The position numbers and the translations under genes are program-made. From Candidatus Bathyarchaeota archaeon (lineage in GTDB: Archaea; Thermoproteota; Bathyarchaeia; Bathyarchaeales; Bathycorpusculaceae), in assembly GCA_022865885.1 (NCBI GenBank), contig JALHSQ010000219.1, positions 1 through 64,000 of the forward strand: a stretch of DNA of 64,000 nucleotides. Direction: 5' to 3'. The notes under the pieces are model-generated. The model saw only the letters and a list, made by a program, of their open reading frames with translations. It ran no database searches and was not told the origin of the DNA. Positions 1 to 64,000 of this stretch are shown in pieces; the stretch's first letter is position 1, and each line of letters starts with the position of its first letter.

Positions 1-1
1 A

Positions 2-556
2 GGCGACTGGCCAGAAAAAGTGTTCAAATATCCTACTGGAAAGATGGTAGAGGTCACGATTGATAATTTTCCAGAAGCAAAGAAATCGTATCTCCCACCA
101 CTACCTAAGTCGAAGCCACGATATGGTGATTTAGTTAAGCAGGCAAATCGAAAAATAGCTAAGGAAAAACCATGGTCCACAGGACTCTATGAGGGTATAA
201 TCACAGTCGACATGGTTTTCAATCAGAAATTGGAACAGAAAAACCGTATTTGTCTTATCCTTTTGGACAGCGTCTTGGAGATCGCATTCAAGGAATTTCT
301 TGTCAACGACTCTGGGCAGAATTATGCCGACGCCGCTCTACTTAGGTTGTTCAATATTAGAAACGATGTTCACAATGAAATCAAGAAATACATTAACATT
401 GACGACAAGATATGGAAAAAGATCGATTACTATTATAGACTTCGTTGCAAACTAATACACGAACGTGTAACTGTTGCTGTGGACGACACTCAGATCGAAG
501 ACTACCGTGGAGTTGTCGAGAAAGTACTTAGACAATTGTTCAAACTACAGTTTTAG
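2..556 (+). CDS. Partial HEPN-like protein, 5' end beyond window
   Basis: The frame is open from base 2, so the GTG at 20 is probably internal and the N-terminus lies outside the window. The visible part is about 184 residues and mostly helical. Near the C-terminus it has RCKLIHERV, an R-x4-H arrangement like the HEPN motif (the strict form is R-N/D/H-x3-H), preceded by RNDVHNE. HEPN domains occur in RNases of toxin-antitoxin and abortive-infection systems and also in non-catalytic proteins. The function of the missing part is unknown, so I assign no specific role. A second HEPN-like protein lies at 4231-5145. Confidence 0.6.
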   Translation, partial: GDWPEKVFKYPTGKMVEVTIDNFPEAKKSYLPPLPKSKPRYGDLVKQANRKIAKEKPWSTGLYEGIITVDMVFNQKLEQKNRICLILLDSVLEIAFKEFLVNDSGQNYADAALLRLFNIRNDVHNEIKKYINIDDKIWKKIDYYYRLRCKLIHERVTVAVDDTQIEDYRGVVEKVLRQLFKLQF

Positions 557-717
557 TTGATAAGTCATTGCAGTTACTCGCTCTTGGTACATTCCTTCCA
601 ACGAATCGCTTCCGTAACGATTTTCAGTTGGTTCACATCTGTATTGGTATCCGGAACCATTTCTCATTAAGCATAGAAAACCTAGATAGCTGCGATTGTC
701 TTTGCTCTGTTGAAGAG

Positions 718-1329
718 CTATCTTAACAGAGGTTGGATCAGTGCTCTCACTTTTTCCAGCGCACTCACGACTCCACCTACGGTAGCGACGCCTTTTAGCG
801 CATTCCACGCTGTTTTAAGTATACTCCGATCTGGATTTGGTTTCAATAATTGGCTCTTGATGGTTTCAATTTCAGCCTGATAATTTAACTTCGCCTCGTC
901 GGAGAGTCTATCGGCTTGTCGAATTCCTTCCCCAAGCAAATCGAGACTCTGGTAAAGGTCACTATACTGACTATGTACATAATTACCCTCTCCGATCACC
1001 GTGACTCCTTGAATGTTCGTTATGTTGATGAACGTGTGTGTTTCCTTCATTAATTTGGGCATCAACCTCTCTGTTATCCATTTTCTTTCCCCTTTTGACC
1101 ATTCGTCGGATAGGCTGCGCACATAGAGATTCGCAAGTCGAATTGTTTCAGAGTCGAGAACCTGCTCCAGAACCCAGTAAGGTAAGGGTATGTTTTCCAT
1201 TTTTCTAACGCTTTCTATGACACATCGAAGAAGCTCATTTTTTTTCAGACTTGAATCTTTAAACATGCCTTCGCCCAATTGAATCCTTAGGGGGCAACGC
1301 AGATAAATACTTTTCTGGTAAATCGTCAT
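718..1329 (-). CDS. Hypothetical protein, possible conflict-system accessory
   Basis: 203 residues; an internal Met at 1266 is an alternative start. The N-terminal ~90 residues are helical and unrecognised. The centre has a beta-like stretch (NITNIQGVTVIGEGNYV) followed by long amphipathic helices and a hydrophobic end (KGVATVGGVVSALEKV). I have seen this arrangement, an Asn/Gly-rich strand then a helical tail, in bacterial and archaeal proteins linked to antiphage loci, but I cannot name the family with certainty. It stands alone on the minus strand, convergent with the partial HEPN gene. The real/not-real call rests on length and protein-like composition. Confidence 0.55.
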   Translation of the reverse strand: MTIYQKSIYLRCPLRIQLGEGMFKDSSLKKNELLRCVIESVRKMENIPLPYWVLEQVLDSETIRLANLYVRSLSDEWSKGERKWITERLMPKLMKETHTFINITNIQGVTVIGEGNYVHSQYSDLYQSLDLLGEGIRQADRLSDEAKLNYQAEIETIKSQLLKPNPDRSILKTAWNALKGVATVGGVVSALEKVRALIQPLLR

Positions 1330-1461
1330 TTACCAGAGAACTTGTCTTTGATGATTTTGCCTGTCTCGTGAAACAGCCTATTCGCCCTTATTGATCGTAA
1401 CGATTTGCTTCAGGTTGCTGAATAACGAAAATAAGGCAAACAAGAACAAGGCGAGTTATGA

Positions 1462-1773
1462 TTAGGTTTTCCCGGTTAGCTTGAGTTCGTGAAGAATATC
1501 CACTCCAGTATCAGTCAAGCGGTATTTGGTCAACTTCCTGCCTCTTTTTTCGTATTCGCACTCTACCAAGTTCATATCCTTCAGGATGCCTATATGGTGT
1601 GCGAGCAATTGCCTATAGATCCCGACTTCTCTTGCCAAATCGTTAAAAGCCTTGTTGGGTTCGTAAAACAATGTAACTAGAATGCTGAGCCTATTCTTAT
1701 CATGTATTTGCGCATAGACCTCTAATTTTTGCCGTGCCTCGGCCATAAGAGCTTCCTTATCTAAGGTTTGCAT
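1462..1773 (-). CDS. ArsR/MarR-like winged-helix regulator
   Basis: A 103-residue single-domain DNA-binding protein. Residues ~25-95 fit a winged helix: helices around RLSILVTLFYEP and FNDLAREVGIYRQLLAHHIGILKDMNLV (recognition helix in the second half), then a basic wing (YEKRGRKLTKYRLT). An N-terminal helix (DKEALMAEARQKLEVYAQI) could be a dimerisation arm. The start is ATG with an A/T-rich upstream region, typical of leaderless archaeal transcripts. No metal-binding Cys cluster is visible, so the ligand is unknown. No adjacent co-oriented gene suggests its target. Confidence 0.8.
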   Translation of the reverse strand: MQTLDKEALMAEARQKLEVYAQIHDKNRLSILVTLFYEPNKAFNDLAREVGIYRQLLAHHIGILKDMNLVECEYEKRGRKLTKYRLTDTGVDILHELKLTGKT

Positions 1774-1940
1774 ATTTTTACCTGGTTAATGATTTTTTAC
1801 CTAACTATTATTTGTGTATGAAGTAATATAAAAATGATGTATATAACGTATATGTTCGTATCCATACAAACAAGAGTCTTGTACGCGACGAGTTGTACTC
1901 GTGGCCGCATCAAGCGTCTTGTCTATGCCTGGTCTGTCGG

Positions 1941-3065
1941 TTATGACTGCTTCCTTCCTTCTATTGCATCGATCACTGTTAGATTGAGGACGATTTCAGC
2001 GATATCACTTGAGTACTCGGCAGTTCTCCGAATACTTTCTACTATTATCTTAATAGCGGACAGTTCTTTTGGGGGTATCCGTTCTTCTTTTCCTGTCTCC
2101 ATCCTCTTTCCCTCTCCGAAGAGCAATTTGTCTATTTTCTCTTCGAAAGAAGACACATTTGCCGCGTCGTCCATTATGCTATTTGCCCTGAGAAATGTGT
2201 TAGGGCATTTGTCCATATACTCAAAAAAAGAGTCCATAGCATCAGAAAAGGTCTTGAGAGAGTGCTTGCTCATATCTTGAATGTTGTTCAGGATTTCTTT
2301 GCTTATGCGTCTCTGCAGAGAACTGATGTTTCTGCAAATCTTCGCTGCATGGTCTCCTATTCTTTCCATACTCTTGATGATTAGTCTGTATCCAAGACAT
2401 TCCCTCCCTGTGGTCAATCCAATTTTTGCTCTTATGATCAGATTGTCGGCTGCCGCTTTCAACAAGCGAATGCCTAGCAAATGAAGACTATCCACCAGAT
2501 TATCTCTTAGTCGTATGGCTCCAGCCTTGTCCAAAACAGCTTCATTGTCAAGTCTGCCAACCTCTTCGAGAAGTCTCACAGCATCTTCATGGATAGAAAT
2601 AATGTTATCCCGCATTTTCTCCAATACATATTTCATGGAAAGCTGTTCAAAGCCTATGGTAGCCTTCAGTTCTAGCTTTTTCGAAGAGTCTATCACTATT
2701 GTGATCCCAGTCAACTTAGTCGTAACGTGGTCTTTCAAGTGATCTCTCATATCCTTTTCTATCTCGGTTTCCTTTGTTTCAACCGAGATTTCATCATAAC
2801 CAACTGCGTATGCTGAATCGATCATTCTTTGGATGAGCTCACACCTGTCCTTAGAAGTAACCTGAATTGTTGCCTTTATTTGTGGCCTGGCTCTTGCCGT
2901 GGAGGGAATAACCAGTAGCGAGCCATCCTGAGGAACAGTATTCAATAAGCTTCCCGATTTTAGATTCATTTTCCTAATCCATCTTTTCGGTAAACTAATG
3001 GTGTAAGTTCCTCCGACGGTCTGCTGTAATGCTCTAGGTTGTTCTTCTGATTCGCCAGCGGTCAT
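1941..3065 (-). CDS. AbrB-PhoU family regulator
   Basis: 374 residues. Residues ~14-50 form a SpoVT/AbrB-type swapped-hairpin DNA-binding domain (GGTYTISLPKRWIRKMNL), and the rest contains PhoU-type helical repeats (~120-215 and ~225-370). Archaeal AbrB-PhoU fusions are believed to act in phosphate-responsive regulation; PhoU helices usually bind metal clusters and contact Pst or histidine-kinase partners. No pst genes are adjacent, so the phosphate link rests on the family only. A DUF47/PhoU-like protein without the AbrB domain is at 32514-33191. The ATG is preceded on its strand by an AT-rich stretch containing TATAAA. Confidence 0.85.
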   Translation of the reverse strand: MTAGESEEQPRALQQTVGGTYTISLPKRWIRKMNLKSGSLLNTVPQDGSLLVIPSTARARPQIKATIQVTSKDRCELIQRMIDSAYAVGYDEISVETKETEIEKDMRDHLKDHVTTKLTGITIVIDSSKKLELKATIGFEQLSMKYVLEKMRDNIISIHEDAVRLLEEVGRLDNEAVLDKAGAIRLRDNLVDSLHLLGIRLLKAAADNLIIRAKIGLTTGRECLGYRLIIKSMERIGDHAAKICRNISSLQRRISKEILNNIQDMSKHSLKTFSDAMDSFFEYMDKCPNTFLRANSIMDDAANVSSFEEKIDKLLFGEGKRMETGKEERIPPKELSAIKIIVESIRRTAEYSSDIAEIVLNLTVIDAIEGRKQS

Positions 3066-3259
3066 CTTTATAGTACCTCAACACAATTTGCCGAGTCTTC
3101 GTTTATAAGCATTGAGCGATCTATTCGATTTTGTAGTGGAAAAAGTCTTTCTAGACCACGCACTCAAGTTCGCAAATCCGCTGAAGAGCATAAGGGAATT
3201 ACGGAATAGCATGTCTCGATGAGATTCATTTCTCAGCACTCCAAACTCTTTTTGATTAA

Positions 3260-3547
3260 ATGCCCTGCAAAGTCGACATATACATAGGCAGCGATAACGA
3301 CTCGAGAAGAATGAGTGACTTATACCTAGGAAAGATCAAGCGATGGGCGAATGAAACTTTTCCGGAGGGATACACCATTGTCAAGTGTGAAGGCCACTAC
3401 AACGGCATTTCCGAGGACTCCATTCTTCTCTACGCCTTCCTGAATCATGACGTTGCTATCAAACCACGATTGGAGATGCTCAAACGAGAACTGAAGCAGG
3501 AATCGATCTTGGTCGTGAAATCTCCGCTGAATTACGAGGTGATCTAG
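3260..3547 (+). CDS. Hypothetical protein, first gene of three-gene operon
   Basis: A 95-residue protein with alternating strands and helices (VDIYIGSDNDSRRM at the N-terminus, ESILVVKSPLNYEVI at the end) and no family I recognise. Its stop codon overlaps the GTG of the next gene by one base (TAGTG), so the two are probably translationally coupled. The third gene follows 12 bases after the second. The grouping with a zinc-finger protein and a TPR-HEPN protein suggests one functional unit, possibly toxin-antitoxin or defence. This is inference from context. Confidence 0.7.
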   Translation: MPCKVDIYIGSDNDSRRMSDLYLGKIKRWANETFPEGYTIVKCEGHYNGISEDSILLYAFLNHDVAIKPRLEMLKRELKQESILVVKSPLNYEVI

Positions 3548-4218
3548 TGAGATGTTCAATTTGCGAAGAGAGACTGAAAAAGACCGAGGCTTATTTTGGC
3601 GACAAAGGCACTTTCTACGAAGGCAAACTGTTGTGTGAAACTTGTTATTATGAAGATGAACCTTGTGCCACAGTACTTTACAAGAGAGATGATCAACCTT
3701 ACGTCATTAGTCACGCAAGAGATGAGACTGAAGGAGATTTTTCTGTAAGCTGGCATAGCACTGACCCATGGAGAGGCTACTATGAGACCAAGAGTGAGAA
3801 ATACAGTCTAGCGAATACTGCAGAACTATTAGCTTACCATGAAAGCGAACAGATGCTGAAGGATTTTGACGAAAAGATTAGAGAATTATTTGACGAGCAT
3901 GGAATAGATTATGCAAGAATATTCGCAAGAAGCTCGAACGTCTTTTTCCAGAACTATGATCTATTTGTGAGGAAAGAACAAGTATTGCTTGGATCACTTC
4001 TCGTTGCGAGAGCAAAGGCTGAAGTAGATTATAACAACCCAAAATGGTACAAAAACATAGTGTTTGATGAGGATGCATTAAATAAAATAGTCGAGTTGTT
4101 TCCTGAACGCCAAATCAAGACTGATCAAGATGCTACAAGACTAATTGAAGAGCTTGGTGACAATGCTTTGACCGAACTCCAGAATAGGATGAAGTGCAAG
4201 AAGAATGATGGAGTCTAG
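3547..4218 (+). CDS. Zinc-finger protein of unknown function
   Basis: 223 residues starting with GTG. The N-terminus reads MRCSICEERL...LLCETCYYEDEPC, a CxxC...CxxC arrangement like a LIM-type or treble-clef zinc site. The following ~190 residues are charged and helical with no recognised domain; acidic and aromatic residues are frequent (WHSTDPWRGYYE). It is the middle gene of a tight operon. A Zn-finger adaptor or nucleic-acid-binding role is possible, but nothing in the sequence proves it. Confidence 0.7.
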   Translation: MRCSICEERLKKTEAYFGDKGTFYEGKLLCETCYYEDEPCATVLYKRDDQPYVISHARDETEGDFSVSWHSTDPWRGYYETKSEKYSLANTAELLAYHESEQMLKDFDEKIRELFDEHGIDYARIFARSSNVFFQNYDLFVRKEQVLLGSLLVARAKAEVDYNNPKWYKNIVFDEDALNKIVELFPERQIKTDQDATRLIEELGDNALTELQNRMKCKKNDGV

Positions 4219-4230
4219 AAAGGGATCTGA

Positions 4231-5145
4231 ATGAAGTTGGCCGACTTAGTGAGAAGGATCGTCGAACTTGGCCATCTCCCTGATGGAAACGATATCACTG
4301 TGATTAGATGGTCCATAGAAAACAACATTGAAGAGAGCTTTGCGGAGTTCATCCAGGCCGTCAAAGAAGACGATTTACGGGCTATGGAGGTCAAAGGTAA
4401 AGATCAACAAGGAGTTCCAGTCAAGGAACTAGAAAATTCGCAGTTCTTCATTGGCTTAGCAAACTCTTACACTCAAATCGGATCATTTGATAAAGCCGTA
4501 AAAATGTTTGAAGAGATGCTCAGAAAAGGCTCAAACGAGTCAACCCTGCTGAATGACTATGGGGTAGCCCTCCTAAACCAGATTCTCGCTACCAAAGTTG
4601 TCAAAAAAGAAAACATAGATCTTGCAAGAAAACTCATCTTTGATGCTTTTGCCTTTGACAAAAAAGTATCAGCAGAATGGTATCATTATCCAGCATACAA
4701 GAACCTGTGTTTCCTGAGAGCAATTGAAGGCACCTATTACAATGAGCAGAAAGACTCTTTCGCCGCTTTTCTGCTCGGTTGGATGTCCATTGAAATGACT
4801 CTTTACAGAATTTGGCATCAGTTCCTTACACTGAAGTCTGCAACTGGAATAGACGATCTAATGCGGTGGGATTCAGACTCAATCATAGAGGTGTTGTACC
4901 TCGGCGAAGTTGGAGAGGAACTCAAGAGAACAAGATCCGATCTCGAAATGTTCAAGAAAACCAAGACCGACCTTGACACTCTCAAGGGAGTAAGAAACCA
5001 TCTGTTGCATGGCGACATAGACAATCCCACTTCTGGCCAATCAACTCACTGTATCAACACAGCACTGAAACTTGTTCCACTTTTTCAGTCAGTCAATCAA
5101 GACCTTGAACTAGCAAAAGAGGAAAAAGATGCTGCAAGAGTCTAG
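4231..5145 (+). CDS. TPR protein with C-terminal HEPN-like domain
   Basis: 304 residues. The middle (~70-110) reads like a tetratricopeptide repeat (FIGLANSYTQIGSFDKAVKMFEEML, then LLNDYGVALLNQ), with a second partial repeat after it. The C-terminal ~120 residues look like a HEPN domain: helices around FLLGWMSIEMTLYRIWHQFL, then VRNHLLHGDI, which carries the canonical R-N-x3-H motif of HEPN ribonucleases. A Glu/Lys-rich coiled segment (VGEELKRTRSDLEMFKK) precedes the motif. HEPN proteins of this kind can be RNA-cleaving toxins or effectors, or non-catalytic. It closes the operon started at 3260. Confidence 0.75.
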   Translation: MKLADLVRRIVELGHLPDGNDITVIRWSIENNIEESFAEFIQAVKEDDLRAMEVKGKDQQGVPVKELENSQFFIGLANSYTQIGSFDKAVKMFEEMLRKGSNESTLLNDYGVALLNQILATKVVKKENIDLARKLIFDAFAFDKKVSAEWYHYPAYKNLCFLRAIEGTYYNEQKDSFAAFLLGWMSIEMTLYRIWHQFLTLKSATGIDDLMRWDSDSIIEVLYLGEVGEELKRTRSDLEMFKKTKTDLDTLKGVRNHLLHGDIDNPTSGQSTHCINTALKLVPLFQSVNQDLELAKEEKDAARV

Positions 5146-5326
5146 ATTTCCAAAATTTCCACTGTTAATAGATCATAGTCAGACCGTAACACCTTCGCGA
5201 TTTCTCTTGTTCCCTCTCTGCCCTCAAGCTATGGTACTGTTTTGCCAAACACTCGTTGCAGATTGTCAAAAACGGAATTCTGTACATCGACAAGCTTGAT
5301 GCTACTAGTCTTTCATTTTCTTTTCT

Positions 5327-5542
5327 ATGCCCGTCGATCGCAAACTAGCAATAGAATCTCTGAAAAGACTTGATCAGAGGCTCTACGACATGTACCATAG
5401 AATGAAGGACTTAGAAGATTATGTTCGAAACGATGTAGAGACTTTCCAGAAATTACACGTTTATCTTCTCTCTTTAGAGGCCATGGATGATTTGGAGGAA
5501 GATGGGATTATTCAGATAGGGGAAGCGATGCTAGAATACTGA
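5327..5542 (+). CDS. Small helical hypothetical protein
   Basis: 71 residues, strongly charged and helical (LAIESLKRLDQRLYDMYHRMKDLEDYV), probably a coiled-coil. It lies 2 bases before an integrase C-terminal fragment on the same strand and may be a cargo gene or remnant of that element. No homologous family is recognised. The coding status is moderate: composition is protein-like and the gene is closely spaced with its neighbour. Confidence 0.5.
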   Translation: MPVDRKLAIESLKRLDQRLYDMYHRMKDLEDYVRNDVETFQKLHVYLLSLEAMDDLEEDGIIQIGEAMLEY

Positions 5543-5544
5543 GG

Positions 5545-5949
5545 ATGTCAAGCAAGTTGATCGACATGCTAAACGGTTTGCCGAAGGATTCACAAAGAGT
5601 CTTCAACGCGATAACAGACTCGATGAGAAAGAGCTACCAGTTGCAGCGCAAAAGGATTGCAGCGAAACTTCAGAACCCGAGACTGCTGCAGATAACCTTT
5701 CACACTTTCCGCCATTGGAAAGCTACGATGGAATACCACAAGACAAGAGACATCCTCCATGTGATGCAATTGCTTGGCCACAGGAACATCAAGAACACGC
5801 TCCTATACACTCAGCTCGTTGACTTCAAAGATGATGAGTACGTTGCAAGAGTGGCAAGTTCGGAAAAGGCTGTATGTGAGCTTGTCGAAGCTGGCTTTGA
5901 ATACGTTTGCGATCACAACGGAAGCAAGATCTTCCGGAAGAGAAAGTAA
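5545..5949 (+). pseudogene. C-terminal fragment of archaeal tyrosine recombinase
   Basis: 134 residues matching only the last third of an archaeal tyrosine integrase. Visible are the box II region (ITFHTFRHWKATMEYH, with H-x-x-R) and LLGHRNIKNTLLYTQLV, containing the GH motif and the nucleophilic Tyr, followed by the family's usual tail (LVEAGFEYVCDHNGSKIFRKRK). The N-terminal arm-binding domain and the first catalytic Arg and Lys are absent, so it should be inactive in strand exchange alone. It ends 38 bases from the 3' end of tRNA-Arg and is probably a relic of an earlier integration there. Confidence 0.8.
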
Positions 5950-5978
5950 CCCATACAAAAAATGTTAAAAGGTATGGG
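5950..5978. terminator. Inverted repeat after integrase fragment
   Basis: A perfect 7-bp inverted repeat (CCCATAC / GTATGGG) with an A-rich 15-base loop lies between the integrase fragment and the 3' end of tRNA-Arg on the opposite strand. It could act as a bidirectional terminator or be an element-end structure; the sequence alone does not decide. Confidence 0.35.
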
Positions 5979-5987
5979 GTGCGTCCG

Positions 5988-6117
5988 TGGCGGGCGGGGT
6001 GGGATTTGAACCCACGACCACCAACTTAGGAGGCTGGTGCTCTATCCGTGACGACCAGAATAACACCCAGCACCACCAGTTTAATCAAGCCATCAATCCG
6101 TGCTGAGCTACCCGCCC
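5988..6117 (-). tRNA. tRNA-Arg(CCT) interrupted in the D-loop
   Basis: The minus strand gives acceptor GGGCGGG/CCCGCCC, anticodon stem CCAGC/GTTGG with loop CTCCTAA (anticodon CCT), T-arm GTGGG TTCAAAT CCCAC, discriminator G and encoded CCA. The gene is 130 nt. Removing 52 nt from the D-loop, between two copies of a 7-nt repeat (6044-6050 and 6096-6102), leaves a perfect 78-nt tRNA. The start (TGATGGCT) and end (GGTCGTCA) of the insert can pair in an 8-bp stem including G-U pairs, but I could not draw a strict bulge-helix-bulge. The insert is most simply a D-loop intron. The start of the integrase frame overlaps this gene on the other strand. Confidence 0.8.
6044..6102. repeat. 7-bp direct repeat bounding 52-nt tRNA-Arg insert
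   Basis: ATCCGTG occurs at 6044-6050 and 6096-6102, exactly bounding the extra sequence in tRNA-Arg. Excision anywhere within the repeat gives the same mature D-loop. The repeat may mark an intron boundary ambiguity or be a footprint of recombination by the neighbouring integrase. Confidence 0.6.
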
Positions 6118-7040
6118 AATACATCCAGCAACTACCAAGTATAGAAAACTTACTCCTGCACCTCGAAGGAAAAGGAAGAAGCGAAAGCACAAGAACCGCC
6201 TACGAAAAGAACCTCAAAGCACTAGCAATCAGAGCAGACCTCAAAGACACCAAAGCCATAGAACTGGCAATAGCCCGATACAAGAAAAAGAACGGCAGAC
6301 CCATAACCAACAACTACAAATCAAAACTATGCGACCACTACGCAACATATTGCAGATTCTACAAGATCGAATGGGAAAAACCAATCTACACACCAGAACC
6401 AACAACAATACAACCACCAACACAAGAAAAGATTCTAATGCTAATCTCATCCGCAAGACTAGAACTATCCATAAAACTAGACATATCCGCACAAACAGGA
6501 CTCAGACCCGTTGAAGTACAAGGAGACAAAGGACTACAAGCCAACAACATACACCCCGACCAAAACACCATAACCGCAAGAATAACAAAAGGATGCAACG
6601 CAAGACCCCCACTACCAATAACCAAAGAACTGACCACAAGACTACTAAACTACATAACAGAACACAACATAAAACCCGACGAAATACTCTTTACAGGAAA
6701 AGCAAAAAACTACGGCCAAGACTACCGAGTATTCCGAAACAGACTAGCCAAAAAACTCCAAGACCCAACCATACGAAACATACGACTCTACGACCTAAGA
6801 CACGCATACGCAACAAAGCAACTACGCAGAACACAAAACGCCGAAATCGTCAGACAACTAATGGGACACAAAAAGCTAGACACAACACAAAAATATCTGC
6901 ACCTACTCGCAGGAAACAACGGAGAATGGATAGTAGAAGGAACAACCGACAAAGAACGAGCCAAACAACTACTAAAAGAAGATTTTCAATACCAACTAAC
7001 GACACCAGACGGAACAATGATATTCCGAAAACCCAAATAA
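6048..7040 (+). CDS. Tyrosine integrase starting inside tRNA-Arg
   Basis: 330 residues. The SAM-like core-binding domain starts around YIQQLPSIENLLLHLEG, and the catalytic domain has TGLRPVEVQ (first Arg), ITKGCNARPPLPI (Lys region), RLYDLRHAYAT (box II) and LMGHKKLDTTQKYLHLL (GH motif and nucleophilic Tyr), so all catalytic positions appear present. The only in-frame start is GTG at 6048, inside the tRNA gene on the opposite strand, so the first ~23 codons are antisense tRNA sequence. Codons are strongly A/C-biased compared with neighbours, a sign of transfer. The overlap resembles SSV-type integrases, though those usually overlap the 3' half of the tRNA. Confidence 0.88.
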   Translation: MTTRITPSTTSLIKPSIRAELPAQYIQQLPSIENLLLHLEGKGRSESTRTAYEKNLKALAIRADLKDTKAIELAIARYKKKNGRPITNNYKSKLCDHYATYCRFYKIEWEKPIYTPEPTTIQPPTQEKILMLISSARLELSIKLDISAQTGLRPVEVQGDKGLQANNIHPDQNTITARITKGCNARPPLPITKELTTRLLNYITEHNIKPDEILFTGKAKNYGQDYRVFRNRLAKKLQDPTIRNIRLYDLRHAYATKQLRRTQNAEIVRQLMGHKKLDTTQKYLHLLAGNNGEWIVEGTTDKERAKQLLKEDFQYQLTTPDGTMIFRKPK

Positions 7041-7063
7041 CCCTCTTTTTTTCTTTTTCACAA
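7041..7063 (+). terminator. Pyrimidine-rich terminator after integrase
   Basis: Directly after the integrase stop there are two T-runs (CTCTTTTTTTCTTTTTCAC), the usual form of archaeal intrinsic termination on the coding strand. Confidence 0.5.
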
Positions 7064-7117
7064 CCTTCTTAATATACACTGGAACGAACCTTCCCTAATC
7101 AAATCCACTTCTCCCCG

Positions 7118-7564
7118 CTACAGCCTCTTTCTCATTAATATGCTCTTGCCAGTGTCTTCATCTTGAAAGGTGCGTATCTTCCTGTATCCAAGATTCTCGT
7201 AGAACTCGAATGCGGTAACGCTTGAGAACAGCTCGACAGTTTTGTATCCTTTTTTCTTCAACAAGCTCTCGGGATGCTTCATCAGACGCTTCCCAACACC
7301 TATTCTGTGAAAATCAGGGTCAACGAAAACAGACCGCACATTGTTTTCTCTCAAGTTTCCTGTCCCGAGAATCTTGTCTTCGTGAACAAGCACGTAGACG
7401 TCACGTCTCTTGGCGAGTTCAATAAGATTCTGAGGTGAGAAATGGTCACACATGTAATCAATAACTCTCTTAGGATAGTCTTTGATGTTGACTTCGAGTA
7501 AGCATCTTCTGATGATTTGCGCAACCCTATTCGCATCGCTGGCTTTGAACTTCCTTACTCTCAT
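7118..7564 (-). CDS. GNAT-family N-acetyltransferase
   Basis: 148 residues, full length for a single GNAT domain. The N-terminal strand (MRVRKFKASDANRVAQIIRR) leads to the acetyl-CoA-binding segment VFVDPDFHRIGVGKRLM (motif A, R/Q-x-x-G-x-G/A), followed by VELFSSVTAFEFYENLGYRKIR (motif B, with the FYENLGY signature). It should transfer an acetyl group from acetyl-CoA to an amine; the substrate cannot be told. Composition is host-like although it lies between two A/C-skewed mobile segments. ATG start. Confidence 0.88.
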   Translation of the reverse strand: MRVRKFKASDANRVAQIIRRCLLEVNIKDYPKRVIDYMCDHFSPQNLIELAKRRDVYVLVHEDKILGTGNLRENNVRSVFVDPDFHRIGVGKRLMKHPESLLKKKGYKTVELFSSVTAFEFYENLGYRKIRTFQDEDTGKSILMRKRL

Positions 7565-7673
7565 ATCTGATTAACCTGACTCTCCAATTGAAACTCAGTT
7601 GTGATAAAACTTCTGCCGCATGCCCTTTCGTGTCGCGCTCGCGCTCCAACCCGCAAGACTCAGAACAACAACT

Positions 7674-7683
7674 AGCGCGCGCT
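7674..7683. repeat. GCGCGC palindrome
   Basis: Perfect 10-bp palindrome AGCGCGCGCT in the gap between the GNAT start and the dockerin gene end. It is one of a set of GCGCGC palindromes found only in accessory intergenic DNA of this window. Confidence 0.55.
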
Positions 7684-7720
7684 CAGGCAAGAGCTGTTAA
7701 TGTATGGCTTCTGTGTCAGG

Positions 7721-9112
7721 TCAGGGTTTGTGCCAGCCGAATTTACGGCAGACCAAAGCTACGTCTCTGACGTCCACTCTGGAGTCTCCGTTCAGGTCGC
7801 ATAGTGGATCCCACTTTTCATGGTCAGGGTAGGAGCCAAAGGCACGACCAACAGCAGCGACATCGGCTATGTCCACTTTGCCATCTCCGTTTATGTCGCA
7901 GCGATGAGTACATCCATAGCTGATGAACGGATAATTGTCTACGTTGCTTGAGTCAATGACGTATGGAGTGTCGCCGATTGCATCGTCGTTTGCGTCAACA
8001 CCAAGATAATCACTCCAAAAATTCCCACCCGACGGATATCCATTGTCCCACATGGTCCCAAATGAATCTGAAACGAATGCTTGCGCCCCGTTGTCGACGA
8101 AGTTGTTATGATAGACTTTGGTGTTGTTTGAAGAGACCAGCAGAAGGCCGCATCCATTGTCAGTCACCTCATTGTCGCATATCGTATTTTCAAGTGAGGA
8201 TTCAATCCAGATTCCAATGTCTGAAATGTAGGAGTCAACAGGAACCGAATTAGAGAATTCGTTTTTACTAATGGAGTTATTGTCGCCTACCACTCGGATG
8301 CCTACACCATTGCCTATTAGGATATTTCCTGTAACGTTATTATTGCAGGAACCTAGGCTAAGCTCAATTCCATAGAAACTGTCAGTGACAACATTACCAG
8401 TGATGAGATTTCTATCCGCATAGCGAACTGCGATGCCATAACCACAGTAGCCTATCACAGTGTTGCCGATGATTGTGTTGTTGGAACCTTCCGGGGATTC
8501 AAAGTGTATGCCGTATATGCACTCACCATTAATGTCTACCATGTTAGAAATAGTGTTGCCAACGACTTGGACATTATAGGGGCTATTGAAGTAAATGCCA
8601 TTAGTACAGTTTGAAATCTGATTGCCAACTATCCTGTTGCCATCGCAAGAATCCCATCCGTCCAAGACGCCAAAGCTAGTATTAGCTATGATATTATTGC
8701 TGATATCGCAATGGTCAGCAGGCCCCAAGCTGACTGCGCAGTCAAGACGTTCCAAGCCACCATTTCGGATGGTAAAATTGCAGATTGTTTCCGAGTTTGC
8801 ATAGGAAATCTTGATGATTGAACCGAGTCCAGAGCCGTCTATTATGGTTCCATACTTGTTTTCTCCGACGAGCGTAAGATTTCCCTTCGAATAGATTAGT
8901 GGATGTTCATAGTAGGTTCCATTGTAAACGAATATCGTGTCGCCACTCTTCGCAGCGAAAATGGCTTCCCCTATCGTTGCAAAATCAGCACCACCATCAC
9001 CTTTGACAGTCCAAGTTCTGGGCTCAGCCCTTACCGGCTGAATCCTAATTGCCAACGATAACGTGCTGACTATAAGCAAAACAAACATGAAAACAGATAA
9101 CGTCCTCTTCAT
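7721..9112 (-). CDS. Secreted parallel beta-helix protein with dockerin
   Basis: 463 residues. A signal peptide (MKRTLSVFMFVLLIVSTLSLAI, cut near VRAEP) is followed by a NosD/PbH1-type right-handed beta-helix (~35-375) rich in repeats of the form NxIxGNxIxN, and then a C-terminal dockerin (~400-460) with two Ca2+-binding loops, CDINGDGKVDIADV and CDLNGDSRVDVRDV. Beta-helix domains of this type are often carbohydrate- or surface-active; dockerins bind cohesins, so it may dock to a cell-surface scaffold. No cohesin is seen in the window. A second dockerin protein lies at 15108-15410. Composition differs from the flanking A/C-rich mobile DNA. Confidence 0.88.
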   Translation of the reverse strand: MKRTLSVFMFVLLIVSTLSLAIRIQPVRAEPRTWTVKGDGGADFATIGEAIFAAKSGDTIFVYNGTYYEHPLIYSKGNLTLVGENKYGTIIDGSGLGSIIKISYANSETICNFTIRNGGLERLDCAVSLGPADHCDISNNIIANTSFGVLDGWDSCDGNRIVGNQISNCTNGIYFNSPYNVQVVGNTISNMVDINGECIYGIHFESPEGSNNTIIGNTVIGYCGYGIAVRYADRNLITGNVVTDSFYGIELSLGSCNNNVTGNILIGNGVGIRVVGDNNSISKNEFSNSVPVDSYISDIGIWIESSLENTICDNEVTDNGCGLLLVSSNNTKVYHNNFVDNGAQAFVSDSFGTMWDNGYPSGGNFWSDYLGVDANDDAIGDTPYVIDSSNVDNYPFISYGCTHRCDINGDGKVDIADVAAVGRAFGSYPDHEKWDPLCDLNGDSRVDVRDVALVCRKFGWHKP

Positions 9113-9249
9113 CTTGACTCGCTCCCTTCCCGAATCTAATGCAACTCGGATTCAAGATAAAGGTTGTGAAACTTTCTTCTAGTGCAATAATCTTTTGTCA
9201 CGTCAAGCACGCACGCTAACCATCAACAACGCAAAAACAGAAAACAATA

Positions 9250-9396
9250 CTAGAACGCTTCGAGAACCAACCACCCATCCTTAAACCGCCATCGTGTCTT
9301 ACGATAACCAGACAGCTCGATCAAACGCTTCAAAGGAACAGATTCAATACGACAACCTTGAGCACGAACACGAACAAACAAGCGAATCTTACCCAT
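9250..9396 (-). CDS. Small basic protein downstream of Rep
   Basis: 48 residues starting with ATG 24 bases after the Rep stop, same strand. It begins MGKIRLFVRVRAQGCRIESV and ends RKTRWRFKDGWLVLEAF. It is basic and strand-rich, and shares the G/T-rich codon bias of Rep, supporting reality and co-transcription. I do not recognise a named family. A DNA-binding or copy-control partner of Rep is possible but unproven. Confidence 0.65.
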   Translation of the reverse strand: MGKIRLFVRVRAQGCRIESVPLKRLIELSGYRKTRWRFKDGWLVLEAF

Positions 9397-9419
9397 GATC
9401 GCAACCTTCAGAGCTACCG

Positions 9420-10451
9420 CTACTCAATTCTACCACCTACAACATCAATATAGTTAGGTTCACCAAGACTGTCTAACTCGTCATCAACAAACCAAGCAAC
9501 ATAGTCAGGATCGCCTACCTCTTTCGCGATGTGACGCTTACCAACGTAGACTGATCTAACCATTTCACCACCGCATGCAGGACAAGTATCCTCGGAAACC
9601 GGTTTCTGACCCTTGAACTTGCAATAGCTAGCCGAACCGAACCATGTAACAACATGAAAACGCCTAACACCAAGTCGAATAGTAGCATGATTCAACTGAT
9701 ACCAAGCAGTACCAAAAACAGTCTTACGCTTACCATGAACCTTAACAAGATACCCGTCCTCCTCACCACACCTATAATTACGATCAACAAAACCACCACA
9801 ACCCCTAAAACAAGTCATCTTGCACTTTCGACACTTCTCTCTGCCAACAACGAAACCAAGAACATGATAATGCGGACTCCACTCCAAACACCCGCGTTCC
9901 TTGTTCTCCCTGAAACCATGAAATATCATGCAACCACCCTCAACACCTCTATCAAGCAAAGCCTTCCTACACTTCACTCTCAACACACTCTCAGGCAAAC
10001 CATGATCAGTAACCTTCGGAGACACCGTAATATGCTCAGCAAGACCCAAACCACGCTTCTCACCCTCAACAATGCGACCTACAATGGCATGTGCCTCCCG
10101 CACTGACCAGCCACGATTAAAACACACAGGACAACTACTTTTGTGACACCATAGATGCTTATGCCGAACAACAACCTTACCCGTACAATCCAAATCACCG
10201 ACAGAAACGCCTTTGTGTCCTTCAACATTTTTACAAACCTTGTAAGTGACCCACCGACCGCAAAAATCAGACGTTCTCGCACCTCTACCAACAGGCACGT
10301 AATTCTCATGCCCAACATTGTCGACAGGCAGAAACCAATACTTGTTCTTCAGAATAGCCCTGTTCAACTGCAAACGCCGAGCAAAACTCTCATCAACGAC
10401 ACTTGCCGACGTTGGTGGTGCATCATAGTGAGAACAAAACTCACTAGCCAA
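9420..10451 (-). CDS. rep: HUH-type rolling-circle replication initiator
   Basis: 343 residues. The HUH metal-binding motif is WSPHYHVLGF (~200), preceded by the hydrophobic strand AEHITVSPK and followed by WYQLNHATIRLG, whose Tyr is the likely nicking nucleophile. Zinc-knuckle Cys pairs surround it (CHKSSCPVC, CRKCKMTCFRGC, CPACGG). HUH Reps nick a double-strand origin and stay attached to the 5' end through tyrosine to start rolling-circle replication of plasmids or viruses. The start is TTG. The coding strand is G/T-rich, opposite to the integrase, matching the A/C skew of the + strand. This is the best evidence for a former autonomous replicon. Confidence 0.88.
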   Translation of the reverse strand: MASEFCSHYDAPPTSASVVDESFARRLQLNRAILKNKYWFLPVDNVGHENYVPVGRGARTSDFCGRWVTYKVCKNVEGHKGVSVGDLDCTGKVVVRHKHLWCHKSSCPVCFNRGWSVREAHAIVGRIVEGEKRGLGLAEHITVSPKVTDHGLPESVLRVKCRKALLDRGVEGGCMIFHGFRENKERGCLEWSPHYHVLGFVVGREKCRKCKMTCFRGCGGFVDRNYRCGEEDGYLVKVHGKRKTVFGTAWYQLNHATIRLGVRRFHVVTWFGSASYCKFKGQKPVSEDTCPACGGEMVRSVYVGKRHIAKEVGDPDYVAWFVDDELDSLGEPNYIDVVGGRIE

Positions 10452-11058
10452 TTAACCAACCCCTAACGCAATTGGGAAAGGCAAAGAAGCCAATCCCAAC
10501 GCACCCGAGTACGGGCATAACCTGTGTCACAGTCGTGATCCTTTTGTCATTCATCCTCTGACCTGCTCTCACCTATCCACAGAGCGAGTATATACATACC
10601 AATAACTAGGGCAGGGCAAAACGAAGACGATCGAGACTCAAAAATGATGGAGAATTTAACACCAACATCATAAAGAAACAAAGACCCGTCGGGAATTTAG
10701 AGGGTGACAAAATAGAGGCAAAAACAAACATGGCGAAGCCAAGTGTGCAAAACAAAATTAACATCTACAAAACCAAGAGCCCTATGATAAACACTATTTG
10801 AAAAAAGAGAACAAACAAACAAGCGAAAACGGCAAAAACCGCCAAAGAATGCCCTAAATACTCTAAAAAACAGGTATATATAAAGCAAGATCATGATGCC
10901 TCAAGTAACTCAATGTGCGCCTTCGATGCTAGCGCGCGGCGACCTTTCCTACGGTTTGAACAGATTATATATTTGATTGGATCAAAAGTATTGCTAATTA
11001 TCACTCGATGGATAGATCAAAAGTCAACCAAAGAACGTAATTAACAAAAGAATTATCA
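10452..11058. other. Intergenic region upstream of Rep, possible origin
   Basis: 600 bases without a convincing gene. To about 10.9 kb the A/C skew persists, with runs such as GAGTATATACATACC near 10589; a double-strand origin for Rep would be expected here, but I could not fix a nick hairpin. A GCGCGC motif lies at 10931, just past the end of the skew. From 10960 AT-rich promoter-like DNA precedes the PLD nuclease gene. An open frame on the minus strand (10697-10894) has unprotein-like composition and is left out. Confidence 0.4.
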
Positions 11059-12264
11059 ATGCTCGCCTACAGATGCAGGCATATGAGTCTACCTGATGAA
11101 CGTTTTCTAAAGAGTAAGGATTTTTTTGGCGAATTCAGGCAGCTATCCCTTCGCTCCAATAAAATTCGCTTTGCAGTTGCATACCTGAGTCAGAATGGTT
11201 GCGATAGAATTTCTCGTGATCTTGAAAGGTTCCTTGAGAGAGATGGAAAAAACCGCCTCGATGTGATAGCTGGGTTTTCAAGCTACTTCATCACAGAGCC
11301 TAAAGCACTCGAAACTTTGGCAGCAATAAAAAAGCACTATTCTGATCAAGTCGATATAAGATATTACTATAACAAAGCGTTCCATCCGAAACTATTCATT
11401 TTTGAAAGAGATAATGAGGTTGATGCAATTATAGGTTCGTCGAACCTCACTTGGCCTGGAATGAGTTCTAACATAGAAGCTAATGTTCTTCTCAAAAGAC
11501 CAATGGAATCAAGTCTTTCTCAGTCTTTGATGGATTTCTTCAATCAGATAATGCGTCATGCTGAGAGGGATTTTGAGGATGAACTCAAGAGATACAGCAA
11601 AGATTATGACCGTTACCATACTCGTGAAAAAAGATCGAAAAAAGTTGGCAGAAGAAGAGTAGAGACCAATCTTCCACCTGATGACTATCAACCGATTGAT
11701 CGCTCTGGGAGTACCGATATTTTACGGCGTCTTAGTTCGGATTCCAAGATGATATGGAAGATTTCTCCAGGACAGCATGGAAAGTACTTCGGTGAATGGA
11801 TCGAACCGGATGGAAGTGGTCATATAGCAGTCTGGTGGAGACCGAAGAAAAAGCTATCAGACTTCTCAAGCGAAGAAGAATTGAAGAATTACATCAATGA
11901 CAACAGGAAGAGTTGGGGGACAAGATGGAATAGAAAGGGTCCTAATGGCGGATTAAGAGACCCATCAGGATATGTTGCCCAACAACTCTGGCGTTTCTAT
12001 GATGAGACCAAAGAAAAGCAGATTGTTGTCGCATATTCAAACAAAACTATCTTTGCCATCGGAGAAATCAGTGGTAAGTATGAATACATCGAAGATGGTA
12101 AGGATTTCGAGCATAGAAAAGGAGTAAGATGGGCAATCGTTCCTCGAATCAAGGTGTCAGATCAAGATATTATCTGGTCTCTAGGTAAACGACCAACTAT
12201 CTTTCCCGTAACAGATACTGCAATCATAAGAAAGATCGGCAACATTATAGGGAGTGCAAGATAG
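11059..12264 (+). CDS. PLD-family nuclease fused to PUA/EVE-like domain
   Basis: 401 residues; ATG at 11083 is an alternative start. The N-terminal ~180 residues are a phospholipase-D-like nuclease: FHPKLFIF (the H-x-K part) and IIGSSNLTWPGMSSNIEAN, as in NgoFVII/BfiI-type restriction nucleases, which pair two such motifs by dimerising. Residues ~230-390 look like the PUA-superfamily domain found at the start of Mrr-like and EVE proteins (IWKISPGQHGKYFGEWIEPD, AQQLWRFYDE, IGEISGKYEYIED, HRKGVRWAI). EVE-like domains can read modified bases, so a modification-dependent restriction enzyme is plausible. The gene appears solitary, with no methylase or helicase beside it. Confidence 0.82.
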   Translation: MLAYRCRHMSLPDERFLKSKDFFGEFRQLSLRSNKIRFAVAYLSQNGCDRISRDLERFLERDGKNRLDVIAGFSSYFITEPKALETLAAIKKHYSDQVDIRYYYNKAFHPKLFIFERDNEVDAIIGSSNLTWPGMSSNIEANVLLKRPMESSLSQSLMDFFNQIMRHAERDFEDELKRYSKDYDRYHTREKRSKKVGRRRVETNLPPDDYQPIDRSGSTDILRRLSSDSKMIWKISPGQHGKYFGEWIEPDGSGHIAVWWRPKKKLSDFSSEEELKNYINDNRKSWGTRWNRKGPNGGLRDPSGYVAQQLWRFYDETKEKQIVVAYSNKTIFAIGEISGKYEYIEDGKDFEHRKGVRWAIVPRIKVSDQDIIWSLGKRPTIFPVTDTAIIRKIGNIIGSAR

Positions 12265-12368
12265 TACTAGTCAGTCCCATCGAAGTAGTAGTGCACCATA
12301 ACTGGGAAAGGAGAGTCAAAATACATAGTACAATTCCCGATTTTTAAGATCAAAATCTTCATTTCAGA

Positions 12369-12378
12369 AGCGCGCGCT
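12369..12378. repeat. GCGCGC palindrome
   Basis: Perfect AGCGCGCGCT palindrome in the gap between the PLD nuclease and trkH. Confidence 0.55.
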
Positions 12379-12525
12379 CCACTTGCTTTTCTCACGTTCA
12401 AGCCCAAATCCGGCTTTCCTTTTCATGTCTAGTATTGATAACGAGTTTGTATACTGTTCACGTGTAATGACACGAATTACACAAACCTTTTAGCCCATCC
12501 CGGAGGTAGAGAAGGTGGAACCGCG

Positions 12526-13926
12526 ATGCGAAGCCGGATTCTAGCCAATCTGGGTTTCTTGCTGCAAATCACTGGAATTTTGACAGTTCTCCCAATTGCG
12601 GTTGGATTGTACTTCAATGAGACTCAGCATTTGATTTCGCTTTTTCTTGCATGTGTAGGGTTTCTTGCGTGCGGTTTTCTGATGAATGCGCTTTGCGAGA
12701 GGAAGGATGTGGACTTCAAATCTGCCAGCGTGCTAGTCGTCATCTCTTTCATCGCACTGCCCCTGCTGGGAGCCATACCATACTTCTACAGCGACCCGTT
12801 CAACAGTCCAAATCTAGTGGACAGGTTCACAAACGGTTACTTTGAAAGCCTATCTGGGTTCACAACAACAGGCTTCAGTTTCATACAGAACACTGACGCT
12901 TTGCCACGATCTCTGCTAATCTACCGCAGCCTCACGGAATTAATGGGCGGCGTAGGCATAGTCTTCCTCCTCCTAGCATTCTTTCATTCTAGAAAATCCC
13001 TAAACAATCTAGGCACCGCGCTAGGCATAGAATTCACCGGAAACACCTTGAAGAGAATGTTCTTCGCAGTATTCGCAATCTACAGCGCCATAATAATCGT
13101 TTTCATTGCGATCTTCTATGTCATAGGCTTCCAAGATCTGGTCAAAACGGGCTCGTTTGTGACCGACACAATCACCGGTGGCTTCCAACCTTCCGGAGTA
13201 CAGTTCCAGCAGTACCTGGGCATTCTACCGAAAATCTGCATGGTCATACTCATGCTGATAGGTTCACTTAATTTCGCCTTCAACTATCACATTTTCACAG
13301 GCAAATTGAAAAAGGCCTTCACGCTAGAAGTCTGTGTGTTCCTACTCATAATCGCTGCAGGAACTGGACTGATCTTCTATCTGACACATATGGAAATACT
13401 GGATTCACTGTTCCACGTTGTAAGCATGTCTTCGTCTACAGGCTACGACTACGTGAACATCTCACTGTTCGATGATACGACGAGATCAATATTTCTAACG
13501 CTCATGCTAATAGGCGGTTGCACGTTCTCGATGGCAGGAGGCATCCGTGTTGCCAGACTGATAACATTTGCCAAGTCAATCAAACAAAGCATCAAAGGGG
13601 TATTGATGAAAGAAAAAGTGATCCCTGAACCAACGCGAAATAGTGGCAACAACAACGTTGAATATCTCTCCGCCATGGTTTCCATCGTGTTATTCATCGT
13701 TACACTCGTTATCTTCTCCATAGTGTTTTCAACCATCGGCATATCCTTCATGGACGCACTCTTCGAAGTAGGCTCCGCACTGACGACAAACGGAATATCA
13801 ATGGGCGCCACAACTCTATCCATGCCCTTAGCTTACAAGTGGCTACTCATAGTGGCAATGACCATTGGAAGAGTCGAACTCATGTCGATACTCATCGCAC
13901 TCAGTCCCTACAGGGCAAAAGAGTAG
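12526..13926 (+). CDS. trkH: TrkH-family potassium transporter
   Basis: 466 residues, about ten membrane helices. Four pore-loop repeats carry the selectivity-filter glycines: SLSGFTTTGFSF (~110), ITGGFQPSGVQ (~228), SMSSSTGYDY (~308) and SALTTNGISMG (~425). TrkH moves K+ across the membrane and normally works with the NAD/ATP-binding regulatory subunit TrkA, which is not adjacent here and must be encoded elsewhere. The ATG is preceded by a G-rich stretch (GGAGGTAGAGAAGGTGG) that can serve as ribosome-binding site. It is convergent with a degraded minus-strand gene. Confidence 0.92.
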   Translation: MRSRILANLGFLLQITGILTVLPIAVGLYFNETQHLISLFLACVGFLACGFLMNALCERKDVDFKSASVLVVISFIALPLLGAIPYFYSDPFNSPNLVDRFTNGYFESLSGFTTTGFSFIQNTDALPRSLLIYRSLTELMGGVGIVFLLLAFFHSRKSLNNLGTALGIEFTGNTLKRMFFAVFAIYSAIIIVFIAIFYVIGFQDLVKTGSFVTDTITGGFQPSGVQFQQYLGILPKICMVILMLIGSLNFAFNYHIFTGKLKKAFTLEVCVFLLIIAAGTGLIFYLTHMEILDSLFHVVSMSSSTGYDYVNISLFDDTTRSIFLTLMLIGGCTFSMAGGIRVARLITFAKSIKQSIKGVLMKEKVIPEPTRNSGNNNVEYLSAMVSIVLFIVTLVIFSIVFSTIGISFMDALFEVGSALTTNGISMGATTLSMPLAYKWLLIVAMTIGRVELMSILIALSPYRAKE

Positions 13927-14080
13927 AGACAGCAGAGTATCCTGGAAAGGAGCACGACGAAAGCAACAAGTGCACCGTTTCTTCGAATTCCAATGTTCCC
14001 CCCCGTCTTGCTGCAAAGGCTCCGCCTAACAATGTTGAGAAGCATGTAACGACAGCCATAATGATTGCATTGAAGTCCAT
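13924..14080 (-). pseudogene. Possible truncated ZIP-like transporter start
   Basis: Read from an ATG at 14080 on the minus strand, the peptide (MDFNAIIMAVVTCFSTLLGG, then AFAAR) resembles the first helix of a ZIP-type metal transporter. A run of seven G follows, and a +1 frame after it gives another membrane-like stretch (NGALVAFVVLLSRILCC) that ends at the trkH stop. The picture is an N-terminal remnant with a homopolymer frameshift. The family assignment is weak and the remainder of the gene is absent. Confidence 0.25.
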
Positions 14081-14824
14081 ATGTGATCTAGGTTCTTGAC
14101 GGTTGGCTACTCAATGGTTTTCATCTACGATGAACTGAAATGAGAAGAACATAGACTGCGATAATTAAAGACATTGTGTCTGCTTAAGTTGTCAGGGTGC
14201 AAGCTCTCTAAGTATGGATAGAAAGTGGAGTGGAATCGACTCCATGGCACAATCATTATCCCTTCAATCTTTCCAGTTTCCTCTTCTGTGCGTTTTTTTC
14301 AAGAGTCTTTTCATTTTTCTAAGTTTCTTGGCAGCCCTTTTCATAGAGATCCACCTTACCCTTCTTGGACTAAACATGTGTTCTTTGCTCTATACTAAAT
14401 GAACTCACTTGTGAACTTTTCCTTCTGAGAACCAGTTTCTGCAGTCTTTTCATTTTCAGTTGTTCTTTCCATTCCAATCATGGTAATTCAAACTATTAAT
14501 TCTATGCATGCAATCTGCTTTTCGAATACTCTTGAGTAAGTGGAGCCTTAGGGTCGAATCATGGAGGAGCAAGTCTCACTTTGTCTTTCTCCACCACCTA
14601 TTCTGTTCTAGATTCTTTCACTAAAATAGTAAGCGCGCGCGCTTTTGCCAGTGACCTTTTCCAGTTTTCATTCAAAGCTAAACCTTCCTATTATTGCCAA
14701 ACATTTCTATGCTCTCTTCTAAAATAGCTTGCCAGCCTATCTTTTCAGGAACTCCCTAGAAGTTTTTCACCCCGCACGCTGCATAAGATTTAAACTCAAC
14801 AGCCATTTCAAATCTGATACTGAC
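14081..14824. other. Non-coding stretch before tRNA-Leu
   Basis: About 740 bases rich in pyrimidine tracts (many TTTTCTT runs). One short open frame (14214-14402) has low-complexity hydrophobic composition and I do not accept it. The only structured element seen is the 12-bp palindrome at 14631. Confidence 0.5.
14631..14642. repeat. GCGCGC palindrome, 12 bp
   Basis: Perfect AGCGCGCGCGCT palindrome, the longest alternating GC run of the set, in a gene-free stretch. Confidence 0.55.
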
Positions 14825-14936
14825 GCGAGGGTACCCGAGCCAGGTCTAAATAGGCGGGCCAGAAAGCCTAAGACAAGGGGGAGGACTTAAGATCCTCTGG
14901 CGAAGGCCTCCGTGGGTTCGAATCCCACCCCTCGCA
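14825..14936 (+). tRNA. tRNA-Leu(TAA) with D-loop intron
   Basis: Acceptor GCGAGGG/CCCTCGC, anticodon stem GAGGA/TCCTC with loop CTTAAGA (anticodon TAA), long variable arm with stem GGC/GCC, T-arm GTGGG TTCGAAT CCCAC, discriminator A, no encoded CCA. The gene is 112 nt, too long for Leu. A bulge-helix-bulge can be drawn in the D-loop: central helix GTCT (14844-14847) with AGAC (14871-14874), 3-nt bulges AAA and AAG, inner helix TAGGC/GCCTA. Cutting after the second base of each bulge removes 27 nt (14850-14876) and leaves a normal 85-nt tRNA with D-loop sequence CCAGGTCTAAGG. Confidence 0.9.
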
Positions 14937-15107
14937 CTTGTATGCTGAGAGCATTGAGGTGTCTATCTTGAAAGAACAGGAAAGAAGATGGCCAGCAATG
15001 CTTGCCAAGTCAGGTCCGAAGCTTCAGCATGCTTGAGTGAATGGCTTGATGCTTCGTAACTCCTCCAGAAGTCTTATTTACTTAAAACTCAAGATGAGTT
15101 TCGAAAA

Positions 15108-15410
15108 ATGAAAGGAGAGAAAGTGACTTTGAGAAAGATGATTTGCGGATTAGCTTTGTTGATGCTTGTCTTTGGCGTTTCAATGCTTGCATTGAACACT
15201 AAGCCAGCTAAGGCAGTCTTAGTAGATCCTAAGAACCTAGACTTTAATCATAATGGTTCCATTGACGTAGGAGACATCGCAGTAGTAAGTAGCGCATTCG
15301 GTTCGACCCATGACCCAGCAATAACTGCGGCAGACATAAACGGAAACGGCATAATTGACATCTTGGACATCGCAAAGATATGCAAATTTTTCGGGACATC
15401 CGTCCCGTAA
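15108..15410 (+). CDS. Small secreted dockerin-only protein
   Basis: 100 residues: a signal peptide (ICGLALLMLVFGVSMLALN, cut near AKAVLV) and then only a dockerin module of two EF-hand-like loops, LDFNHNGSIDVGDIAVV and ADINGNGIIDILDIAKI. It should bind Ca2+ and dock to a cohesin, but has no catalytic or binding partner domain. The ATG is preceded by an AT-rich leader. It resembles the dockerin end of the beta-helix protein at 7721-9112; the two may share a surface receptor encoded elsewhere. The stop is followed by a T8 run (TACTTTTTTTTGG), a likely terminator. Confidence 0.82.
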   Translation: MKGEKVTLRKMICGLALLMLVFGVSMLALNTKPAKAVLVDPKNLDFNHNGSIDVGDIAVVSSAFGSTHDPAITAADINGNGIIDILDIAKICKFFGTSVP

Positions 15411-15678
15411 TACTTTTTTTGGTTGAGCAAGTACAATCATCAGTCAGTATCTGACTCATGCTTCATAATAATCGTTGAAGTCGAATAGGCTGGGAATACG
15501 TTCAATCCTCAACTTGACTACAGCAAGTTAACTTATTAGGCTTCCAAGGTTTTGTGGGATTCTGTGGGTATTGCTTGTACCAGCAAAGGGGGAAGTATCT
15601 CTGTCAATAGAAGACCGAACAAAGAGAGTCACAGCAACGTGCTCTTTTCGATTGGATTGATCTTCCCTTGCATTCAGC

Positions 15679-16611
15679 ATGCGTGGATTTCGGGAAGTAT
15701 GGCGAATCAATTCTAAAGCTCGCAGAATTGTGCTAGGTATAGCTATAGGTTTATGCCTTCGTTCCCAGATTCTGTCAAGATATCACGGATTTACTGGTGA
15801 TATTGTGGAAATAAAGAAAGTAGCTTCAGCGAGACTGCTTGCAGCTTGCAGAAGGTTTCTGGAGAATGACCCTCCATCTAATGTCCTGATCTTGGGTGAT
15901 CTTTATTTGCCTCTCTTTGGAGTAAGTGACATTTACTGCGCCCTTGCCAACGGCGAAATAGTTGGCGTATGCACGATCTATCACGCTTTCGCAATACCCA
16001 GCTTAACTGTCAACGCAACTACTACCATGGCGAAGGAGGCTCTCATCCAAAAGGCGCTAACGGAAATACGAAGTGATTTTATTTCCCTTTGTCCCCCAGA
16101 AGATGTTGATCTACTCAAGAACCATTCAACCGTTCTGGAATTTCGTCCTGAACACCAGATGATCACGGAATCACCAACACGCGTTAAACGCGACGGCATA
16201 AGGGCATATAGAGTCCGCAAGAAAGAACTTGAGGCTCTGGACAGGTTTTACATTGAACATCATGCTGAGGCATGGGTTCCCATACAGTTTGAAACCGGAC
16301 CATACTTCTGCGTGAAGGATGATAACAGAATCGTTAGTGCTGCGGGGGTTCATTTGGTCGCTCCTCAAATTGCCCAGCTTGGTAACATAGTCACTGACGA
16401 GGCCTACATAAATTGTGGATTCGGCACAGTTTGCACCGCCGCCTTAGTATCGAGTTTGGCCCGCAAGGGACGAATTGTGAGTCTGTTCGTGAGAATAGGC
16501 AATGCACCAGCTATCCATATGTATGAGAAACTCGGTTTCGTCAAAGTCCGAGACATCGCGTTCTTAGTCATGCGAAAGAATCCTTCCTCGCAGTCTTCAA
16601 CGAGGTTTTGA
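15679..16611 (+). CDS. GNAT-family acetyltransferase
   Basis: 310 residues as an open frame; the conserved part appears to begin near GTG 15805 (VEIKKVASARLL), so the first ~42 codons may be untranslated. The C-terminal half (~170-300) is a GNAT/FR47-like fold: IVSAAGVHLVAPQIAQLGNI, VTDEAYINCGFGTVCTAALV (acetyl-CoA loop) and VRIGNAPAIHMYEKLGFVKV (motif B). The N-terminal half looks like a degenerate GNAT-like domain (LILGDLYLPLFG). The substrate is unknown. It precedes the rnp4 operon with a 63-base gap and may be transcribed separately. Confidence 0.78.
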   Translation: MRGFREVWRINSKARRIVLGIAIGLCLRSQILSRYHGFTGDIVEIKKVASARLLAACRRFLENDPPSNVLILGDLYLPLFGVSDIYCALANGEIVGVCTIYHAFAIPSLTVNATTTMAKEALIQKALTEIRSDFISLCPPEDVDLLKNHSTVLEFRPEHQMITESPTRVKRDGIRAYRVRKKELEALDRFYIEHHAEAWVPIQFETGPYFCVKDDNRIVSAAGVHLVAPQIAQLGNIVTDEAYINCGFGTVCTAALVSSLARKGRIVSLFVRIGNAPAIHMYEKLGFVKVRDIAFLVMRKNPSSQSSTRF

Positions 16612-16674
16612 TCTTGGAAAGACTAATCTTAAAGCGTGAGCGTATAGTCTGCCAACAGGTTAACGTGGAAGCAA

Positions 16675-16998
16675 ATGGATCCTGAGACAAGACGCATAGC
16701 AGGCCAACGTGTTCAAGTGCTCTTCCGTTTAGCAAGTGAAACTTATCATGCAGATTCTTCATTGGCTCAACGTTATGTAAGCATCGCCAGAAAAATAGCC
16801 ATGGCAGCCAAACTCCGTTTGCCCAAGGAATACAGGTGCCAAGTGTGCAAGCATTGTAAAAGCTTTATCTTGCCTGGCGCAAATTGTCGTGTACGAATAA
16901 GACAAAGGAGAAGCCCCCACATAGCAGTCACCTGCTTAGACTGCGGCAAACAAACAAGAATACCGTTAGAAAGGAGAAAAAATCAAAGCCATGAGTGA
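16675..16998 (+). CDS. rnp4: RNase P protein component 4 (Rpp21)
   Basis: 107 residues. N-terminal helices (MDPETRRIAGQRVQVLFRLA) bind the partner Rpp29. The zinc site is CQVCKHCKSFI...NCRVRI...CLDCGK. Together with RNase P RNA it trims 5' leaders from pre-tRNA. It is the first gene of the archaeal cluster rnp4-yhbY-rps19e, overlapping yhbY by 8 bases (translational coupling). Length and motif spacing are typical of the family. Confidence 0.9.
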   Translation: MDPETRRIAGQRVQVLFRLASETYHADSSLAQRYVSIARKIAMAAKLRLPKEYRCQVCKHCKSFILPGANCRVRIRQRRSPHIAVTCLDCGKQTRIPLERRKNQSHE

Positions 16999-17272
16999 GA
17001 TAACTGCAGGAAAGAAGCGTTTCGTCAAGCGCCACTTGACTGATGAGCGACCAACAATATGGATCGGCAAGGGCGGCGCGTCAGAAAAACTACTCCATGA
17101 AATCGGGAAGCAATTGGAAAAGAACAAAATGGTCAAGGTCAAAATCTTCAAAACTGCCCTTGAAGAAACTGAAGCCAAGCCTTTTGCTTTGAAAATCGCC
17201 GAACAAACAGGATCATCATTGGTAGACGTTAGGGGACACACTTTCATGCTTTACAGGCCTCGCAAGAAGTGA
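16991..17272 (+). CDS. yhbY: CRM/YhbY-family RNA-binding protein
   Basis: 93 residues forming one CRM (CRS1-YhbY) domain. The GxxG-type loop is WIGKGGASEKLLHEI and the C-terminal strands contain LVDVRGHTFMLYRP. In bacteria YhbY associates with pre-50S particles; in archaea it is conserved beside RNase P and ribosomal genes, consistent with ribosome or tRNA maturation. It starts inside the end of rnp4 (8-base overlap). Confidence 0.9.
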   Translation: MSEITAGKKRFVKRHLTDERPTIWIGKGGASEKLLHEIGKQLEKNKMVKVKIFKTALEETEAKPFALKIAEQTGSSLVDVRGHTFMLYRPRKK

Positions 17273-17277
17273 AAGCC

Positions 17278-17284
17278 TTTATAT
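17278..17284 (+). promoter_or_regulatory. TATA box for rps19e operon
   Basis: TTTATAT lies about 50 bases before the S19e start, just after the yhbY stop, preceded by an A/G/C stretch (GAAAGCC) suitable as BRE. It implies a promoter for S19e-PDCD5-L39e-L31e-aIF6 separate from rnp4-yhbY. Confidence 0.6.
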
Positions 17285-17330
17285 TGTGCTTCAAGATTTT
17301 ACTGATGGAAAAATGCGAAGGTAAAGGCTC

Positions 17331-17798
17331 TTGATAACACCCTATGATGTCCCAGCATCGAGACTCATCGAGAAATTGGCGAAATATCTAAGGGAAAATG
17401 TGGACAAAGTAGCACCGCCCGCATGGGCGAGCGTGGCAAAGACAGGTTCACATGTGGAAAAACAACCCCAGGATCCTGACTGGTGGTACACCCGATGTGC
17501 CTCAATTCTGAGGAAAATATATGTTCACGGTCCGATAGGCATCGAAAGACTAAGGGCCGATTATGGAGGAGCAAAGAGTTACCGTGGCACTCCCAAACAT
17601 GCCGCCAAGGCAGGCGGATCGGTAATACGGAAGATCCTGCAACAGTTAGAAGCCGCAGGTCTAATTGAGGCATCTAAACCAAAAGGGAGAAAGGTCTCAA
17701 AAGAAGGCAGAAAGCTTCTGCAAGAGTTGACTGAGAGCTTAGGAAAGGAATTGGTGAAGGAGCTTCCAGAACTAGGAAAGTACCAAAAAGGTGATTGA
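17331..17798 (+). CDS. rps19e: Ribosomal protein S19e
   Basis: 155 residues, the usual length. The TTG start gives [20 protein letters not shown], matching the family N-terminus (YDVP). Conserved parts are [30 protein letters not shown] and the wing [21 protein letters not shown]19e is an archaeal/eukaryotic small-subunit protein on the head of the 30S, needed for subunit maturation. The PDCD5 gene begins 2 bases after its stop. Confidence 0.95.
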
Positions 17799-17799
17799 G

Positions 17800-18129
17800 A
17801 TGTCCGAGAATGAGCTGGAAGAACTCCGTAGGAAAAAGCTTTCAGCGCTACAGCGGCAAGTTGCCGAAGAACAGAGAAACGCACAATCACAACAGCAGTT
17901 GGAAATGCAGAAAGAGGCTCTGCTTAGAAGCATACTTTCACCTGAAGCTCGACAAAGACTTACGAACCTGAAGATGGTTAAGCCAGAATTCACGGATCAA
18001 CTAGAGCTACAGTTGATCCAGCTAGCGCAACAAGGAAAAATGCGAGTGCCCGTGTCAGACGAGCAGCTGAGACAAATTCTGGTTCAGCTGCAGTCGCGAA
18101 AGCGTGAACCAACAATAAGAAGGAGATAG
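17800..18129 (+). CDS. PDCD5-family nucleic-acid-binding protein
   Basis: 109 residues from the ATG (an in-frame GTG at 17791 overlaps S19e). It has the PDCD5/TFAR19 pattern: charged helical N-terminus ([15 protein letters not shown]), a Gln-rich segment, the core [20 protein letters not shown] and a basic tail. Archaeal members bind DNA and are conserved between S19e and L39e; the cellular role is unsettled. In the ribosomal operon, it may be co-regulated with translation. Confidence 0.9.
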
Positions 18130-18130
18130 A

Positions 18131-18286
18131 ATGACTCGAAACAAGTTCACAGCGAAGAAGCGAAGACTAGCGAAAGCTGGTAAACAGAAAAAAGCAGTAC
18201 CAACATGGGTCATAGCCAAGACAGGCGGGAAATTCAGAACGCACCCTCAGAGAAGGCATTGGCGAACTAGGAAGATAAGAGCTTAG
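18131..18286 (+). CDS. rpl39e: Ribosomal protein L39e
   Basis: 51 residues, one base after the PDCD5 stop. The sequence begins [19 protein letters not shown] and ends with the basic tail [11 protein letters not shown], with [13 protein letters not shown] in the centre. L39e lines the peptide exit tunnel of archaeal and eukaryotic large subunits. Arg/Lys content and length are exactly as expected. Confidence 0.95.
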
Positions 18287-18301
18287 GAGAGGCTGAATCT
18301 T

Positions 18302-18835
18302 ATGAAAAAAGAAGCTGAAGAAAAAGAGCCTGCAACCAAGGAGGAAGAAAACGTGGAAAAAACCGAAGAGAAACCATCCGAAGCAACTGAAGAACAGGAA
18401 ATTGAGGAACTGACTGAAGAACTCGAGAAAGAAGAAGAGACACCGAAAGAAGCTGTCAAAGTCGAAGAAGAGGAAGAAACACCCGCCAAGGAAGAACAAA
18501 AGCCGTCAAAAAAAGAGAAAGAAGAAGGAGAAGAAATAGTCGAAGAGAGAATCTATACTATCCCGCTGAGCAGAGCTTGGATCATGCCTGCAAACAAGAG
18601 GGCGCCAAGGGCAATCAGAATACTCAAGAGCTTCATAATCAAGAACATGAAGTTCGAAGCTCAAAAGGAAGCTGAAACGGAAGAGGAAGAGGAACCTAAG
18701 AAGCTTGTCATTAGTAACGATGTGAACTTGAAAGTTTGGAGTAGAGGAATAGAGAAGCCTCCGCGAAAAATCCGTGTTAGAGCGGCAAAAGACAAAGAAG
18801 GCAACATAACTGTTTATTTGGCCGAAGGAGACTAG
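18302..18835 (+). CDS. rpl31e: Ribosomal protein L31e with long acidic extension
   Basis: 177 residues, about twice the normal length. The L31e domain occupies ~80-177 (EERIYTIPLSRAWIMPANKR, IRILKSFIIKNMKFEA, LKVWSRGIEKPPRKIRVRAA). The first ~80 residues are a Glu/Lys-rich low-complexity segment, almost a quarter to a half Glu, with no fold expected, and a second small Glu run (ETEEEEEPKK) lies inside the domain. L31e sits beside the exit tunnel where SRP and nascent-chain factors bind, so an acidic tail there could affect docking. The frame is intact and the start ATG is 15 bases after L39e. Confidence 0.93.
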   Translation: MKKEAEEKEPATKEEENVEKTEEKPSEATEEQEIEELTEELEKEEETPKEAVKVEEEEETPAKEEQKPSKKEKEEGEEIVEERIYTIPLSRAWIMPANKRAPRAIRILKSFIIKNMKFEAQKEAETEEEEEPKKLVISNDVNLKVWSRGIEKPPRKIRVRAAKDKEGNITVYLAEGD

Positions 18836-18838
18836 TCC

Positions 18839-19546
18839 TTGGCCATTTACCTTTCCAGCTTCGGCGGAAGCGTAAATATAGGCGTGTATTCTCTCGCCAC
18901 AGAGGACATAATCATAGTTCCAGGCTATGTCCCATTTAGGGAGGCTGAACGACTGGCGCAATGGTTGAAAGTGAAACTTGTTCACGCGACAATCGGAGGC
19001 TCGGTCCTGGTGGGAGCACTTGCATGCGCAAACTCGAATGGAATCTTGTTGCCTAGTTATGTTCGAGATGAAGAGATTCAGGCTTTAAGGTCAGTTTTTA
19101 AGGGGAACATCACTATAATGCACACGAAGAAAACAGCATACGGCAACATGATCTTGGCAAATGATTATGGAGCAATCGTTGATCCACGACTAAAACCACC
19201 CGAAATCAAGGAAGTTTCCGAAACTCTGGACGTTGAAGCAGTTTCAAGCGAGATTGCTGATTTGCCGCTTGTTGGATCACTGGCAATGGCAACGAATAAA
19301 GGCGTATTGGCGCACCCTATGCTAAGAGACTCAGAGCGGAAAACTCTAGCAGACGTATTGAGAGTCCAGGTCGACGTAGGCACCATCAACTGTGGAATGC
19401 CACAAGTCGGAACAGGCTTGATCTGTAACAGCCACGCAGCTATAGCGGGATCGTTAACAACTGGACCCGAGATGTTTATAATTGGGAATGCCTTGGATGT
19501 TGTGAAGGAGAACGAGGAAATTGAAAGTTTTCAGAGTCACAGGTGA
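18839..19546 (+). CDS. eif6: Translation initiation factor aIF6
   Basis: 235 residues, TTG start 3 bases after L31e. The five-fold pseudosymmetric repeats are visible (GSVLVGALACANSNGILLPS, YGNMILANDYGAIVDP, VGSLAMATNKGVLAHP, VGTGLICNSHAAIAGS). aIF6 binds the 50S face and blocks premature subunit joining. Its 3' end overlaps the LX start by 26 bases. Confidence 0.95.
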   Translation: MAIYLSSFGGSVNIGVYSLATEDIIIVPGYVPFREAERLAQWLKVKLVHATIGGSVLVGALACANSNGILLPSYVRDEEIQALRSVFKGNITIMHTKKTAYGNMILANDYGAIVDPRLKPPEIKEVSETLDVEAVSSEIADLPLVGSLAMATNKGVLAHPMLRDSERKTLADVLRVQVDVGTINCGMPQVGTGLICNSHAAIAGSLTTGPEMFIIGNALDVVKENEEIESFQSHR

Positions 19547-19769
19547 GATTCGGAAGCCGAATCTGAAAACCTCATTCAAACAGGAAATTATAGCTGCTAA
19601 ACCTGAAAACGCAGTTGAAAAAGTCTATGCTGAGTTGGGCAGCAAACATCGAGTCAAACGTTTCCATATAAAGATAAACAGCGTTGACGAAGTTTCACCT
19701 GAAGATATAACTAATCCACTTTTGAAGAAACTGGTTCTTGGAGAAGAAAAAGTTGGCGAACAAGGATGA
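19521..19769 (+). CDS. rplX: Ribosomal protein LX (L18a/L20a)
   Basis: 82 residues with TTG start inside the 3' end of aIF6. The sequence KVFRVTGEIRKPN and VEKVYAELGSKHRVKRFHIK match the short archaeal form of L18ae. It is a 50S protein near the GTPase-associated region. The next gene, prefoldin alpha, starts within its last 32 bases, so aIF6-LX-pfdA form one overlapping cassette. Confidence 0.93.
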   Translation: MKVFRVTGEIRKPNLKTSFKQEIIAAKPENAVEKVYAELGSKHRVKRFHIKINSVDEVSPEDITNPLLKKLVLGEEKVGEQG

Positions 19770-20199
19770 AGAAGAACTGCGAAGGCTGAGCGTGGAGCTT
19801 CGTTATCTTGAACAGACCGCCGAGGCCATACAGTCTAGACTTAATATGATCAACGCCGTTGCAACAGATCTGACTTATGCCAACATGGCGTTGGATGGGC
19901 TGGAAAATGAAAAAGAAAACACTGAGCTCCTTGTGCCGGTTGGCGGCAACTCTTACGTTAAGGCGAAACTTGAGAACCCTGACAAGCTGATAGTAGGTGT
20001 AGGTGCAGGAGTCTCAGTTGAGAAAACGCTGGCAGAGTCAAGAGACATCATAAAGAAGCGGTTGGACGATCTTGGAAAGGCCAAGTTATCCCTTCAACAG
20101 CAATTCAGCCAAGTTGTCGACAAGGCAAACGAAGATAGAGAGAGAGTTGAGAGACTAATGGCCAAAATGAGAGAGGGGAACGCTCCACAGAATGTTTGA
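19738..20199 (+). CDS. pfdA: Prefoldin alpha subunit
   Basis: 153 residues, TTG start (an ATG does not exist nearby in frame). Two long coiled-coil helices (~8-50 and ~100-145) flank the beta-hairpin region LLVPVGGNSYVKAKLENPD and VGVGAGVSVEKTLAES. Prefoldin is a jellyfish-shaped hexamer of two alpha and four beta subunits that holds nascent proteins for the thermosome. It overlaps LX by 32 and ftsY by 8 bases. Confidence 0.93.
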   Translation: MEKKKLANKDEEELRRLSVELRYLEQTAEAIQSRLNMINAVATDLTYANMALDGLENEKENTELLVPVGGNSYVKAKLENPDKLIVGVGAGVSVEKTLAESRDIIKKRLDDLGKAKLSLQQQFSQVVDKANEDRERVERLMAKMREGNAPQNV

Positions 20200-21097
20200 G
20201 AAACTCAAATCAGGGCTGAAGGGACTCGTAAGCAAGGTTACAACGACTGAACTCAAGGGAGAAAATCTGCGCCCGGTCCTCTCGGAATTTAAGATGAGTT
20301 TCGCAGAAAATGATGTTGCCTTTCCTGTTGCAGAGAAGATATGTGACGAAATGGAAAAACGCTTAGACGGTGTTCAAGTCAAGCGCCTTACAGATCGAAG
20401 GAAAATCGTTGAGGACAACCTCCGAGACATACTCTTGGGCGTTATGCAAAGCAACGGCAAGATTGACCTGCTCAAACAAATTGAGGAAAAACGCAAGAAA
20501 GGCGAACCATACCTTATAGTTTTTGTCGGCATAAACGGAACTGGAAAAACCACAACCATAGCCAAGATTGTTCGTTTTCTCAACAAAAAAGGGTACTCTG
20601 TTGTTCTCGCGTGCAGCGACACTTATCGAGCAGGTTCCATCGAACAGCTAGAAGAGCACGCAAAGAGACTTGGCGTAAAGATGATCAAACACAAGTATGG
20701 CGCTGATCCTGCAGCTGTTGCCTATGATACGATAAGTCATGCTAAGGCACACGGCACAAACGTTGTTTTGATTGACACCGCAGGAAGAATGCAGACAAAC
20801 CAAAACTTGATGAGCGAACTGGAGAAGATCAAACGCATAGTGCATCCTGACTTGACGGTCTTAACCGTAGATTCGCTTACTGGAAACGATGCTGTCATGC
20901 AAGCTGAAGAATTTCACAAGAGCATCGGTATAGATGCCACAATCCTGACTAAGGTGGATGCTGATGTAAAAGGCGGCTCAGCCCTAAGCGTAACATACGT
21001 AACGAAGAAGCCGATTCTTTTCATTGGAACTGGACAAACCTATGATGACCTAGAAGAGTTTAACCCGGAAAGATTCGTGCAAATGATCCTAAAGTAA
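20192..21097 (+). CDS. ftsY: SRP receptor GTPase FtsY
   Basis: 301 residues: N-domain four-helix bundle (~1-90) and SRP-type GTPase G-domain with GINGTGKTTTIAKI (P-loop), SDTYRAGSIEQLEEH (G2/I-box), DTAGRM (G3), TKVDADVKGG (G4) and GTGQTYDDLEEF. No long acidic A-domain is present, as in many archaea. It receives SRP-ribosome complexes at the membrane for SecYE delivery. Its ATG overlaps pfdA by 8 bases and it ends the ribosomal/SRP cluster. Confidence 0.96.
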   Translation: MFEKLKSGLKGLVSKVTTTELKGENLRPVLSEFKMSFAENDVAFPVAEKICDEMEKRLDGVQVKRLTDRRKIVEDNLRDILLGVMQSNGKIDLLKQIEEKRKKGEPYLIVFVGINGTGKTTTIAKIVRFLNKKGYSVVLACSDTYRAGSIEQLEEHAKRLGVKMIKHKYGADPAAVAYDTISHAKAHGTNVVLIDTAGRMQTNQNLMSELEKIKRIVHPDLTVLTVDSLTGNDAVMQAEEFHKSIGIDATILTKVDADVKGGSALSVTYVTKKPILFIGTGQTYDDLEEFNPERFVQMILK

Positions 21098-21120
21098 GCT
21101 CAGTTTTCCATTTTCTTGTT

Positions 21121-22044
21121 CTAGTACTTATCAAGTAGTTTTAGAAGTATTGCTTTGGCAGAATATAATCTGTTCTCGCTCTGCTCGTATATAACAGACT
21201 TCGGGTTTTCAATGGCGTCGGCGCTTATTTCGTATCCCCTATGAATAGGCATATCATGCATGATGTAAGCGTCGCTACCTTTCAAGAGCTCCTTGTTTAC
21301 TTGGTATGGCATCATTAGCTTGATACGTTTCTCTTTTTCTGCTGCAAATCTTGGATCTGTGAAGAATTCCATGTCGATCCAGGTGTCCGTGTAAACGAAG
21401 TCTGCGTCTTTGACAGCTTTCTCGGCATCTAAGGTCGTCTCGTATAACCCTGTTTTCTTTGCGTCTTTCAGGATTTCTTCATCTCGCGATGGCTCGTTAA
21501 AGATCGGTGTCACAGCAGTTATCTTGACTCCGGTTTTCGTGCACCCTTCGATAAGTGAATTGCAGACATTGTTGTGGATCCCCACATAGACGAGCTTTGC
21601 ACCCTTAAGTGTGCCTTTCTTTTCTTTGATGGTTATCAGATCAGCTATAGCTTGGCTGGGATGGTATTTTTCGTCGCAACCATTGATGACTGGCACTTGT
21701 GAGGCTTGAGTCATTTTCTGCAGGTCAGTGTTCTTCACAAGTCTCGCCATTATGCAGTCAACGTTGCGTGATAGGTACTGTGTTTCGTCAGAGATGTCCG
21801 CGAGAGCGAAGTTTGTTGTTCTCCAATCTATGAAAAGTGCGTGGCCGCCAAGTTGTGTCATGGCAACTTCAAAGGCGACTCTAGTGCGTGTGGATGTTTT
21901 CTGGAAGATGAGAGCAGAGGACTTGTAGTTCAAAGCATCTCGGTATTTTTCCGGGTGATGCTTGACGTCAATGCCTTTATCAACAATTCCAGTGAGTTGT
22001 TGGTCGGTTAAATCCTCAAAACTGATGAGATGCATAATCGTCAC
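21121..22044 (-). CDS. argF: Ornithine carbamoyltransferase-like enzyme
   Basis: 307 residues. Carbamoyl-phosphate site: KTSTRTRVAFEVA (STRTR) and HPSQAIADL (H-P-x-Q). The second half has VYTDTWIDMEFF and MHDMPIHRGYEI. Classical ornithine transcarbamoylases have MHCLP here, with the Cys contacting ornithine; this protein has Asp instead, so ornithine is likely but not certain as the amino acceptor. The expected product in arginine biosynthesis is citrulline. It is convergent with ftsY and divergent from dtdA. Length is normal. Confidence 0.85.
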   Translation of the reverse strand: MTIMHLISFEDLTDQQLTGIVDKGIDVKHHPEKYRDALNYKSSALIFQKTSTRTRVAFEVAMTQLGGHALFIDWRTTNFALADISDETQYLSRNVDCIMARLVKNTDLQKMTQASQVPVINGCDEKYHPSQAIADLITIKEKKGTLKGAKLVYVGIHNNVCNSLIEGCTKTGVKITAVTPIFNEPSRDEEILKDAKKTGLYETTLDAEKAVKDADFVYTDTWIDMEFFTDPRFAAEKEKRIKLMMPYQVNKELLKGSDAYIMHDMPIHRGYEISADAIENPKSVIYEQSENRLYSAKAILLKLLDKY

Positions 22045-22132
22045 CTTCTACACCAAACCCACCTATTTCCTATAAATGGTTTTTCCTTGAACCCGGCATC
22101 AGCTTCATTATCAACATGGCCATATTAGTCAC

Positions 22133-22987
22133 TTGCCGCAAGGTCATCAAGGAGGTATAACCTTAATCCTCATAGCATCCTCAAATAAGGATATCGCAAG
22201 CCTGAATATAGCAAAACAAATCCTAAACAGCTATCCATTCACAGAAACAACTGAAATCTTTCAAGAAAATCCAATATATGAAGCCAACATCACCAACAGG
22301 CGAGTCAAACTTGTAACCTTGAACGAAGAGTCAATCCGTGCTCAGAATCTGCCCGCTCTCTTCAATGATTTGGAGCTCATAGTTTTCATTTCGAAGCACA
22401 GTAGCGAAAGTGGAACACCAACCCTATCAGTACACACCCCAGGAAACCTTGGCGACGCAGAGCTTGGTGGTGTTCCAAGGAGAGTTTCGATCTCGCCCGC
22501 GAATGCCATGAGGGATGCATTGAAAGCTCTTATGCGCTTAAGGGATGCGATGAAGCTTGGTTACGAAGTTTCCTATGAGGGGACTCATCATGGGCCTTCC
22601 CTAGATGTTCCAACAATGTTCGTTGAGCTTGGCAGCTCGCCAAAACAATGGAGTGACTTGAGCGGTGCAGTCGCTGTTGCTCAAGCCACGATGGAAGCCG
22701 TTTCAGAGTTTGACAATCGAACATCCAAAGTAGTCATCGGTATTGGTGGCACTCATTACAATGCCAAATTTACCCGTATAACAATGGAGAATGATGTAGC
22801 TTTTAGCCATATGATCCCAAAATACGCAATCCCAGATTTGGACGTAGAAATGCTCAGCCGATGCGTGGATAGAACACTGGAAGAAGTAGAGTACGCGATT
22901 CTGGATTGGAAAGGGATCAAGAGCGAGAACAAGCCATCACTTGTCAGAATGCTGAACGATATTGGATTAATGTTCGAGAAGATCTAG
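22133..22987 (+). CDS. dtdA: D-aminoacyl-tRNA deacylase (DTD2)
   Basis: 284 residues. The family signature is SKHSSESGTPTLSVHTPGN (~88-106), with YEGTHHGPSLDVPTMFVELG and IGIGGTHYNAKFTRI as further metal/tRNA-binding parts. The enzyme removes D-amino acids (and probably N-ethyl adducts) from tRNA in archaea and plants. The start is uncertain: TTG at 22133 gives an extra MPQGHQGG, whereas a strong GGAGGT at 22151-22156 points to initiation a few codons further on, where only ATA, TTA or ATC codons occur. Confidence 0.92.
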   Translation: MPQGHQGGITLILIASSNKDIASLNIAKQILNSYPFTETTEIFQENPIYEANITNRRVKLVTLNEESIRAQNLPALFNDLELIVFISKHSSESGTPTLSVHTPGNLGDAELGGVPRRVSISPANAMRDALKALMRLRDAMKLGYEVSYEGTHHGPSLDVPTMFVELGSSPKQWSDLSGAVAVAQATMEAVSEFDNRTSKVVIGIGGTHYNAKFTRITMENDVAFSHMIPKYAIPDLDVEMLSRCVDRTLEEVEYAILDWKGIKSENKPSLVRMLNDIGLMFEKI

Positions 22988-23053
22988 CGTGCAAACGGGG
23001 AAAAGTTAATAGAAGTGCTTCGATTATCTTTCAAACGTCGACTATAGAGCAAC

Positions 23054-23060
23054 CTTTATA
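23054..23060 (+). promoter_or_regulatory. TATA box for secE-spt5-rpl11
   Basis: CTTTATATTC about 35 bases before the secE ATG; the spacing fits an archaeal promoter with a very short leader. Confidence 0.6.
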
Positions 23061-23092
23061 TTCGATCTAAAATGTGGAGTGTGCGATGAAAC

Positions 23093-23281
23093 ATGGGTTT
23101 AAGATCATTCCTAACTCAATGTGCAAGAACACTGAAGCTTGCCGTAAAACCAGGAAGAAGCGAGCTTTGGCTATCCATAAAAATATGCTTCTTAGGTATT
23201 GGTGCAGTTGGACTGATTGGTTTTGTAATCAAATTGTTGTCTTCTGTTTTGCAGCCAGGTGGCACCGGTAGTACTGCATGA
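23093..23281 (+). CDS. secE: Preprotein translocase SecE (Sec61 gamma)
   Basis: 62 residues: an amphipathic N-terminal helix (MGLRSFLTQCARTLKLAVKP) followed by one tail-anchoring membrane helix (ICFLGIGAVGLIGFVIKLLS). It clamps SecY in the translocon. Its position just ahead of spt5 and L11 is conserved in archaea and bacteria. Confidence 0.93.
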   Translation: MGLRSFLTQCARTLKLAVKPGRSELWLSIKICFLGIGAVGLIGFVIKLLSSVLQPGGTGSTA

Positions 23282-23302
23282 GCCTTTAGGGAAAGAGCCT
23301 CT

Positions 23303-23788
23303 ATGGAGAAGAACGAAGAGTCGGCAGCAAAGATTTTTGCCATAAAAACAACAACGGGGCAAGAGAAGAATGTGGCCAGACTTCTTGCCGCCAAAATCGA
23401 GATGGCTAAAGTTCCAATCAAAGCCATTCTCGTGCCTGAAGCCCTGAGAGGATATGTATTCATGGAGGCCGAGGGACCACACTATGTCGAAGAGGCTATT
23501 GCAGGCATAAAGCATGTGAGATCAAGGGTGCCGGGCATCGTGAGCTTCTCAGAAATCGAAAGATACGTTGTCAAGAAACCGATAATTGAAGAACTAAATG
23601 AAAATGACATAGTGGAAATAATTGGTGGGCCATTCAAAGGCATGCGTGCAAAGATAACACGCGTCGACAAAGCTAAAACGGAGGTCACATTGGAGTTATT
23701 GGAGGCAAGCTTCACCTTGCCAATAACTGTCAATTCTGACTATGTCAAAATAGTGGAAAGATCAAAAGGAGAAGACGGTGAGAAATAG
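23303..23788 (+). CDS. spt5: Transcription elongation factor Spt5 (NusG)
   Basis: 161 residues: NGN domain (~10-90: IFAIKTTTGQEKNVARLLAA, LRGYVFMEAEGPHYVEEAI) and KOW domain (~105-150: VEIIGGPFKGMRAKITRV). With Spt4 it clamps RNA polymerase and promotes processivity, and its KOW can couple to ribosomes. The ATG of L11 follows its stop directly, so the two are translationally linked. Confidence 0.95.
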   Translation: MEKNEESAAKIFAIKTTTGQEKNVARLLAAKIEMAKVPIKAILVPEALRGYVFMEAEGPHYVEEAIAGIKHVRSRVPGIVSFSEIERYVVKKPIIEELNENDIVEIIGGPFKGMRAKITRVDKAKTEVTLELLEASFTLPITVNSDYVKIVERSKGEDGEK

Positions 23789-24277
23789 ATGGCAGACAAA
23801 AAAACAGTAGAATTGCTCGTTAGCGGAGGGCAAGCAAACGCCGGACCACCCCTAGGTCCAGCACTCGGACCCTTGGGTGTCAACGTAATGATGATTGTGA
23901 ACAAGATAAACGAGCTTACAAAGGACTATGCTGGAATGAAAGTTCCAGTGAAAGTTGTCGTTGATCCTGATACAAAAGGTTTTGAAGTTACTGTCGGAAC
24001 CCCCACCACATCAGCACTCATTGTGAGTGAACTGAAACTTGAGAAAGGTTCAGCGACGCCGCACTCGGCGAAGGTCGGAAACCTTACGATTGATCAAGTT
24101 GTACGCATAGCTAAGATGAAGCGGCCAGAACTATTGGCAAAAGATCTTAAAGGCGCTGCAAAAGAGATCTTGGGAGCATGCGTCAGCATAGGAGTCACTG
24201 CGGAAGGCAAAGATCCGCGTGAAGTGCAAAAGGAAATTGACGAAGGCAAACATGACGGGATATTTAGCCAGGGCTAA
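23789..24277 (+). CDS. rpl11: Ribosomal protein L11
   Basis: 162 residues. The N-terminal Pro/Gly-rich domain (GGQANAGPPLGPALGPLGVN) binds L10/EF-2, and the C-terminal domain (LKGAAKEILGACVSIGVTAE) binds 23S rRNA helices 43/44 in the GTPase centre. The start is immediately after the spt5 stop. A terminator-like T-run and a new TATA box follow before L1. Confidence 0.96.
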   Translation: MADKKTVELLVSGGQANAGPPLGPALGPLGVNVMMIVNKINELTKDYAGMKVPVKVVVDPDTKGFEVTVGTPTTSALIVSELKLEKGSATPHSAKVGNLTIDQVVRIAKMKRPELLAKDLKGAAKEILGACVSIGVTAEGKDPREVQKEIDEGKHDGIFSQG

Positions 24278-24293
24278 GCATAAGAAGAATATT

Positions 24294-24300
24294 TTTATAA
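24294..24300 (+). promoter_or_regulatory. TATA box for rpl1-rpl10-rpl12
   Basis: TTTATAA 38 bases before the L1 ATG, so the L1-L10-L12 genes have their own promoter apart from secE-spt5-L11. The short leader would have to hold any L1 autoregulatory site, known from methanogens; I did not identify one. Confidence 0.6.
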
Positions 24301-24337
24301 CTGCATTCCATTCCATCATTGGCACGAGGCCTTCAAG

Positions 24338-24988
24338 ATGCCCCTAGACCAAAAAACAATACTGATAGCAGTCAAGGAAGCTAAGGAGAAATCTGAAAAG
24401 AGAAAGTTCAACCAATCAGTAGAGCTAGTTCTGCGCCTCAGAGAAATAGATATGAAATCTCCTGAAAGCAAAATCCAAGAAATCGTAGAGTTGCCGAATT
24501 CTCTGGCGAAGCCAAATAGAATATGTGTGATCGCTTCTGGTGAATTGGCTCTAAAAGCCAGGAAGGCTAATGCAGACAGGGTCATTGAGAAGGCTGAGCT
24601 TGATAGTTTAGCTGGTAAAAAGCGAGAACTCCGGAAAACGGCCAATGATTATGACGTTTTCATAGCTGAAGCTCCTCTTATGCCCTTAGTAGGTAAGATA
24701 CTTGGTCCGATTTTGGGTCCAAGAGGAAAAATGCCTGTACCAGTTCCACCGGCAGCAGACATAGCAAGTGTGTTGACAAAATACCATAAAACAGTCATTG
24801 TGAGAATGCGCAATCAACCGATAATTCAATGCCGCATTGGCACAGAGAACATGAAGGAAGAGGAGTTGGTTGAGAACATTCAAACAGTTCTAAAAATAGT
24901 GGAAGGAAAGCTTAAGAAAGGAATGAAGAACATCAGATTTGCCAGCATAAAAACGTCAATGGGCACGCCCGTAAGAGTCAAACCATAA
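24338..24988 (+). CDS. rpl1: Ribosomal protein L1
   Basis: 216 residues, the short archaeal form. Signature pieces are KRKFNQSVELVLRLREID, DVFIAEAPLMPLVGKILG, GPRGKMPVPVPP and FASIKTSMGTPVRV. L1 forms the mobile stalk that moves deacylated tRNA out of the E site and represses its own mRNA in several archaea. It starts an operon with L10 and L12 (13- and 27-base gaps). Confidence 0.96.
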   Translation: MPLDQKTILIAVKEAKEKSEKRKFNQSVELVLRLREIDMKSPESKIQEIVELPNSLAKPNRICVIASGELALKARKANADRVIEKAELDSLAGKKRELRKTANDYDVFIAEAPLMPLVGKILGPILGPRGKMPVPVPPAADIASVLTKYHKTVIVRMRNQPIIQCRIGTENMKEEELVENIQTVLKIVEGKLKKGMKNIRFASIKTSMGTPVRVKP

Positions 24989-25001
24989 GAGAGGAGAACC
25001 A

Positions 25002-25895
25002 ATGCCGTCAGAACAGATTTTGCAGGAAAAAATCAGCGAAGTTGAAGAAATAACAGAACTGGTAAACCAGCACAAGATCCTTGGTATTGCCAATCTACAG
25101 AAAGTGAGGGCAGCTCAACTTCAAGCTTTCAAGAAGAACCTGCAAGGCCAAGTTTACATGAGAGTTATGAAGAACACAGTGATGAAGCGAGCAATCGAGA
25201 ACTGTAAGGATAAACCTGAACTGAAAAAACTTGAGGAGCATCTAGAAGGGTCGAATGTTTACTTATTCACAGACCTAAACCCGTTCAAACTGGTCTTAAT
25301 CTTGGAAAGAGGAAAGGTTAAGACAACGGCCAAGTCTGGGGATATAGCAGCATTCGATGTTATTGTTCCAGCGGGCAACACTGGGCAACCGCCTGGTCCG
25401 ATAATCAGCCAACTCAACTCCGTCGGTCTGCCCACGAGAATCGAGTCTGGAAGCGTCTGGATAAACAGGGACACTTTAGTGGTTAGGAGAGGCGAAGCGA
25501 TTGATGAAAGACTTGCAGGTGTTCTGTCAAAGCTCGGCATAAAGCCAGTCGAAAGTGGTCTCGCAATGTATGTCGTGTTTGATGACGGTTTGGTGATAAC
25601 ACAAGACCAGCTTAGAGTAGACGTTGATGGAACTAAACAAAGCGTCGAAGCGGCCTACGCCGATGCTTTCGCACTATCATTGGGAATAGCGTATCCAACA
25701 ATGGAAAGCACAGTGGCACTTGTACAAGTTGCCCACCGGGAAGCATACGCGCTTTCCATTGGAGCGGCAATACCAACTAAGGAGACGATGGCGGACTTGC
25801 TTAGAAAAGCGCATTTTGAGATGGTAAGCTTAAGTAGTCGATTGCCAACCGTAGAGGAGAAGTCTCCGCCAACTGAAAAGACTGAAAAAAGTTAA
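25002..25895 (+). CDS. rpl10: Ribosomal protein L10 (P0)
   Basis: 297 residues. rRNA-binding domain ~1-110 (KILGIANLQKVRAAQLQAFK, VMKNTVMKRAIENC), P0 insertion domain (~115-190: AGNTGQPPGPIISQLNSVGL) and C-terminal spine that binds L12 dimers (EAYALSIGAAIPTKETMADL with an earlier related stretch). Many archaeal P0 proteins end with the same acidic motif as L12; this one ends in SPPTEKTEKS and lacks it, leaving factor recruitment to L12. Confidence 0.95.
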   Translation: MPSEQILQEKISEVEEITELVNQHKILGIANLQKVRAAQLQAFKKNLQGQVYMRVMKNTVMKRAIENCKDKPELKKLEEHLEGSNVYLFTDLNPFKLVLILERGKVKTTAKSGDIAAFDVIVPAGNTGQPPGPIISQLNSVGLPTRIESGSVWINRDTLVVRRGEAIDERLAGVLSKLGIKPVESGLAMYVVFDDGLVITQDQLRVDVDGTKQSVEAAYADAFALSLGIAYPTMESTVALVQVAHREAYALSIGAAIPTKETMADLLRKAHFEMVSLSSRLPTVEEKSPPTEKTEKS

Positions 25896-25922
25896 AATAG
25901 CTGAATGAAGAGGTGAAAAGAT

Positions 25923-26243
25923 ATGGAATACGTTTACGCTGCAATGCTCCTTCACAAAGCGGGGAAAGAAATAAACGAGCAGAACCTGACGCAGGTCTTG
26001 TCATCCGCAGGCATAAACGCCGATGCTGTTCGAGTGAAAGCCCTAGTTGCTTCTTTAGCCGAGGTTAATATTGACGAGGCAATCAAATCAGCCCCAACAA
26101 TGATGGCGGCACCCGCGGCAGCACCCGCAGCAGCCCCAGCGGCAGAAGCCAAACCGAAAGAAGACGATAAAAAGAAGAAGGAAGAAGAGGACAAACAGAA
26201 AGAAGAAGCTGCACTCGAGGGACTAGGAGCACTATTTGGTTAG
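25923..26243 (+). CDS. rpl12: Ribosomal protein L12 (P1)
   Basis: 106 residues: N-terminal dimerisation domain ([20 protein letters not shown]), an Ala/Pro hinge (~60-78), a Lys/Glu-rich segment and the conserved factor-binding end [13 protein letters not shown]. Several dimers bind the L10 spine and recruit EF-1A/EF-2. Its stop overlaps the 3' end of the convergent membrane protein gene by 12 bases. Confidence 0.96.
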
Positions 26244-27293
26244 AAGCGCCTTCGATTCAGTTTCAACTGGCTTTTTCTTCTCATATACTTCTCTGTTATG
26301 TTGGCGTTCTAGTTTCTTCCATAACATGAGCGGAAGCCATCCGCAAATTATCATCACTGTACCCGGAAAAGCCGTTGGTCCATAAGTCAGCAGAGCGGCT
26401 TCAAAGACAAAGAATGATAACCCCATAGCCACGATTGATGCGATTGCCGATCTCTTCCCGAATTTTCTCCAAGTCTGTGTTGCAAGTAGCCCTGCAAAGA
26501 AAAAGTCTCCAAGTCCCAACGACATGTACTGTAAGCCCTTCCCGGTGTCCATCAATGGAGTTATCGGCAGAGAAATAAGCACAGGAAGTCTGAGATCAGA
26601 GACACTAGTGGCCGCGGACACCATTGACTTGGTTACCAGGACCAACACGATATCTGCTATAGTGAGGAGCCCTGCGAAAACCAGCGTCGTTTTCCATGTG
26701 AACAGGCTTCCGATGTAAAGGATTATCAGAACCGCAAAAACCGTTCCGTACAAGTTCAGCAGGTATGGAAACCATATTGTCGTTTTTCCGTAAAAAACGT
26801 ACAAACATATGAACAAAGCAGGTGGCAAGACTGCCAAGTACCACCTTTCTTTCTTGGCTATCTTGACTTGCTCATAAATGAGGCTTCCCAACGCAAAGCC
26901 AGCCAATCCATAAAAAGTCAAGAAACCGTAAACACCTAAATCGGTAGAGACATAGTTGAACTGAATAGTTATGCCCGCGACAAGACTGGCTGTGAGAAAC
27001 GTGAGACAGAAAAGACTAGCTTTGCCCTTGCTGAAGTCTGAGAAGAGGTAACTGAAAATGAAAAGTATCATGGAATAGGCGAACAGGAAAATCGCCATAA
27101 GCGCAAATTGTGGAATCCAAACGATAATCAGTACAGTTACGCTTATTGAGGCGACAAGCATAACAGCATCGCGGATTCTGAATTCCCTTTCTTCAAAGAC
27201 GCCCTTCAACTTGCTCTCCACTTTTCTGTTGAGCAATGTTGCTACAAAGCTGACTAGGAGAAGAACTACTGGCATTGTGAGGTCGAAATTCAT
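26232..27293 (-). CDS. Presenilin/SPP-like intramembrane protease (A22)
   Basis: 353 residues with about nine membrane helices. The second catalytic motif is [12 protein letters not shown], a clear G-x-G-D. The first Asp would be in [15 protein letters not shown], which matches the archaeal form Y-D-x-x-x-V-y-x-T-K-h-M, with Ala in place of Tyr. The third (PAL) motif would be near [12 protein letters not shown] and is not a perfect match. Archaeal family members (PF06550 type) are aspartyl proteases that cut within membrane helices; the substrate is unknown. The C-terminal tail is Lys-rich and cytoplasmic. It is convergent with L12. Confidence 0.72.
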
Positions 27294-27325
27294 ACCCGCA
27301 CATAGGCAGAACGAGCATTTAAGCC

Positions 27326-28177
27326 TTAGAGGTTTAGAGTGTTCAAGACTGCTAGAGATGCAATGAGAGCTTCCTCAGTTCGGATTGTTTCTGTTCCTTG
27401 CTCTGGGACCATGTTCACAACGAAATCCACAATGTCGTCAAGTTTCAGTCCTTCCTGCTTGACTATTTCATTCAGCCCACTTGCTGGGGCGCCGAAAGCC
27501 AGAAGAATACTGCTTGCAGTCCTCCATTTTTCAGCGACCTTGTCAACAACACTGTTGACTGGACAACCATATTTCGAAGTAGCTATCGTCACATCGAAAT
27601 CCTTGGTTTGCACTATTTCGCCAAAAGCATGTTTCTCAGTCACTATCGAGTAGCCCCAGTACTCAGGTATCGATTCACGATCCACGATTTCAACTTCAAT
27701 TCTTGGGTCTTTCTTTACGACTTTGACTGTGACCCGCTTGTTTGCAGGAAGCTGTCTGTTCATGATCAGTGCAGTCTGCTCCACACCCATATCTATCAGC
27801 ATGCCCAGCTTCGTACGCGAAAGTGTCACGGCTTCACGGCATTCTCCGATTTTCAGTTTCTTCACTTGCCGGTTTAGTGGGTGGTGCGCCGTTCGCAACG
27901 GTGGTAGTATGCCTGCATACTGTAGGTTTGGTTCAAGATGGAAGAGTCGTTTTCGCAGGTATTGTGGGGTCTCCATGTAAGAAAGCAAGGCTGCAATCTC
28001 GTTTGCATCGTATGTCTGGTTAACTCTTGGGCGGTCTGGATAAATTATGATTCTGTCAACTCTGAAAATGGCAGCGGCTCTTCCAATCAAGCCTATCTTG
28101 GCGGTCTTCTCGCGCAAGTGCGGCGTGTCGGAAACCACAGAAGCCGGTATGGCTATCGAGATTTTTTTACTCTGCAA
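27326..28177 (-). CDS. SPOUT-type RNA methyltransferase-like protein
   Basis: 283 residues of the C9orf114/SPOUT1-like family (PF02598). Visible are ISIAIPASVVSDTPHLREKT and KIGLIGRAAAIFRVDRIIIY at the N-terminus, an inserted OB-like domain (~95-180: LKIGECREAVTLSRT...VTVKVVKKD), and the knotted cofactor region SSILLAFGAPASGLNEIVKQ with FVVNMVPEQGTETIRTEEAL. SPOUT enzymes methylate RNA using AdoMet; in archaea this family is conserved near ribosomal genes. The target site is unknown. Confidence 0.88.
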   Translation of the reverse strand: MQSKKISIAIPASVVSDTPHLREKTAKIGLIGRAAAIFRVDRIIIYPDRPRVNQTYDANEIAALLSYMETPQYLRKRLFHLEPNLQYAGILPPLRTAHHPLNRQVKKLKIGECREAVTLSRTKLGMLIDMGVEQTALIMNRQLPANKRVTVKVVKKDPRIEVEIVDRESIPEYWGYSIVTEKHAFGEIVQTKDFDVTIATSKYGCPVNSVVDKVAEKWRTASSILLAFGAPASGLNEIVKQEGLKLDDIVDFVVNMVPEQGTETIRTEEALIASLAVLNTLNL

Positions 28178-28282
28178 AGACGTGTCCGCCTGCGGATTCT
28201 GAACTGCGTATTACCAACTTTTTGCTTAAAAAGCTGACAACATAATATTGATCATGCAGCGAAGCATAGAAGTGATGTAACA

Positions 28283-29395
28283 TTGGTGAAGACATCAGTC
28301 TTAGACTCTATTGGTCAAATGAGTGAGATTGACAAAAGCAACATGCTTTCTTTCTGTGTTGAGGCCCCAAATCATTATGAGAAAGCCGCAAAGTTGGCGG
28401 AGAAACTCTTGTTGGATTTCAAGGAACCGAGTGCAATCATAGTGTCTGGAATGGGTGGATCCGCTATCGGTGGCGAGCTTCTTAAAGACTGGGCGAGAAA
28501 CAGAGTAACGGTTCCGATTGAAGTGTGCAGAGACTACTCGCTTCCCAAGTATGCGGACAAAGGCACACTGGTATTTGTAGTAAGTTACTCAGGAGAAACT
28601 GAGGAATCCCTCAGCGCTTTTCTGGACGCCCTAAAGCGAGGATGCACCGTTGTCTCAGTAAGTTCTGGTGGCAAACTACAGAGCTTCGCAGAGAAACTAG
28701 GCGTTCCGCACATATGTGTTCCTTCAGGCATGGCTCCACGTGCCACTTTGCCCTATTTGTTCATCCCTCTGCCGTTGATTCTGGAAAAGATTGGCTTGGC
28801 TTCAAACGTTAGTCGCGAAATCTCTGAGGCCACAAAGGTTCTTGAATTGATTAGTGACGGAAATTCGCCTCAGAAACCGTCGAACCGCAACTTCTCAAAG
28901 AGTTTAGCTAAAGCGATCGTCGGAACAATCCCAGTTACCTATGGCTTCGGATTTTTCCGGGCAGTGGCTCAACGTTTCAAGACGCAATTCAACGAAAATA
29001 GTAAGGTTCCTGCCAAATGGGAGTTTTTCCCAGAACTCAACCACAATGAGATCGTTGGTTGGGAAGCCTTGGGGAATCTGGCAAAACACTTCTCAACAAT
29101 TATCATTAGAGACACGGAGGAACCTATGGAGATACGTCATAGGATAGAGAATACGAAGGATTTGATGCAGAACCTTTCTTTGAAGATTTTCGAGGTTCGA
29201 AGCGAAGGCCGAAGTGCACTGGCAAAGATGTGTTCAGTTATCTCTGTAGGTGATTTTACCAGCGTCTATTTGGCTATATTGCGGGGAATCGATCCCACAC
29301 CCGTAAAAACTATCAGTCTGCTCAAAAATGAACTCGCAAAAAATGGAATAAGAGAGAAGGTGATTCGTGAACTTCAGAGGATTTCACGGAAATGA
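28283..29395 (+). CDS. Bifunctional phosphoglucose/phosphomannose isomerase
   Basis: 370 residues, GTG start. Two SIS domains: GMGGSAIGGELLKDW (~55) and VSYSGETEESLSAFLDALKR (~100) bind the sugar phosphate; a second SIS lies ~215-330 with LNHNEIVGWEAL (catalytic Glu/His region). It interconverts fructose-6-P with glucose-6-P and mannose-6-P, feeding glycolysis and sugar-nucleotide synthesis. It is convergent with ino1 (7-base gap), which uses its product glucose-6-P. Confidence 0.9.
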   Translation: MVKTSVLDSIGQMSEIDKSNMLSFCVEAPNHYEKAAKLAEKLLLDFKEPSAIIVSGMGGSAIGGELLKDWARNRVTVPIEVCRDYSLPKYADKGTLVFVVSYSGETEESLSAFLDALKRGCTVVSVSSGGKLQSFAEKLGVPHICVPSGMAPRATLPYLFIPLPLILEKIGLASNVSREISEATKVLELISDGNSPQKPSNRNFSKSLAKAIVGTIPVTYGFGFFRAVAQRFKTQFNENSKVPAKWEFFPELNHNEIVGWEALGNLAKHFSTIIIRDTEEPMEIRHRIENTKDLMQNLSLKIFEVRSEGRSALAKMCSVISVGDFTSVYLAILRGIDPTPVKTISLLKNELAKNGIREKVIRELQRISRK

Positions 29396-29402
29396 TCTCT
29401 TT

Positions 29403-30455
29403 CTAGCTTATGAAGTCAGAGAACATTTTTTCGGCCGTTTCAAGCGGTGTTTTTTGTGGGGGACGCTTGAAAGCGTAAGCGCAGATCGGTAGTATCGGCC
29501 CTTTCATGTTCTTATCTATGGCGATCTTCATGGCCCTTATCACGTCAAACAAGACTGAGCCAGCGTTTGGCGCGTCAACTGTAGAGAGTTTGAGATCCAT
29601 TTGCATAGGCACATTACAAAAGTGTGTTCCTTTAATCCAGAAGTAGCTGTCACGTCTATTCTGGAGAAAATCCACATAGTCAGTTGAACCCGCCACAACC
29701 TCGGCTTTGTATGGTAATGCAGATTCAACAGATTCCGTTTTGACTGCCCGTTTGATGTCTTTGGTTCGTTCGAGTGTATCTAGGGATTCGTTGCCTCCGC
29801 CGACATCAAGTTGATATGTTTGAGTAACACGAACTCCATTCGTCGCAAGAAGTCTGAGTAATGTTTTGTGCATCGTTGTTGCGCCGACTTGGTCTATTAA
29901 GTCATCGCCTGCAAGTGGGGTTTCAGCCATTTCGAAGCGTCGTGCCCATGCTTCTTCGCTGGCAATAAAGTTGGGTGTGGCATTCACGAAACCGCAGCCA
30001 GCTGCAAGTGCCTGTTCGGCGTACCATTGGGAAGCTTTCGTTCCCCCACTTGGAAGAAGATTAATCACGATTTCTGCGTCGTTTTCTTTCAGTGTTCTTA
30101 TCATGTTATCTTCGGACTGATTGCTCACGCGTATTACGCGTTTTGTGTATTCACCTAAACCGTCGAGAGGTGGACCCTTATGTACAATGACATTCAGCGT
30201 GGGAACGTTGGCTAGCTTTGGTGTATTGTTTGGCTCCGCGAAAATGGCTTCAGAAAGATCTTTCCCTACTTTTCTGTTATCTATGTCGTATGCCGCGACG
30301 ACTTCAATGTCTCTGGGGTGAAAACCGCCTAAAAAGAGGTGACGTAATCCGATACAATCTTCCTCTTTCTCACAGTTACTGTACCATTGTAGACCTTGGA
30401 TGAGGGCTGAGGCGCAGTTTCCGACCCCCACTAGGGCAACTCTTATTTTCGGCAT
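29403..30455 (-). CDS. ino1: Inositol-1-phosphate synthase
   Basis: 350 residues. The NAD+ site is VALVGVGNCASALIQGLQWY at the N-terminus. Further conserved parts are NLLPSGGTKASQWYAEQAL, AGDDLIDQVGATTMHKTLLR and LDVGGGNESLDTLERTKDIK (catalytic Lys region). It converts glucose-6-phosphate to L-myo-inositol-1-phosphate, the head group precursor of archaeal phosphatidylinositol-type lipids. The UbiA-type lipid synthase at 35.2 kb serves the same membrane pathway. Confidence 0.93.
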   Translation of the reverse strand: MPKIRVALVGVGNCASALIQGLQWYSNCEKEEDCIGLRHLFLGGFHPRDIEVVAAYDIDNRKVGKDLSEAIFAEPNNTPKLANVPTLNVIVHKGPPLDGLGEYTKRVIRVSNQSEDNMIRTLKENDAEIVINLLPSGGTKASQWYAEQALAAGCGFVNATPNFIASEEAWARRFEMAETPLAGDDLIDQVGATTMHKTLLRLLATNGVRVTQTYQLDVGGGNESLDTLERTKDIKRAVKTESVESALPYKAEVVAGSTDYVDFLQNRRDSYFWIKGTHFCNVPMQMDLKLSTVDAPNAGSVLFDVIRAMKIAIDKNMKGPILPICAYAFKRPPQKTPLETAEKMFSDFIS

Positions 30456-30690
30456 TGTCGCTCACTGTTGTTGGCATTTCATATTTTGTGTTTTCCTTAT
30501 AAACTGCTATGCCGTGTCCGCGGCTGACGTCCATGAATCACAAACATGGTCTATTCTTCAGGAGAGACAAAAGCAGCGTTATACGCTGACAGTGAAGAAC
30601 ATTAGAGAGTCTGGTGTTCAGTTGTTGACGTGTGCTTTATTATTAGGCAAGTCTTAGAGTCTCTGAGCAATCTGGAAAAAGGCTGGAAAA

Positions 30691-32454
30691 ATGGAGAAAG
30701 AAACCCGAACACCAGACAAGTACACGTTGCTCAACGAGCTAGCACGTAGACGAGGATTCTACTGGCAATCATATGAGATATATGGCGGTGCTAGCGGTTT
30801 TCCAACCTACGGCTATTTAGGTTCAAGACTGAAACAGAACATCGAGAACAAACTGAGAGATCTTTTCGTCAACAAGCTTGGTTTTATGGAAATGGAATCC
30901 CCTGTAATCACTCCAAGCATGGTTTTCGAAGCCTCAGGCCACGTTGATCACTTCAAAGAACCAATGGTAGAGTGCGATAAATGCAAGAAGAGTTTCCGAG
31001 CAGACCATTTGCTTCGTGAGTTTGCCAAAATGAGTGAGGCAGAGGCTGAAAAACTGAGCTTGAAGGAACTGCACGAAGCTATAGAGAAGCATGAAATCCG
31101 TTGTCCCGACTGCCACGGAACTTTCGGCGAACCGAAACAGTTTCTTACTATGTTCAAAACGACCATAGGACCTTACTCTAACGCAATTGGCTATGGTAGA
31201 CCTGAGGCTGCTCAAGGAATATTCGTCGAGTTTAACCGCCTATACGGTATGGCACGTGAGAAACTCCCATTCGGTGTCCTTCAAATAGGTCACGCCCTAA
31301 GAAACGAAATCTCACCTCGACAAGGCTTGCTCCGACTGAGAGAATTCACGATAGCTGATCTGGAATTCTTCTTTGACCCAGATGAACCAGACTGCTACCT
31401 TTTGAAAGATGTCGAAAATAGCAAATTGCAGTTTTTGCTGGCTGAGAATAAGCAAAAAGAATCGGAGGAGCTGACGGAGCTCACTATAAAAGATGCGTTG
31501 GACAAGGGGTTTGTTAAGTCTAAATGGCAAGCAGTTTTCATGGCTTTTGCGCAGAGACTGCTAACGGAGTTGGGCGTTCCATCTGATAGACAACGCTTCA
31601 TAGAGAAACTTCCATGGGAAAGAGCGCATTACTCTGCACAGAGCTTTGATCAAGAGGTTTATGTTGAACGGTGGGGTTGGGTTGAAGTTTCAGGACACGC
31701 TTACAGAACAGATTATGATTTGAAAAGCCACATGAAAGGCAGTGGCGTTGATATGCATGTCTTCAAAGAATACGCGGAGCCTGTGGAAACAGAACAAGAG
31801 ATCATAAAGCCAATCATGGCTAAGCTGGGTCCCGCATTCAAAGGGGAAGCTGCGAAGGTTGCAGACTTGTTATCCACGGCTAACGCCACAGAGGTTGCGT
31901 CTTCTCTAAAGGCTAATGGTTACTATCTGCTGGGAAAACACAAGATTCTGGCAGAACACATCGATATTAGATGTGAAAGAATAGTGGAACGCGGTCGACG
32001 CTTCATTCCACACGTCGTGGAGCCAAGTTTCGGCTCAGACAGATTGTTTTATGTAGTTCTCGAGTATGCCTATAATATTAAGGAAGACCGTGCAATACTA
32101 AGCTTCCCACGAGACATTGCTCCCATACAGGTCGGCATATATCCACTAGTGAGCAAGGATGGATTACCCGAGAAGACAATGGACTTGTACAGAGCGTTGC
32201 TTGATGAAGGCTTCACCGTCGAATTGGACGAGGCTGGTTCAATCGGCAGAAGATATGCACGTGCAGATGAAATTGGAGTACAACTCGGTTTGACAGTTGA
32301 TTATGATACGCTTAAGGATGGCACCATAACGATTCGAGATCGTGACTCGTGGAGACAGGTAAGAACCAAGATAGAGGATTTGCCGGAGCTCTTGCGCAAA
32401 TATTTTCGGCGAAAGATCGAATTTGACGACTTAGGTCAACTGATTGAAGGCTAA
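30691..32454 (+). CDS. glyS: Glycyl-tRNA synthetase
   Basis: 587 residues, the dimeric archaeal/eukaryotic class II type. Motif 1 region is at MEMESPVITPSMVFEASGHV; a zinc-like insertion follows (CDKCKKSF...CPDCHGTFGE); motif 2 is FGVLQIGHALRNEISPRQG; motif 3 is EPSFGSDRLFYVVLEYAY; the anticodon-binding domain (~490-587) has IAPIQVGIYPLVSKDGL. It charges tRNA-Gly with glycine. The ATG is preceded by GGAAAAAGGCTGGAAAA. No irregularities. Confidence 0.96.
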   Translation: MEKETRTPDKYTLLNELARRRGFYWQSYEIYGGASGFPTYGYLGSRLKQNIENKLRDLFVNKLGFMEMESPVITPSMVFEASGHVDHFKEPMVECDKCKKSFRADHLLREFAKMSEAEAEKLSLKELHEAIEKHEIRCPDCHGTFGEPKQFLTMFKTTIGPYSNAIGYGRPEAAQGIFVEFNRLYGMAREKLPFGVLQIGHALRNEISPRQGLLRLREFTIADLEFFFDPDEPDCYLLKDVENSKLQFLLAENKQKESEELTELTIKDALDKGFVKSKWQAVFMAFAQRLLTELGVPSDRQRFIEKLPWERAHYSAQSFDQEVYVERWGWVEVSGHAYRTDYDLKSHMKGSGVDMHVFKEYAEPVETEQEIIKPIMAKLGPAFKGEAAKVADLLSTANATEVASSLKANGYYLLGKHKILAEHIDIRCERIVERGRRFIPHVVEPSFGSDRLFYVVLEYAYNIKEDRAILSFPRDIAPIQVGIYPLVSKDGLPEKTMDLYRALLDEGFTVELDEAGSIGRRYARADEIGVQLGLTVDYDTLKDGTITIRDRDSWRQVRTKIEDLPELLRKYFRRKIEFDDLGQLIEG

Positions 32455-32513
32455 GCTTTCGCTACCTTTTTTAACCAAGTGGAACATTATATGATAGAAA
32501 ACGTCGCCCGTTT

Positions 32514-33191
32514 TTGAGGACGGAAAAGGATTTGGTGCTTCCAGCAGAGACCGAGGAGCGAGTGAAACGAAGGGCACTGAATGTTTGTCAAGATCACTTA
32601 CGTAGAGTTCTGGATCTGACCAGAAAAATCCCTCAACTCGTGGATTGCTTCATAAAAAACGAGAGGGAAAAAGCAAGGCTCCTTTTCAATGAAATTCACA
32701 GCGGTGAAAATGAAGTTGACAAGGCTAGACGACTCGTTTCCCACGAGCTGGCTGAAATCGGAGCCATCTTGATCAGTAGGGAGGACTTCCTGAGACTTAC
32801 GAACTTGACAAGTGAAATTGCAGACTTCTCCGAAGGTATAGCCTTCCGTCTAGTCGAGATCATGGAACACAGTTGGAACGTGCCAGGAGATATTAAGAAA
32901 GACTTGTTGAAGCTTTCAGAAGCTGTTCTAGACACTGTGCTTAGACTTAGCGAGACGATGATGGTTCTTAGTTACGGTTCGGGAAAAACGATGGAAAAAG
33001 CCAAGGATGTCGAAGTGGCTGAACAGGTAGTCGACGGGATATACCGCGAACTTGAAATTAAGATACTCAGCAGCAAAATTGATTTTCCAGCGTTGATCTT
33101 GCTGAAAGATGTATTGCAGTTGCTAGAAGAATCAGCAGATAAAGCTGAAGATGCAGCTGACGCTGCTTGCATTCTCTCCCTTATCATGTGA
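32514..33191 (+). CDS. DUF47/PhoU-like protein
   Basis: 225 residues with TTG start, entirely helical. E/D-x-x-x-D-type metal motifs of the PhoU fold are at SGENEVDKARRLV and EESADKAEDAADAACIL. DUF47 proteins usually accompany Pit-type phosphate transporters; none is adjacent here. Instead it sits 15 bases before endA. It may act as phosphate-transport accessory in trans. Compare the AbrB-PhoU protein at 1941-3065. Confidence 0.85.
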   Translation: MRTEKDLVLPAETEERVKRRALNVCQDHLRRVLDLTRKIPQLVDCFIKNEREKARLLFNEIHSGENEVDKARRLVSHELAEIGAILISREDFLRLTNLTSEIADFSEGIAFRLVEIMEHSWNVPGDIKKDLLKLSEAVLDTVLRLSETMMVLSYGSGKTMEKAKDVEVAEQVVDGIYRELEIKILSSKIDFPALILLKDVLQLLEESADKAEDAADAACILSLIM

Positions 33192-33206
33192 AAGGCGAAT
33201 GGCTGA

Positions 33207-33764
33207 ATGGCTGAGAAAATCGACGTTGAATTCATTGAGAACTTCCTAGTTGTGTGGAACCCGTCGTCAGGCTCTGAGCTCTACCGAAAGGGATTCTACG
33301 GTAAACCCTTAGGTATTGCTAAGCCTAAAACTCCAGAATTCAATGTTCCATTGATCTTGGACATGATGGAAGGACTATACCTGTCCCAAAAGCGAATGAT
33401 AACGGTGCACGAGGGTTCAGAAAGAAAAAAAGTTAGCATCAGAAAACTCCAGCAAATGGCAAAGCGACTATACGAGGAGTTTGAAGAAAAATACGCCGTC
33501 TACCGCGATCTACGTGACAAGGGTTTGATCGTCACCCCGGGCATAAAATTTGGGTGCGACTTCGCAGTTTACAAGTATGGTCCTGGCGTCGAACACGCAC
33601 CATATATGGTTTCAGTGAAAAAAACTGAGTCTGCGATTACTGCTACGGAGATTGTTAAGGCTGGGAGACTGGCCACAACCGTTAGAAAAAGGTTCATTAT
33701 TGCTGTTTCGGATCTGGAAAAAGGAAGAATAGACTACCTGATTTTCAAGTGGTTCAAGGCGTAA
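33207..33764 (+). CDS. endA: tRNA-splicing endonuclease
   Basis: 185 residues: N-terminal domain ~1-80 and C-terminal nuclease fold with the catalytic triad in FAVYKYGPG (Tyr), VEHAPYMVSV (His) and ATTVRKRFIIA (Lys). It cuts bulge-helix-bulge structures in pre-tRNA. The length fits either a homotetramer or the catalytic alpha subunit of the alpha2-beta2 enzyme. Non-canonical introns like those in this window's tRNA-Ser and tRNA-Leu are generally processed by the broad-specificity alpha2-beta2 or expanded forms, so a non-catalytic beta partner may be encoded elsewhere. Confidence 0.93.
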   Translation: MAEKIDVEFIENFLVVWNPSSGSELYRKGFYGKPLGIAKPKTPEFNVPLILDMMEGLYLSQKRMITVHEGSERKKVSIRKLQQMAKRLYEEFEEKYAVYRDLRDKGLIVTPGIKFGCDFAVYKYGPGVEHAPYMVSVKKTESAITATEIVKAGRLATTVRKRFIIAVSDLEKGRIDYLIFKWFKA

Positions 33765-33846
33765 ACATACGTTTCTTGATGGCGACTTAATCGGTCACTA
33801 GTTTACTAGTAGCTTTTTCAGTCTAGCGTCGGGGCTACTCGCTCTT

Positions 33847-35133
33847 CTAGCCTTGCATGATGATCTGATCTTCGAATTCCCCTCTCACGTGTTGATGTGG
33901 ATAAACTTTCGTTGCCGTTAGTTTGCATCCTTCAGCTATTATGACGTCGTCTGCAATGACTGAAACTGACTCTATCTTTGTGCGTCTTCTGGGTCTTGAG
34001 AGGATCGTTACATGCCTTCCTACGATGCTTTGCTTAATCTCTGTTTTTTCCTCTACTATGACTCTGTCCATTATCGCTGAATCTTCTATTAGTGCATCTT
34101 TGCCAATCTGGGTGTAGTTGTCTATGCACGAATTAGATATTTCGGCGCCATCTCCAATTCTGCAATGTCTTCCTATCAAGACTGCGCCCTGAATCTTGAT
34201 CTTTCCATGTTTTATCTTTCTGACGATTTCCTTCTTGCTTTTCATTGCTTCCGAGCTTTCACCTTGAACCCATATTCTCCTGTCTTCGCTTACTCTTCCG
34301 CCGAAATCCGTCAGTGATGTGAAGCGTCCGTTGAGCATGTCATGCATGGCTTCTAGATAGTGCTTCGGTGTGCCTACATCATACCAGCTTCCACTTAGAG
34401 TATATCCGTAAACTGGTCTGCCGGTTTTTATCAGATAGGGAATGAAGTCGAAGCCGAAGTCCAATCGGTTTCTCTCTTTGATTATCTGCTTGACTCCTTT
34501 CTCTCTGAATATTTTCCGTATTTCCGGCGAAACTACGTATAGGCCGGTGTTTGCCAGGTTTGATGGGGCTTCCTTGATGGAGGGTTTCTCGACGAATCTT
34601 GCGATTCTCTTCTGTCGGTTTATGTCAGCAATACCGTAACCTTCGACATTTTCGACTTCTCTCAAGGCTATCGTCATGGTGGCTCCTTTCTTTTCATGGA
34701 ATTCTGCAAGTTCCTTGACGTTTACATCGAAAATGTTGTCGCCTTGCACGGCGAAAACTGGGTCTCTAACATTGTAGTATTCCATGCTTATCCTAGCGGA
34801 GTCAGCACTTCCGAGATCATCGACGTTCGGTTGGTATTTCACGTGAACTCGCGGTTTTATGTTATATCTTGCGGAGAACCCGTAACCTGACTCAAAATAG
34901 TCATGTAGGTCCCTGTAGTTCGTGTAGCCCTTAACTCCAAAGATGAAGTTTTTGATGCCTTGCCGAGCCAAGGATAGTAGCGAGAACTCTATCATGGGTC
35001 TGTTCATTAGGCGAACGCATGCCTTGCTCGTTTCGGCTGTGAGCGGGAGCAGTCTTTTCGCTTTTCCCCCAACAGGGATTATCACCCTCAGTCTGTTTGG
35101 CGCGTAATCGTCAATCACAATTGCCACCAACAA
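33847..35133 (-). CDS. Sugar-phosphate nucleotidyltransferase with beta-helix
   Basis: 428 residues. The nucleotidyltransferase domain (~15-255) begins VIIPVGGKAKRLLPLTAETS (variant of G-x-G-T-R-L-x-P-L-T) with VQGDNIFDVNV (metal-binding Asp) and FVEKPSIKEAPSNLANTGLY. The C-terminal third (~315-415) is a left-handed beta-helix (GAVLIGRHCRIGDGAEISNS and repeats). It makes an NDP-sugar from sugar-1-phosphate and NTP; glucose, GlcNAc or mannose are all possible. It would draw on the PGI/PMI products. The start is probably TTG. Confidence 0.88.
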   Translation of the reverse strand: MLVAIVIDDYAPNRLRVIIPVGGKAKRLLPLTAETSKACVRLMNRPMIEFSLLSLARQGIKNFIFGVKGYTNYRDLHDYFESGYGFSARYNIKPRVHVKYQPNVDDLGSADSARISMEYYNVRDPVFAVQGDNIFDVNVKELAEFHEKKGATMTIALREVENVEGYGIADINRQKRIARFVEKPSIKEAPSNLANTGLYVVSPEIRKIFREKGVKQIIKERNRLDFGFDFIPYLIKTGRPVYGYTLSGSWYDVGTPKHYLEAMHDMLNGRFTSLTDFGGRVSEDRRIWVQGESSEAMKSKKEIVRKIKHGKIKIQGAVLIGRHCRIGDGAEISNSCIDNYTQIGKDALIEDSAIMDRVIVEEKTEIKQSIVGRHVTILSRPRRRTKIESVSVIADDVIIAEGCKLTATKVYPHQHVRGEFEDQIIMQG

Positions 35134-35245
35134 AGCTTTCTAATGAGTATTTCACGTGGCACGTATTAAATTTTCGAGTAGTAACGTGGGTTTTATAACG
35201 TGCTTCAGTGAAAGCATTATTCAATCCTTCAGGATTTGGACGGTT

Positions 35246-36097
35246 ATGGGTAAGATCAGCGGTTACTTGCGTTTGATGCGTTCAGTGAACTGTGTTATGA
35301 TGGGTTGCGCAGTCATAGTTGGAGCGGCGCTGTCGAATCCCATGGGTCTTGGGTCCTCTTGGCTGAATCTTGTTTACGGTTTCTTGACGGCCTTCGTTCT
35401 GACTGCTGCATCTATGGTTGTGAACGATTATTACGATCAGAAAGCAGACGCTATAAATGAACCAACTCGTCCAATTCCAAGCGGGTTAATCAAGCCTAGG
35501 GAGGCATTGGTCTTTGCGGCGATTCTTGTGCTGGTGGGTTTACTGGCTGCATACTTGACAAGCTTTCTCTGTTTTCTCGCAGCTATCGTCGCTTGGTTGG
35601 TTTTTGTAGCCTACACCACCGTTGGCAAGCGTAGTGGTTTGCCCGGGAATCTTCTTGTAAGCTCATGTGTCGCGATACCTTTCATCTATGGAAGCGTGGC
35701 AATGGCAGACACCGTGAAGCTGAATGTGTTAATTTTCGCTTCCATCGCGTTTCTTTCGAACACTGGAAGGGAGATAACCAAGGGGATCGTCGATGTCCAA
35801 GGCGACAGGACTCAAGGCGTGAAGACTCTGGCGGTACGCTATGGAGAGAAGACGGCTGTAAGTGTAGCTGTTCTGTTCTATCTTTCTTCGGTTCTGATGA
35901 GTCCGATACCATGGTTTTTGGGTCTTGTCTCCTCCTGGTTTATCCCCTTCGTGTCAGTTACCGATCTTGGACTGGCATTGTCTTCGCTTATGCTATTGAG
36001 GGATCATTCGAGGAATAATGCAAGGAAGATCAAGAGACTAGTTCTCTTATGGTTCATTACCGGGTTAGCTGCCTTTGTAGCAGGTGCCTCAGGTTGA
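35246..36097 (+). CDS. Digeranylgeranylglyceryl phosphate synthase (UbiA family)
   Basis: 283 residues from the ATG at 35246 (the frame extends 30 codons upstream without family character). About eight membrane helices. Prenyl-diphosphate/Mg2+ motifs: NDYYDQKADAINEPTRPIPS (~60) and REITKGIVDVQGDRTQGVKT (~175). It transfers the second geranylgeranyl group to GGGP to make DGGGP, the core of archaeal ether lipids. The start codon follows AAGCATTATTC...GGATTTGG. Length is normal for the family. Confidence 0.9.
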   Translation: MGKISGYLRLMRSVNCVMMGCAVIVGAALSNPMGLGSSWLNLVYGFLTAFVLTAASMVVNDYYDQKADAINEPTRPIPSGLIKPREALVFAAILVLVGLLAAYLTSFLCFLAAIVAWLVFVAYTTVGKRSGLPGNLLVSSCVAIPFIYGSVAMADTVKLNVLIFASIAFLSNTGREITKGIVDVQGDRTQGVKTLAVRYGEKTAVSVAVLFYLSSVLMSPIPWFLGLVSSWFIPFVSVTDLGLALSSLMLLRDHSRNNARKIKRLVLLWFITGLAAFVAGASG

Positions 36098-36294
36098 GCC
36101 GATGTTCAGCGATTTGTCAGAGCGCTGTTATAATACTTCTCTGCTTTGGTTGCACCCATATAGACGTTTGACTCGCTTCTTCCAAACCCGAGTTTTCATT
36201 CCTTCTTACCAAACTCTTCTTACCAGAATGCGTGTTCTAGAAATTGGAATTATAAGCAACATGGCTGCTAGTTCTATCTGGAGAGTGCTGTTTC

Positions 36295-36741
36295 TTGAAA
36301 GAAGGGGATGAAACTGACTATGAGTATTCACTCCGCGGAAAGGATTGGAACGTTTACTGGCTCCTTCTGAAAAGTGGCCACTCGATGAGTGTTCGCGAAG
36401 TTCAGCGAGCCTTAAGCTTTAGCAGTCCGAGCGTCGCTCAGCACCATCTTGAGCAACTACGCGGATTGGGTTTGGTGCAGAAACAGGATGTAGGTGGCGA
36501 CTATTTGTTGGCGAGTGAAGTCAAGATTGGGGTGTTGCGTCACTTCGTCAAGTTGGGTAGGCTTCTTTTCCCGCGCCATTTTTTCTACGCTGTTTTCTCC
36601 ACAGCGTCTTATATCACGTACCTTTTGTTGTTGCTTCAGAGTCTCACACGGGAAAGCCTGTTCATCATTAGCTTCGGTGCTGTGGTTTCTGTGATTCTCT
36701 GGTATGAAGCGATTCGCGTATGGTCTTTGAAACCGTTCTAG
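36295..36741 (+). CDS. Winged-helix regulator with two membrane helices
   Basis: 148 residues, TTG start. Residues ~10-80 are an ArsR-like winged helix (WNVYWLLLKSGHSMSVREVQ, FSSPSVAQHHLEQLRGLGLV). Residues ~90-145 hold two membrane helices (FYAVFSTASYITYLLLLLQ and LFIISFGAVVSVILWYEAIR). Membrane-tethered one-component regulators of this shape are common in archaea. The next gene, a secreted beta-propeller protein 75 bases downstream, is the natural candidate target or signal partner. Confidence 0.8.
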   Translation: MKEGDETDYEYSLRGKDWNVYWLLLKSGHSMSVREVQRALSFSSPSVAQHHLEQLRGLGLVQKQDVGGDYLLASEVKIGVLRHFVKLGRLLFPRHFFYAVFSTASYITYLLLLLQSLTRESLFIISFGAVVSVILWYEAIRVWSLKPF

Positions 36742-36815
36742 TCTCTGGATTGGATTGTACCAGAGCTTAGTATAAAATAGGATCAAGACGTAGTTTCTTG
36801 ACAGGTGACTTTACG

Positions 36816-38681
36816 ATGGAACGGAAAATCAAGAAACAAACAGTTATCTATGGTCTTACTGCAATTCTGCTAGCAGCGTCTTTGGGAGCGTTATGCTTCA
36901 ACTTCGGGCTCTACACATCACAATTTCGAGTGGCTGCATTGCCTTCATCTGCTTCACCTACGGCCTTTCTGACGTCGTTCTCATCATACGAAGCGCTCAA
37001 AGATTTTTTGGCAACGGGTTCAAGAAGCTGGGTTGGGCAATACTATTATGCAATGTCGGCGGACGCATTTTCGCGCGAATCCAGCACAAATGGTAAACTC
37101 TCTATTGAGTCCTACTCGTATTCATCCACGAATGTTCAAGTTGCGGGTGTTGACGAGTCAGACATAGTAAAGACTGACGGTGAATACATCTACGTAATCT
37201 CTGGCAATTTCATCGAGATCATCAAAGCCTATCCTCCAGAGACAGCAGGAATAGTCTCCAAGATATCTCTTGGCGATTCTTCCCCAATTGGAATCTACGT
37301 CAACGGCGATCGACTAGTCGTGCTTGGCCGCAAGAATTTTGCCACCTATACACCCAGCCCTCTATATTACAGAGCAAGCTATTACGGATACTACAACGAT
37401 GAACCGAAGACCTTCGTGAACATCTACGACATTCATGACAGGACATATCCAATATTACTGCGGGATCTCACCGTCGACGGCGACTATTCAGACTCCCGAA
37501 TGATCGGCGACTACGTCTATTTCAATGCCTACAAACCAGCCTACTTGTTGGATAACACCGTCAACCTCCCAGAATTCTCTTCAAACGGTCAAGTCAAGGA
37601 GATCACCCCATCCGAAATCTACTATCGGAACGACTCTGACAGCTACTACCAGTTTACGACGTTCGTTGCAATGAACCTGCAGAACACGACAGAAGCACCA
37701 ACATACTTGACAGTCATGCTAGGACAAATGAGTACCATGTATGTCTCCCTGAACAATCTGTACATATCACTACCTGACATGGATGGCAACACGACAATAT
37801 ACCGCATTCACGTAGAGGCAGGCAACATGACCTGCGAAGCTAATGGCAACGTCCCGGGACGAGAACTCAATCAATTCTCAATGGATGAGGATGGCGATCA
37901 TTTCAGGATAGCGACCACAAGATGGGCGAACGGGGCTATTCAGAATAACGTTTACGTCTTGGATATGAACCTCAGCATTGTCGGAAAGCTGGAGAATCTT
38001 GCTTCGGGAGAGAATCTTCACTCCGCCAGATTCATGGGTAGTAGATGCTACCTCGTAACCTTCCAAACGGTTGATCCACTATTCGTAATAGACCTGAGCG
38101 TCCCTTCAAATCCATCTGTCCTGGGGAACCTGACGATACCTGGCTACTCAGACTACTTGCATCCATATGATGAGAACCATTTGATTGGCATTGGCAAGGA
38201 CACAGTGACGGAAGGTGGATCATTTGCCTTGTACCAAGGAGTCAAAATATCACTTTTCGACGTTAGCAACGTTACAAATCCACAGCAAATAGCCAACTAC
38301 ATTATAGGCGACCGAGGATCAAGCTCACTGGTCTTTGATGATCATAAGGCCTTTCTGTTCGACAGAGCAATGCATCTTCTGGCTATACCAGTTACTGTGG
38401 CAAAGATAGATCCAGCTCAGTATCCTTCGGGGATCCCGCCAAGTGCTTATGGAACGCAAGTGTGGCAGGGATGCTACGTCTTCAACGTCTCTTTGACACA
38501 AGGTTTCTTGTTTAAGGGCGGTGTGACTCACCTTGGTAGTGGCGCAAACGTGGGCAACGATGACTATTGGGTGCAAAGATCATTATACATAGAAAACGTG
38601 CTCTATACGGTGTCGAACAAGAGGATAAAGCTGAACAATCTGAACGATCTGTCATTCATAGGCGAGATAGAGCTTCCCTAA
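36816..38681 (+). CDS. Membrane-anchored beta-propeller protein
   Basis: 621 residues from the ATG at 36816, which has AGGTGA seven bases upstream (a TTG at 36798 would remove the RBS). An N-terminal membrane anchor (VIYGLTAILLAASLGALCFN) is followed by a beta-propeller domain of the PF09826 type: VQVAGVDESDIVKTDGEYIY, DGDYSDSRMIGDYVYFNAYK and repeated blades with N-glycosylation-like N-x-T/S sequons. The domain is extracellular. Its ligand is unknown; metal or adhesion roles have been suggested for the family, not shown here. Probably co-regulated with the preceding membrane winged-helix protein. Confidence 0.86.
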   Translation: MERKIKKQTVIYGLTAILLAASLGALCFNFGLYTSQFRVAALPSSASPTAFLTSFSSYEALKDFLATGSRSWVGQYYYAMSADAFSRESSTNGKLSIESYSYSSTNVQVAGVDESDIVKTDGEYIYVISGNFIEIIKAYPPETAGIVSKISLGDSSPIGIYVNGDRLVVLGRKNFATYTPSPLYYRASYYGYYNDEPKTFVNIYDIHDRTYPILLRDLTVDGDYSDSRMIGDYVYFNAYKPAYLLDNTVNLPEFSSNGQVKEITPSEIYYRNDSDSYYQFTTFVAMNLQNTTEAPTYLTVMLGQMSTMYVSLNNLYISLPDMDGNTTIYRIHVEAGNMTCEANGNVPGRELNQFSMDEDGDHFRIATTRWANGAIQNNVYVLDMNLSIVGKLENLASGENLHSARFMGSRCYLVTFQTVDPLFVIDLSVPSNPSVLGNLTIPGYSDYLHPYDENHLIGIGKDTVTEGGSFALYQGVKISLFDVSNVTNPQQIANYIIGDRGSSSLVFDDHKAFLFDRAMHLLAIPVTVAKIDPAQYPSGIPPSAYGTQVWQGCYVFNVSLTQGFLFKGGVTHLGSGANVGNDDYWVQRSLYIENVLYTVSNKRIKLNNLNDLSFIGEIELP

Positions 38682-38769
38682 CCTCTATTTTTTCTTTTTC
38701 TAGTTGATTCTGCGGTTTCAGGTAGATCTACGCATGGCACAAGAGACGATGAGCCTAACCATTTCTTGA

Positions 38770-40158
38770 CTATAATTGCTGTTCTGATTCAGTGTGTACA
38801 GTGACTATTGTCTCTGCGAAATGTGATTTCACTTTTTCTTCAACTTCGGAAGCTATTTTGTGTGCGTCCTCTACTGAAATCTGTTTTGTGAAGCAGCAAT
38901 CTATGTTTATGTGCCGTTTCTCGTCTGCAACATAAGTTACTATTCTCTTGATTCGGAAAACTCTGCTTGACTGCGTTGCCTCATGAATCGCTTTGCTGAT
39001 TTCATCTTCGTTCACCATTGGGCCCTTTTGCTTCTTAGCGCTGTAGGGTTCTATGTGAACGGTCACATTTTCGACTTCTCTTATTCTCTCCTCTATTCTG
39101 TCCTCGATCTTCTCAGCGATTTCATCGGCTTTTTCTACTGATAGCTTCGAGTCTACGTAGATGTGTAGTGTGATGTAGAGTTTGCCTTCTGTGTAAGCAG
39201 TGTCAATTTCGTGAACTCCTTTCACGCCTCCAGTTTCCATTGTTAGCCTTTCTATTAGTTTCTCTGTGGGCATTCCAGTCGCAAATGGTTCTGTGTGTAT
39301 CGTGACGTCAGAATTACTCAGAATCCCTTTGATGTTTGTTTCTACCTTTGATGCGAGGTCGTGAGCCTCCTCAACGTCTAGGTAGTCTGGGACCTGTACT
39401 GTGGCTCGTACAAAAGTCTTGTCTCCAGCTTTTCTGATTTTCAGATCTTCGCATCTGTATACACCTTTTGTGTTGACTATCTCTTTTCTCACTTTGTCTG
39501 CAACTTCTTTCGAAGTAGTGTCGCTCAGTTCCATTCCACTTTCCCAGATCAGCCTCACGCTGAAGTAAGACAGCAATACACCCAGAACGATGGATGCCAA
39601 AGCGTCCCCAAAACGCAATCCTAGAGTGGCAAGTCCAAATCCAAGAAATGCTATGATTGTTGAGCTCAGATCCGCCAAAGCATGGTAGAATCCTGCTTTC
39701 ATGGTAGAGCTTTCACTTTTCCTTGCTCTCATAAGAGTTCCGACTCTGAAGAAGTCAATGCAGAAGGTGTACCCGATTGCGATGAAACCTACATATTCCA
39801 GGCGGAATTCGATGGACTGATTGCTGATTATCCTTAGGACCGCTTCGTATATGACGAGTAGTGCTGTTCCAACAAGGGCAATCCCTCCTACAAGTCCGCC
39901 TATTGGTTCGAATTTCTCGTGGCCATACATGTGTTCTTCGTCTGGGGGTTTGAGCGAAGCCCGAGTGACTATGAAAAGGGTGAGAGTGGTCACAGCGTCT
40001 AGTGTTGCGTGTAGTCCATCGCTTACTATGGCTAGACTGCCAACGGCTAGACCAAGGGTTAATTCCACAAAAACAACGGTTGTTATTGCTATAGTTGAGT
40101 ATTTGAGCGTCTTTAACTTGTAGTTACTCTCTGAGGCACTTCGCATTTCTACTCTCAA
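38770..40158 (-). CDS. CDF metal exporter with three cytoplasmic repeats
   Basis: 462 residues. The cation diffusion facilitator membrane domain (~15-215) has six helices and the metal motifs SDGLHATLDAV (helix 2) and FYHALADLSSTIIAF (helix 5). Typical CDF proteins have one ZT-dimer-like cytoplasmic domain. Here three consecutive copies follow (~220-290, ~295-370, ~385-460), each with a V-H-x-E-type end: VTIHTEPF, VTVHIEPY, VTVHTESE, and each with an SVE/DVE-x-A-x-x-I/L-A helix. Zn2+, Mn2+ or Fe2+ export is expected; the ion cannot be told. Confidence 0.88.
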   Translation of the reverse strand: MRVEMRSASESNYKLKTLKYSTIAITTVVFVELTLGLAVGSLAIVSDGLHATLDAVTTLTLFIVTRASLKPPDEEHMYGHEKFEPIGGLVGGIALVGTALLVIYEAVLRIISNQSIEFRLEYVGFIAIGYTFCIDFFRVGTLMRARKSESSTMKAGFYHALADLSSTIIAFLGFGLATLGLRFGDALASIVLGVLLSYFSVRLIWESGMELSDTTSKEVADKVRKEIVNTKGVYRCEDLKIRKAGDKTFVRATVQVPDYLDVEEAHDLASKVETNIKGILSNSDVTIHTEPFATGMPTEKLIERLTMETGGVKGVHEIDTAYTEGKLYITLHIYVDSKLSVEKADEIAEKIEDRIEERIREVENVTVHIEPYSAKKQKGPMVNEDEISKAIHEATQSSRVFRIKRIVTYVADEKRHINIDCCFTKQISVEDAHKIASEVEEKVKSHFAETIVTVHTESEQQL

Positions 40159-40343
40159 TATAAACTAAGGTAGGGGAATTTAAGAATTATGGGCTTTCTC
40201 TGCGTGTTCTTTGCTGTAAGTGTCTTTTTCCTCTTTTTCTTGTGCTCCTTAAAGTGTCTGAAATCGAGCTAGGGGCGTTTAAAGCTTAAAAGCGGAGAGA
40301 CATTTAGGTTTGAAGGCAATAGTGAGTCGAAAGGTTGACGCTT

Positions 40344-41669
40344 ATGATATTCGTGCCAATACAAGAAATCCTGCAGGGAGATTATGAGAACAAGACAGTT
40401 GCTATTAGAGGGTGGATCTATCGTAAAAGAGAAGGAAAACGAACAATCTTTCTTGTTGTCCGAGATTCAACAGGAATTATCCAATCCACCATAAAATCAG
40501 AAAGTTCAGCTTGGAAGGATGCTGAAAAGATAACCATCGAATCCTCGCTGATCATGGAAGGGCTCGTCAAGAAAGATTCACGTGCCCCCGGTGGATACGA
40601 AATCGCTGCTGAAAAGCTATCCATCATTGGTCTCGCTGAACTCTTTCCAATCACAAAAGGCAAGCATAGAGCGGGGAGCGATGCTGAGGAGAAGAGTGAA
40701 ATGGATAGTGAAGAGCACCTGCGCAGGCTTCGCCATCTGTGGCTTCGGAGTCTTGACATGAATCACGTCATGAAAGTGAGAGGTGATGTATTGGCGTTTG
40801 CCCGCGACTTTTTCAAAAGCAGAGGTTTCACAGAAGTTTCCCCTCCCATGTTCATTTCAGCAGCTGTTGAGGGAGGCTCCACACTTTTTGGCCTGAAGTA
40901 CTTTGACCAGAACTTGTATCTGACGCAAAGCTCTCAACTCTATCTGGAAATCTTGATCTACTCGTTAGAGCGGGTTTACTGCATTGCCCCATCATTTCGC
41001 GCTGAAAAGAGTCGTACGATTAGGCACTTGACTGAGTATTGGCACATGGAAGCGGAGTGGCCTTTCGCTGACATGAACGATCTGATGCGGTTCGAGGAAG
41101 AGTTAATGGCGCATGTTTGCCAAAGGGCTGCTGAGCATTGCAAGAGGGATTTTGAAGGATTGCATGCAGATATTTCGAAAGTCGCATCTGTCAAGGCTCC
41201 ATTTCCGAAAATTACCTATAGTGAAGCGATTGACCGGTTGAATGCGAAAGGCTCTAGCGTTAACTGGGGTGACGACTTGGGGTATGACGATGAAAAAACA
41301 CTAGCTGACGCATTTGGGCAACCTTTTTTCATATATGACTACCCGACGAAGATTAAGGCGTTCTACTGTAAGACCCACAGACAACGCCCAGAAATAGCGA
41401 TGTCAGCTGACCTGCTGGTTCCTAGAATTGGCGAAATATCTACGGGTGGTGTCAGGGAAGACGACAAGGAGATGCTGACTAGGCGGATAAATGAGATGGG
41501 CTTGAAAGAGGAGGATTACGATTGGTATCTTGACCTACGACGATATGGTACTGTCCCACATGTCGGCTTCGGGATGGGACTGGAAAGACTGCTAACGTGG
41601 ATGCTTGATCTGGGAAACATAATAGATTCGATACCTTTCCCAAGGACAACAAGAGTGTTCTATCCATAA
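40344..41669 (+). CDS. asnS: Asparaginyl-tRNA synthetase
   Basis: 441 residues from ATG 40344 (a TTG lies 9 bases upstream). OB-fold anticodon-binding domain ~10-110 (VAIRGWIYRKREGKRTIFLV), class II core with motif 1 SRGFTEVSPPMFISAAVEGG, motif 2 FRAEKSRTIRHLTEYWHMEA and motif 3 GFGMGLERLLTWMLDL. WHMEAEW and the ending IPFPRTTRVFYP fit AsnRS better than AspRS. A charged insertion (RAGSDAEEKSEMDSEEHLRR) is typical of archaeal AsnRS. It attaches Asn to tRNA-Asn. Confidence 0.87.
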   Translation: MIFVPIQEILQGDYENKTVAIRGWIYRKREGKRTIFLVVRDSTGIIQSTIKSESSAWKDAEKITIESSLIMEGLVKKDSRAPGGYEIAAEKLSIIGLAELFPITKGKHRAGSDAEEKSEMDSEEHLRRLRHLWLRSLDMNHVMKVRGDVLAFARDFFKSRGFTEVSPPMFISAAVEGGSTLFGLKYFDQNLYLTQSSQLYLEILIYSLERVYCIAPSFRAEKSRTIRHLTEYWHMEAEWPFADMNDLMRFEEELMAHVCQRAAEHCKRDFEGLHADISKVASVKAPFPKITYSEAIDRLNAKGSSVNWGDDLGYDDEKTLADAFGQPFFIYDYPTKIKAFYCKTHRQRPEIAMSADLLVPRIGEISTGGVREDDKEMLTRRINEMGLKEEDYDWYLDLRRYGTVPHVGFGMGLERLLTWMLDLGNIIDSIPFPRTTRVFYP

Positions 41670-41889
41670 GACGTAGGACTCAGCACGACCGGATGACGAG
41701 TTGGGCGATCATCACACAGTCGCAGTTCGGGCCAAGCCTTTCTGCGAGAGATAGCTGATTTCGTGTAGCCAGTTGGGGCGATGGAATCTTGAGTGGTTTT
41801 CCATTGAACATGCAGCGATAATTGACTAAGGCGTGATCTCTGGTAGAAATGAAAGTTTTAAAAAAACGTGATGAAAAGAAGGTTCTGGT

Positions 41890-43830
41890 TTACTTCTTTT
41901 CCAGTTGTCTCTTCAGTTCTTCGTATGTTGCTTTTATGTCTTCAACTGAAGCTTCGTCTTCTAGCGTTGAAACGTCGCCTAGGGCTGCGCCGACTAGCAC
42001 TGCTTTCAGGAGTCTTCGCATGATTTTTCCACTACGTGTTTTCGGCAGTTTGTTGACTATTATGATTGCATCCGGGGTCGCTATTGGGCCGATCGTGTTT
42101 CTAATGTGTTTTATGAGGTCTGCACGCAGTTCTTCTGATGGTGAGAAGCCATTTCTTAGCGTTACGAATGCCACTGGCACTTCTCCTTTGACTGGGTCTT
42201 CCTTGCCCATGACTGCTGCTTCTGAAACTGAAGGGTGCGAAACGAGTGCGCTTTCAAGCTCAACTGTGCCTATTCGGTGGCCAGCTACTTTTAGAACTTC
42301 ATCAGCTCTGCCTAGTAACCAGAAGTAGCCGTCTGGATCTTTGACTGCATAGTCGCCCGTGTAGTAGATGTTGGGCCATCTTCCGAAGTACGTCTGTTTG
42401 TATCTTTCGGGATCTTTCCAAAGAGTCTCCATCATGCCTGGCCAAGGCGTCTTTATTACTAAGAAACCCTTCGTTCCTGTCGGAGTTGGCTGTCCTTTTT
42501 CATCGTAAACCTCTGCTTGAATGCTCGGCAGTGGATTTGTCGCTGAGCCTGGTTTAAGTGGGACGAGTTCTATGCCTGGCAGTGGGGCTATCATGAATCC
42601 GCCTGTCTCGGTTTGCCACCAAGTGTCGATTATTGCAAGCTTCTCTTTTCCTATTACGCGGTAGTACCATTTCCATGCTTCGGGGTTTATGGGTTCACCT
42701 ACCGTTCCCAAGAGTCTCAGTGAGCTTATGTCGTGTTTGTTTATCCATTCTTCACCGAATTTCCTGAACATTCTGATTGCAGTCGGTGTAGTGTAAAGGA
42801 TTGTTACTCCGTGTCTTTCGATGATTTCCCACCATCGGTCTTGTGCCGGATAGTCTGGTGTACCTTCAAAGATCAATGATGTTATTCCCATGGCCAATGG
42901 CGCGTAAACATTATATGTGTGGCCGGTGATCCAGCCGACGTCTGCCGTGCACCACCAGATGTCCTTGTCGTTCGGATTGAATCCCCATTTGAGAGTCCAG
43001 TATCCCCATACGAGGTATCCGCCTACGCCGTGTTGGACTCCCTTTGGTTTTCCTGTTGTTCCAGATGTGTAAAGTATGAAGAGCGGTTCGGTTGCTTCCA
43101 TCGGTTCCGGCGGGACAAATGCGTTGGCTTCAACTTTGGCTAGCGCATCATGATAATAGACGTCTCGTCCTTCTTTCATGGGAACTGTCTGCCCTGTCCT
43201 CTTTACGACGACCACTTTTTCCACGGTTGGGGTTGCTGCAAGTGCACGATCCGCTGTGTCTTTTAATGTGACTATCTTTCCGCGTCTATAAGCTCCATCT
43301 GAGGTTACCAGAATCTTTGCCTCACAATCGTTTATTCTGTCCGCAAGCGCTTCTGCACTGAAGCCGGAGAAAACAACCATGTGGACTCCGCCTAGTCGTG
43401 CTGTTGCAAGCAAAGTTATTGGCAGTTCTGGTATCATGGGTAGATAGACTGCTACTCTGTCTCCTTTCTTGAGTCCAACGTTTTTGAAGACTTTCGCGAG
43501 CTTGTTTACTTCTCTGTAGAGTTGATAATACGTGAACGTTCTGACTTCACCGTTTTCGCCTTCCCATATATAGGCAAGTGCGTTTTTCCTCGGTGTCTCC
43601 AAATGTCTGTCCAACGCGTTGTAACTTATGTTTAGGACTCCGCCTTTGAACCATTTGTAGAATGGTGGATTTGAGTCGTCTAGTACTTTGTCCCATGTTC
43701 GGAACCAGTCGATAGCCTTCGCCTTTTCAGCCCAAAACTCCTGCGGTTTCTTAATTGATTTTTCCCATTCTTCTTTCAATGCTTTTCCAGGAAACACTCT
43801 GTCATTGAATGGTAAGCTAGTTTCTGACAT
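41890..43830 (-). CDS. acs: Acetyl-CoA synthetase, AMP-forming
   Basis: 646 residues. ATP-binding P-loop YTSGTTGKPKGVQHG (~265), aromatic/acetyl pocket DIWWCTADVGWITGHTY, IDTWWQTETGGFM, hinge YYTGDYAVKDPDGYFWLLGR, and C-terminal catalytic/acetylation Lys in KTRSGKIMRRLL. It activates acetate to acetyl-CoA via acetyl-AMP. The acetate/succinate-type channel gene lies directly upstream in the minus direction (146 bases from its stop), so uptake and activation are probably linked. Confidence 0.95.
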   Translation of the reverse strand: MSETSLPFNDRVFPGKALKEEWEKSIKKPQEFWAEKAKAIDWFRTWDKVLDDSNPPFYKWFKGGVLNISYNALDRHLETPRKNALAYIWEGENGEVRTFTYYQLYREVNKLAKVFKNVGLKKGDRVAVYLPMIPELPITLLATARLGGVHMVVFSGFSAEALADRINDCEAKILVTSDGAYRRGKIVTLKDTADRALAATPTVEKVVVVKRTGQTVPMKEGRDVYYHDALAKVEANAFVPPEPMEATEPLFILYTSGTTGKPKGVQHGVGGYLVWGYWTLKWGFNPNDKDIWWCTADVGWITGHTYNVYAPLAMGITSLIFEGTPDYPAQDRWWEIIERHGVTILYTTPTAIRMFRKFGEEWINKHDISSLRLLGTVGEPINPEAWKWYYRVIGKEKLAIIDTWWQTETGGFMIAPLPGIELVPLKPGSATNPLPSIQAEVYDEKGQPTPTGTKGFLVIKTPWPGMMETLWKDPERYKQTYFGRWPNIYYTGDYAVKDPDGYFWLLGRADEVLKVAGHRIGTVELESALVSHPSVSEAAVMGKEDPVKGEVPVAFVTLRNGFSPSEELRADLIKHIRNTIGPIATPDAIIIVNKLPKTRSGKIMRRLLKAVLVGAALGDVSTLEDEASVEDIKATYEELKRQLEKK

Positions 43831-43975
43831 CTTATAGCCTTCTGTGAATTTGTGGAAAAGGCTTTCTTTCGGAAATATAAACCCTTTTGTTGTTTTTGTG
43901 AAGGCTTTTTGGGGAAGAACAGTCTTTGAGACAATGATACGTTCTGGACAAAAAACAAAAGGGGTAAGGGGATTC

Positions 43976-44662
43976 TTACTGGCTTACCGGGCAGATTGGA
44001 AGAACAGTTCTTCCATGGGCTTCGTTTAACACTTCTGCTATGGCCAGGTAGATGGCACTTAACCCGCAGATCGAGCCTTCAATTCCAATTATGCGCGTGA
44101 ACCATTCAATGGTGCTTTGGTTTGCGGTTGCGAACGATGGATAGTAGGCCAGTATTGCTGATTTCGCTGCAAGGAGGAAGAACAGTATTGCCAGACTCAT
44201 GAAAATGAATTGCAGTGCACGATTCTTTTTCAGAGTGCCGTAAAACATCAATAGCGTAAAGACTCCCCACATGAAGAAGTAAGCCATTAAAGCTTCTGAG
44301 CTTACCAACCACGGCGTGTTATACACTGGAAGACCCGTTTGTGTATCGTATTTTCCGAAAAATGGCCATACTCCGGCGCCTGCGACGCTAGCTCCTCCGA
44401 GCCAATTCAGAGCCACAAATGAAAGCCAGAACAATCCATATGAGGTGAACGCTGTTGTTCCGAAGGTGTTGCCTTTCTTGAATTCAAGTACGCCTGCGAT
44501 GATCTGTGCTAGACCACCGTAGAATATGCCCATTCCGAGAATCATTCCGTCGAGTGGTCCTAGTCGGGCGTTGTGGACGAAGTTTAGTAGAACTGTCGTC
44601 ATTCCGAAGCCTAATAGACCGAGTGGTGCTGCGTTTGCCCATTTTTCACTCATTTCATTCAA
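43976..44662 (-). CDS. satP: GPR1/FUN34/YaaH acetate transporter
   Basis: 228 residues, six membrane helices. The family signature N-(P)-A-P-L-G-L appears as [20 protein letters not shown] (here NAAPLGL), and [20 protein letters not shown] and [16 protein letters not shown] follow. These proteins form hexameric channels for acetate and related acids. It precedes acs on the same strand, which supports acetate as substrate. Confidence 0.9.
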
Positions 44663-44692
44663 TCCTTCGATTTTTGCTATTAAGGGCTCTTC

Positions 44693-45101
44693 TCAAGCGG
44701 TTTTGAATTTAAACTTTTCTGAATCATGCTTTGCTTCTTCCCGCGGCGGGTCGATCATGCTTACTCTTCCCACAAAGACTAGATTGTTCTCGATTTTTTC
44801 ATGGTAAGCTTTCAATCCTTTTAGGGTCGGAATTTCTCCAAACCCCGAAATTGCATAGGCGAAGACTATTACGACGATGACCATGTGATCCATAAATTCA
44901 CCCAATTGAGAGTTTGCAGACAAGTATTATTATTGTGTGTGTAGACTGTTTAACAAAGCGTTCCAGCGGAGATTCCTTTGTCATTTTTCTTAATTCATCT
45001 GGTTCGAATTCTTGAAGACGTTTCTGTACTTCTTGGTGACTCAATTCGACTTCTCTAACATACAATTGCTTTACTACTTCTTCAATCTCGGTTGACGCCA
45101 A
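44693..45101 (-). pseudogene. Degraded P-type cation ATPase
   Basis: Two short frames on the minus strand together resemble pieces of the intact Ca2+-type ATPase at 46468-49239. 45101-44898 matches its N-terminus (EEVVKQLYVREVELSHQEVQ, then KRLQEFEPDELRKMTKESP). 44923-44693 holds part of the first membrane segment (GEFMDHMVIVVIVFAYAISGF) joined directly to a later P-domain piece (HEKIENNLVFVGRVSMIDPP). The phosphorylation site, nucleotide domain and all later helices are absent. This is a large internal deletion plus a frameshift. Confidence 0.82.
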
Positions 45102-45123
45102 GATCTGACACGCGATCTGTCTC

Positions 45124-46191
45124 CTAGCATATTCTGGGAATGGGGTCTCCTACAGGTCTGGCGATTATCCGCTTGCCTCCTACAACTGTCTGCATTGCTA
45201 CACCCGCAAACTCCGCGGTTGCCTTCCCGATAATCCTCGCGTCTTTGCCTTCTTTGGTTGCTTTTAGGAGTTTCAGAATATCTGTCGCTTTTTCTTTTAC
45301 CACACCAAGAATGATCTTGCCTTCATTTCCAACTTCAAGCGGGTCTAAACCTAGCATTTCACATGCAATGCGTACATCTTCCCTTATGGGGATCCTATCC
45401 TCATAAAGCAGTATGCCCACCTTGGATTTCCAGCTAAACTCGTTTAAAGCGTCAGCCAGACCGCCCCGCGTCGGATCTTTTATGGATACTACTCCGCCGA
45501 CTTCCTTGAACATTCGTTGAACTAGGCGATTCAAGGGTTTGACGTCGGATCTTATGCCGCTTCCAAAGCTTAGCCCTTCTTGTGCAGACAATATGGCTAG
45601 TCCATGGTCGCCAATTGTGCCTGATAAGATAATCGTGTCGCCAGCCCTGAGGTTGGAGTCAAGAGTCCAGCGTGCTGTGGGGGCTTTTCTGAACTTCTTC
45701 ACGACCACAAAATTCTTGTCTAGAGCTGTGGTTCTTCTGCCGATTCCAGACATGTTTATTACACAGCCGCCTAGAGTTCCTTTCTCAACAACCTTAGTGT
45801 CACCAGTGACAATGCTCACATTTGCCTCCTTACAAGCTTCTCGTGTACTGGACAAGATTCTCTCAAAATCTGCTATGGCCAAACCTTCTTCCAAAATGAA
45901 GCCACATGCCAGGGCGTAAGGTTCAGCACCAACAGCCGCAATATCATTGACTGTACCTGAAACTGCAAGTCGCCCAATATCTCCACCAGCGAAGAAAATG
46001 GGCTTAACGACGTGTGAATCGCTTTTCAGTACTATGTCACCCACAACAGCTGCGTCGTCCATTGCTTCAAGTGGAACCTCAGCATTGCTTGCACCGCCAA
46101 AGTACTTCACAACATAATTCTCGATCAAATCATGCATGACTGTTCCGCCAGCACCGTGCAGCATTGTAATATACTCATTTTTCGGAGACAA
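45124..46191 (-). CDS. hypE: Hydrogenase maturation protein HypE
   Basis: 355 residues of the AIR-synthase-like family: HGAGGTVMHDLIENYVVKYF at the N-terminus, DSHVVKPIFFAGGDIGRLAV (ATP/Mg), SGTIGDHGLAILSAQEGLSF, KDPTRGGLADALNEF, and the C-terminal PRIC, whose Cys carries the thiocarboxamide that becomes the cyanide ligand of [NiFe] hydrogenase. No other hyp or hydrogenase genes are in the window, so they lie elsewhere. An ATPase pseudogene and the intact ATPase flank it. Confidence 0.92.
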   Translation of the reverse strand: MSPKNEYITMLHGAGGTVMHDLIENYVVKYFGGASNAEVPLEAMDDAAVVGDIVLKSDSHVVKPIFFAGGDIGRLAVSGTVNDIAAVGAEPYALACGFILEEGLAIADFERILSSTREACKEANVSIVTGDTKVVEKGTLGGCVINMSGIGRRTTALDKNFVVVKKFRKAPTARWTLDSNLRAGDTIILSGTIGDHGLAILSAQEGLSFGSGIRSDVKPLNRLVQRMFKEVGGVVSIKDPTRGGLADALNEFSWKSKVGILLYEDRIPIREDVRIACEMLGLDPLEVGNEGKIILGVVKEKATDILKLLKATKEGKDARIIGKATAEFAGVAMQTVVGGKRIIARPVGDPIPRIC

Positions 46192-46467
46192 CTTGGGTCA
46201 CCTCAAGTCACGACCAATGTTTGTGGGTTAGAAATAAAAACATAGCAGAGATTCGTGTCTTTTCCTTGCCATTCCTGAAACTTTCTGAAATCAAGTATGC
46301 TTGCTTTAGGTGGTGATTTTGTGCAACTTTCCTTCCATTTTGCAGGTTGTGGTTTATTGGAGTTTCACTTGGCTTAATGTTGAAATCATGAGTGAACTGT
46401 TCGTGCTTTGGTTTCAGCAGAATCTGAGCAAGCGGTGTCACCAACGTGTTTATTGGTGTGCGTTAAG

Positions 46468-49239
46468 CTAGGCGCTCCTTTTGCTGGCAATGTATTTCCC
46501 TAGTTCTAGTGAACCGAAAACTATTGCTGTGAACAGTATGGCAAATGCCCAGTCAAGCGGTTCAGGCGACGTTACACCGAACACGTTTTGGATGCCAGGT
46601 GTGTACAGAACTACAAGTTGCAGGCCGAATGATGATAGTATTGCGAGCCACAGAAACTTGTTCTTGAAAAGACCTACCTGGAATACTGAGTACTTCAACG
46701 AGCGAGCAGATACAGCGTTTGCTAGTTCCATCAAGATCATGGCTGTCAGCAACTGGGTTCTTGCCTCAGTCAGCTGAGCTAGGCTTTCCCATGGTCTATA
46801 GTAGAAGTATCCGAATAGAAGCAGTGAGGTCATCATTATTGGCACTAGAGTCAGGTAGATCTTAACGTCTCTTGTGAACACACTTTCTTTCGGATCTCTA
46901 GGTTTCTTTTCCATCAGATTGGGGTCTCCCGGATCCACTCCTAGAGCAATTGCTGGCAAGCCGTCCGTGGTCAGGTTCACCCATAGGAGCTGTATCGCAG
47001 TTAGAGCGACTAGAGGTGAGCTTTTTGGATTCTGGCTTGGGTCAGGATTATATGCTGCACCCGCAATGTATGGGAGGCCGACCATGACGATGAACATAAC
47101 AAGAATTTCCATGATATTGCAGCGCAGCAGATACGTCAAATACTTCTTTATGTTGCCGTAGATTTCGCGTCCTTCCTTGATGGCTTTTACGATTGAAGCG
47201 AAATTGTCGTCAGTGAGAACCATGTCTGCAGCTTCTTTAGTAACATCTGTGCCCGTGATTCCCATTGAGACACCTATGTCCGACATTTTGAGTGCTGGAG
47301 CATCGTTAACTCCGTCCCCTGTCATTGCCACGACGTGTCCTTTTGACTTCCAAGCTTTGACAATTCTCATTTTATGTTCAGGCGAAACACGGGCATATAT
47401 CACGACATTTTGAACTATGCTGCTAAGCTGCTCGTCGGTAATTTTGTCAAGTTCCTCGCCGGTGAGTGCTTTTCCTTCTATTCCATTTTCGTTCAGCAGG
47501 CTGAGCTCTTTAGCTACGGCAACGGCTGTAAGTCTATGATCTCCTGTCACCATTACGACGTCGATTCCGGCTTTTTTACATAAGTAGATTGCTTCTTTCA
47601 CTTCTTCCCGTGGGGGATCGATCATCCCGACTATTCCAACGAACACGAGGTCATTCTCGATTTTTTCATCAAAAGTTTCAGTGGAGTCTGGCAGTTCTCT
47701 GAACGCGAATCCCAAGTTTCTGAGCGCTTGGATAGCCATGGCTTCGGAGATTTTGAGTATTTCTGTCCTTTCTTCTTCGTTTAGCTTTCGGGTCTTTCCA
47801 TCTATCGAGATCTTGGTGCATTTTGCTAAGACTATTTCCGGTGCACCTTTTGTGAATGCTGTCTTATTTCTGCCAGAAATCATGTGAACAGTAGTCATGC
47901 ACTTTCTCTCTGAAGAGAATGGAACTTCCCCAATACGTGGAGCTTCCTTTTCAAGCTCCCCTTTCCACAATCCTGCCTTAGCAGCTGCGACAACCAATGC
48001 GCCTTCTGTCGGGTCCCCCTTGACAACCCATCTGTCACCTTCTTTTTCCACTTTGGCATCATTGCATAATGCCGCAGCTTTCAATAGTGTTGTGAGCTCC
48101 TTCTCTTGTACAGGGTCGATCTTTTTGTCCTCAAACAGAAATTCTCCTTCGGGCTGGTAGCCGACGCCTGAAACCTTGATTGGTTTGTCATTCGTGTATA
48201 CTCTTTGTACCGTCATTTCGCCTTTTGTCATTGTTCCGGTTTTGTCTGAGCATATGACGCTTGTGCATCCCAATGTTTCGACAGCGGGCAGTCTTCTGAC
48301 GATGGTGTTCACTTTGGCCATTCGGTACATTCCGACCGCAAGTGCACCTGTAACAATCGCAGGCAAAGCTTCAGGAACCGCTGCAACAGCCAGACTTATT
48401 CCCCAGAGAATCATGTCAAGGATGTTACGACCCTCTAAGACTCCGATGCCTGCTACCGTGAGACATACCGCTATTGAAAGGATACCAACCCATTTCCCAA
48501 CAGATGCCATTCTCTTCTCAAGCGGTGTCTCCTCCTCGGCCGTTACTTGGACCATCTTGGCTATTTTCCCAAATTGTGTGTTCATTCCGGTTGAGGTAAC
48601 CACTGCTTTGCCGCGCCCATAAACAACAACAGTTCCCGTGAAGGCCATGTTCCTCATGTCGTTGAGCTGTGTGCTCTCAGGCAACGGCTTAGTGTCCTTG
48701 TTTACAGGTGATGATTCTCCCGTCAACGAAGCTTCGTCGACTTTCAGATTGACTGCTTCAGTTAGGCGAGCGTCAGCCGGTACCTTGTCGCCAGTGTAAA
48801 GTAGGATGATATCTCCTGGCACGATTTCACTAGTCCATATCTTGACTTCCTTTCCATCGCGGAGCACCAGAGCTGTTGGCGCTGTCATCTTCTTCAAAGC
48901 TTCCAGAGCTTTTTCAGATCGGAACTCTTCCACAAATCCAAGGATTGCGCACGCCATTACAATCGCGATGATGACTATTGCGTCCACGAACTCGCCTAGA
49001 TAGATTGAAAGTCCGGTTGCAACAAGCAGTATTATGATGAGTATATCTGCAAACTGTTCAAGAAACAGTCTTACCGGGGAGTTTCCCTTTTCTTTCCTCA
49101 GTTCATTGGATCCATACTGTTGAAGACGTTTTTGTGCTTCTTCTTGACTTAATCCTGTTTCCTTTGCGTTTAGTTGCTTTATTGTTTCTTCAGTCTCAGT
49201 TGTATGCCAGGACTTTGACACGTTTCCTGCTCTCCTCAA
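46468..49239 (-). CDS. P-type Ca2+-transporting ATPase
   Basis: 923 residues, PIIA/SERCA-like. Actuator motif DEASLTGESSPVNK, phosphorylation site CSDKTGTMTKGEM, hinge MVTGDHRLTA and GDGVNDAPALKMSDIGVSMG. Membrane ion sites: AVAAVPEALPAIVTGALAVG (helix 4) and QLLWVNLTTDGLPAIALGVD (helix 6, N-x-x-T-D), which fit Ca2+ binding. It exports Ca2+ (or Mn2+) using ATP; ten helices are countable. The start shown may be a few codons long, as KSWHTTETEETIKQL is the family N-terminus. Confidence 0.93.
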   Translation of the reverse strand: MRRAGNVSKSWHTTETEETIKQLNAKETGLSQEEAQKRLQQYGSNELRKEKGNSPVRLFLEQFADILIIILLVATGLSIYLGEFVDAIVIIAIVMACAILGFVEEFRSEKALEALKKMTAPTALVLRDGKEVKIWTSEIVPGDIILLYTGDKVPADARLTEAVNLKVDEASLTGESSPVNKDTKPLPESTQLNDMRNMAFTGTVVVYGRGKAVVTSTGMNTQFGKIAKMVQVTAEEETPLEKRMASVGKWVGILSIAVCLTVAGIGVLEGRNILDMILWGISLAVAAVPEALPAIVTGALAVGMYRMAKVNTIVRRLPAVETLGCTSVICSDKTGTMTKGEMTVQRVYTNDKPIKVSGVGYQPEGEFLFEDKKIDPVQEKELTTLLKAAALCNDAKVEKEGDRWVVKGDPTEGALVVAAAKAGLWKGELEKEAPRIGEVPFSSERKCMTTVHMISGRNKTAFTKGAPEIVLAKCTKISIDGKTRKLNEEERTEILKISEAMAIQALRNLGFAFRELPDSTETFDEKIENDLVFVGIVGMIDPPREEVKEAIYLCKKAGIDVVMVTGDHRLTAVAVAKELSLLNENGIEGKALTGEELDKITDEQLSSIVQNVVIYARVSPEHKMRIVKAWKSKGHVVAMTGDGVNDAPALKMSDIGVSMGITGTDVTKEAADMVLTDDNFASIVKAIKEGREIYGNIKKYLTYLLRCNIMEILVMFIVMVGLPYIAGAAYNPDPSQNPKSSPLVALTAIQLLWVNLTTDGLPAIALGVDPGDPNLMEKKPRDPKESVFTRDVKIYLTLVPIMMTSLLLFGYFYYRPWESLAQLTEARTQLLTAMILMELANAVSARSLKYSVFQVGLFKNKFLWLAILSSFGLQLVVLYTPGIQNVFGVTSPEPLDWAFAILFTAIVFGSLELGKYIASKRSA

Positions 49240-49311
49240 TGAGCTTGGTTATGGTGTAAACACAATAAAGTTATATTCTTTTCTCAGCACGAGCAGAGTT
49301 TGACAAATAGG

Positions 49312-49318
49312 TTTATAA
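49312..49318 (+). promoter_or_regulatory. TATA box for hppA
   Basis: TTTATAA about 70 bases before the hppA start, in the divergent gap with the Ca2+-ATPase gene. Confidence 0.5.
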
Positions 49319-49383
49319 GAGGTCTTGGAACACACTACACCTTCTAAAAATAGAATGTGAGAATGATTAGGAGAGAATAAGCG

Positions 49384-51513
49384 TTGGCATTTGAAACGTG
49401 GTTCATAGCCCCGTTATCTGCTTTGATTTCCATTCTAGTCGGACTTTACTTCCTCCGTTATGTGAACAAGCAAGACAGTGGAACTGACAGAATGAAGGAA
49501 ATCTCTAACTTGATCAGAAGTGGTGCCAACGCGTTCATAAGAAGAGAATATACGACGCTAGCAGTGTTCGTCGCTGTTGTATCTATCCTGATGCTGATTT
49601 TCTTGCCTTCACCAGTATGGCAAACTTGGGGAACCACGGATCAATGGAAGAACTTCCAGTTGGCGCTGGCGTACGTGTTTGGTTCTTCTTGTTCGGCACT
49701 GGCTGGACTACTGGGCTTGAATGTTGCTACGAAGGCGAATGCAAAAGTGGCTCAGGCCGCGAAGTCAGGTTTGAACCGTGCTTTTCCAGTAGGTTTTCGA
49801 GGTGGAGCTGTAATGGGGCTAATGGTAGTAGGTGTGGGCCTATTCGGAATAAGCGTCGTTTACTGGTTCACCGGCGACCCCAGCATAATACTAGGTTACA
49901 GTTTCGGTGCAAGCTCACTCGCCCTTTTTGCTAAAGCTGGCGGTGGCATTTTCACAAAAACTGCAGACATCAGCGCGGACTTGGTTGGCAAGGTGGAGTT
50001 AGGTTTACCTGAAGACGATCCGAGAAACCCGGCTGTAATTGCCGACAACGTAGGTGACAATGTTGGCGATGTCGCGGGTATGGGTGCGGATCTTTTCGAC
50101 TCGTACGTGGCGAGTATTGTGGCGGTGATGATTCTGGGCTTGGCTCTTGATTCAATTACGGGTAATGCAAACCTGTTCATTCAGATCCCACTGGTGTTCG
50201 CAGGTTTCGGCATATTGTCTTCAATCATAGGTGCATTAACGGTCAGAGTTGGTAAGCAAGGCAATCCTGGTAACGCGCTTAACATGGGTACTTACGTTAC
50301 GTGCATAATCTTTGGCGTCACAACAGCTTCTGCAACTTACTATCTCGGATATGACTGGAGGATCTGGGGGGCAGCTATCGTAGGTCTATCTGCAGGAGTA
50401 ATAATAGGGGTTACAACCGACTACTTTACTTCAGAAGATAAGGCTCCTGTTCTGAAGACAGCAGAGGCCTCAAAGAGTGGACCCGCAATAAACATCATAA
50501 CCGGATTCTCATATGGTTTACGCAGTGTTCTCCTTCCATTAATTGGAATAGCGATTGCGGCTGCAGTGTCCTTCAAACTGCTTGAGCCGCTCGGTCAACA
50601 ATACAGTGCGACAATTCCCTACGCTCCTCTATCATTTGCCGTTTTTGGCATAGCCATGGCCTCGCTGGGCATGCTTTCAATCGTTGGACTAACGGTTTCA
50701 AACGATGCTTATGGCCCGATCGTGGACAACGCGAAAGGAGTGGCTGAACAAGCTGGACTCAGTGAAGAAGTGATAGCTATTACGGACGAGCTTGATTCCG
50801 CAGGAAACACCGCAAAAGCCATAACCAAAGGCTTTGCAATCGGCGCAGCAGGACTAACTGTAATAGCGTTGCTAGCTGCGTTTCAGGAGATAGTGAGAAA
50901 TGAAACTGGCACCATAATCTCTTTTGATCTCATGAACCCATGGGTTCTCCTAGGTGCACTCATCGGTTTGGCGATGCCCGCAGTGTTCTCAGCGATGGTT
51001 ATGCTGGGTGTCGGCAGAAACGCCTCCAGAATGATTGACGAGATCAGAAGACAATTCAGAGAAATACCTGGGTTGAAAGAGGGGAAACCAGGTGTTAGAC
51101 CTGACTACAACCGCTGTGTCGACATTGCGACCAGAGGAGCAATCCGTGAACTTATGCCCGCTAGCGTCGTAGCAATAGTTGCGACTTTGGTGATTGGCTT
51201 TGTTTGTGGCATCGAAGCTTTGGGCGGATACTTGGTTGGCAGCATATTTTCAAGTCTTTTGCTGGCTTTGCTGATGGCTAATGCTGGTGGTCTGTGGGAT
51301 AATGCCAAGAAGCTCATTGAGTCTGGAAAGTACGGTGGGAAGGGATCAGACGCGCACAAGGCTGCCGTCGTCGGCGATACTGTTGGAGACCCATTTAAAG
51401 ATACTGCCGGACCCTCGCTTAACACGCTGATCACAGTGATGTCTCTGATTGCCTCGCTGTTCGCGATTCTCATCGTGAACTATAACCTGCTCAAGCTGCT
51501 AGGAATTCAATAG
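49384..51513 (+). CDS. hppA: Membrane-bound proton-pumping pyrophosphatase
   Basis: 709 residues, TTG start, about 16 membrane helices. Pyrophosphate-binding motifs: ADISADLVGKVELGLPEDDP (usually DVGADLVGK), IADNVGDNVGDVAGMGADLF, and the C-terminal VVGDTVGDPFKDTAGPSLN. The segment GNTAKAITKGFAIGAA has Lys at the position that is Ala in K+-dependent enzymes, which predicts a K+-independent H+ pump. It hydrolyses PPi, for example from acs and the aminoacyl-tRNA synthetases, and stores the energy as an ion gradient. Confidence 0.95.
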   Translation: MAFETWFIAPLSALISILVGLYFLRYVNKQDSGTDRMKEISNLIRSGANAFIRREYTTLAVFVAVVSILMLIFLPSPVWQTWGTTDQWKNFQLALAYVFGSSCSALAGLLGLNVATKANAKVAQAAKSGLNRAFPVGFRGGAVMGLMVVGVGLFGISVVYWFTGDPSIILGYSFGASSLALFAKAGGGIFTKTADISADLVGKVELGLPEDDPRNPAVIADNVGDNVGDVAGMGADLFDSYVASIVAVMILGLALDSITGNANLFIQIPLVFAGFGILSSIIGALTVRVGKQGNPGNALNMGTYVTCIIFGVTTASATYYLGYDWRIWGAAIVGLSAGVIIGVTTDYFTSEDKAPVLKTAEASKSGPAINIITGFSYGLRSVLLPLIGIAIAAAVSFKLLEPLGQQYSATIPYAPLSFAVFGIAMASLGMLSIVGLTVSNDAYGPIVDNAKGVAEQAGLSEEVIAITDELDSAGNTAKAITKGFAIGAAGLTVIALLAAFQEIVRNETGTIISFDLMNPWVLLGALIGLAMPAVFSAMVMLGVGRNASRMIDEIRRQFREIPGLKEGKPGVRPDYNRCVDIATRGAIRELMPASVVAIVATLVIGFVCGIEALGGYLVGSIFSSLLLALLMANAGGLWDNAKKLIESGKYGGKGSDAHKAAVVGDTVGDPFKDTAGPSLNTLITVMSLIASLFAILIVNYNLLKLLGIQ

Positions 51514-52011
51514 ACTCGATAAACTAGTCCTCTCTTTCTTTTTTGTGAGCACTTTGCTACTAGAACGGCGGCCGAGATTCTGAGGTAACCCATTTCGGAA
51601 CCATTTGCTAACGTGGATCGATTACTACTAGATGGATTATCAATCAATCTAGTAGAGACTCATGAAGGGTAACTCTGCCATCGCCAATTGCATTCAAAGC
51701 TAGCACACAAACCTAACGCGTGCAATACCCGCCAAATGCTCTAGGGAATAAGAATGAAAACCAATAAAGCCTTTTTGGAAATTGCCTATTCTCCATTCTT
51801 AGAATGACTGTCGGTCTTGTTTTTCGCGTGCACACCAAGAAATACACGGAAAAAATCTGAATCTCCGACCCTTTGTACATGCCGCGCTGAACTACATGCC
51901 GTGAATCAAACTTCCTAAGTGTGCAAGAACGTCCTAGGCACGAGCATCAAAGTTTTTATTCGTAATAGGGCCAATAGATTGTTGGTCAGAGTCTTGTGAG
52001 GAGGTGATTCG
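51514..52011. other. Gene-free stretch after hppA
   Basis: About 500 bases without a protein-like frame. It contains one perfect 9-bp inverted repeat (51625-51633 CTACTAGAT with 51647-51655 ATCTAGTAG) about 110 bases after the hppA stop, and a GGAGGTGA ribosome-binding site at its end for the next small gene. Confidence 0.5.
51625..51655. repeat. 9-bp inverted repeat
   Basis: CTACTAGAT and ATCTAGTAG separated by 13 bases. Could be a terminator-like hairpin or an operator; there is no following T-run, so termination is not favoured. Confidence 0.4.
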
Positions 52012-52140
52012 ATGCCAAAATGTGGGCTTTGTGGTGCTGAAGTGAAGGAGCAACCAAAAATCACTGCTGAAGGTAAATGCTCAGTTTGCGGAACAAAACT
52101 GGCCACGGTAAAATCCTTCCGGCGGGCCGAATCTAAATGA
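52012..52140 (+). CDS. Small zinc-ribbon protein
   Basis: 42 residues: MPKCGLCGAEVKEQP then KCSVCGTKLATVK, i.e. two C-x2-C pairs 20 residues apart, a complete zinc ribbon. GAGGAGGTGA lies 5 bases before the ATG, one of the strongest ribosome-binding sites in the window. It may bind nucleic acid or act as a small adaptor; no family name is assigned. Confidence 0.75.
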   Translation: MPKCGLCGAEVKEQPKITAEGKCSVCGTKLATVKSFRRAESK

Positions 52141-52424
52141 TAGCAGTTGAAATTCGCGCAGAAGGCCCTCCTGTGGGCAGAAGCATGCTAGAAAGATTGT
52201 ATTGCTTTCGTAACGCGAGCTTAGCGCGCGCTTTCCACAAGTCCCTTGGAATGGAAAACGAGTCACCTGAAGCGCGGCAAAGCACCACCTTGTGGTTTCT
52301 GCCTTTTTCTTCTTTGGAGAAACGGGAATCCGAGACTCGACTTATTGAGACAGTAACTGCGGAGTTAGGAAACCTGCTTACTTTGTTCCAGCAGAAGCTG
52401 GCGTGTCCTCGATTACTGTTTTAG
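52137..52424 (+). CDS. Uncertain ORF overlapping the zinc-ribbon stop
   Basis: 95 residues whose ATG overlaps the zinc-ribbon stop (ATGA), the layout of a coupled gene. Against it: no recognised domain, a composition that is only partly protein-like, and a GCGCGC palindrome within the frame. The end (KRESETRLIETVTAELGNLL) could be a helix. I give it low weight. Confidence 0.3.
   Translation: MIAVEIRAEGPPVGRSMLERLYCFRNASLARAFHKSLGMENESPEARQSTTLWFLPFSSLEKRESETRLIETVTAELGNLLTLFQQKLACPRLLF
52223..52232. repeat. GCGCGC palindrome
   Basis: Perfect AGCGCGCGCT palindrome, identical to those at 7674, 12369 and 61146. Confidence 0.55.
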
Positions 52425-53096
52425 GTCAATGTTGGTTGAAACAGCAGTCTCCGTAGTCGTAATCGTGATGTTTTGCTGATGTAATACAACGTGGATTTTC
52501 AAGCAAACCCCTGACGACTTGTCGTACCAACGCCTCATCGTTGACGTTGCCCAATCATAATCCACGATCCAGCAATCTCTCTGTTGTCCAAGAACATTGA
52601 TCGTTTCGCTCCTGCTGACAGTGTTCACGCCATACCATGTGTCTACACTTGATCCTATTCTCAGATCCGTTTGAAGCCAGAAAGGCCACTTCTTTCCAAC
52701 GTAGTTGGAGTCTGAAGAACTAAGCACCTCTCGAGTAGAAGTGTCTATTGTCCAATTCGCTTCGCCTGTGACTATCGCAACGCTCCTGTTGGTTACATTC
52801 ACGCCATGAGAAACCAGATACAGATCTGCTGAGTCCCCTAGTCTAGTCACATTCCATGTCATATACTGAGTTTCATTCTGGTTGTTCCAGACGAGGAATT
52901 GCTCATAAGTCACATAGGTTCCTGTTGCTAACCAGTGCTGTCTCGTCGTTTGATGCAGCAGCGCATAGTAGTAGATCGAGCAGATCAAAAGCAAGACTGA
53001 AAGAAACAAGAAAAAAACTAGCAGTAGTTTTTTTCTGCTCATATGCTGCAATTGAGCATCAGAATACTTAAAACTAACAGTACTCTTCGAACGCAC
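52413..53096 (-). CDS. Membrane-anchored extracellular protein, unknown
   Basis: 227 residues. A single membrane helix (KLLLVFFLFLSVLLLICSIYY, ~24-45) and then ~180 residues outside with seven or so N-x-T/S sequons and many aromatic residues, of a mainly beta pattern. Internal Met 19 (MSRKKLLLVFF) is a likely alternative start. No family recognised. It stands alone. Confidence 0.65.
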   Translation of the reverse strand: MRSKSTVSFKYSDAQLQHMSRKKLLLVFFLFLSVLLLICSIYYYALLHQTTRQHWLATGTYVTYEQFLVWNNQNETQYMTWNVTRLGDSADLYLVSHGVNVTNRSVAIVTGEANWTIDTSTREVLSSSDSNYVGKKWPFWLQTDLRIGSSVDTWYGVNTVSRSETINVLGQQRDCWIVDYDWATSTMRRWYDKSSGVCLKIHVVLHQQNITITTTETAVSTNIDLKQ

Positions 53097-53225
53097 AAAG
53101 CTAGTCTCTTTCTAACCTCTCCCCCCTCTCTGCGACATCTCAGTTTCGCACATCTTAATTTAACACGATACCAATGTTCTTATGGCCCATTGATAGTGTT
53201 CAATGGTTGCGTTGCTTGAGCAGAA

Positions 53226-53801
53226 TTGAATACTGTGAAATCGGTGACAATGATGGATCAGGGAGACGATATTGTGCTAGTTGAACTCTCTAAGAATGAC
53301 TCATATCTGAGAGCGATTGAGTCCAAATACTCAACATGCAACTACTATGATTTGTCGGTTCATCATGGAGTCGGATCTTGGGAAACAACTCTGACTCTTA
53401 AGCCCTTTGAGAAGACGCTAGAAAAGAACTATCAGGGCAAGCTTTTCGAAGATCACGTTGAAGAACCCAGAGTCTTTTCAGCAGTCTTAAGCAACAAACA
53501 GGTTGGGTGGATCGAGCTAGGCTACGATAGGTGGAATAATAGAATGAGAGTCTGGGAGTTTCTAGTTGAAGAAGGATTTCGCAGGCGAGGAATAGGAACG
53601 TTGCTGATGAATCATGCCGTAAAGATCGCGAAAGAAAAAGGAGCGAGAATGCTCGTACTTGAAACGCAGACAAACAAAGACGCTGCAATCAGATTCTATC
53701 TGAGCTTCGGGTTCAAGCTAATTGGCTTCGACATCGCAGCATATTCAAATGAAGATATCGAGAAGAAAGAAGTCAGGCTTGAACTAGGTCTGGAATTGTA
53801 A
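53226..53801 (+). CDS. GNAT-family acetyltransferase
   Basis: 191 residues; a start at the internal ATG ATG (53250/53253) is equally likely. GNAT core ~90-175: FSAVLSNKQVGWIELGYDRW, VEEGFRRRGIGTLLMNHAVK (acetyl-CoA loop R-R-x-G-I-G) and LVLETQTNKDAAIRFYLSFG with FKLIGFD. It is similar to RimI/streptothricin-type acetyltransferases. The substrate is unknown. Confidence 0.88.
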   Translation: MNTVKSVTMMDQGDDIVLVELSKNDSYLRAIESKYSTCNYYDLSVHHGVGSWETTLTLKPFEKTLEKNYQGKLFEDHVEEPRVFSAVLSNKQVGWIELGYDRWNNRMRVWEFLVEEGFRRRGIGTLLMNHAVKIAKEKGARMLVLETQTNKDAAIRFYLSFGFKLIGFDIAAYSNEDIEKKEVRLELGLEL

Positions 53802-53840
53802 CAAGCAGCATCTATTGCACGTTTCTGCATCGTGACAATG

Positions 53841-53957
53841 TGGCGCCGGGAGCAGGATTCGAACCCGCGCGGACCTGAAGGTCCACAGGCTCTCAAGGCC
53901 TGCGCATTATCCACTCTGCCCACGGGATGCAAAGCGTTTGCTTGCAATTATCCCGGC
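53841..53957 (-). tRNA. tRNA-Ser(TGA) with intron at position 8/9
   Basis: On the minus strand: anticodon stem CAGGC/GCCTG with loop CTTGAGA (anticodon TGA), variable arm GGACC-TTCA-GGTCC, acceptor 3' strand TCCCGGC, discriminator G, encoded CCA. The base sequence directly before the D-arm cannot pair with that acceptor, but GCCGGGAT lies 29 nt further upstream. A bulge-helix-bulge fits: central helix CGGG/CCCG, bulges ATA and TGG, inner stem around TGCAAGC/GCTTTGCA. Removing 53921-53949 (29 nt) gives GCCGGGAT joined to GGCAG, a correct acceptor with T8 and D-stem. The mature length is 85 nt plus CCA. Confidence 0.88.
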
Positions 53958-54259
53958 ATGTTTTCCCGGCACAATTGGACGAGCTTATCTAGTTCGCTCC
54001 ATCTTAAAACGCTTACTTGTGGCATCTTGCCAATGTGTTTCTTTGCTAGCCGCTGAAATGAGGTTACTCCTGCGATTTCTTCAATTCTGACTCCTCTTTG
54101 GCTTTTACCATTGTATTGAATGAGTTCTTGAAATAGAAATCATTCCGTATTGTTTCAACCATACAGGTGGACCATAGCTTCTAGAATCTTTTCGTATGTT
54201 TTTGGGTAAGCCTTATTCGTTGATTTCGTGTAGGGTGTCTCTGAGAAGAAGGTTGGTTG

Positions 54260-54802
54260 ATGAAAGATACTGAGTTGAGGCTCGTTTCTGAGCTTATGAA
54301 GAATAGTCGAAGAAGCGATAGGGATTTGGCGAAGGCAATCGGGGTTTCTCAACCTACTGTTAGCAGGATGGCAAAGAAGTTGGAGAAGGAAGGGGTAATC
54401 AAGGAGTATACTGTGGTTCCTGACTTCTGCAAGCTTGGGTACCGACTGCTGGGTTTAACTTTTGTCAAGTTGAAAGGAGATCTCAGCTCTGAAGAGAGGG
54501 ACAGATCGAGAGAAGCTGCTGGAATCAGTTTAGGGAAGAGTTCTTTTGGGATTGTGATGCTTGAGAGAGGACTAGGCTTGGGTTATGACGGCGTGATTGT
54601 TTCGTTCTACGAAGATTACTCGACTTATTTTGGGCACAAGCAGGTTCTAAAGCAATATGCATTCTTGGAATCTGCTCAGGAGACTTTCTTGATCAACTTG
54701 GAAGACAAGGTTCATTATCGTTCCTTCACTCTTTCAACGTTGGCAAATCACGTGCTCATGATTAAACAAGAGAAGAAACAGAAATCTGGAGAAAACGAAT
54801 AG
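54260..54802 (+). CDS. Lrp/AsnC-like transcription regulator
   Basis: 180 residues. HTH at ~5-55: RLVSELMKNSRRSDRDLAKA and IGVSQPTVSRMAKKLEKEGV with IKEYTVVPDF, as in Lrp/AsnC proteins. The C-terminal part (~60-180) replaces the usual RAM domain with a longer alpha/beta region (LGLTFVKLKGDLSSEERDR, FGIVMLERGLGLGYDGVIVS), so the effector may differ. It lies just upstream of the tRNA-Val integration site. The start is ATG after GGTTGGTTG; a TTG one codon upstream is possible. Confidence 0.83.
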   Translation: MKDTELRLVSELMKNSRRSDRDLAKAIGVSQPTVSRMAKKLEKEGVIKEYTVVPDFCKLGYRLLGLTFVKLKGDLSSEERDRSREAAGISLGKSSFGIVMLERGLGLGYDGVIVSFYEDYSTYFGHKQVLKQYAFLESAQETFLINLEDKVHYRSFTLSTLANHVLMIKQEKKQKSGENE

Positions 54803-54861
54803 CCAGAATGGCCTGACGTTTCTTGAAAAGATAATCTATAGGCGTAGGGCGCGCTGATTCA

Positions 54862-54964
54862 AGCTAATAATCTGGAAGAGGAAGGCAAATTAGCAAAGGC
54901 AAGATTTGAATATGTGCGCTACAGTGGCAAGGACGAAGTGGCTATATATCTGAAACGAAAGTAG
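54862..54964 (+). pseudogene. C-terminal relic of a tyrosine integrase
   Basis: Without a start codon, the frame ends ...EEEGKLAKARFEYVRYSGKD then EVAIYLKRK and stop, 11 bases before tRNA-Val. This matches the tail of archaeal integrases (compare LVEAGFEYVCDHNGSKIFRK at 5.9 kb). Only ~33 codons remain. Its + orientation, pointing at the 5' end of the tRNA, differs from the integrase of the 7-kb element, so it belongs to another, older insertion. Confidence 0.6.
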
Positions 54965-54975
54965 ACTATCTCAAT

Positions 54976-55052
54976 GGGCCGGTAGTCTAGCTCGGTAGGA
55001 CATCTGCTTGACGTGCAGAAGGTCGCCGGTTCAAGTCCGGTCCGGCCCACCA
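54976..55052 (+). tRNA. tRNA-Val(GAC), integration target
   Basis: Acceptor GGGCCGG/CCGGCCC, D-arm GTCT/GGAC, anticodon stem TCTGC/GCAGA with loop TTGACGT (anticodon GAC), T-arm GCCGG TTCAAGT CCGGT, discriminator A and encoded CCA. It is 77 nt and uninterrupted. Its 3' 48 bases are repeated at 62071-62118, marking it as the attachment site of the element that follows. The antisense reading of its 3' half (GPDLNRRPSARQA) forms part of the integrase frame. Confidence 0.95.
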
Positions 55053-55226
55053 CACACCAACATTACCATTGTTATCACCGTTGTTCACTGAATTGCACTG
55101 TGAGAATTGTGTTAATAGGTGTTTCAAGTGGTTTTCGAAGGTTTTACTCAGATTGAAGCCAAGATTGCGCGTCTTTTCAACTAAGTCCTTGTCTATATAC
55201 AACACAACATTTCTTTTCTGAGTCAT
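54987..55226 (-). pseudogene. Integrase N-terminal fragment (IntN) at attL
   Basis: 79 residues: MTQKRNVVLYIDKDLVEKTR and NLGFNLSKTFENHLKHLLTQ form a ribbon-helix-helix-like domain, followed by a linker and the antisense tRNA peptide WWAGPDLNRRPSARQADVL, then a stop inside the tRNA gene. In SSV-type integration the int gene is split at att; this is the N-terminal half left beside the tRNA. The homologous sequence at 62119-62271 is diverged (NFNKTFENHLKQLLIQL), so the two are not copies from one event. Confidence 0.8.
55005..55052 (+). repeat. attL: 3' half of tRNA-Val, 48 bp
   Basis: This 48-bp stretch from the anticodon loop to CCA is identical to 62071-62118. Sequence identity stops abruptly on both sides, as expected of a recombination core at the 3' half of a tRNA gene. 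Confidence 0.92.
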
Positions 55227-55370
55227 TGCCTTTGCACCCGGGCAGAGGCGATGGGACTTTCTATGTTATATGTTTGGTGACTGTTGTTCTCTTGGAATGT
55301 GTGATTTGGGGTGAAGTCTTATCCCAAACCCAGAGACGTGGACCAGGCAGGAACAGCATAACCGGTTCAG

Positions 55371-55382
55371 AGAGCGCGCTCT
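55371..55382. repeat. AGAGCGCGCTCT palindrome
   Basis: A 12-bp perfect palindrome with a GCGCGC core, just beyond the LamG stop codon; possibly also a terminator stem. Confidence 0.5.
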
Positions 55383-55386
55383 CATT

Positions 55387-56391
55387 CTATGTCAGTAGTT
55401 CTTTGAGCAGATCAACGATTGTCTCTATAGTATCTATTATGTCTGTTAGTTCATGGGTTGCCCAAGACTGTTTCTTGTCACCGTTCAGTTTTGGAGTTAT
55501 GTCCTTCTCCAGTTTGTTGATGGCTTCTGCGTAGTTGCCCTCATTAATCATTTCGATCACTTCGTCAATTTTGTTTAGAAGAGCTGTCTTCCGATTTGCT
55601 GCAGGTTTCTTTAGATCAACACCGTTCTCGGACAAGGCACTTATTTCACCTTTGAGATCCAAGGCCGCTGTCAATGCCGCAAATCTTGCTTCAATCTCCT
55701 CAACCGTCAGGGCTCTGTTCCAGAAATGTACCTCGTCAATAAGGCCGTCAAACAAGCCTCCCCCACTCAAACCAGCGCCGATTCTGGGACCCAAATCCAA
55801 GGGTACATAATCAACGCTCAGCGACAGTAAGCCTCCAGTGAATTCCCCATCTATGAACATCTTGATTTGCACGGTTTCCGCGTCTATCCTATCATAGGTT
55901 ACAGCGCAGTGGTGCCAAGAATCTGGCGACACTGAATCAACCAGAAAAGTAACCGAAGAGATTCCGAGACCAATACTGAAACCCAGCTGGCCGTCTTTGA
56001 TGATTAGGGCGTATCCTTCGTTATCATCAGATTTCGTCCATATGTTCATTGTACCAATGGCGCCGTGCGGATAAATCCATGCTTCTATCGTGAAATCATA
56101 GATATCAAAGAAGTGCCCGCCAGAAACATCGATATAATCATCTACGCCGTCGAAGTCCAAGGCGTAACCAAACATTCCCTCAACCCAGCTCTCAGGCCCC
56201 ATATTCACTAGAGCTCCGTCATTGCCGTATGCAGTGCTGTCAAAGGCAATCGTGCCTTCTCCCTCATCGAAATGCCACACTCCAATGAGGCCGCTTGAGG
56301 GCGAAGCGGCTGCCATTTCTATAAATGGCGTACTCAATATGCTTGTCATGAAGAAAGCCAGCGCCAGAGTTGTGATCATATTTCTTCTCAT
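55387..56391 (-). CDS. Secreted LamG-domain protein
   Basis: 334 residues. Signal peptide (ITTLALAFFMTSILSTPFIE, cut near AAASPSSG). LamG/concanavalin-like domain ~35-235: GVWHFDEGEGTIAFDSTAYG, LDFDGVDDYIDVSGG, FTIEAWIYPHG and SWHHCAVTYDR, the classical pattern. C-terminal ~95 residues are helical (IDEVIEMINEGNYAEAINKL, IIDTIETIVDLLKELL), a FIVAR-like or stalk segment. It likely binds sugars or proteins at the cell surface. The minus-strand promoter region holds repeat copy 1. Confidence 0.87.
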   Translation of the reverse strand: MRRNMITTLALAFFMTSILSTPFIEMAAASPSSGLIGVWHFDEGEGTIAFDSTAYGNDGALVNMGPESWVEGMFGYALDFDGVDDYIDVSGGHFFDIYDFTIEAWIYPHGAIGTMNIWTKSDDNEGYALIIKDGQLGFSIGLGISSVTFLVDSVSPDSWHHCAVTYDRIDAETVQIKMFIDGEFTGGLLSLSVDYVPLDLGPRIGAGLSGGGLFDGLIDEVHFWNRALTVEEIEARFAALTAALDLKGEISALSENGVDLKKPAANRKTALLNKIDEVIEMINEGNYAEAINKLEKDITPKLNGDKKQSWATHELTDIIDTIETIVDLLKELLT

Positions 56392-56574
56392 TCTCTACAC
56401 CAAGCCCATTTAAGCTAAGATTCTCCCTATCTACTATCCTATTAACTGTTTTACTAAAACTTTACTCCCAAACCCAAACATAAGTACGTACGTTTCTTTC
56501 TACATTCTCAGCTGCGAACGTGTCTAAAACCCGCACGCGCTAGAATTCAAATAGCGTGCACTTCCTGCACACAT

Positions 56575-56765
56575 GGTCTATCTCCTCACAATCTCCTAGT
56601 TCTTCAAAACCTCCCCATAACCGAACAACAACACAACAGCATCATTGTTCAGTCTATCACATTTTCAGGTAACGTCTAGGTTTTCTACTTTTCTAGATTC
56701 CAAACGGAGCAAAAGATAGAATTTCTAATACTCTTGCTTTTTTAGAAATGGAAATTGGAAAATTT
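56575..56765. repeat. Dispersed intergenic repeat, copy 1
   Basis: Begins near CCTAGTTCTTCAAAACCTC (56597) and ends with the core TTTAGAAATGGAAATTGGAA (56741-56760). It shares both ends and the spacer AGAATTTCTAATA with copy 2 at 57.97-58.18 kb. AT-rich, non-coding. Confidence 0.6.
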
Positions 56766-56842
56766 GAAGAGTGACAAAGGGCAAAGTTCTTAGTCATGTG
56801 TCCGTTGATTGAATCCTTTCTGGCACAGTAGACTTAGCTTAG

Positions 56843-57070
56843 CTATTCAGAGGCAAGTTTGTTCACCAATCTCCTCACCAATGGTATGACCAGCAGGCTT
56901 GTCGGCAAACCCACTGCAAATCCTATTACCCAGCCACCTAAGAACCTCTGCAGGAATCCAGGGGTCCAGCCTGTCATTATCATGTTCATAGTGAAGGTCA
57001 TTGTGGAATCCATAGCTAATGTCATGAATAATGCCGTCAACAATGTAGAATACCTACGGTTTACTTTCAA
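56843..57070 (-). CDS. DUF2798-like small membrane protein
   Basis: 75 residues with two membrane helices: LLTALFMTLAMDSTMTFTMN and VIGFAVGLPTSLLVIPLVRR, linked by TGWTPGFLQRFLGGW. This is the DUF2798 pattern (membrane helix, TPGF, W, P-rich second helix). The function is unknown. In the tRNA-Val element. Confidence 0.72.
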   Translation of the reverse strand: MKVNRRYSTLLTALFMTLAMDSTMTFTMNMIMTGWTPGFLQRFLGGWVIGFAVGLPTSLLVIPLVRRLVNKLASE

Positions 57071-57348
57071 AGCAGCAACTATCCTGCCCAGAAATAAAGC
57101 AATAGTGCTTAATTTGGTTATTCACATCCGAGTGGTTGACCAAATAGCGCGCTCTTAATCAACGATCATCGGTTTCTTGCTACGTAGTCAAGTAGATTGC
57201 AACGAATGGAATGTTCTGACCATACTCATTGTTTCCTTTTCTTCCACCCAGTGCAGCGCGCGCCAGCTATCTTTTCGATAACTCTTAAAGTGAAAGTTAG
57301 ATAAGAAAAAATGAAAAGAAGAATTGATGTGCGCGCTGCATTGTCTTT

Positions 57349-57837
57349 TTACGCACTTCTATCGTAATGTGCTAGATACCTTTTCCATATTAACAATGTC
57401 AGATAGCTAGCAACAACTGCGTTAAGAACACCTATGACGAGAATAGCTAGATACAGGGCGGGTAGCATTGGCATCAATCCTAACAACGTGGAAAGATACA
57501 TTGACGAAAGACCAACTAGTGTCGTTCCGATGATTAGTGAAGCTGTCAGTCTTGAACTTTGCACACGGTTTTGCTTCACTCTGAACGCTTGGTAGAGTCC
57601 ATCGATTACTAGTCCATAGAACACGGAGAAAATCAAACTGAATGGGAAGTATGACGTCCTCAATATGCTCAAGAGGATACCATTGACTAGAGAGGTGTAT
57701 GTTCCTCCATACCTTATCATCAACGAGCCTAAGGAAAATGTGAGAGCTTGAAAAGCCAAAAAGATTTTGTCAAATGGAGTAGGTAGAAAGCCAGTTGACA
57801 CAAACGTTATAGTGCCTAGTAAAATGGTGGCAGCCAA
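57349..57837 (-). CDS. Membrane protein of unknown function
   Basis: 162 residues, about five membrane helices (IFLAFQALTFSLGSLMIRYG, LIFSVFYGLVIDGLYQAF, LPALYLAILVIGVLNAVVAS). The layout resembles small ECF-transporter S-type or permease-like proteins, with no diagnostic motif. The frame may start upstream of the shown codon. Two GCGCGC motifs lie downstream (57255, 57331). Confidence 0.6.
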   Translation of the reverse strand: MAATILLGTITFVSTGFLPTPFDKIFLAFQALTFSLGSLMIRYGGTYTSLVNGILLSILRTSYFPFSLIFSVFYGLVIDGLYQAFRVKQNRVQSSRLTASLIIGTTLVGLSSMYLSTLLGLMPMLPALYLAILVIGVLNAVVASYLTLLIWKRYLAHYDRSA

Positions 57838-57964
57838 CTTTTTGCTGGTTGTGAATCTCTCAAGACTCCTCGAGCTACTTGCTTAGCTTCCTTCTTCTTT
57901 AAGGCTTTTGTCAGAAGAAAGAGCCAGAAGATGACGATCTCTCAGCGAGCTCTTCGAGCTCACG

Positions 57965-58185
57965 ACTGCCTATCTCTCTGAAGCCTCCTAGTTCTTTCAA
58001 ACCTCTCTATTACGATATCGCTATTCAACCACTAATGCACTTCAAGTATTCATCGATAACACTTCACAAATCAAGACAACCCAGATTAGTTTCTAAATTC
58101 TAAATTTCTAAGCGAATGAAAGAGTAGAATTTCTAATATTTTTTCTTATTTAGAATTAGAAATTGGAAAATTCCAAATTTATGCA
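57965..58185. repeat. Dispersed intergenic repeat, copy 2
   Basis: Begins near CCTCCTAGTTCTTTCAAACC (57983) and carries a perfect 10-bp inverted repeat, AATTTCTAAT (58128-58137) with ATTAGAAATT (58155-58164), followed by GGAAAATTCC. It lies between two divergent genes, so it may act as a regulatory or hairpin element. Confidence 0.65.
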
Positions 58186-58280
58186 AAACACTAATTACTG
58201 ATAGGTCCTGTGCCTATTTTCTGCCGCCCGAGTCGAAAAGCTGAAATTCTGATTGGCTCTAATAGCTGTTGGTGAATCTT

Positions 58281-58571
58281 GTGCCCTACTACATCTTGCT
58301 GTCCAGCCTGACCGACGAAGGATGGAAAACAATCAAGGAAAAGCCAGAAAGGATCAAGGAAGTCAACAAGGAACTTCAAGGTTACGGTGTGCGAGTCATT
58401 AGCCAATATGCTGTTTTAGGTCCATACGACTTCGTGAACATCGTGGAAGCCCCTAACAACGAAACCGTAGCTAAGGTATCCATTGAGCTTGGCTCAAGGG
58501 GAACAATCAAAATACTGAGCATGGCAGCTATTCCCATAGACGAATTCATAAACTCAATCAAGAAAAGTTAG
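58281..58571 (+). CDS. GYD-domain protein
   Basis: 96 residues from GTG 58281, giving VPYYILLSSLTDEGWKTIKE, the usual family start; the frame extends four codons upstream. GYD proteins (PF08734) are named for the motif seen here as LGPYDFVNIVEAPNNETV. They are small ferredoxin-like dimers of unknown function. Coding is on the plus strand, unlike most genes of the element. Confidence 0.87.
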   Translation: MPYYILLSSLTDEGWKTIKEKPERIKEVNKELQGYGVRVISQYAVLGPYDFVNIVEAPNNETVAKVSIELGSRGTIKILSMAAIPIDEFINSIKKS

Positions 58572-58611
58572 AATCTTCAAACCCCTACTCTTTTTATGCT
58601 CCAAACTAGCT

Positions 58612-58690
58612 TCTCAACCGAATTCCAAGATTTTTTCTTGTTTAGAAAATAGAAATTGGAAAATCAATGGATTTTTCGAGTGTAAATACA
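58612..58690. repeat. Dispersed intergenic repeat, copy 3 (short)
   Basis: GATTTTTTCTTGTTTAGAAA then ATAGAAATTGGAAAATC (core 58641-58664). It shares the core and the downstream ACTGACAGGTCC with copy 2, but lacks the upstream part. Confidence 0.6.
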
Positions 58691-58752
58691 CGATACTGAC
58701 AGGTCCAGAGGTTATTTAGACCGAGGTAAACAGAAGCATTGCAGAACTAACT

Positions 58753-58777
58753 ACGCACCCCTTTGAGGGGTGTGCGT
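58753..58777. repeat. Strong GC-rich hairpin
   Basis: ACGCACCCCT, loop TTG, AGGGGTGTGCGT: ten base pairs with a 2-nt bulge. It stands alone between GYD and the PLD nuclease gene ends (convergent), so a bidirectional terminator is likely, though no T-run follows. Confidence 0.5.
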
Positions 58778-58943
58778 GAATTCCCAGTTATAGATTCTGG
58801 GGGCACACGCCACAGCGCATGCGCTTGATTTTGAAATACTGCTTGGGCTTTAATCAAATTTGTGAATGCTGAATTCACATTCGAAGGAAATCGAGTGTAG
58901 CCAAACCTTGCAGATAAGTGTGGAGGCTATGGACACTGAAGTT

Positions 58944-59486
58944 CTAGGGAGTTGCACTATTCCAAATCTTTTGAAACTCGTTTTCGTAAACAGCAGCTAT
59001 GTTGTCGCTGGTGATCACCACTAGATTCTCATTGTTTTCATTCTCAGCGTTTGAGGACCAATTGAAACTGCCTGTCAGCACAACCTTGCCATCGACTATC
59101 ATGACTTTATCATGCATGTAGCCAGACCCTGTGTCACTGCGAACGTCAATGCCTGCATTCTTCAGATTTTGATATTCGCTGCCACTGCCAGCGATATTGT
59201 CGTGTTCAAAAACTATTCCTATTGAGATGTTCCTGTTGTAAGCGTCAATCAAAGCATTTCTTACCGAGTCCAATGTGAAACTATATGTCAAGACGTGAAT
59301 TGAGGAGTTAGCTCTGTTTATCCAAGAGACCACTTGGTTTTCGCAACCGCCATTAGGAGAGAAATTTACGCTGGAGATAGTGGAATCAGTTTTTTCAACT
59401 TGCGTTCTAGAGAAAGCTGAAGCACCAACATAGACGCCCAACAGAAACACGATTACGAACACAACGAGTTTTGTCTTCCAACTCAT
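58944..59486 (-). CDS. Secreted/anchored PLD-like nuclease
   Basis: 180 residues from ATG 59486 (the frame is open 26 codons further). N-terminal membrane anchor (MSWKTKLVVFVIVFLLGVYV). One PLD domain: WINRANSSIHVLTYSFTLDS and YMHDKVMIVDGKVVLTGSFN (H-x-K-x4-D) with SNAENENNENLVVI. This is like the endonuclease Nuc of Salmonella, which dimerises to make the active site. It may degrade extracellular or incoming DNA. Different subfamily from the PLD protein at 11.1 kb. Confidence 0.88.
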   Translation of the reverse strand: MSWKTKLVVFVIVFLLGVYVGASAFSRTQVEKTDSTISSVNFSPNGGCENQVVSWINRANSSIHVLTYSFTLDSVRNALIDAYNRNISIGIVFEHDNIAGSGSEYQNLKNAGIDVRSDTGSGYMHDKVMIVDGKVVLTGSFNWSSNAENENNENLVVITSDNIAAVYENEFQKIWNSATP

Positions 59487-59655
59487 GTTCAAATCTTCAC
59501 CGATTATCTTCCTTCGCGCAATACAGTATTTAGCCTTGAGCTCATCGCGCGCTAGCATACCCAAAACACGGAATCTCTGGGGTTGTTCCTTAGTTGGAAT
59601 TGGAAACTTGGATTCATTTTTTTGTAAATACTAAATACGTAGAGGTCGGCTGGTT

Positions 59656-59880
59656 ATGTACACCGGGGTAATGAGGAAATTGAGTGAATGCCCAAACCTT
59701 CAATCTAACCTGAAGAACTGTTCTTGCACGTATTCATGTGATTTGAAAGGTAGATGCTGTGAATGTTTGAGAAATCATAGAGCTAACAATGAACTTCCAG
59801 CATGTTACTTTCCACCCGAGGCAGAGAAAACCTATGATAGATCAATCGGAAAATTCTTGGCTATGCACAAACGCGGCTGA
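59656..59880 (+). CDS. Cys-rich DUF6485-like protein
   Basis: 74 residues with the pattern CPNLQSNLKNCSCTYSCDL, GRCCECLRNHRANNELPACY: eight Cys with ordered spacing, as in the DUF6485 family, probably metal-binding. The function is unknown. A TTTTTTTGTAAATAC stretch lies before the ATG. Plus strand, alone. Confidence 0.8.
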   Translation: MYTGVMRKLSECPNLQSNLKNCSCTYSCDLKGRCCECLRNHRANNELPACYFPPEAEKTYDRSIGKFLAMHKRG

Positions 59881-59984
59881 AGTTTCCTTATCACTCAAGC
59901 TTCGCACTTGACTTCGTCAAAGTTGACGAATTCCGTCTACTTGCCAACATCACTACGATACACAAACCCTCTAGCAAGCGCATT

Positions 59985-60716
59985 TCAGTCTATCTTGTAG
60001 ACTTTCATTGATTCATCCTGATACACCAAGGTGAACCCTGTGTCTCTGTTGTCCAGAAGCCTGCTAAGCATTGTCTGTTTTCCAGCGTCATTAAACAGTT
60101 GAGTGGAATTCTCAAGTTTCCAATAGCTCGCTGGATCCAATCCAGCCACCTTGAACATCCACCATACTTTGCCGACCGGTGGGCCGTCATCCTTGTACAC
60201 GACGACGTATGTTGCGCCATATTTCTCCATAATCTGCCGCGTTTCAGTGCCATTGCTTGTGGTGAGAGCCTTTGCCACATCAACAAGCTTCTCATTTGGG
60301 TCAAACTCTTTGATCGCGCTCGGATCAGTCCGTGCTATTTGCACCATCTCAATCCATTCATGGGATACATTTCGCCCTGTCACTTTTCTCTCAGCGTATC
60401 CCTTGATCGCATGGCCGTAATCCCACCAGCACAGAAAAGTGGCATTCTCAGGAGTGCTACCATTTATCCAATCCAAACCTGTTCTCATCTCTGACTCAAA
60501 GTAGTGTTCAGAGTGATTTCCAGTTTCATCAGTGTACTCTATTTGAGCCGACCCATCTTTGAAGAAACTGAGCGTAGCGTTGTACCTGCCACCCACATGT
60601 TCAGTACTTGTTGGCAATTCCTTACTCTTCTGTGTAAGGTTATAGTAAGAAACAGCTCCAATTACAACTGCAGCAACCACAATTATCGCAATGACTGCGA
60701 CTATTCGTTTGTTCAT
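59985..60716 (-). CDS. Detached AglB/STT3-like domain protein
   Basis: 243 residues from ATG 60716 (MNKRIVAVIAIIVVAAVVIG, one membrane anchor); the frame opens 19 codons earlier. Residues ~95-105 give FLCWWDYGHAIKGYAERKVT, which contains WWDYG, the catalytic-site motif of archaeal oligosaccharyltransferase. It is followed by VDVAKALTTSNGTETRQIME and YGATYVVVYKDD, as in the C-terminal globular domain of AglB. The 11-13 membrane helices of a full enzyme are missing, so it cannot transfer glycans alone. It may be a regulatory or accessory form. Confidence 0.75.
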   Translation of the reverse strand: MNKRIVAVIAIIVVAAVVIGAVSYYNLTQKSKELPTSTEHVGGRYNATLSFFKDGSAQIEYTDETGNHSEHYFESEMRTGLDWINGSTPENATFLCWWDYGHAIKGYAERKVTGRNVSHEWIEMVQIARTDPSAIKEFDPNEKLVDVAKALTTSNGTETRQIMEKYGATYVVVYKDDGPPVGKVWWMFKVAGLDPASYWKLENSTQLFNDAGKQTMLSRLLDNRDTGFTLVYQDESMKVYKID

Positions 60717-60776
60717 CCTGCCACGACCAAGCAACGGAATATACGTGGCCAAGCGATATAAAGAGATTATCACTTG

Positions 60777-60962
60777 TCAATCTTCCAAAGAACTGTTTTC
60801 ATGTTTCTGTATCACCCAAGCTTCACCTTCAACCTCCCTGAATTCACTGCACGTTTCAAACCTGCCAATCTCATTACACGTAGCAAACCTTCTACAGTTC
60901 AAGCATGCTTCAACGCGTTCACGCTTCAACTTGCGTTCAAGTTCTTCTTTATTCATAATCAT
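60777..60962 (-). CDS. Small Cys-containing protein
   Basis: 61 residues, ATG start (a second Met follows). Charged N-terminus (NKEELERKLKRERVE) and CLNCRRFATCNEIGRFETC, four Cys suited to a metal site. It precedes the AglB-like gene on the same strand by 60 bases to its likely start and may be co-transcribed. No family recognised. Confidence 0.5.
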   Translation of the reverse strand: MIMNKEELERKLKRERVEACLNCRRFATCNEIGRFETCSEFREVEGEAWVIQKHENSSLED

Positions 60963-61359
60963 CGATTTTCAATGATTGACCATCAGACTGAGTACACTAA
61001 AATCTTCATACATCCACTTCGGAGATTCATCAATTGAATGGTGGTCTATCAAATCGCAGGTTTTGAAAGTCGCGTGTTTCCGATAATCATTGCCTCTCTG
61101 AGCGTGCGCGTAATGATCTCGTCGCCTGATTCATTGTTCGCTGTAAGCGCGCGCTGTTCTCGTTGGTCGTTGGCCTCCGACTTTCCAATTTTTTTGCTAT
61201 ATATATATTAAATGAAAAAGGGAGAAAAAAAGGGGTTTTCTTGTCCTTGTGCGTGCGCGCGCTTCAAACAGCGAAGCGGAACCTTGCAAAGATCCTGACA
61301 GCTACAACGATGTCACTCGCACAATAGCACAAGCACACTAACAACGAACAACAAAAACA
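60963..61359. other. Non-coding stretch at integrase 3' end
   Basis: No protein-like frame. It holds two GCGCGC palindromes (61146-61155, 61254-61263), an alternating AT run (61198-61210, TATATATATATTA) and a purine-rich A/G tract after it. It lies where the missing end of the integrase would have been coded, so it may be a deletion junction. Confidence 0.45.
61146..61155. repeat. GCGCGC palindrome
   Basis: Perfect AGCGCGCGCT, with a second GCGCGCGC at 61254 in the same gap. Confidence 0.55.
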
Positions 61360-62271
61360 TCAAACACAGAACTTCGATGAAAGCATTTCAGAGCAGAACC
61401 ATTGTCTCAACTTCTGTGGAGTAATGTCAAAACCTGTCTCTTCTCTAGCGTGTCTCCACAGCTCGATCACTTCTTGCCTCTGCATTGGGAAGAGTCTCTC
61501 ACTTCTTGATTGCCTCTTTGTCCTCAGATAGTCATCGAGTGCTTGTTCAGCTTCTTCATTATAGAAGCTTACCCATGACTTCTTTGTCTCGCCCCTGTGA
61601 CTATCAGGTGTAATCATTCTCTTCTCAAAGTCTATGTCTTCGGGTTTGAGTGAGAGGATCTCGTCTCTTCTCAAGCCTGTTGTTGCATAAAGCATGAACA
61701 GTGCCTTCTCTTTCTTTGTCTGAAGGTGTTTGTAGAATTGTTGGAGCTGTTCTTTGCTGAGTATCTGTTTTGGCTTGAACACTTGATGTGGGAACTTGAA
61801 GCTTGAGACCGTTTCTGGTGCTTTGCGGAAGTCTCTGAAGAACACTTTCATGGCCATGAGAATATTCTTGTATTGTGCTGAGCTGACTTTCAGGTTCTTC
61901 AAGTATTGGCGAACATCATCGGCGGTTGTTGATTCAACTGGTTTAGGCAATGCATTCAGGAATTTCTTGATGTAGTAGGTGTGCTCGTATGCTGTCTTGT
62001 CTGAGCGTCTCAAATCAACCTTCAAGAATTCTCTGAATCTTGTTAGCAATTCTATTGTAGGTAACCCAGGTGCTTGACGTGCAGAAGGTCGCCGGTTCAA
62101 GTCCGGTCCGGCCCACCATAAACCTTGAATATCGCTCTTTCCGTTGTTGTTCAATGAATTGGCGCTTGATAATTGTATTAACAACTGTTTCAAGTGGTTT
62201 TCGAAGGTTTTATTGAAATTGCAGACAAGATTACGCGCCTTTCCGGCCAGTTCCTTGTCTGAGTATAGCAT
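61360..62271 (-). pseudogene. Chimeric SSV-type integrase, C-terminally truncated
   Basis: 303 residues. N-terminal RHH-like part (NFNKTFENHLKQLLIQL), the att-encoded peptide WWAGPDLNRRPSARQAP, a core-binding domain (~85-165) and the catalytic domain with ATTGLRRDEILSLKPEDID (first Arg) and GETKKSWVSFY (Lys). Box II is ITPQKLRQWFCSEML, then SSKFCV and stop. The usual final GH motif and nucleophilic Tyr are absent, about 60 residues short, so it should not recombine. An in-frame TAA upstream of the first Met shows that the old N-terminal start is also damaged. Confidence 0.82.
62071..62118 (+). repeat. attR: copy of tRNA-Val 3' half
   Basis: Identical 48 bases to 55005-55052. No upstream tRNA half is present, so this copy cannot make a tRNA. 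It lies inside the integrase reading frame on the opposite strand. Confidence 0.92.
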
Positions 62272-62378
62272 GGCATTTCTTTGTTATTCGTTTGCGTTTG
62301 CCACGGATAGCATGCGAGGGCAAGTTCAATGCTATAAGCTTGGTCCTAAGTCAGAAGAGATGACCAAAGTGCAGGGTT

Positions 62379-63620
62379 CTACGATGACTTGGTTGGATCT
62401 TTTGCGAGTAGATAGAAGACTATTGCGGCGACAATGCCTATAGCTCCAAGAACACTTCCGAGACCTTCATAGTCAAGGTAGAGTAGTGCTAGTCCTCCTG
62501 ACATAGTTCCAAGGGCTGAACCAATGTTGATGACTGCAGTGTCTATCGACATCATTGTACCTCTGAGTCTTGGAACCTGTTCAAGAGTCAGACTGTTGGC
62601 TGATGAAGCCACCATGCCGAAAAACCAGCTGGCAGTCAACATTAAGACTAATGAAAGCCAGAGATTGGGTGTGAAAACGTATGCTACAGTGAATATTCCC
62701 GACAACAGAGCAGTAAGAACCGTTGAAGTTTTTCTTCCAAATCTATTCACAAGTAGGCCGCTAGTTAAGCTACCCAAAACATAGGACAAAGCTCCTCCCA
62801 ACAGTATGAGTGACGCCAGATCCGTAGGTATTAAGAATCTCTGTCTAAAGAATGATGTTGCATAGAGCACGATTGCAACAAAGGCCGCAGAACGAAGGAT
62901 GTCACCAATCAAACAAGCAACAGCAGATCTATTCAAGAGAACATCTTTGAAGTTCAGAAGAGTTTTCGTGTCCGACGAGGTTTGGCTGTTCTTTGAGGCG
63001 GATGGAAGACCAAGAAAAGCCATCAACAGACTTGTGAACAAAACCGGTAAGACAAACCATAGAAGTGGAAAACGCCAACCTTCGAATCCTGAAATCAGCG
63101 CAATGATTGGTGCTCCTATGACGTAGACTAATGCCCCGCCGGCAACGATCCAACCTATTGCGTTCGCTCGTTTCTCCAAGGGGAAATGCTCTCCAACTAG
63201 GGTAAATGCCATAGGATTAACCATTGCATATCCTGCTCCACTCAGCGAAAAGAACACAAGCAGAACTCTGAAATCCAAGGCTAAGAAACAACCCAAAGCA
63301 GAAATTGCCATCAGCAGCACACCTGTAAGAAGCAGTGACTTATGCTTGAATCTGACACTTAATACACCAGTCAACAATGCAAAAATGAACGCGGCAACAG
63401 AGTATGCTGTGTTTATTTGTCCTGTAACGCCGACCGATGTATTGAATGTGTTGCCTATGTCAATCAGAAGCAAAGCTGCTAAGACCGTTATCGGACCAGT
63501 CGCGAAGCTAGATACAACTAATGACGACAAAAACAGCCTTCTGTAGACGACCCTTTCGCTTGAATTCGAGTTGGCTCTCATACCACATGCTCCCCTTTCA
63601 CACTTGTCGTTCTTCAACAC
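62379..63620 (-). CDS. MFS transporter
   Basis: 413 residues, 12 membrane helices; the first ~13 residues may not belong (internal Met at MRANSNSSERVVY). MFS features: AFIFALLTGVLSVRFKHKSL (loop 2-3, R-x-x-R/K-like motif), GLLVNRFGRKTSTVLTALLS (second copy, D/N-R-x-G-R-K) and the symmetrical halves separated by a cytoplasmic loop (ASKNSQTSSDTKTLLNFKDV). It is likely a drug or metabolite H+ antiporter; the substrate is unknown. It lies to the right of the tRNA-Val element. Confidence 0.9.
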   Translation of the reverse strand: MLKNDKCERGACGMRANSNSSERVVYRRLFLSSLVVSSFATGPITVLAALLLIDIGNTFNTSVGVTGQINTAYSVAAFIFALLTGVLSVRFKHKSLLLTGVLLMAISALGCFLALDFRVLLVFFSLSGAGYAMVNPMAFTLVGEHFPLEKRANAIGWIVAGGALVYVIGAPIIALISGFEGWRFPLLWFVLPVLFTSLLMAFLGLPSASKNSQTSSDTKTLLNFKDVLLNRSAVACLIGDILRSAAFVAIVLYATSFFRQRFLIPTDLASLILLGGALSYVLGSLTSGLLVNRFGRKTSTVLTALLSGIFTVAYVFTPNLWLSLVLMLTASWFFGMVASSANSLTLEQVPRLRGTMMSIDTAVINIGSALGTMSGGLALLYLDYEGLGSVLGAIGIVAAIVFYLLAKDPTKSS

Positions 63621-63639
63621 TAGTTGTCCACTGAAATCT

Positions 63640-63740
63640 TATAACTTCCTATAGCCTCCTCGGTTCATCTACTAAGACCTCTTTCTCCTGAGAATATCTG
63701 ATTTTTCCTTGTTTAGAAAACAGAGATTAGAAAATCCTCG
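63640..63740. repeat. Dispersed intergenic repeat, copy 4
   Basis: AGCCTCCTCGGTTCATC upstream and TTTTTCCTTGTTTAGAAA then ACAGAGATTAGAAAATCC (core 63712-63734). It matches copies 2 and 3 at both ends and is the only copy outside the tRNA-Val repeats. Confidence 0.55.
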
Positions 63741-64000
63741 GCTTGGAAGAAACTGTAGCAGGACCAAGCAGCAGAACCATCTTACTAAACAGCTCCAGAA
63801 ACTCTCGGCCAGTCTCCGTTCTCTGATACGTTGCTTTTTCTGCCATCATATCTAACCGAATAAGATCATTTGACGTCATAAGACTCAAGTATTCCCCTGA
63901 TTGTGCAAAGCTCATACTACAATGAGACATGATATTCGTCTTGCCGGTTGGCGTGTGCAACTGCCTCAGAATTCCCGCTATGATTTCAAGTTTGCTCCGG
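63727..64000 (-). CDS. Partial winged-helix regulator at window edge
   Basis: The frame is open to the window end (…SKLEIIAGILRQLHTPTG), so the TTG at 63960 is internal and the true N-terminus lies outside. About 90 residues visible. The pattern KTNIMSHCSMSFAQSGEYLS, TSNDLIRLDMM and YQRTETGREFLELFSKM is that of the archaeal HTH_45-like winged-helix family. Targets are unknown. Its end overlaps dispersed repeat copy 4. Confidence 0.75.
   Translation of the reverse strand, partial: RSKLEIIAGILRQLHTPTGKTNIMSHCSMSFAQSGEYLSLMTSNDLIRLDMMAEKATYQRTETGREFLELFSKMVLLLGPATVSSKPRIF

Follow-up and report, generated by a model that had tools for sequence, protein, structure and literature searches.

An integrated element between two copies of a tRNA-Val core

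The DNA analysed here, referred to as the window, is the first 64 kb of a 77.5-kb contig from a member of the Bathyarchaeia (genome G000), whose nearest named relatives are Candidatus Bathyarchaeota assemblies. Its tRNA-Val locus carries the following features.

54976-55052, plus strand: tRNA-Val (GAC), the integration target (ARAGORN)
55005-55052, plus strand: att core (48 bp), tRNA copy, identical to 62071-62118
55053-55226, minus strand: IntN1, start codon intact (Pfam CcdA PF07362, E 2.8e-6; aligned with 26 relatives)
55227-55280, minus strand: IntN1 promoter, CACCAAACATATAACA, BRE/TATA-like (alignment of upstream DNA)
55387-61359: element interior, with a LamG-fold secreted protein, the next four genes, and further genes without an assignment (Pfam, PHROGs)
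58269-58571, plus strand: GYD protein (Pfam)
58944-59564, minus strand: PLD-like nuclease (Pfam)
59656-59880, plus strand: DUF6485 protein (Pfam)
60777-60962, minus strand: 61-aa CxxC protein (73% over 37 aa to a protein in the G042 element)
61360-62070, minus strand: IntC, SAM-like and catalytic domains (Pfam), truncated before the catalytic tyrosine
62071-62118, plus strand: second copy of the att core, which encodes the tRNA-derived linker of the fused ORF
62119-62292, minus strand: IntN2, an older, decayed IntN with its start codon lost and a 1-bp deletion (frameshift)
62293-62346, minus strand: IntN2 promoter remnant, GACCAAGCTTATAGCA, altered but recognisable (alignment of upstream DNA)
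62379-63620: MFS gene, right flank of IntN2

The att cores at 55005-55052 and 62071-62118 are identical at 48/48 positions and correspond to the 3' half of tRNA-Val. To the right of each lies an IntN on the minus strand that reads into the tRNA sequence, and the longest direct repeat of the region (54994-55216 and 62060-62282) shows 77% identity over 223 nt. A sequence-only reading of the window had placed an IntN beside tRNA-Val and had noted that IntC reads through the 48-bp att into a second, diverged IntN. Both observations were borne out: the tRNA gene runs into IntN1, and a single in-frame ORF of 303 aa (62271-61360, minus strand) encodes IntN2, then the tRNA-encoded linker WWAGPDLNRRPSARQ, and then IntC. 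Neither a further att copy nor another IntC was found on the 77.5-kb contig.

The att core lies within both integrase ORFs and equals the tRNA 3' half, as in SSV-type (type I, or "suicidal") integrases such as those of SSV1/SSV2 and the pTN3/pT26-2 plasmids, whose att core is inside the integrase gene (PMC8371274). In such systems integration splits the gene, so that Int(N) remains beside the tRNA and Int(C) lies at the opposite end (here IntN1 and IntC, respectively), and the protein includes a stretch translated from tRNA sequence. Unlike in these systems, however, the window IntN is a ribbon-helix-helix (CcdA-like) domain and the host is a member of the Bathyarchaeia; moreover, the window IntC is fused to a second IntN, whereas an SSV-type IntC abuts plain host DNA.

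IntN segments and their upstream regions

Together with the linker, IntN1 forms an ORF of its own (55226-54987, minus strand), and it matches the ribbon-helix-helix family PF07362 (CcdA) at 28.0 bits against a Pfam cut-off of 22.4. Twenty-seven IntN sequences of the class align without gaps over 50 residues. A low-confidence structure model of IntN alone contains helices at residues 13-22 and 26-48, with the strand not resolved in the monomer, and a sequence search returned no solved structural relative. The upstream sequence CACCAAACTTATAACA is conserved at nearly all IntN copies and persists as an altered remnant at IntN2. In some copies a perfect inverted repeat precedes the start codon, e.g., GCATTCGC-CCGGGT-GCGAATGC at IntN_a of G024. 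Inverted repeats between the IntN promoter and the start codon were only weakly enriched over shuffles, and although they might suggest an autoregulatory operator for the ribbon-helix-helix domain, we do not claim one. The source genome also carries a third IntN (L040 153-479, on G000 contig 20), which has lost its tRNA-encoded end and is closest to IntN1 (81% DNA).

A fused ORF that is defective at both ends

The fused ORF starts at an internal ATG of IntN2 (62271) and matches PF13495 (9e-10) and PF00589 (2.5e-15). Its IntC part covers positions 1-311 of the 342 in the model and stops after "QWFCSEML", the terminal sequence being QWFCSEMLSSKFCV; the tyrosine-bearing end was looked for nearby and was absent. 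The tyrosine recombinase domain is therefore present, but its nucleophilic tyrosine is missing, and judged from its sequence the window integrase is a degraded relative rather than a working enzyme. IntN1, att, and IntC are in frame when joined and would constitute the native gene of an excised circle. Since IntC lacks its tyrosine-bearing part, this gene and the fused ORF would both be inactive as they stand, and the fused gene, having neither a native start nor a catalytic tyrosine, is predicted to be no longer functional.

Among relatives, the catalytic tyrosine is retained in G024 and G042, and the ORFs of G085 and G114 are full length. A structure model of the intact relative in G024 gives very low confidence to the tRNA-encoded stretch (within residues 44-74), which sits between the two IntN helices and a well-predicted recombinase, as expected for what would be a flexible linker. 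No full-length close relative was found in viral contigs, phage records, or plasmid records, and thus no free circular form of this integrase was seen.

The same layout in other Bathyarchaeia

We observed the order IntN_a ... IntC-att-IntN_b at four other loci, located at tRNA-Val (twice), tRNA-Ala, and a tRNA-Gln-type target.

G024 locus: fused ORF intact; two ends on different contigs
G042 locus: IntN_b frameshifted, IntC intact; two ends on different contigs
G085 locus: tRNA-Gln-type linker, fused ORF intact; single contig
G114 locus: tRNA-Ala, fused ORF intact, 10 kb between copies; single contig

In G114, G024, and G042, IntN_a and IntN_b have diverged by ~12-29%, and both are recognisable. 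The left flank of the window is syntenic with G024, and no synteny of its right flank was found with G024, G042, or G012.

Empty and singly occupied states were seen at two analogous loci, in genera other than that of the window, as the sequence-only reading had suggested looking for. G115, which belongs to the genus of G114, has the same tRNA-Ala and upstream gene with a VapC gene 12 bases downstream, and its site is thus empty. That VapC gene lies beyond IntN_b in G114, and the ~2.3 kb of additional DNA separating the two is most readily interpreted as the remains of an older element. G073, from the genus of G085, has one IntN relic only; its flanks meet at 2233/2237 of L144 and are 20.8 kb apart in G085, where the insertion contains IntN_a...IntC-att-IntN_b. 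The right flank in G085 keeps a third IntN promoter fragment, which suggests three layers of integration at this site.

The two IntNs of G085 (L047 8680-8952 and L160 2572-2843) are identical over ~110 bp next to att and clearly diverged further upstream, a mosaic that suggests conversion or crossover beyond the core, inside IntN. The tRNA-Gln-type target looks decayed in both G073 (L144 1850-2020) and G085 (L160 2460-2600), though the site was re-used, and ARAGORN predicted no tRNA at either target.

Close kinship of the two IntNs

Solitary IntN relics that lack an IntC in their vicinity were found across the class, at genes for tRNA-Val(GAC), Val(TAC), Gln, Pro, and Leu. Most of the IntC matches in 257 class genomes lack an upstream IntN, so that the fused layout is occasional and not built in. 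Under parsimony the target tRNA has to change 8 times along the IntN tree, and a single clade of tRNA-Val(GAC) IntNs is rejected (p-AU 5e-5); IntN is therefore not tied to one target. G101 carries closely related IntN relics (84% DNA) at tRNA-Val and tRNA-Pro (L158 3953-4351 and L138 1876-2397), which suggests that one IntN lineage served two targets in this genome.

In the 34-row IntN tree, IntN1 and IntN2 are sisters (95/63) within a small clade that includes one more IntN from the source genome. This argues for reinvasion by one element lineage and for a join between close kin, not between unrelated integrases. The proposal that IntN2 came from a clearly different integrase hence found no support, and that of a new IntC joined to an old IntN in the present ORF holds by position. 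Quartet tests of the IntC topology on 150 nt of IntN, too short a segment to show IntN/IntC discordance, gave p-AU values of 0.29 for the tRNA-side IntNs and 0.049 for the fused IntNs. On the 34-row tree, AU tests rejected a G000+G024 pairing for either IntN; since the intervening relics have lost their IntC, this rejection is no proof of swapping. Natural domain swapping, as the sequence-only reading had it, finds no support as a source of a working enzyme in the window, where the ORF is defective at both ends, but is plausible for the intact fused ORFs of G024, G085, and G114. At these intact loci, expression of the fused gene also appears plausible, given the conservation of the upstream sequence at nearly all IntN copies.

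A decayed IntN2 beside a pristine att

We compared the two IntNs at the 90 sites at which the three nearest IntN relatives agree. Private changes at these conserved sites number 14 in IntN2 and 2 in IntN1. Those of IntN2 are distributed 5/5/4 over the codon positions, whereas the relatives differ mostly at third positions, and the IntN2 pattern is pseudogene-like. Correspondingly, the terminal branch in the IntN tree measures 0.36 for IntN2 and 0.075 for IntN1. The att copy adjoining IntN2, in contrast, shows 0/48 changes. Between 7 and 17 would be expected had this copy been outside a tRNA for as long as IntN2 has decayed, and the probability of zero changes is ~6e-4 if the rate is taken as 14/90, or ~3e-8 if it is taken from the branch length in the tree (0.36). 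As IntN2 has decayed while the adjoining att is unchanged, the att copy was apparently made recently beside an old relic. Before the second integration, the DNA now at 62071-62118 would have been the tRNA gene itself and thereby protected. Unless gene conversion between the tRNA and the second att took place, which could also have kept them identical, this age contrast speaks for successive integration rather than an old tandem duplication.

Probable successive integrations at one tRNA gene

We conclude that the region very probably arose when related SSV-type elements integrated at least twice, one after another, at a single tRNA-Val gene. The central claim of the sequence-only reading, that the element entered a site where an IntN relic already lay next to the tRNA, is supported by the order IntN1...IntC-att-IntN2 with identical 48-bp cores, by the decay of IntN2 beside a pristine att, and by the empty and singly occupied sites seen in the genera of two analogous loci.

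In the order of events that we infer for the source genome, an older type I ("suicidal") element would have left a solitary IntN2 with its promoter, and perhaps some right-hand DNA, beside the tRNA, the remainder of the element being lost together with its IntC and outer att. Decay of IntN2 would have followed, with selection still maintaining the tRNA 3' half next to it. A later, related circle with an IntN1-attP-IntC gene would have recombined at the 48-bp tRNA 3' half, setting IntN1 next to the rebuilt tRNA and joining IntC in frame to IntN2 via the displaced old tRNA 3' half. The frame would be preserved, as the tRNA core is read in one and the same frame by related integrases, and the relic promoter would drive the fused gene. 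Apart from this promoter, no remnant of the older element was identified to the right of IntN2.

The sister relationship of IntN1 and IntN2 would also agree with a tandem (dimeric) integration in which the second copy of a single element was later deleted except for its IntN, and archaea are known to carry tandem arrays of integrated elements (PMC6563490, PMC8371274). We nevertheless regard this course of events as unlikely. Tandem copies start out identical, so that att should have aged with IntN2, and yet att is unchanged and IntN1 intact next to a much decayed IntN2. A complete array needs three att copies and two IntCs, but the 77.5-kb contig has no third att and no second IntC. The divergence of ~12-29% between the still recognisable IntNs of G114, G024, and G042 also speaks against it. 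It is very improbable that the present element has IntN2-att-IntC as its complete native integrase gene, with IntN1 on the tRNA side as an unrelated relic, even though fused ORFs are complete in G024, G085, and G114 and assignment is not trivial, the G073 relic being 91% identical to the tRNA-side IntN of G085 and 95% to the fused one. Recombination at the tRNA puts the element's own IntN by the tRNA, which fits direct att repeats that have IntN1 on the tRNA side and IntC at the opposite end; furthermore, it is IntN2 that is decayed in the window and IntN1 that is intact. An assembly artefact at the 48-bp repeat might be suspected in a fragmented, 7.6%-contaminated assembly, but is hardly credible: four other genomes share the order, in two cases on a single contig, the left flank is syntenic with G024, and the repeat is shorter than usual sequencing reads.

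Relation to proposed chimeric integrases

Successive integration at one tRNA recalls the tandem arrays that re-use a single attachment site (PMC6563490), but the window has one element plus an older IntN relic and two att copies, not three. Chimeric suicidal integrases have been proposed for the pT26-2 family (Badel et al. 2020, summarised in PMC8371274). There, as here, the histories of Int(N), att, and Int(C) are separable, and chimeric genes are proposed there as a source of new integrases. The model as summarised requires homologous recombination, or inversion, between separate elements at different loci, whereas at the loci described here site-specific reinvasion of one tRNA alone suffices to make the join directly, the frame-keeping tRNA core joining a new catalytic half to the resident N-terminal half. 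No account of chimeras formed directly, through reinvasion of a tRNA that carries a relic, was found in the literature searched, which lay outside subscription journals.

The persistence of elements with self-splitting integrases and the reshuffling of their halves have been described as partly understood. A tentative idea, which we consider possible rather than probable, is that the solitary IntN relics of Bathyarchaeia might act as docking adapters: by keeping promoter, start codon, ribbon-helix-helix domain, and frame, they would allow an incoming integrase to be rebuilt as a complete chimeric gene that could be expressed when integrated and excise the element. If true, this would provide a general route to new IntN/IntC pairs without homologous recombination, as well as an escape from the suicidal dead end. 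The intact fused genes at G024, G085, and G114 make excision by the fused integrase a testable question.

Element interior and dispersed repeats

No replication or virion module was recognised in the interior (55387-61359) with Pfam and PHROGs, and the element was consequently not classified as a fusellovirus (SSV) provirus. Matches of the LamG protein to virion proteins probably reflect a common carbohydrate-binding fold. AT-rich dispersed repeats of 37-83 bp lie both inside and outside the element (at window positions 56728, 58137, 58629, and 63700, and at 58681 and 59623), and a 48-bp piece of them matches the IntN region of G012 at 92%.
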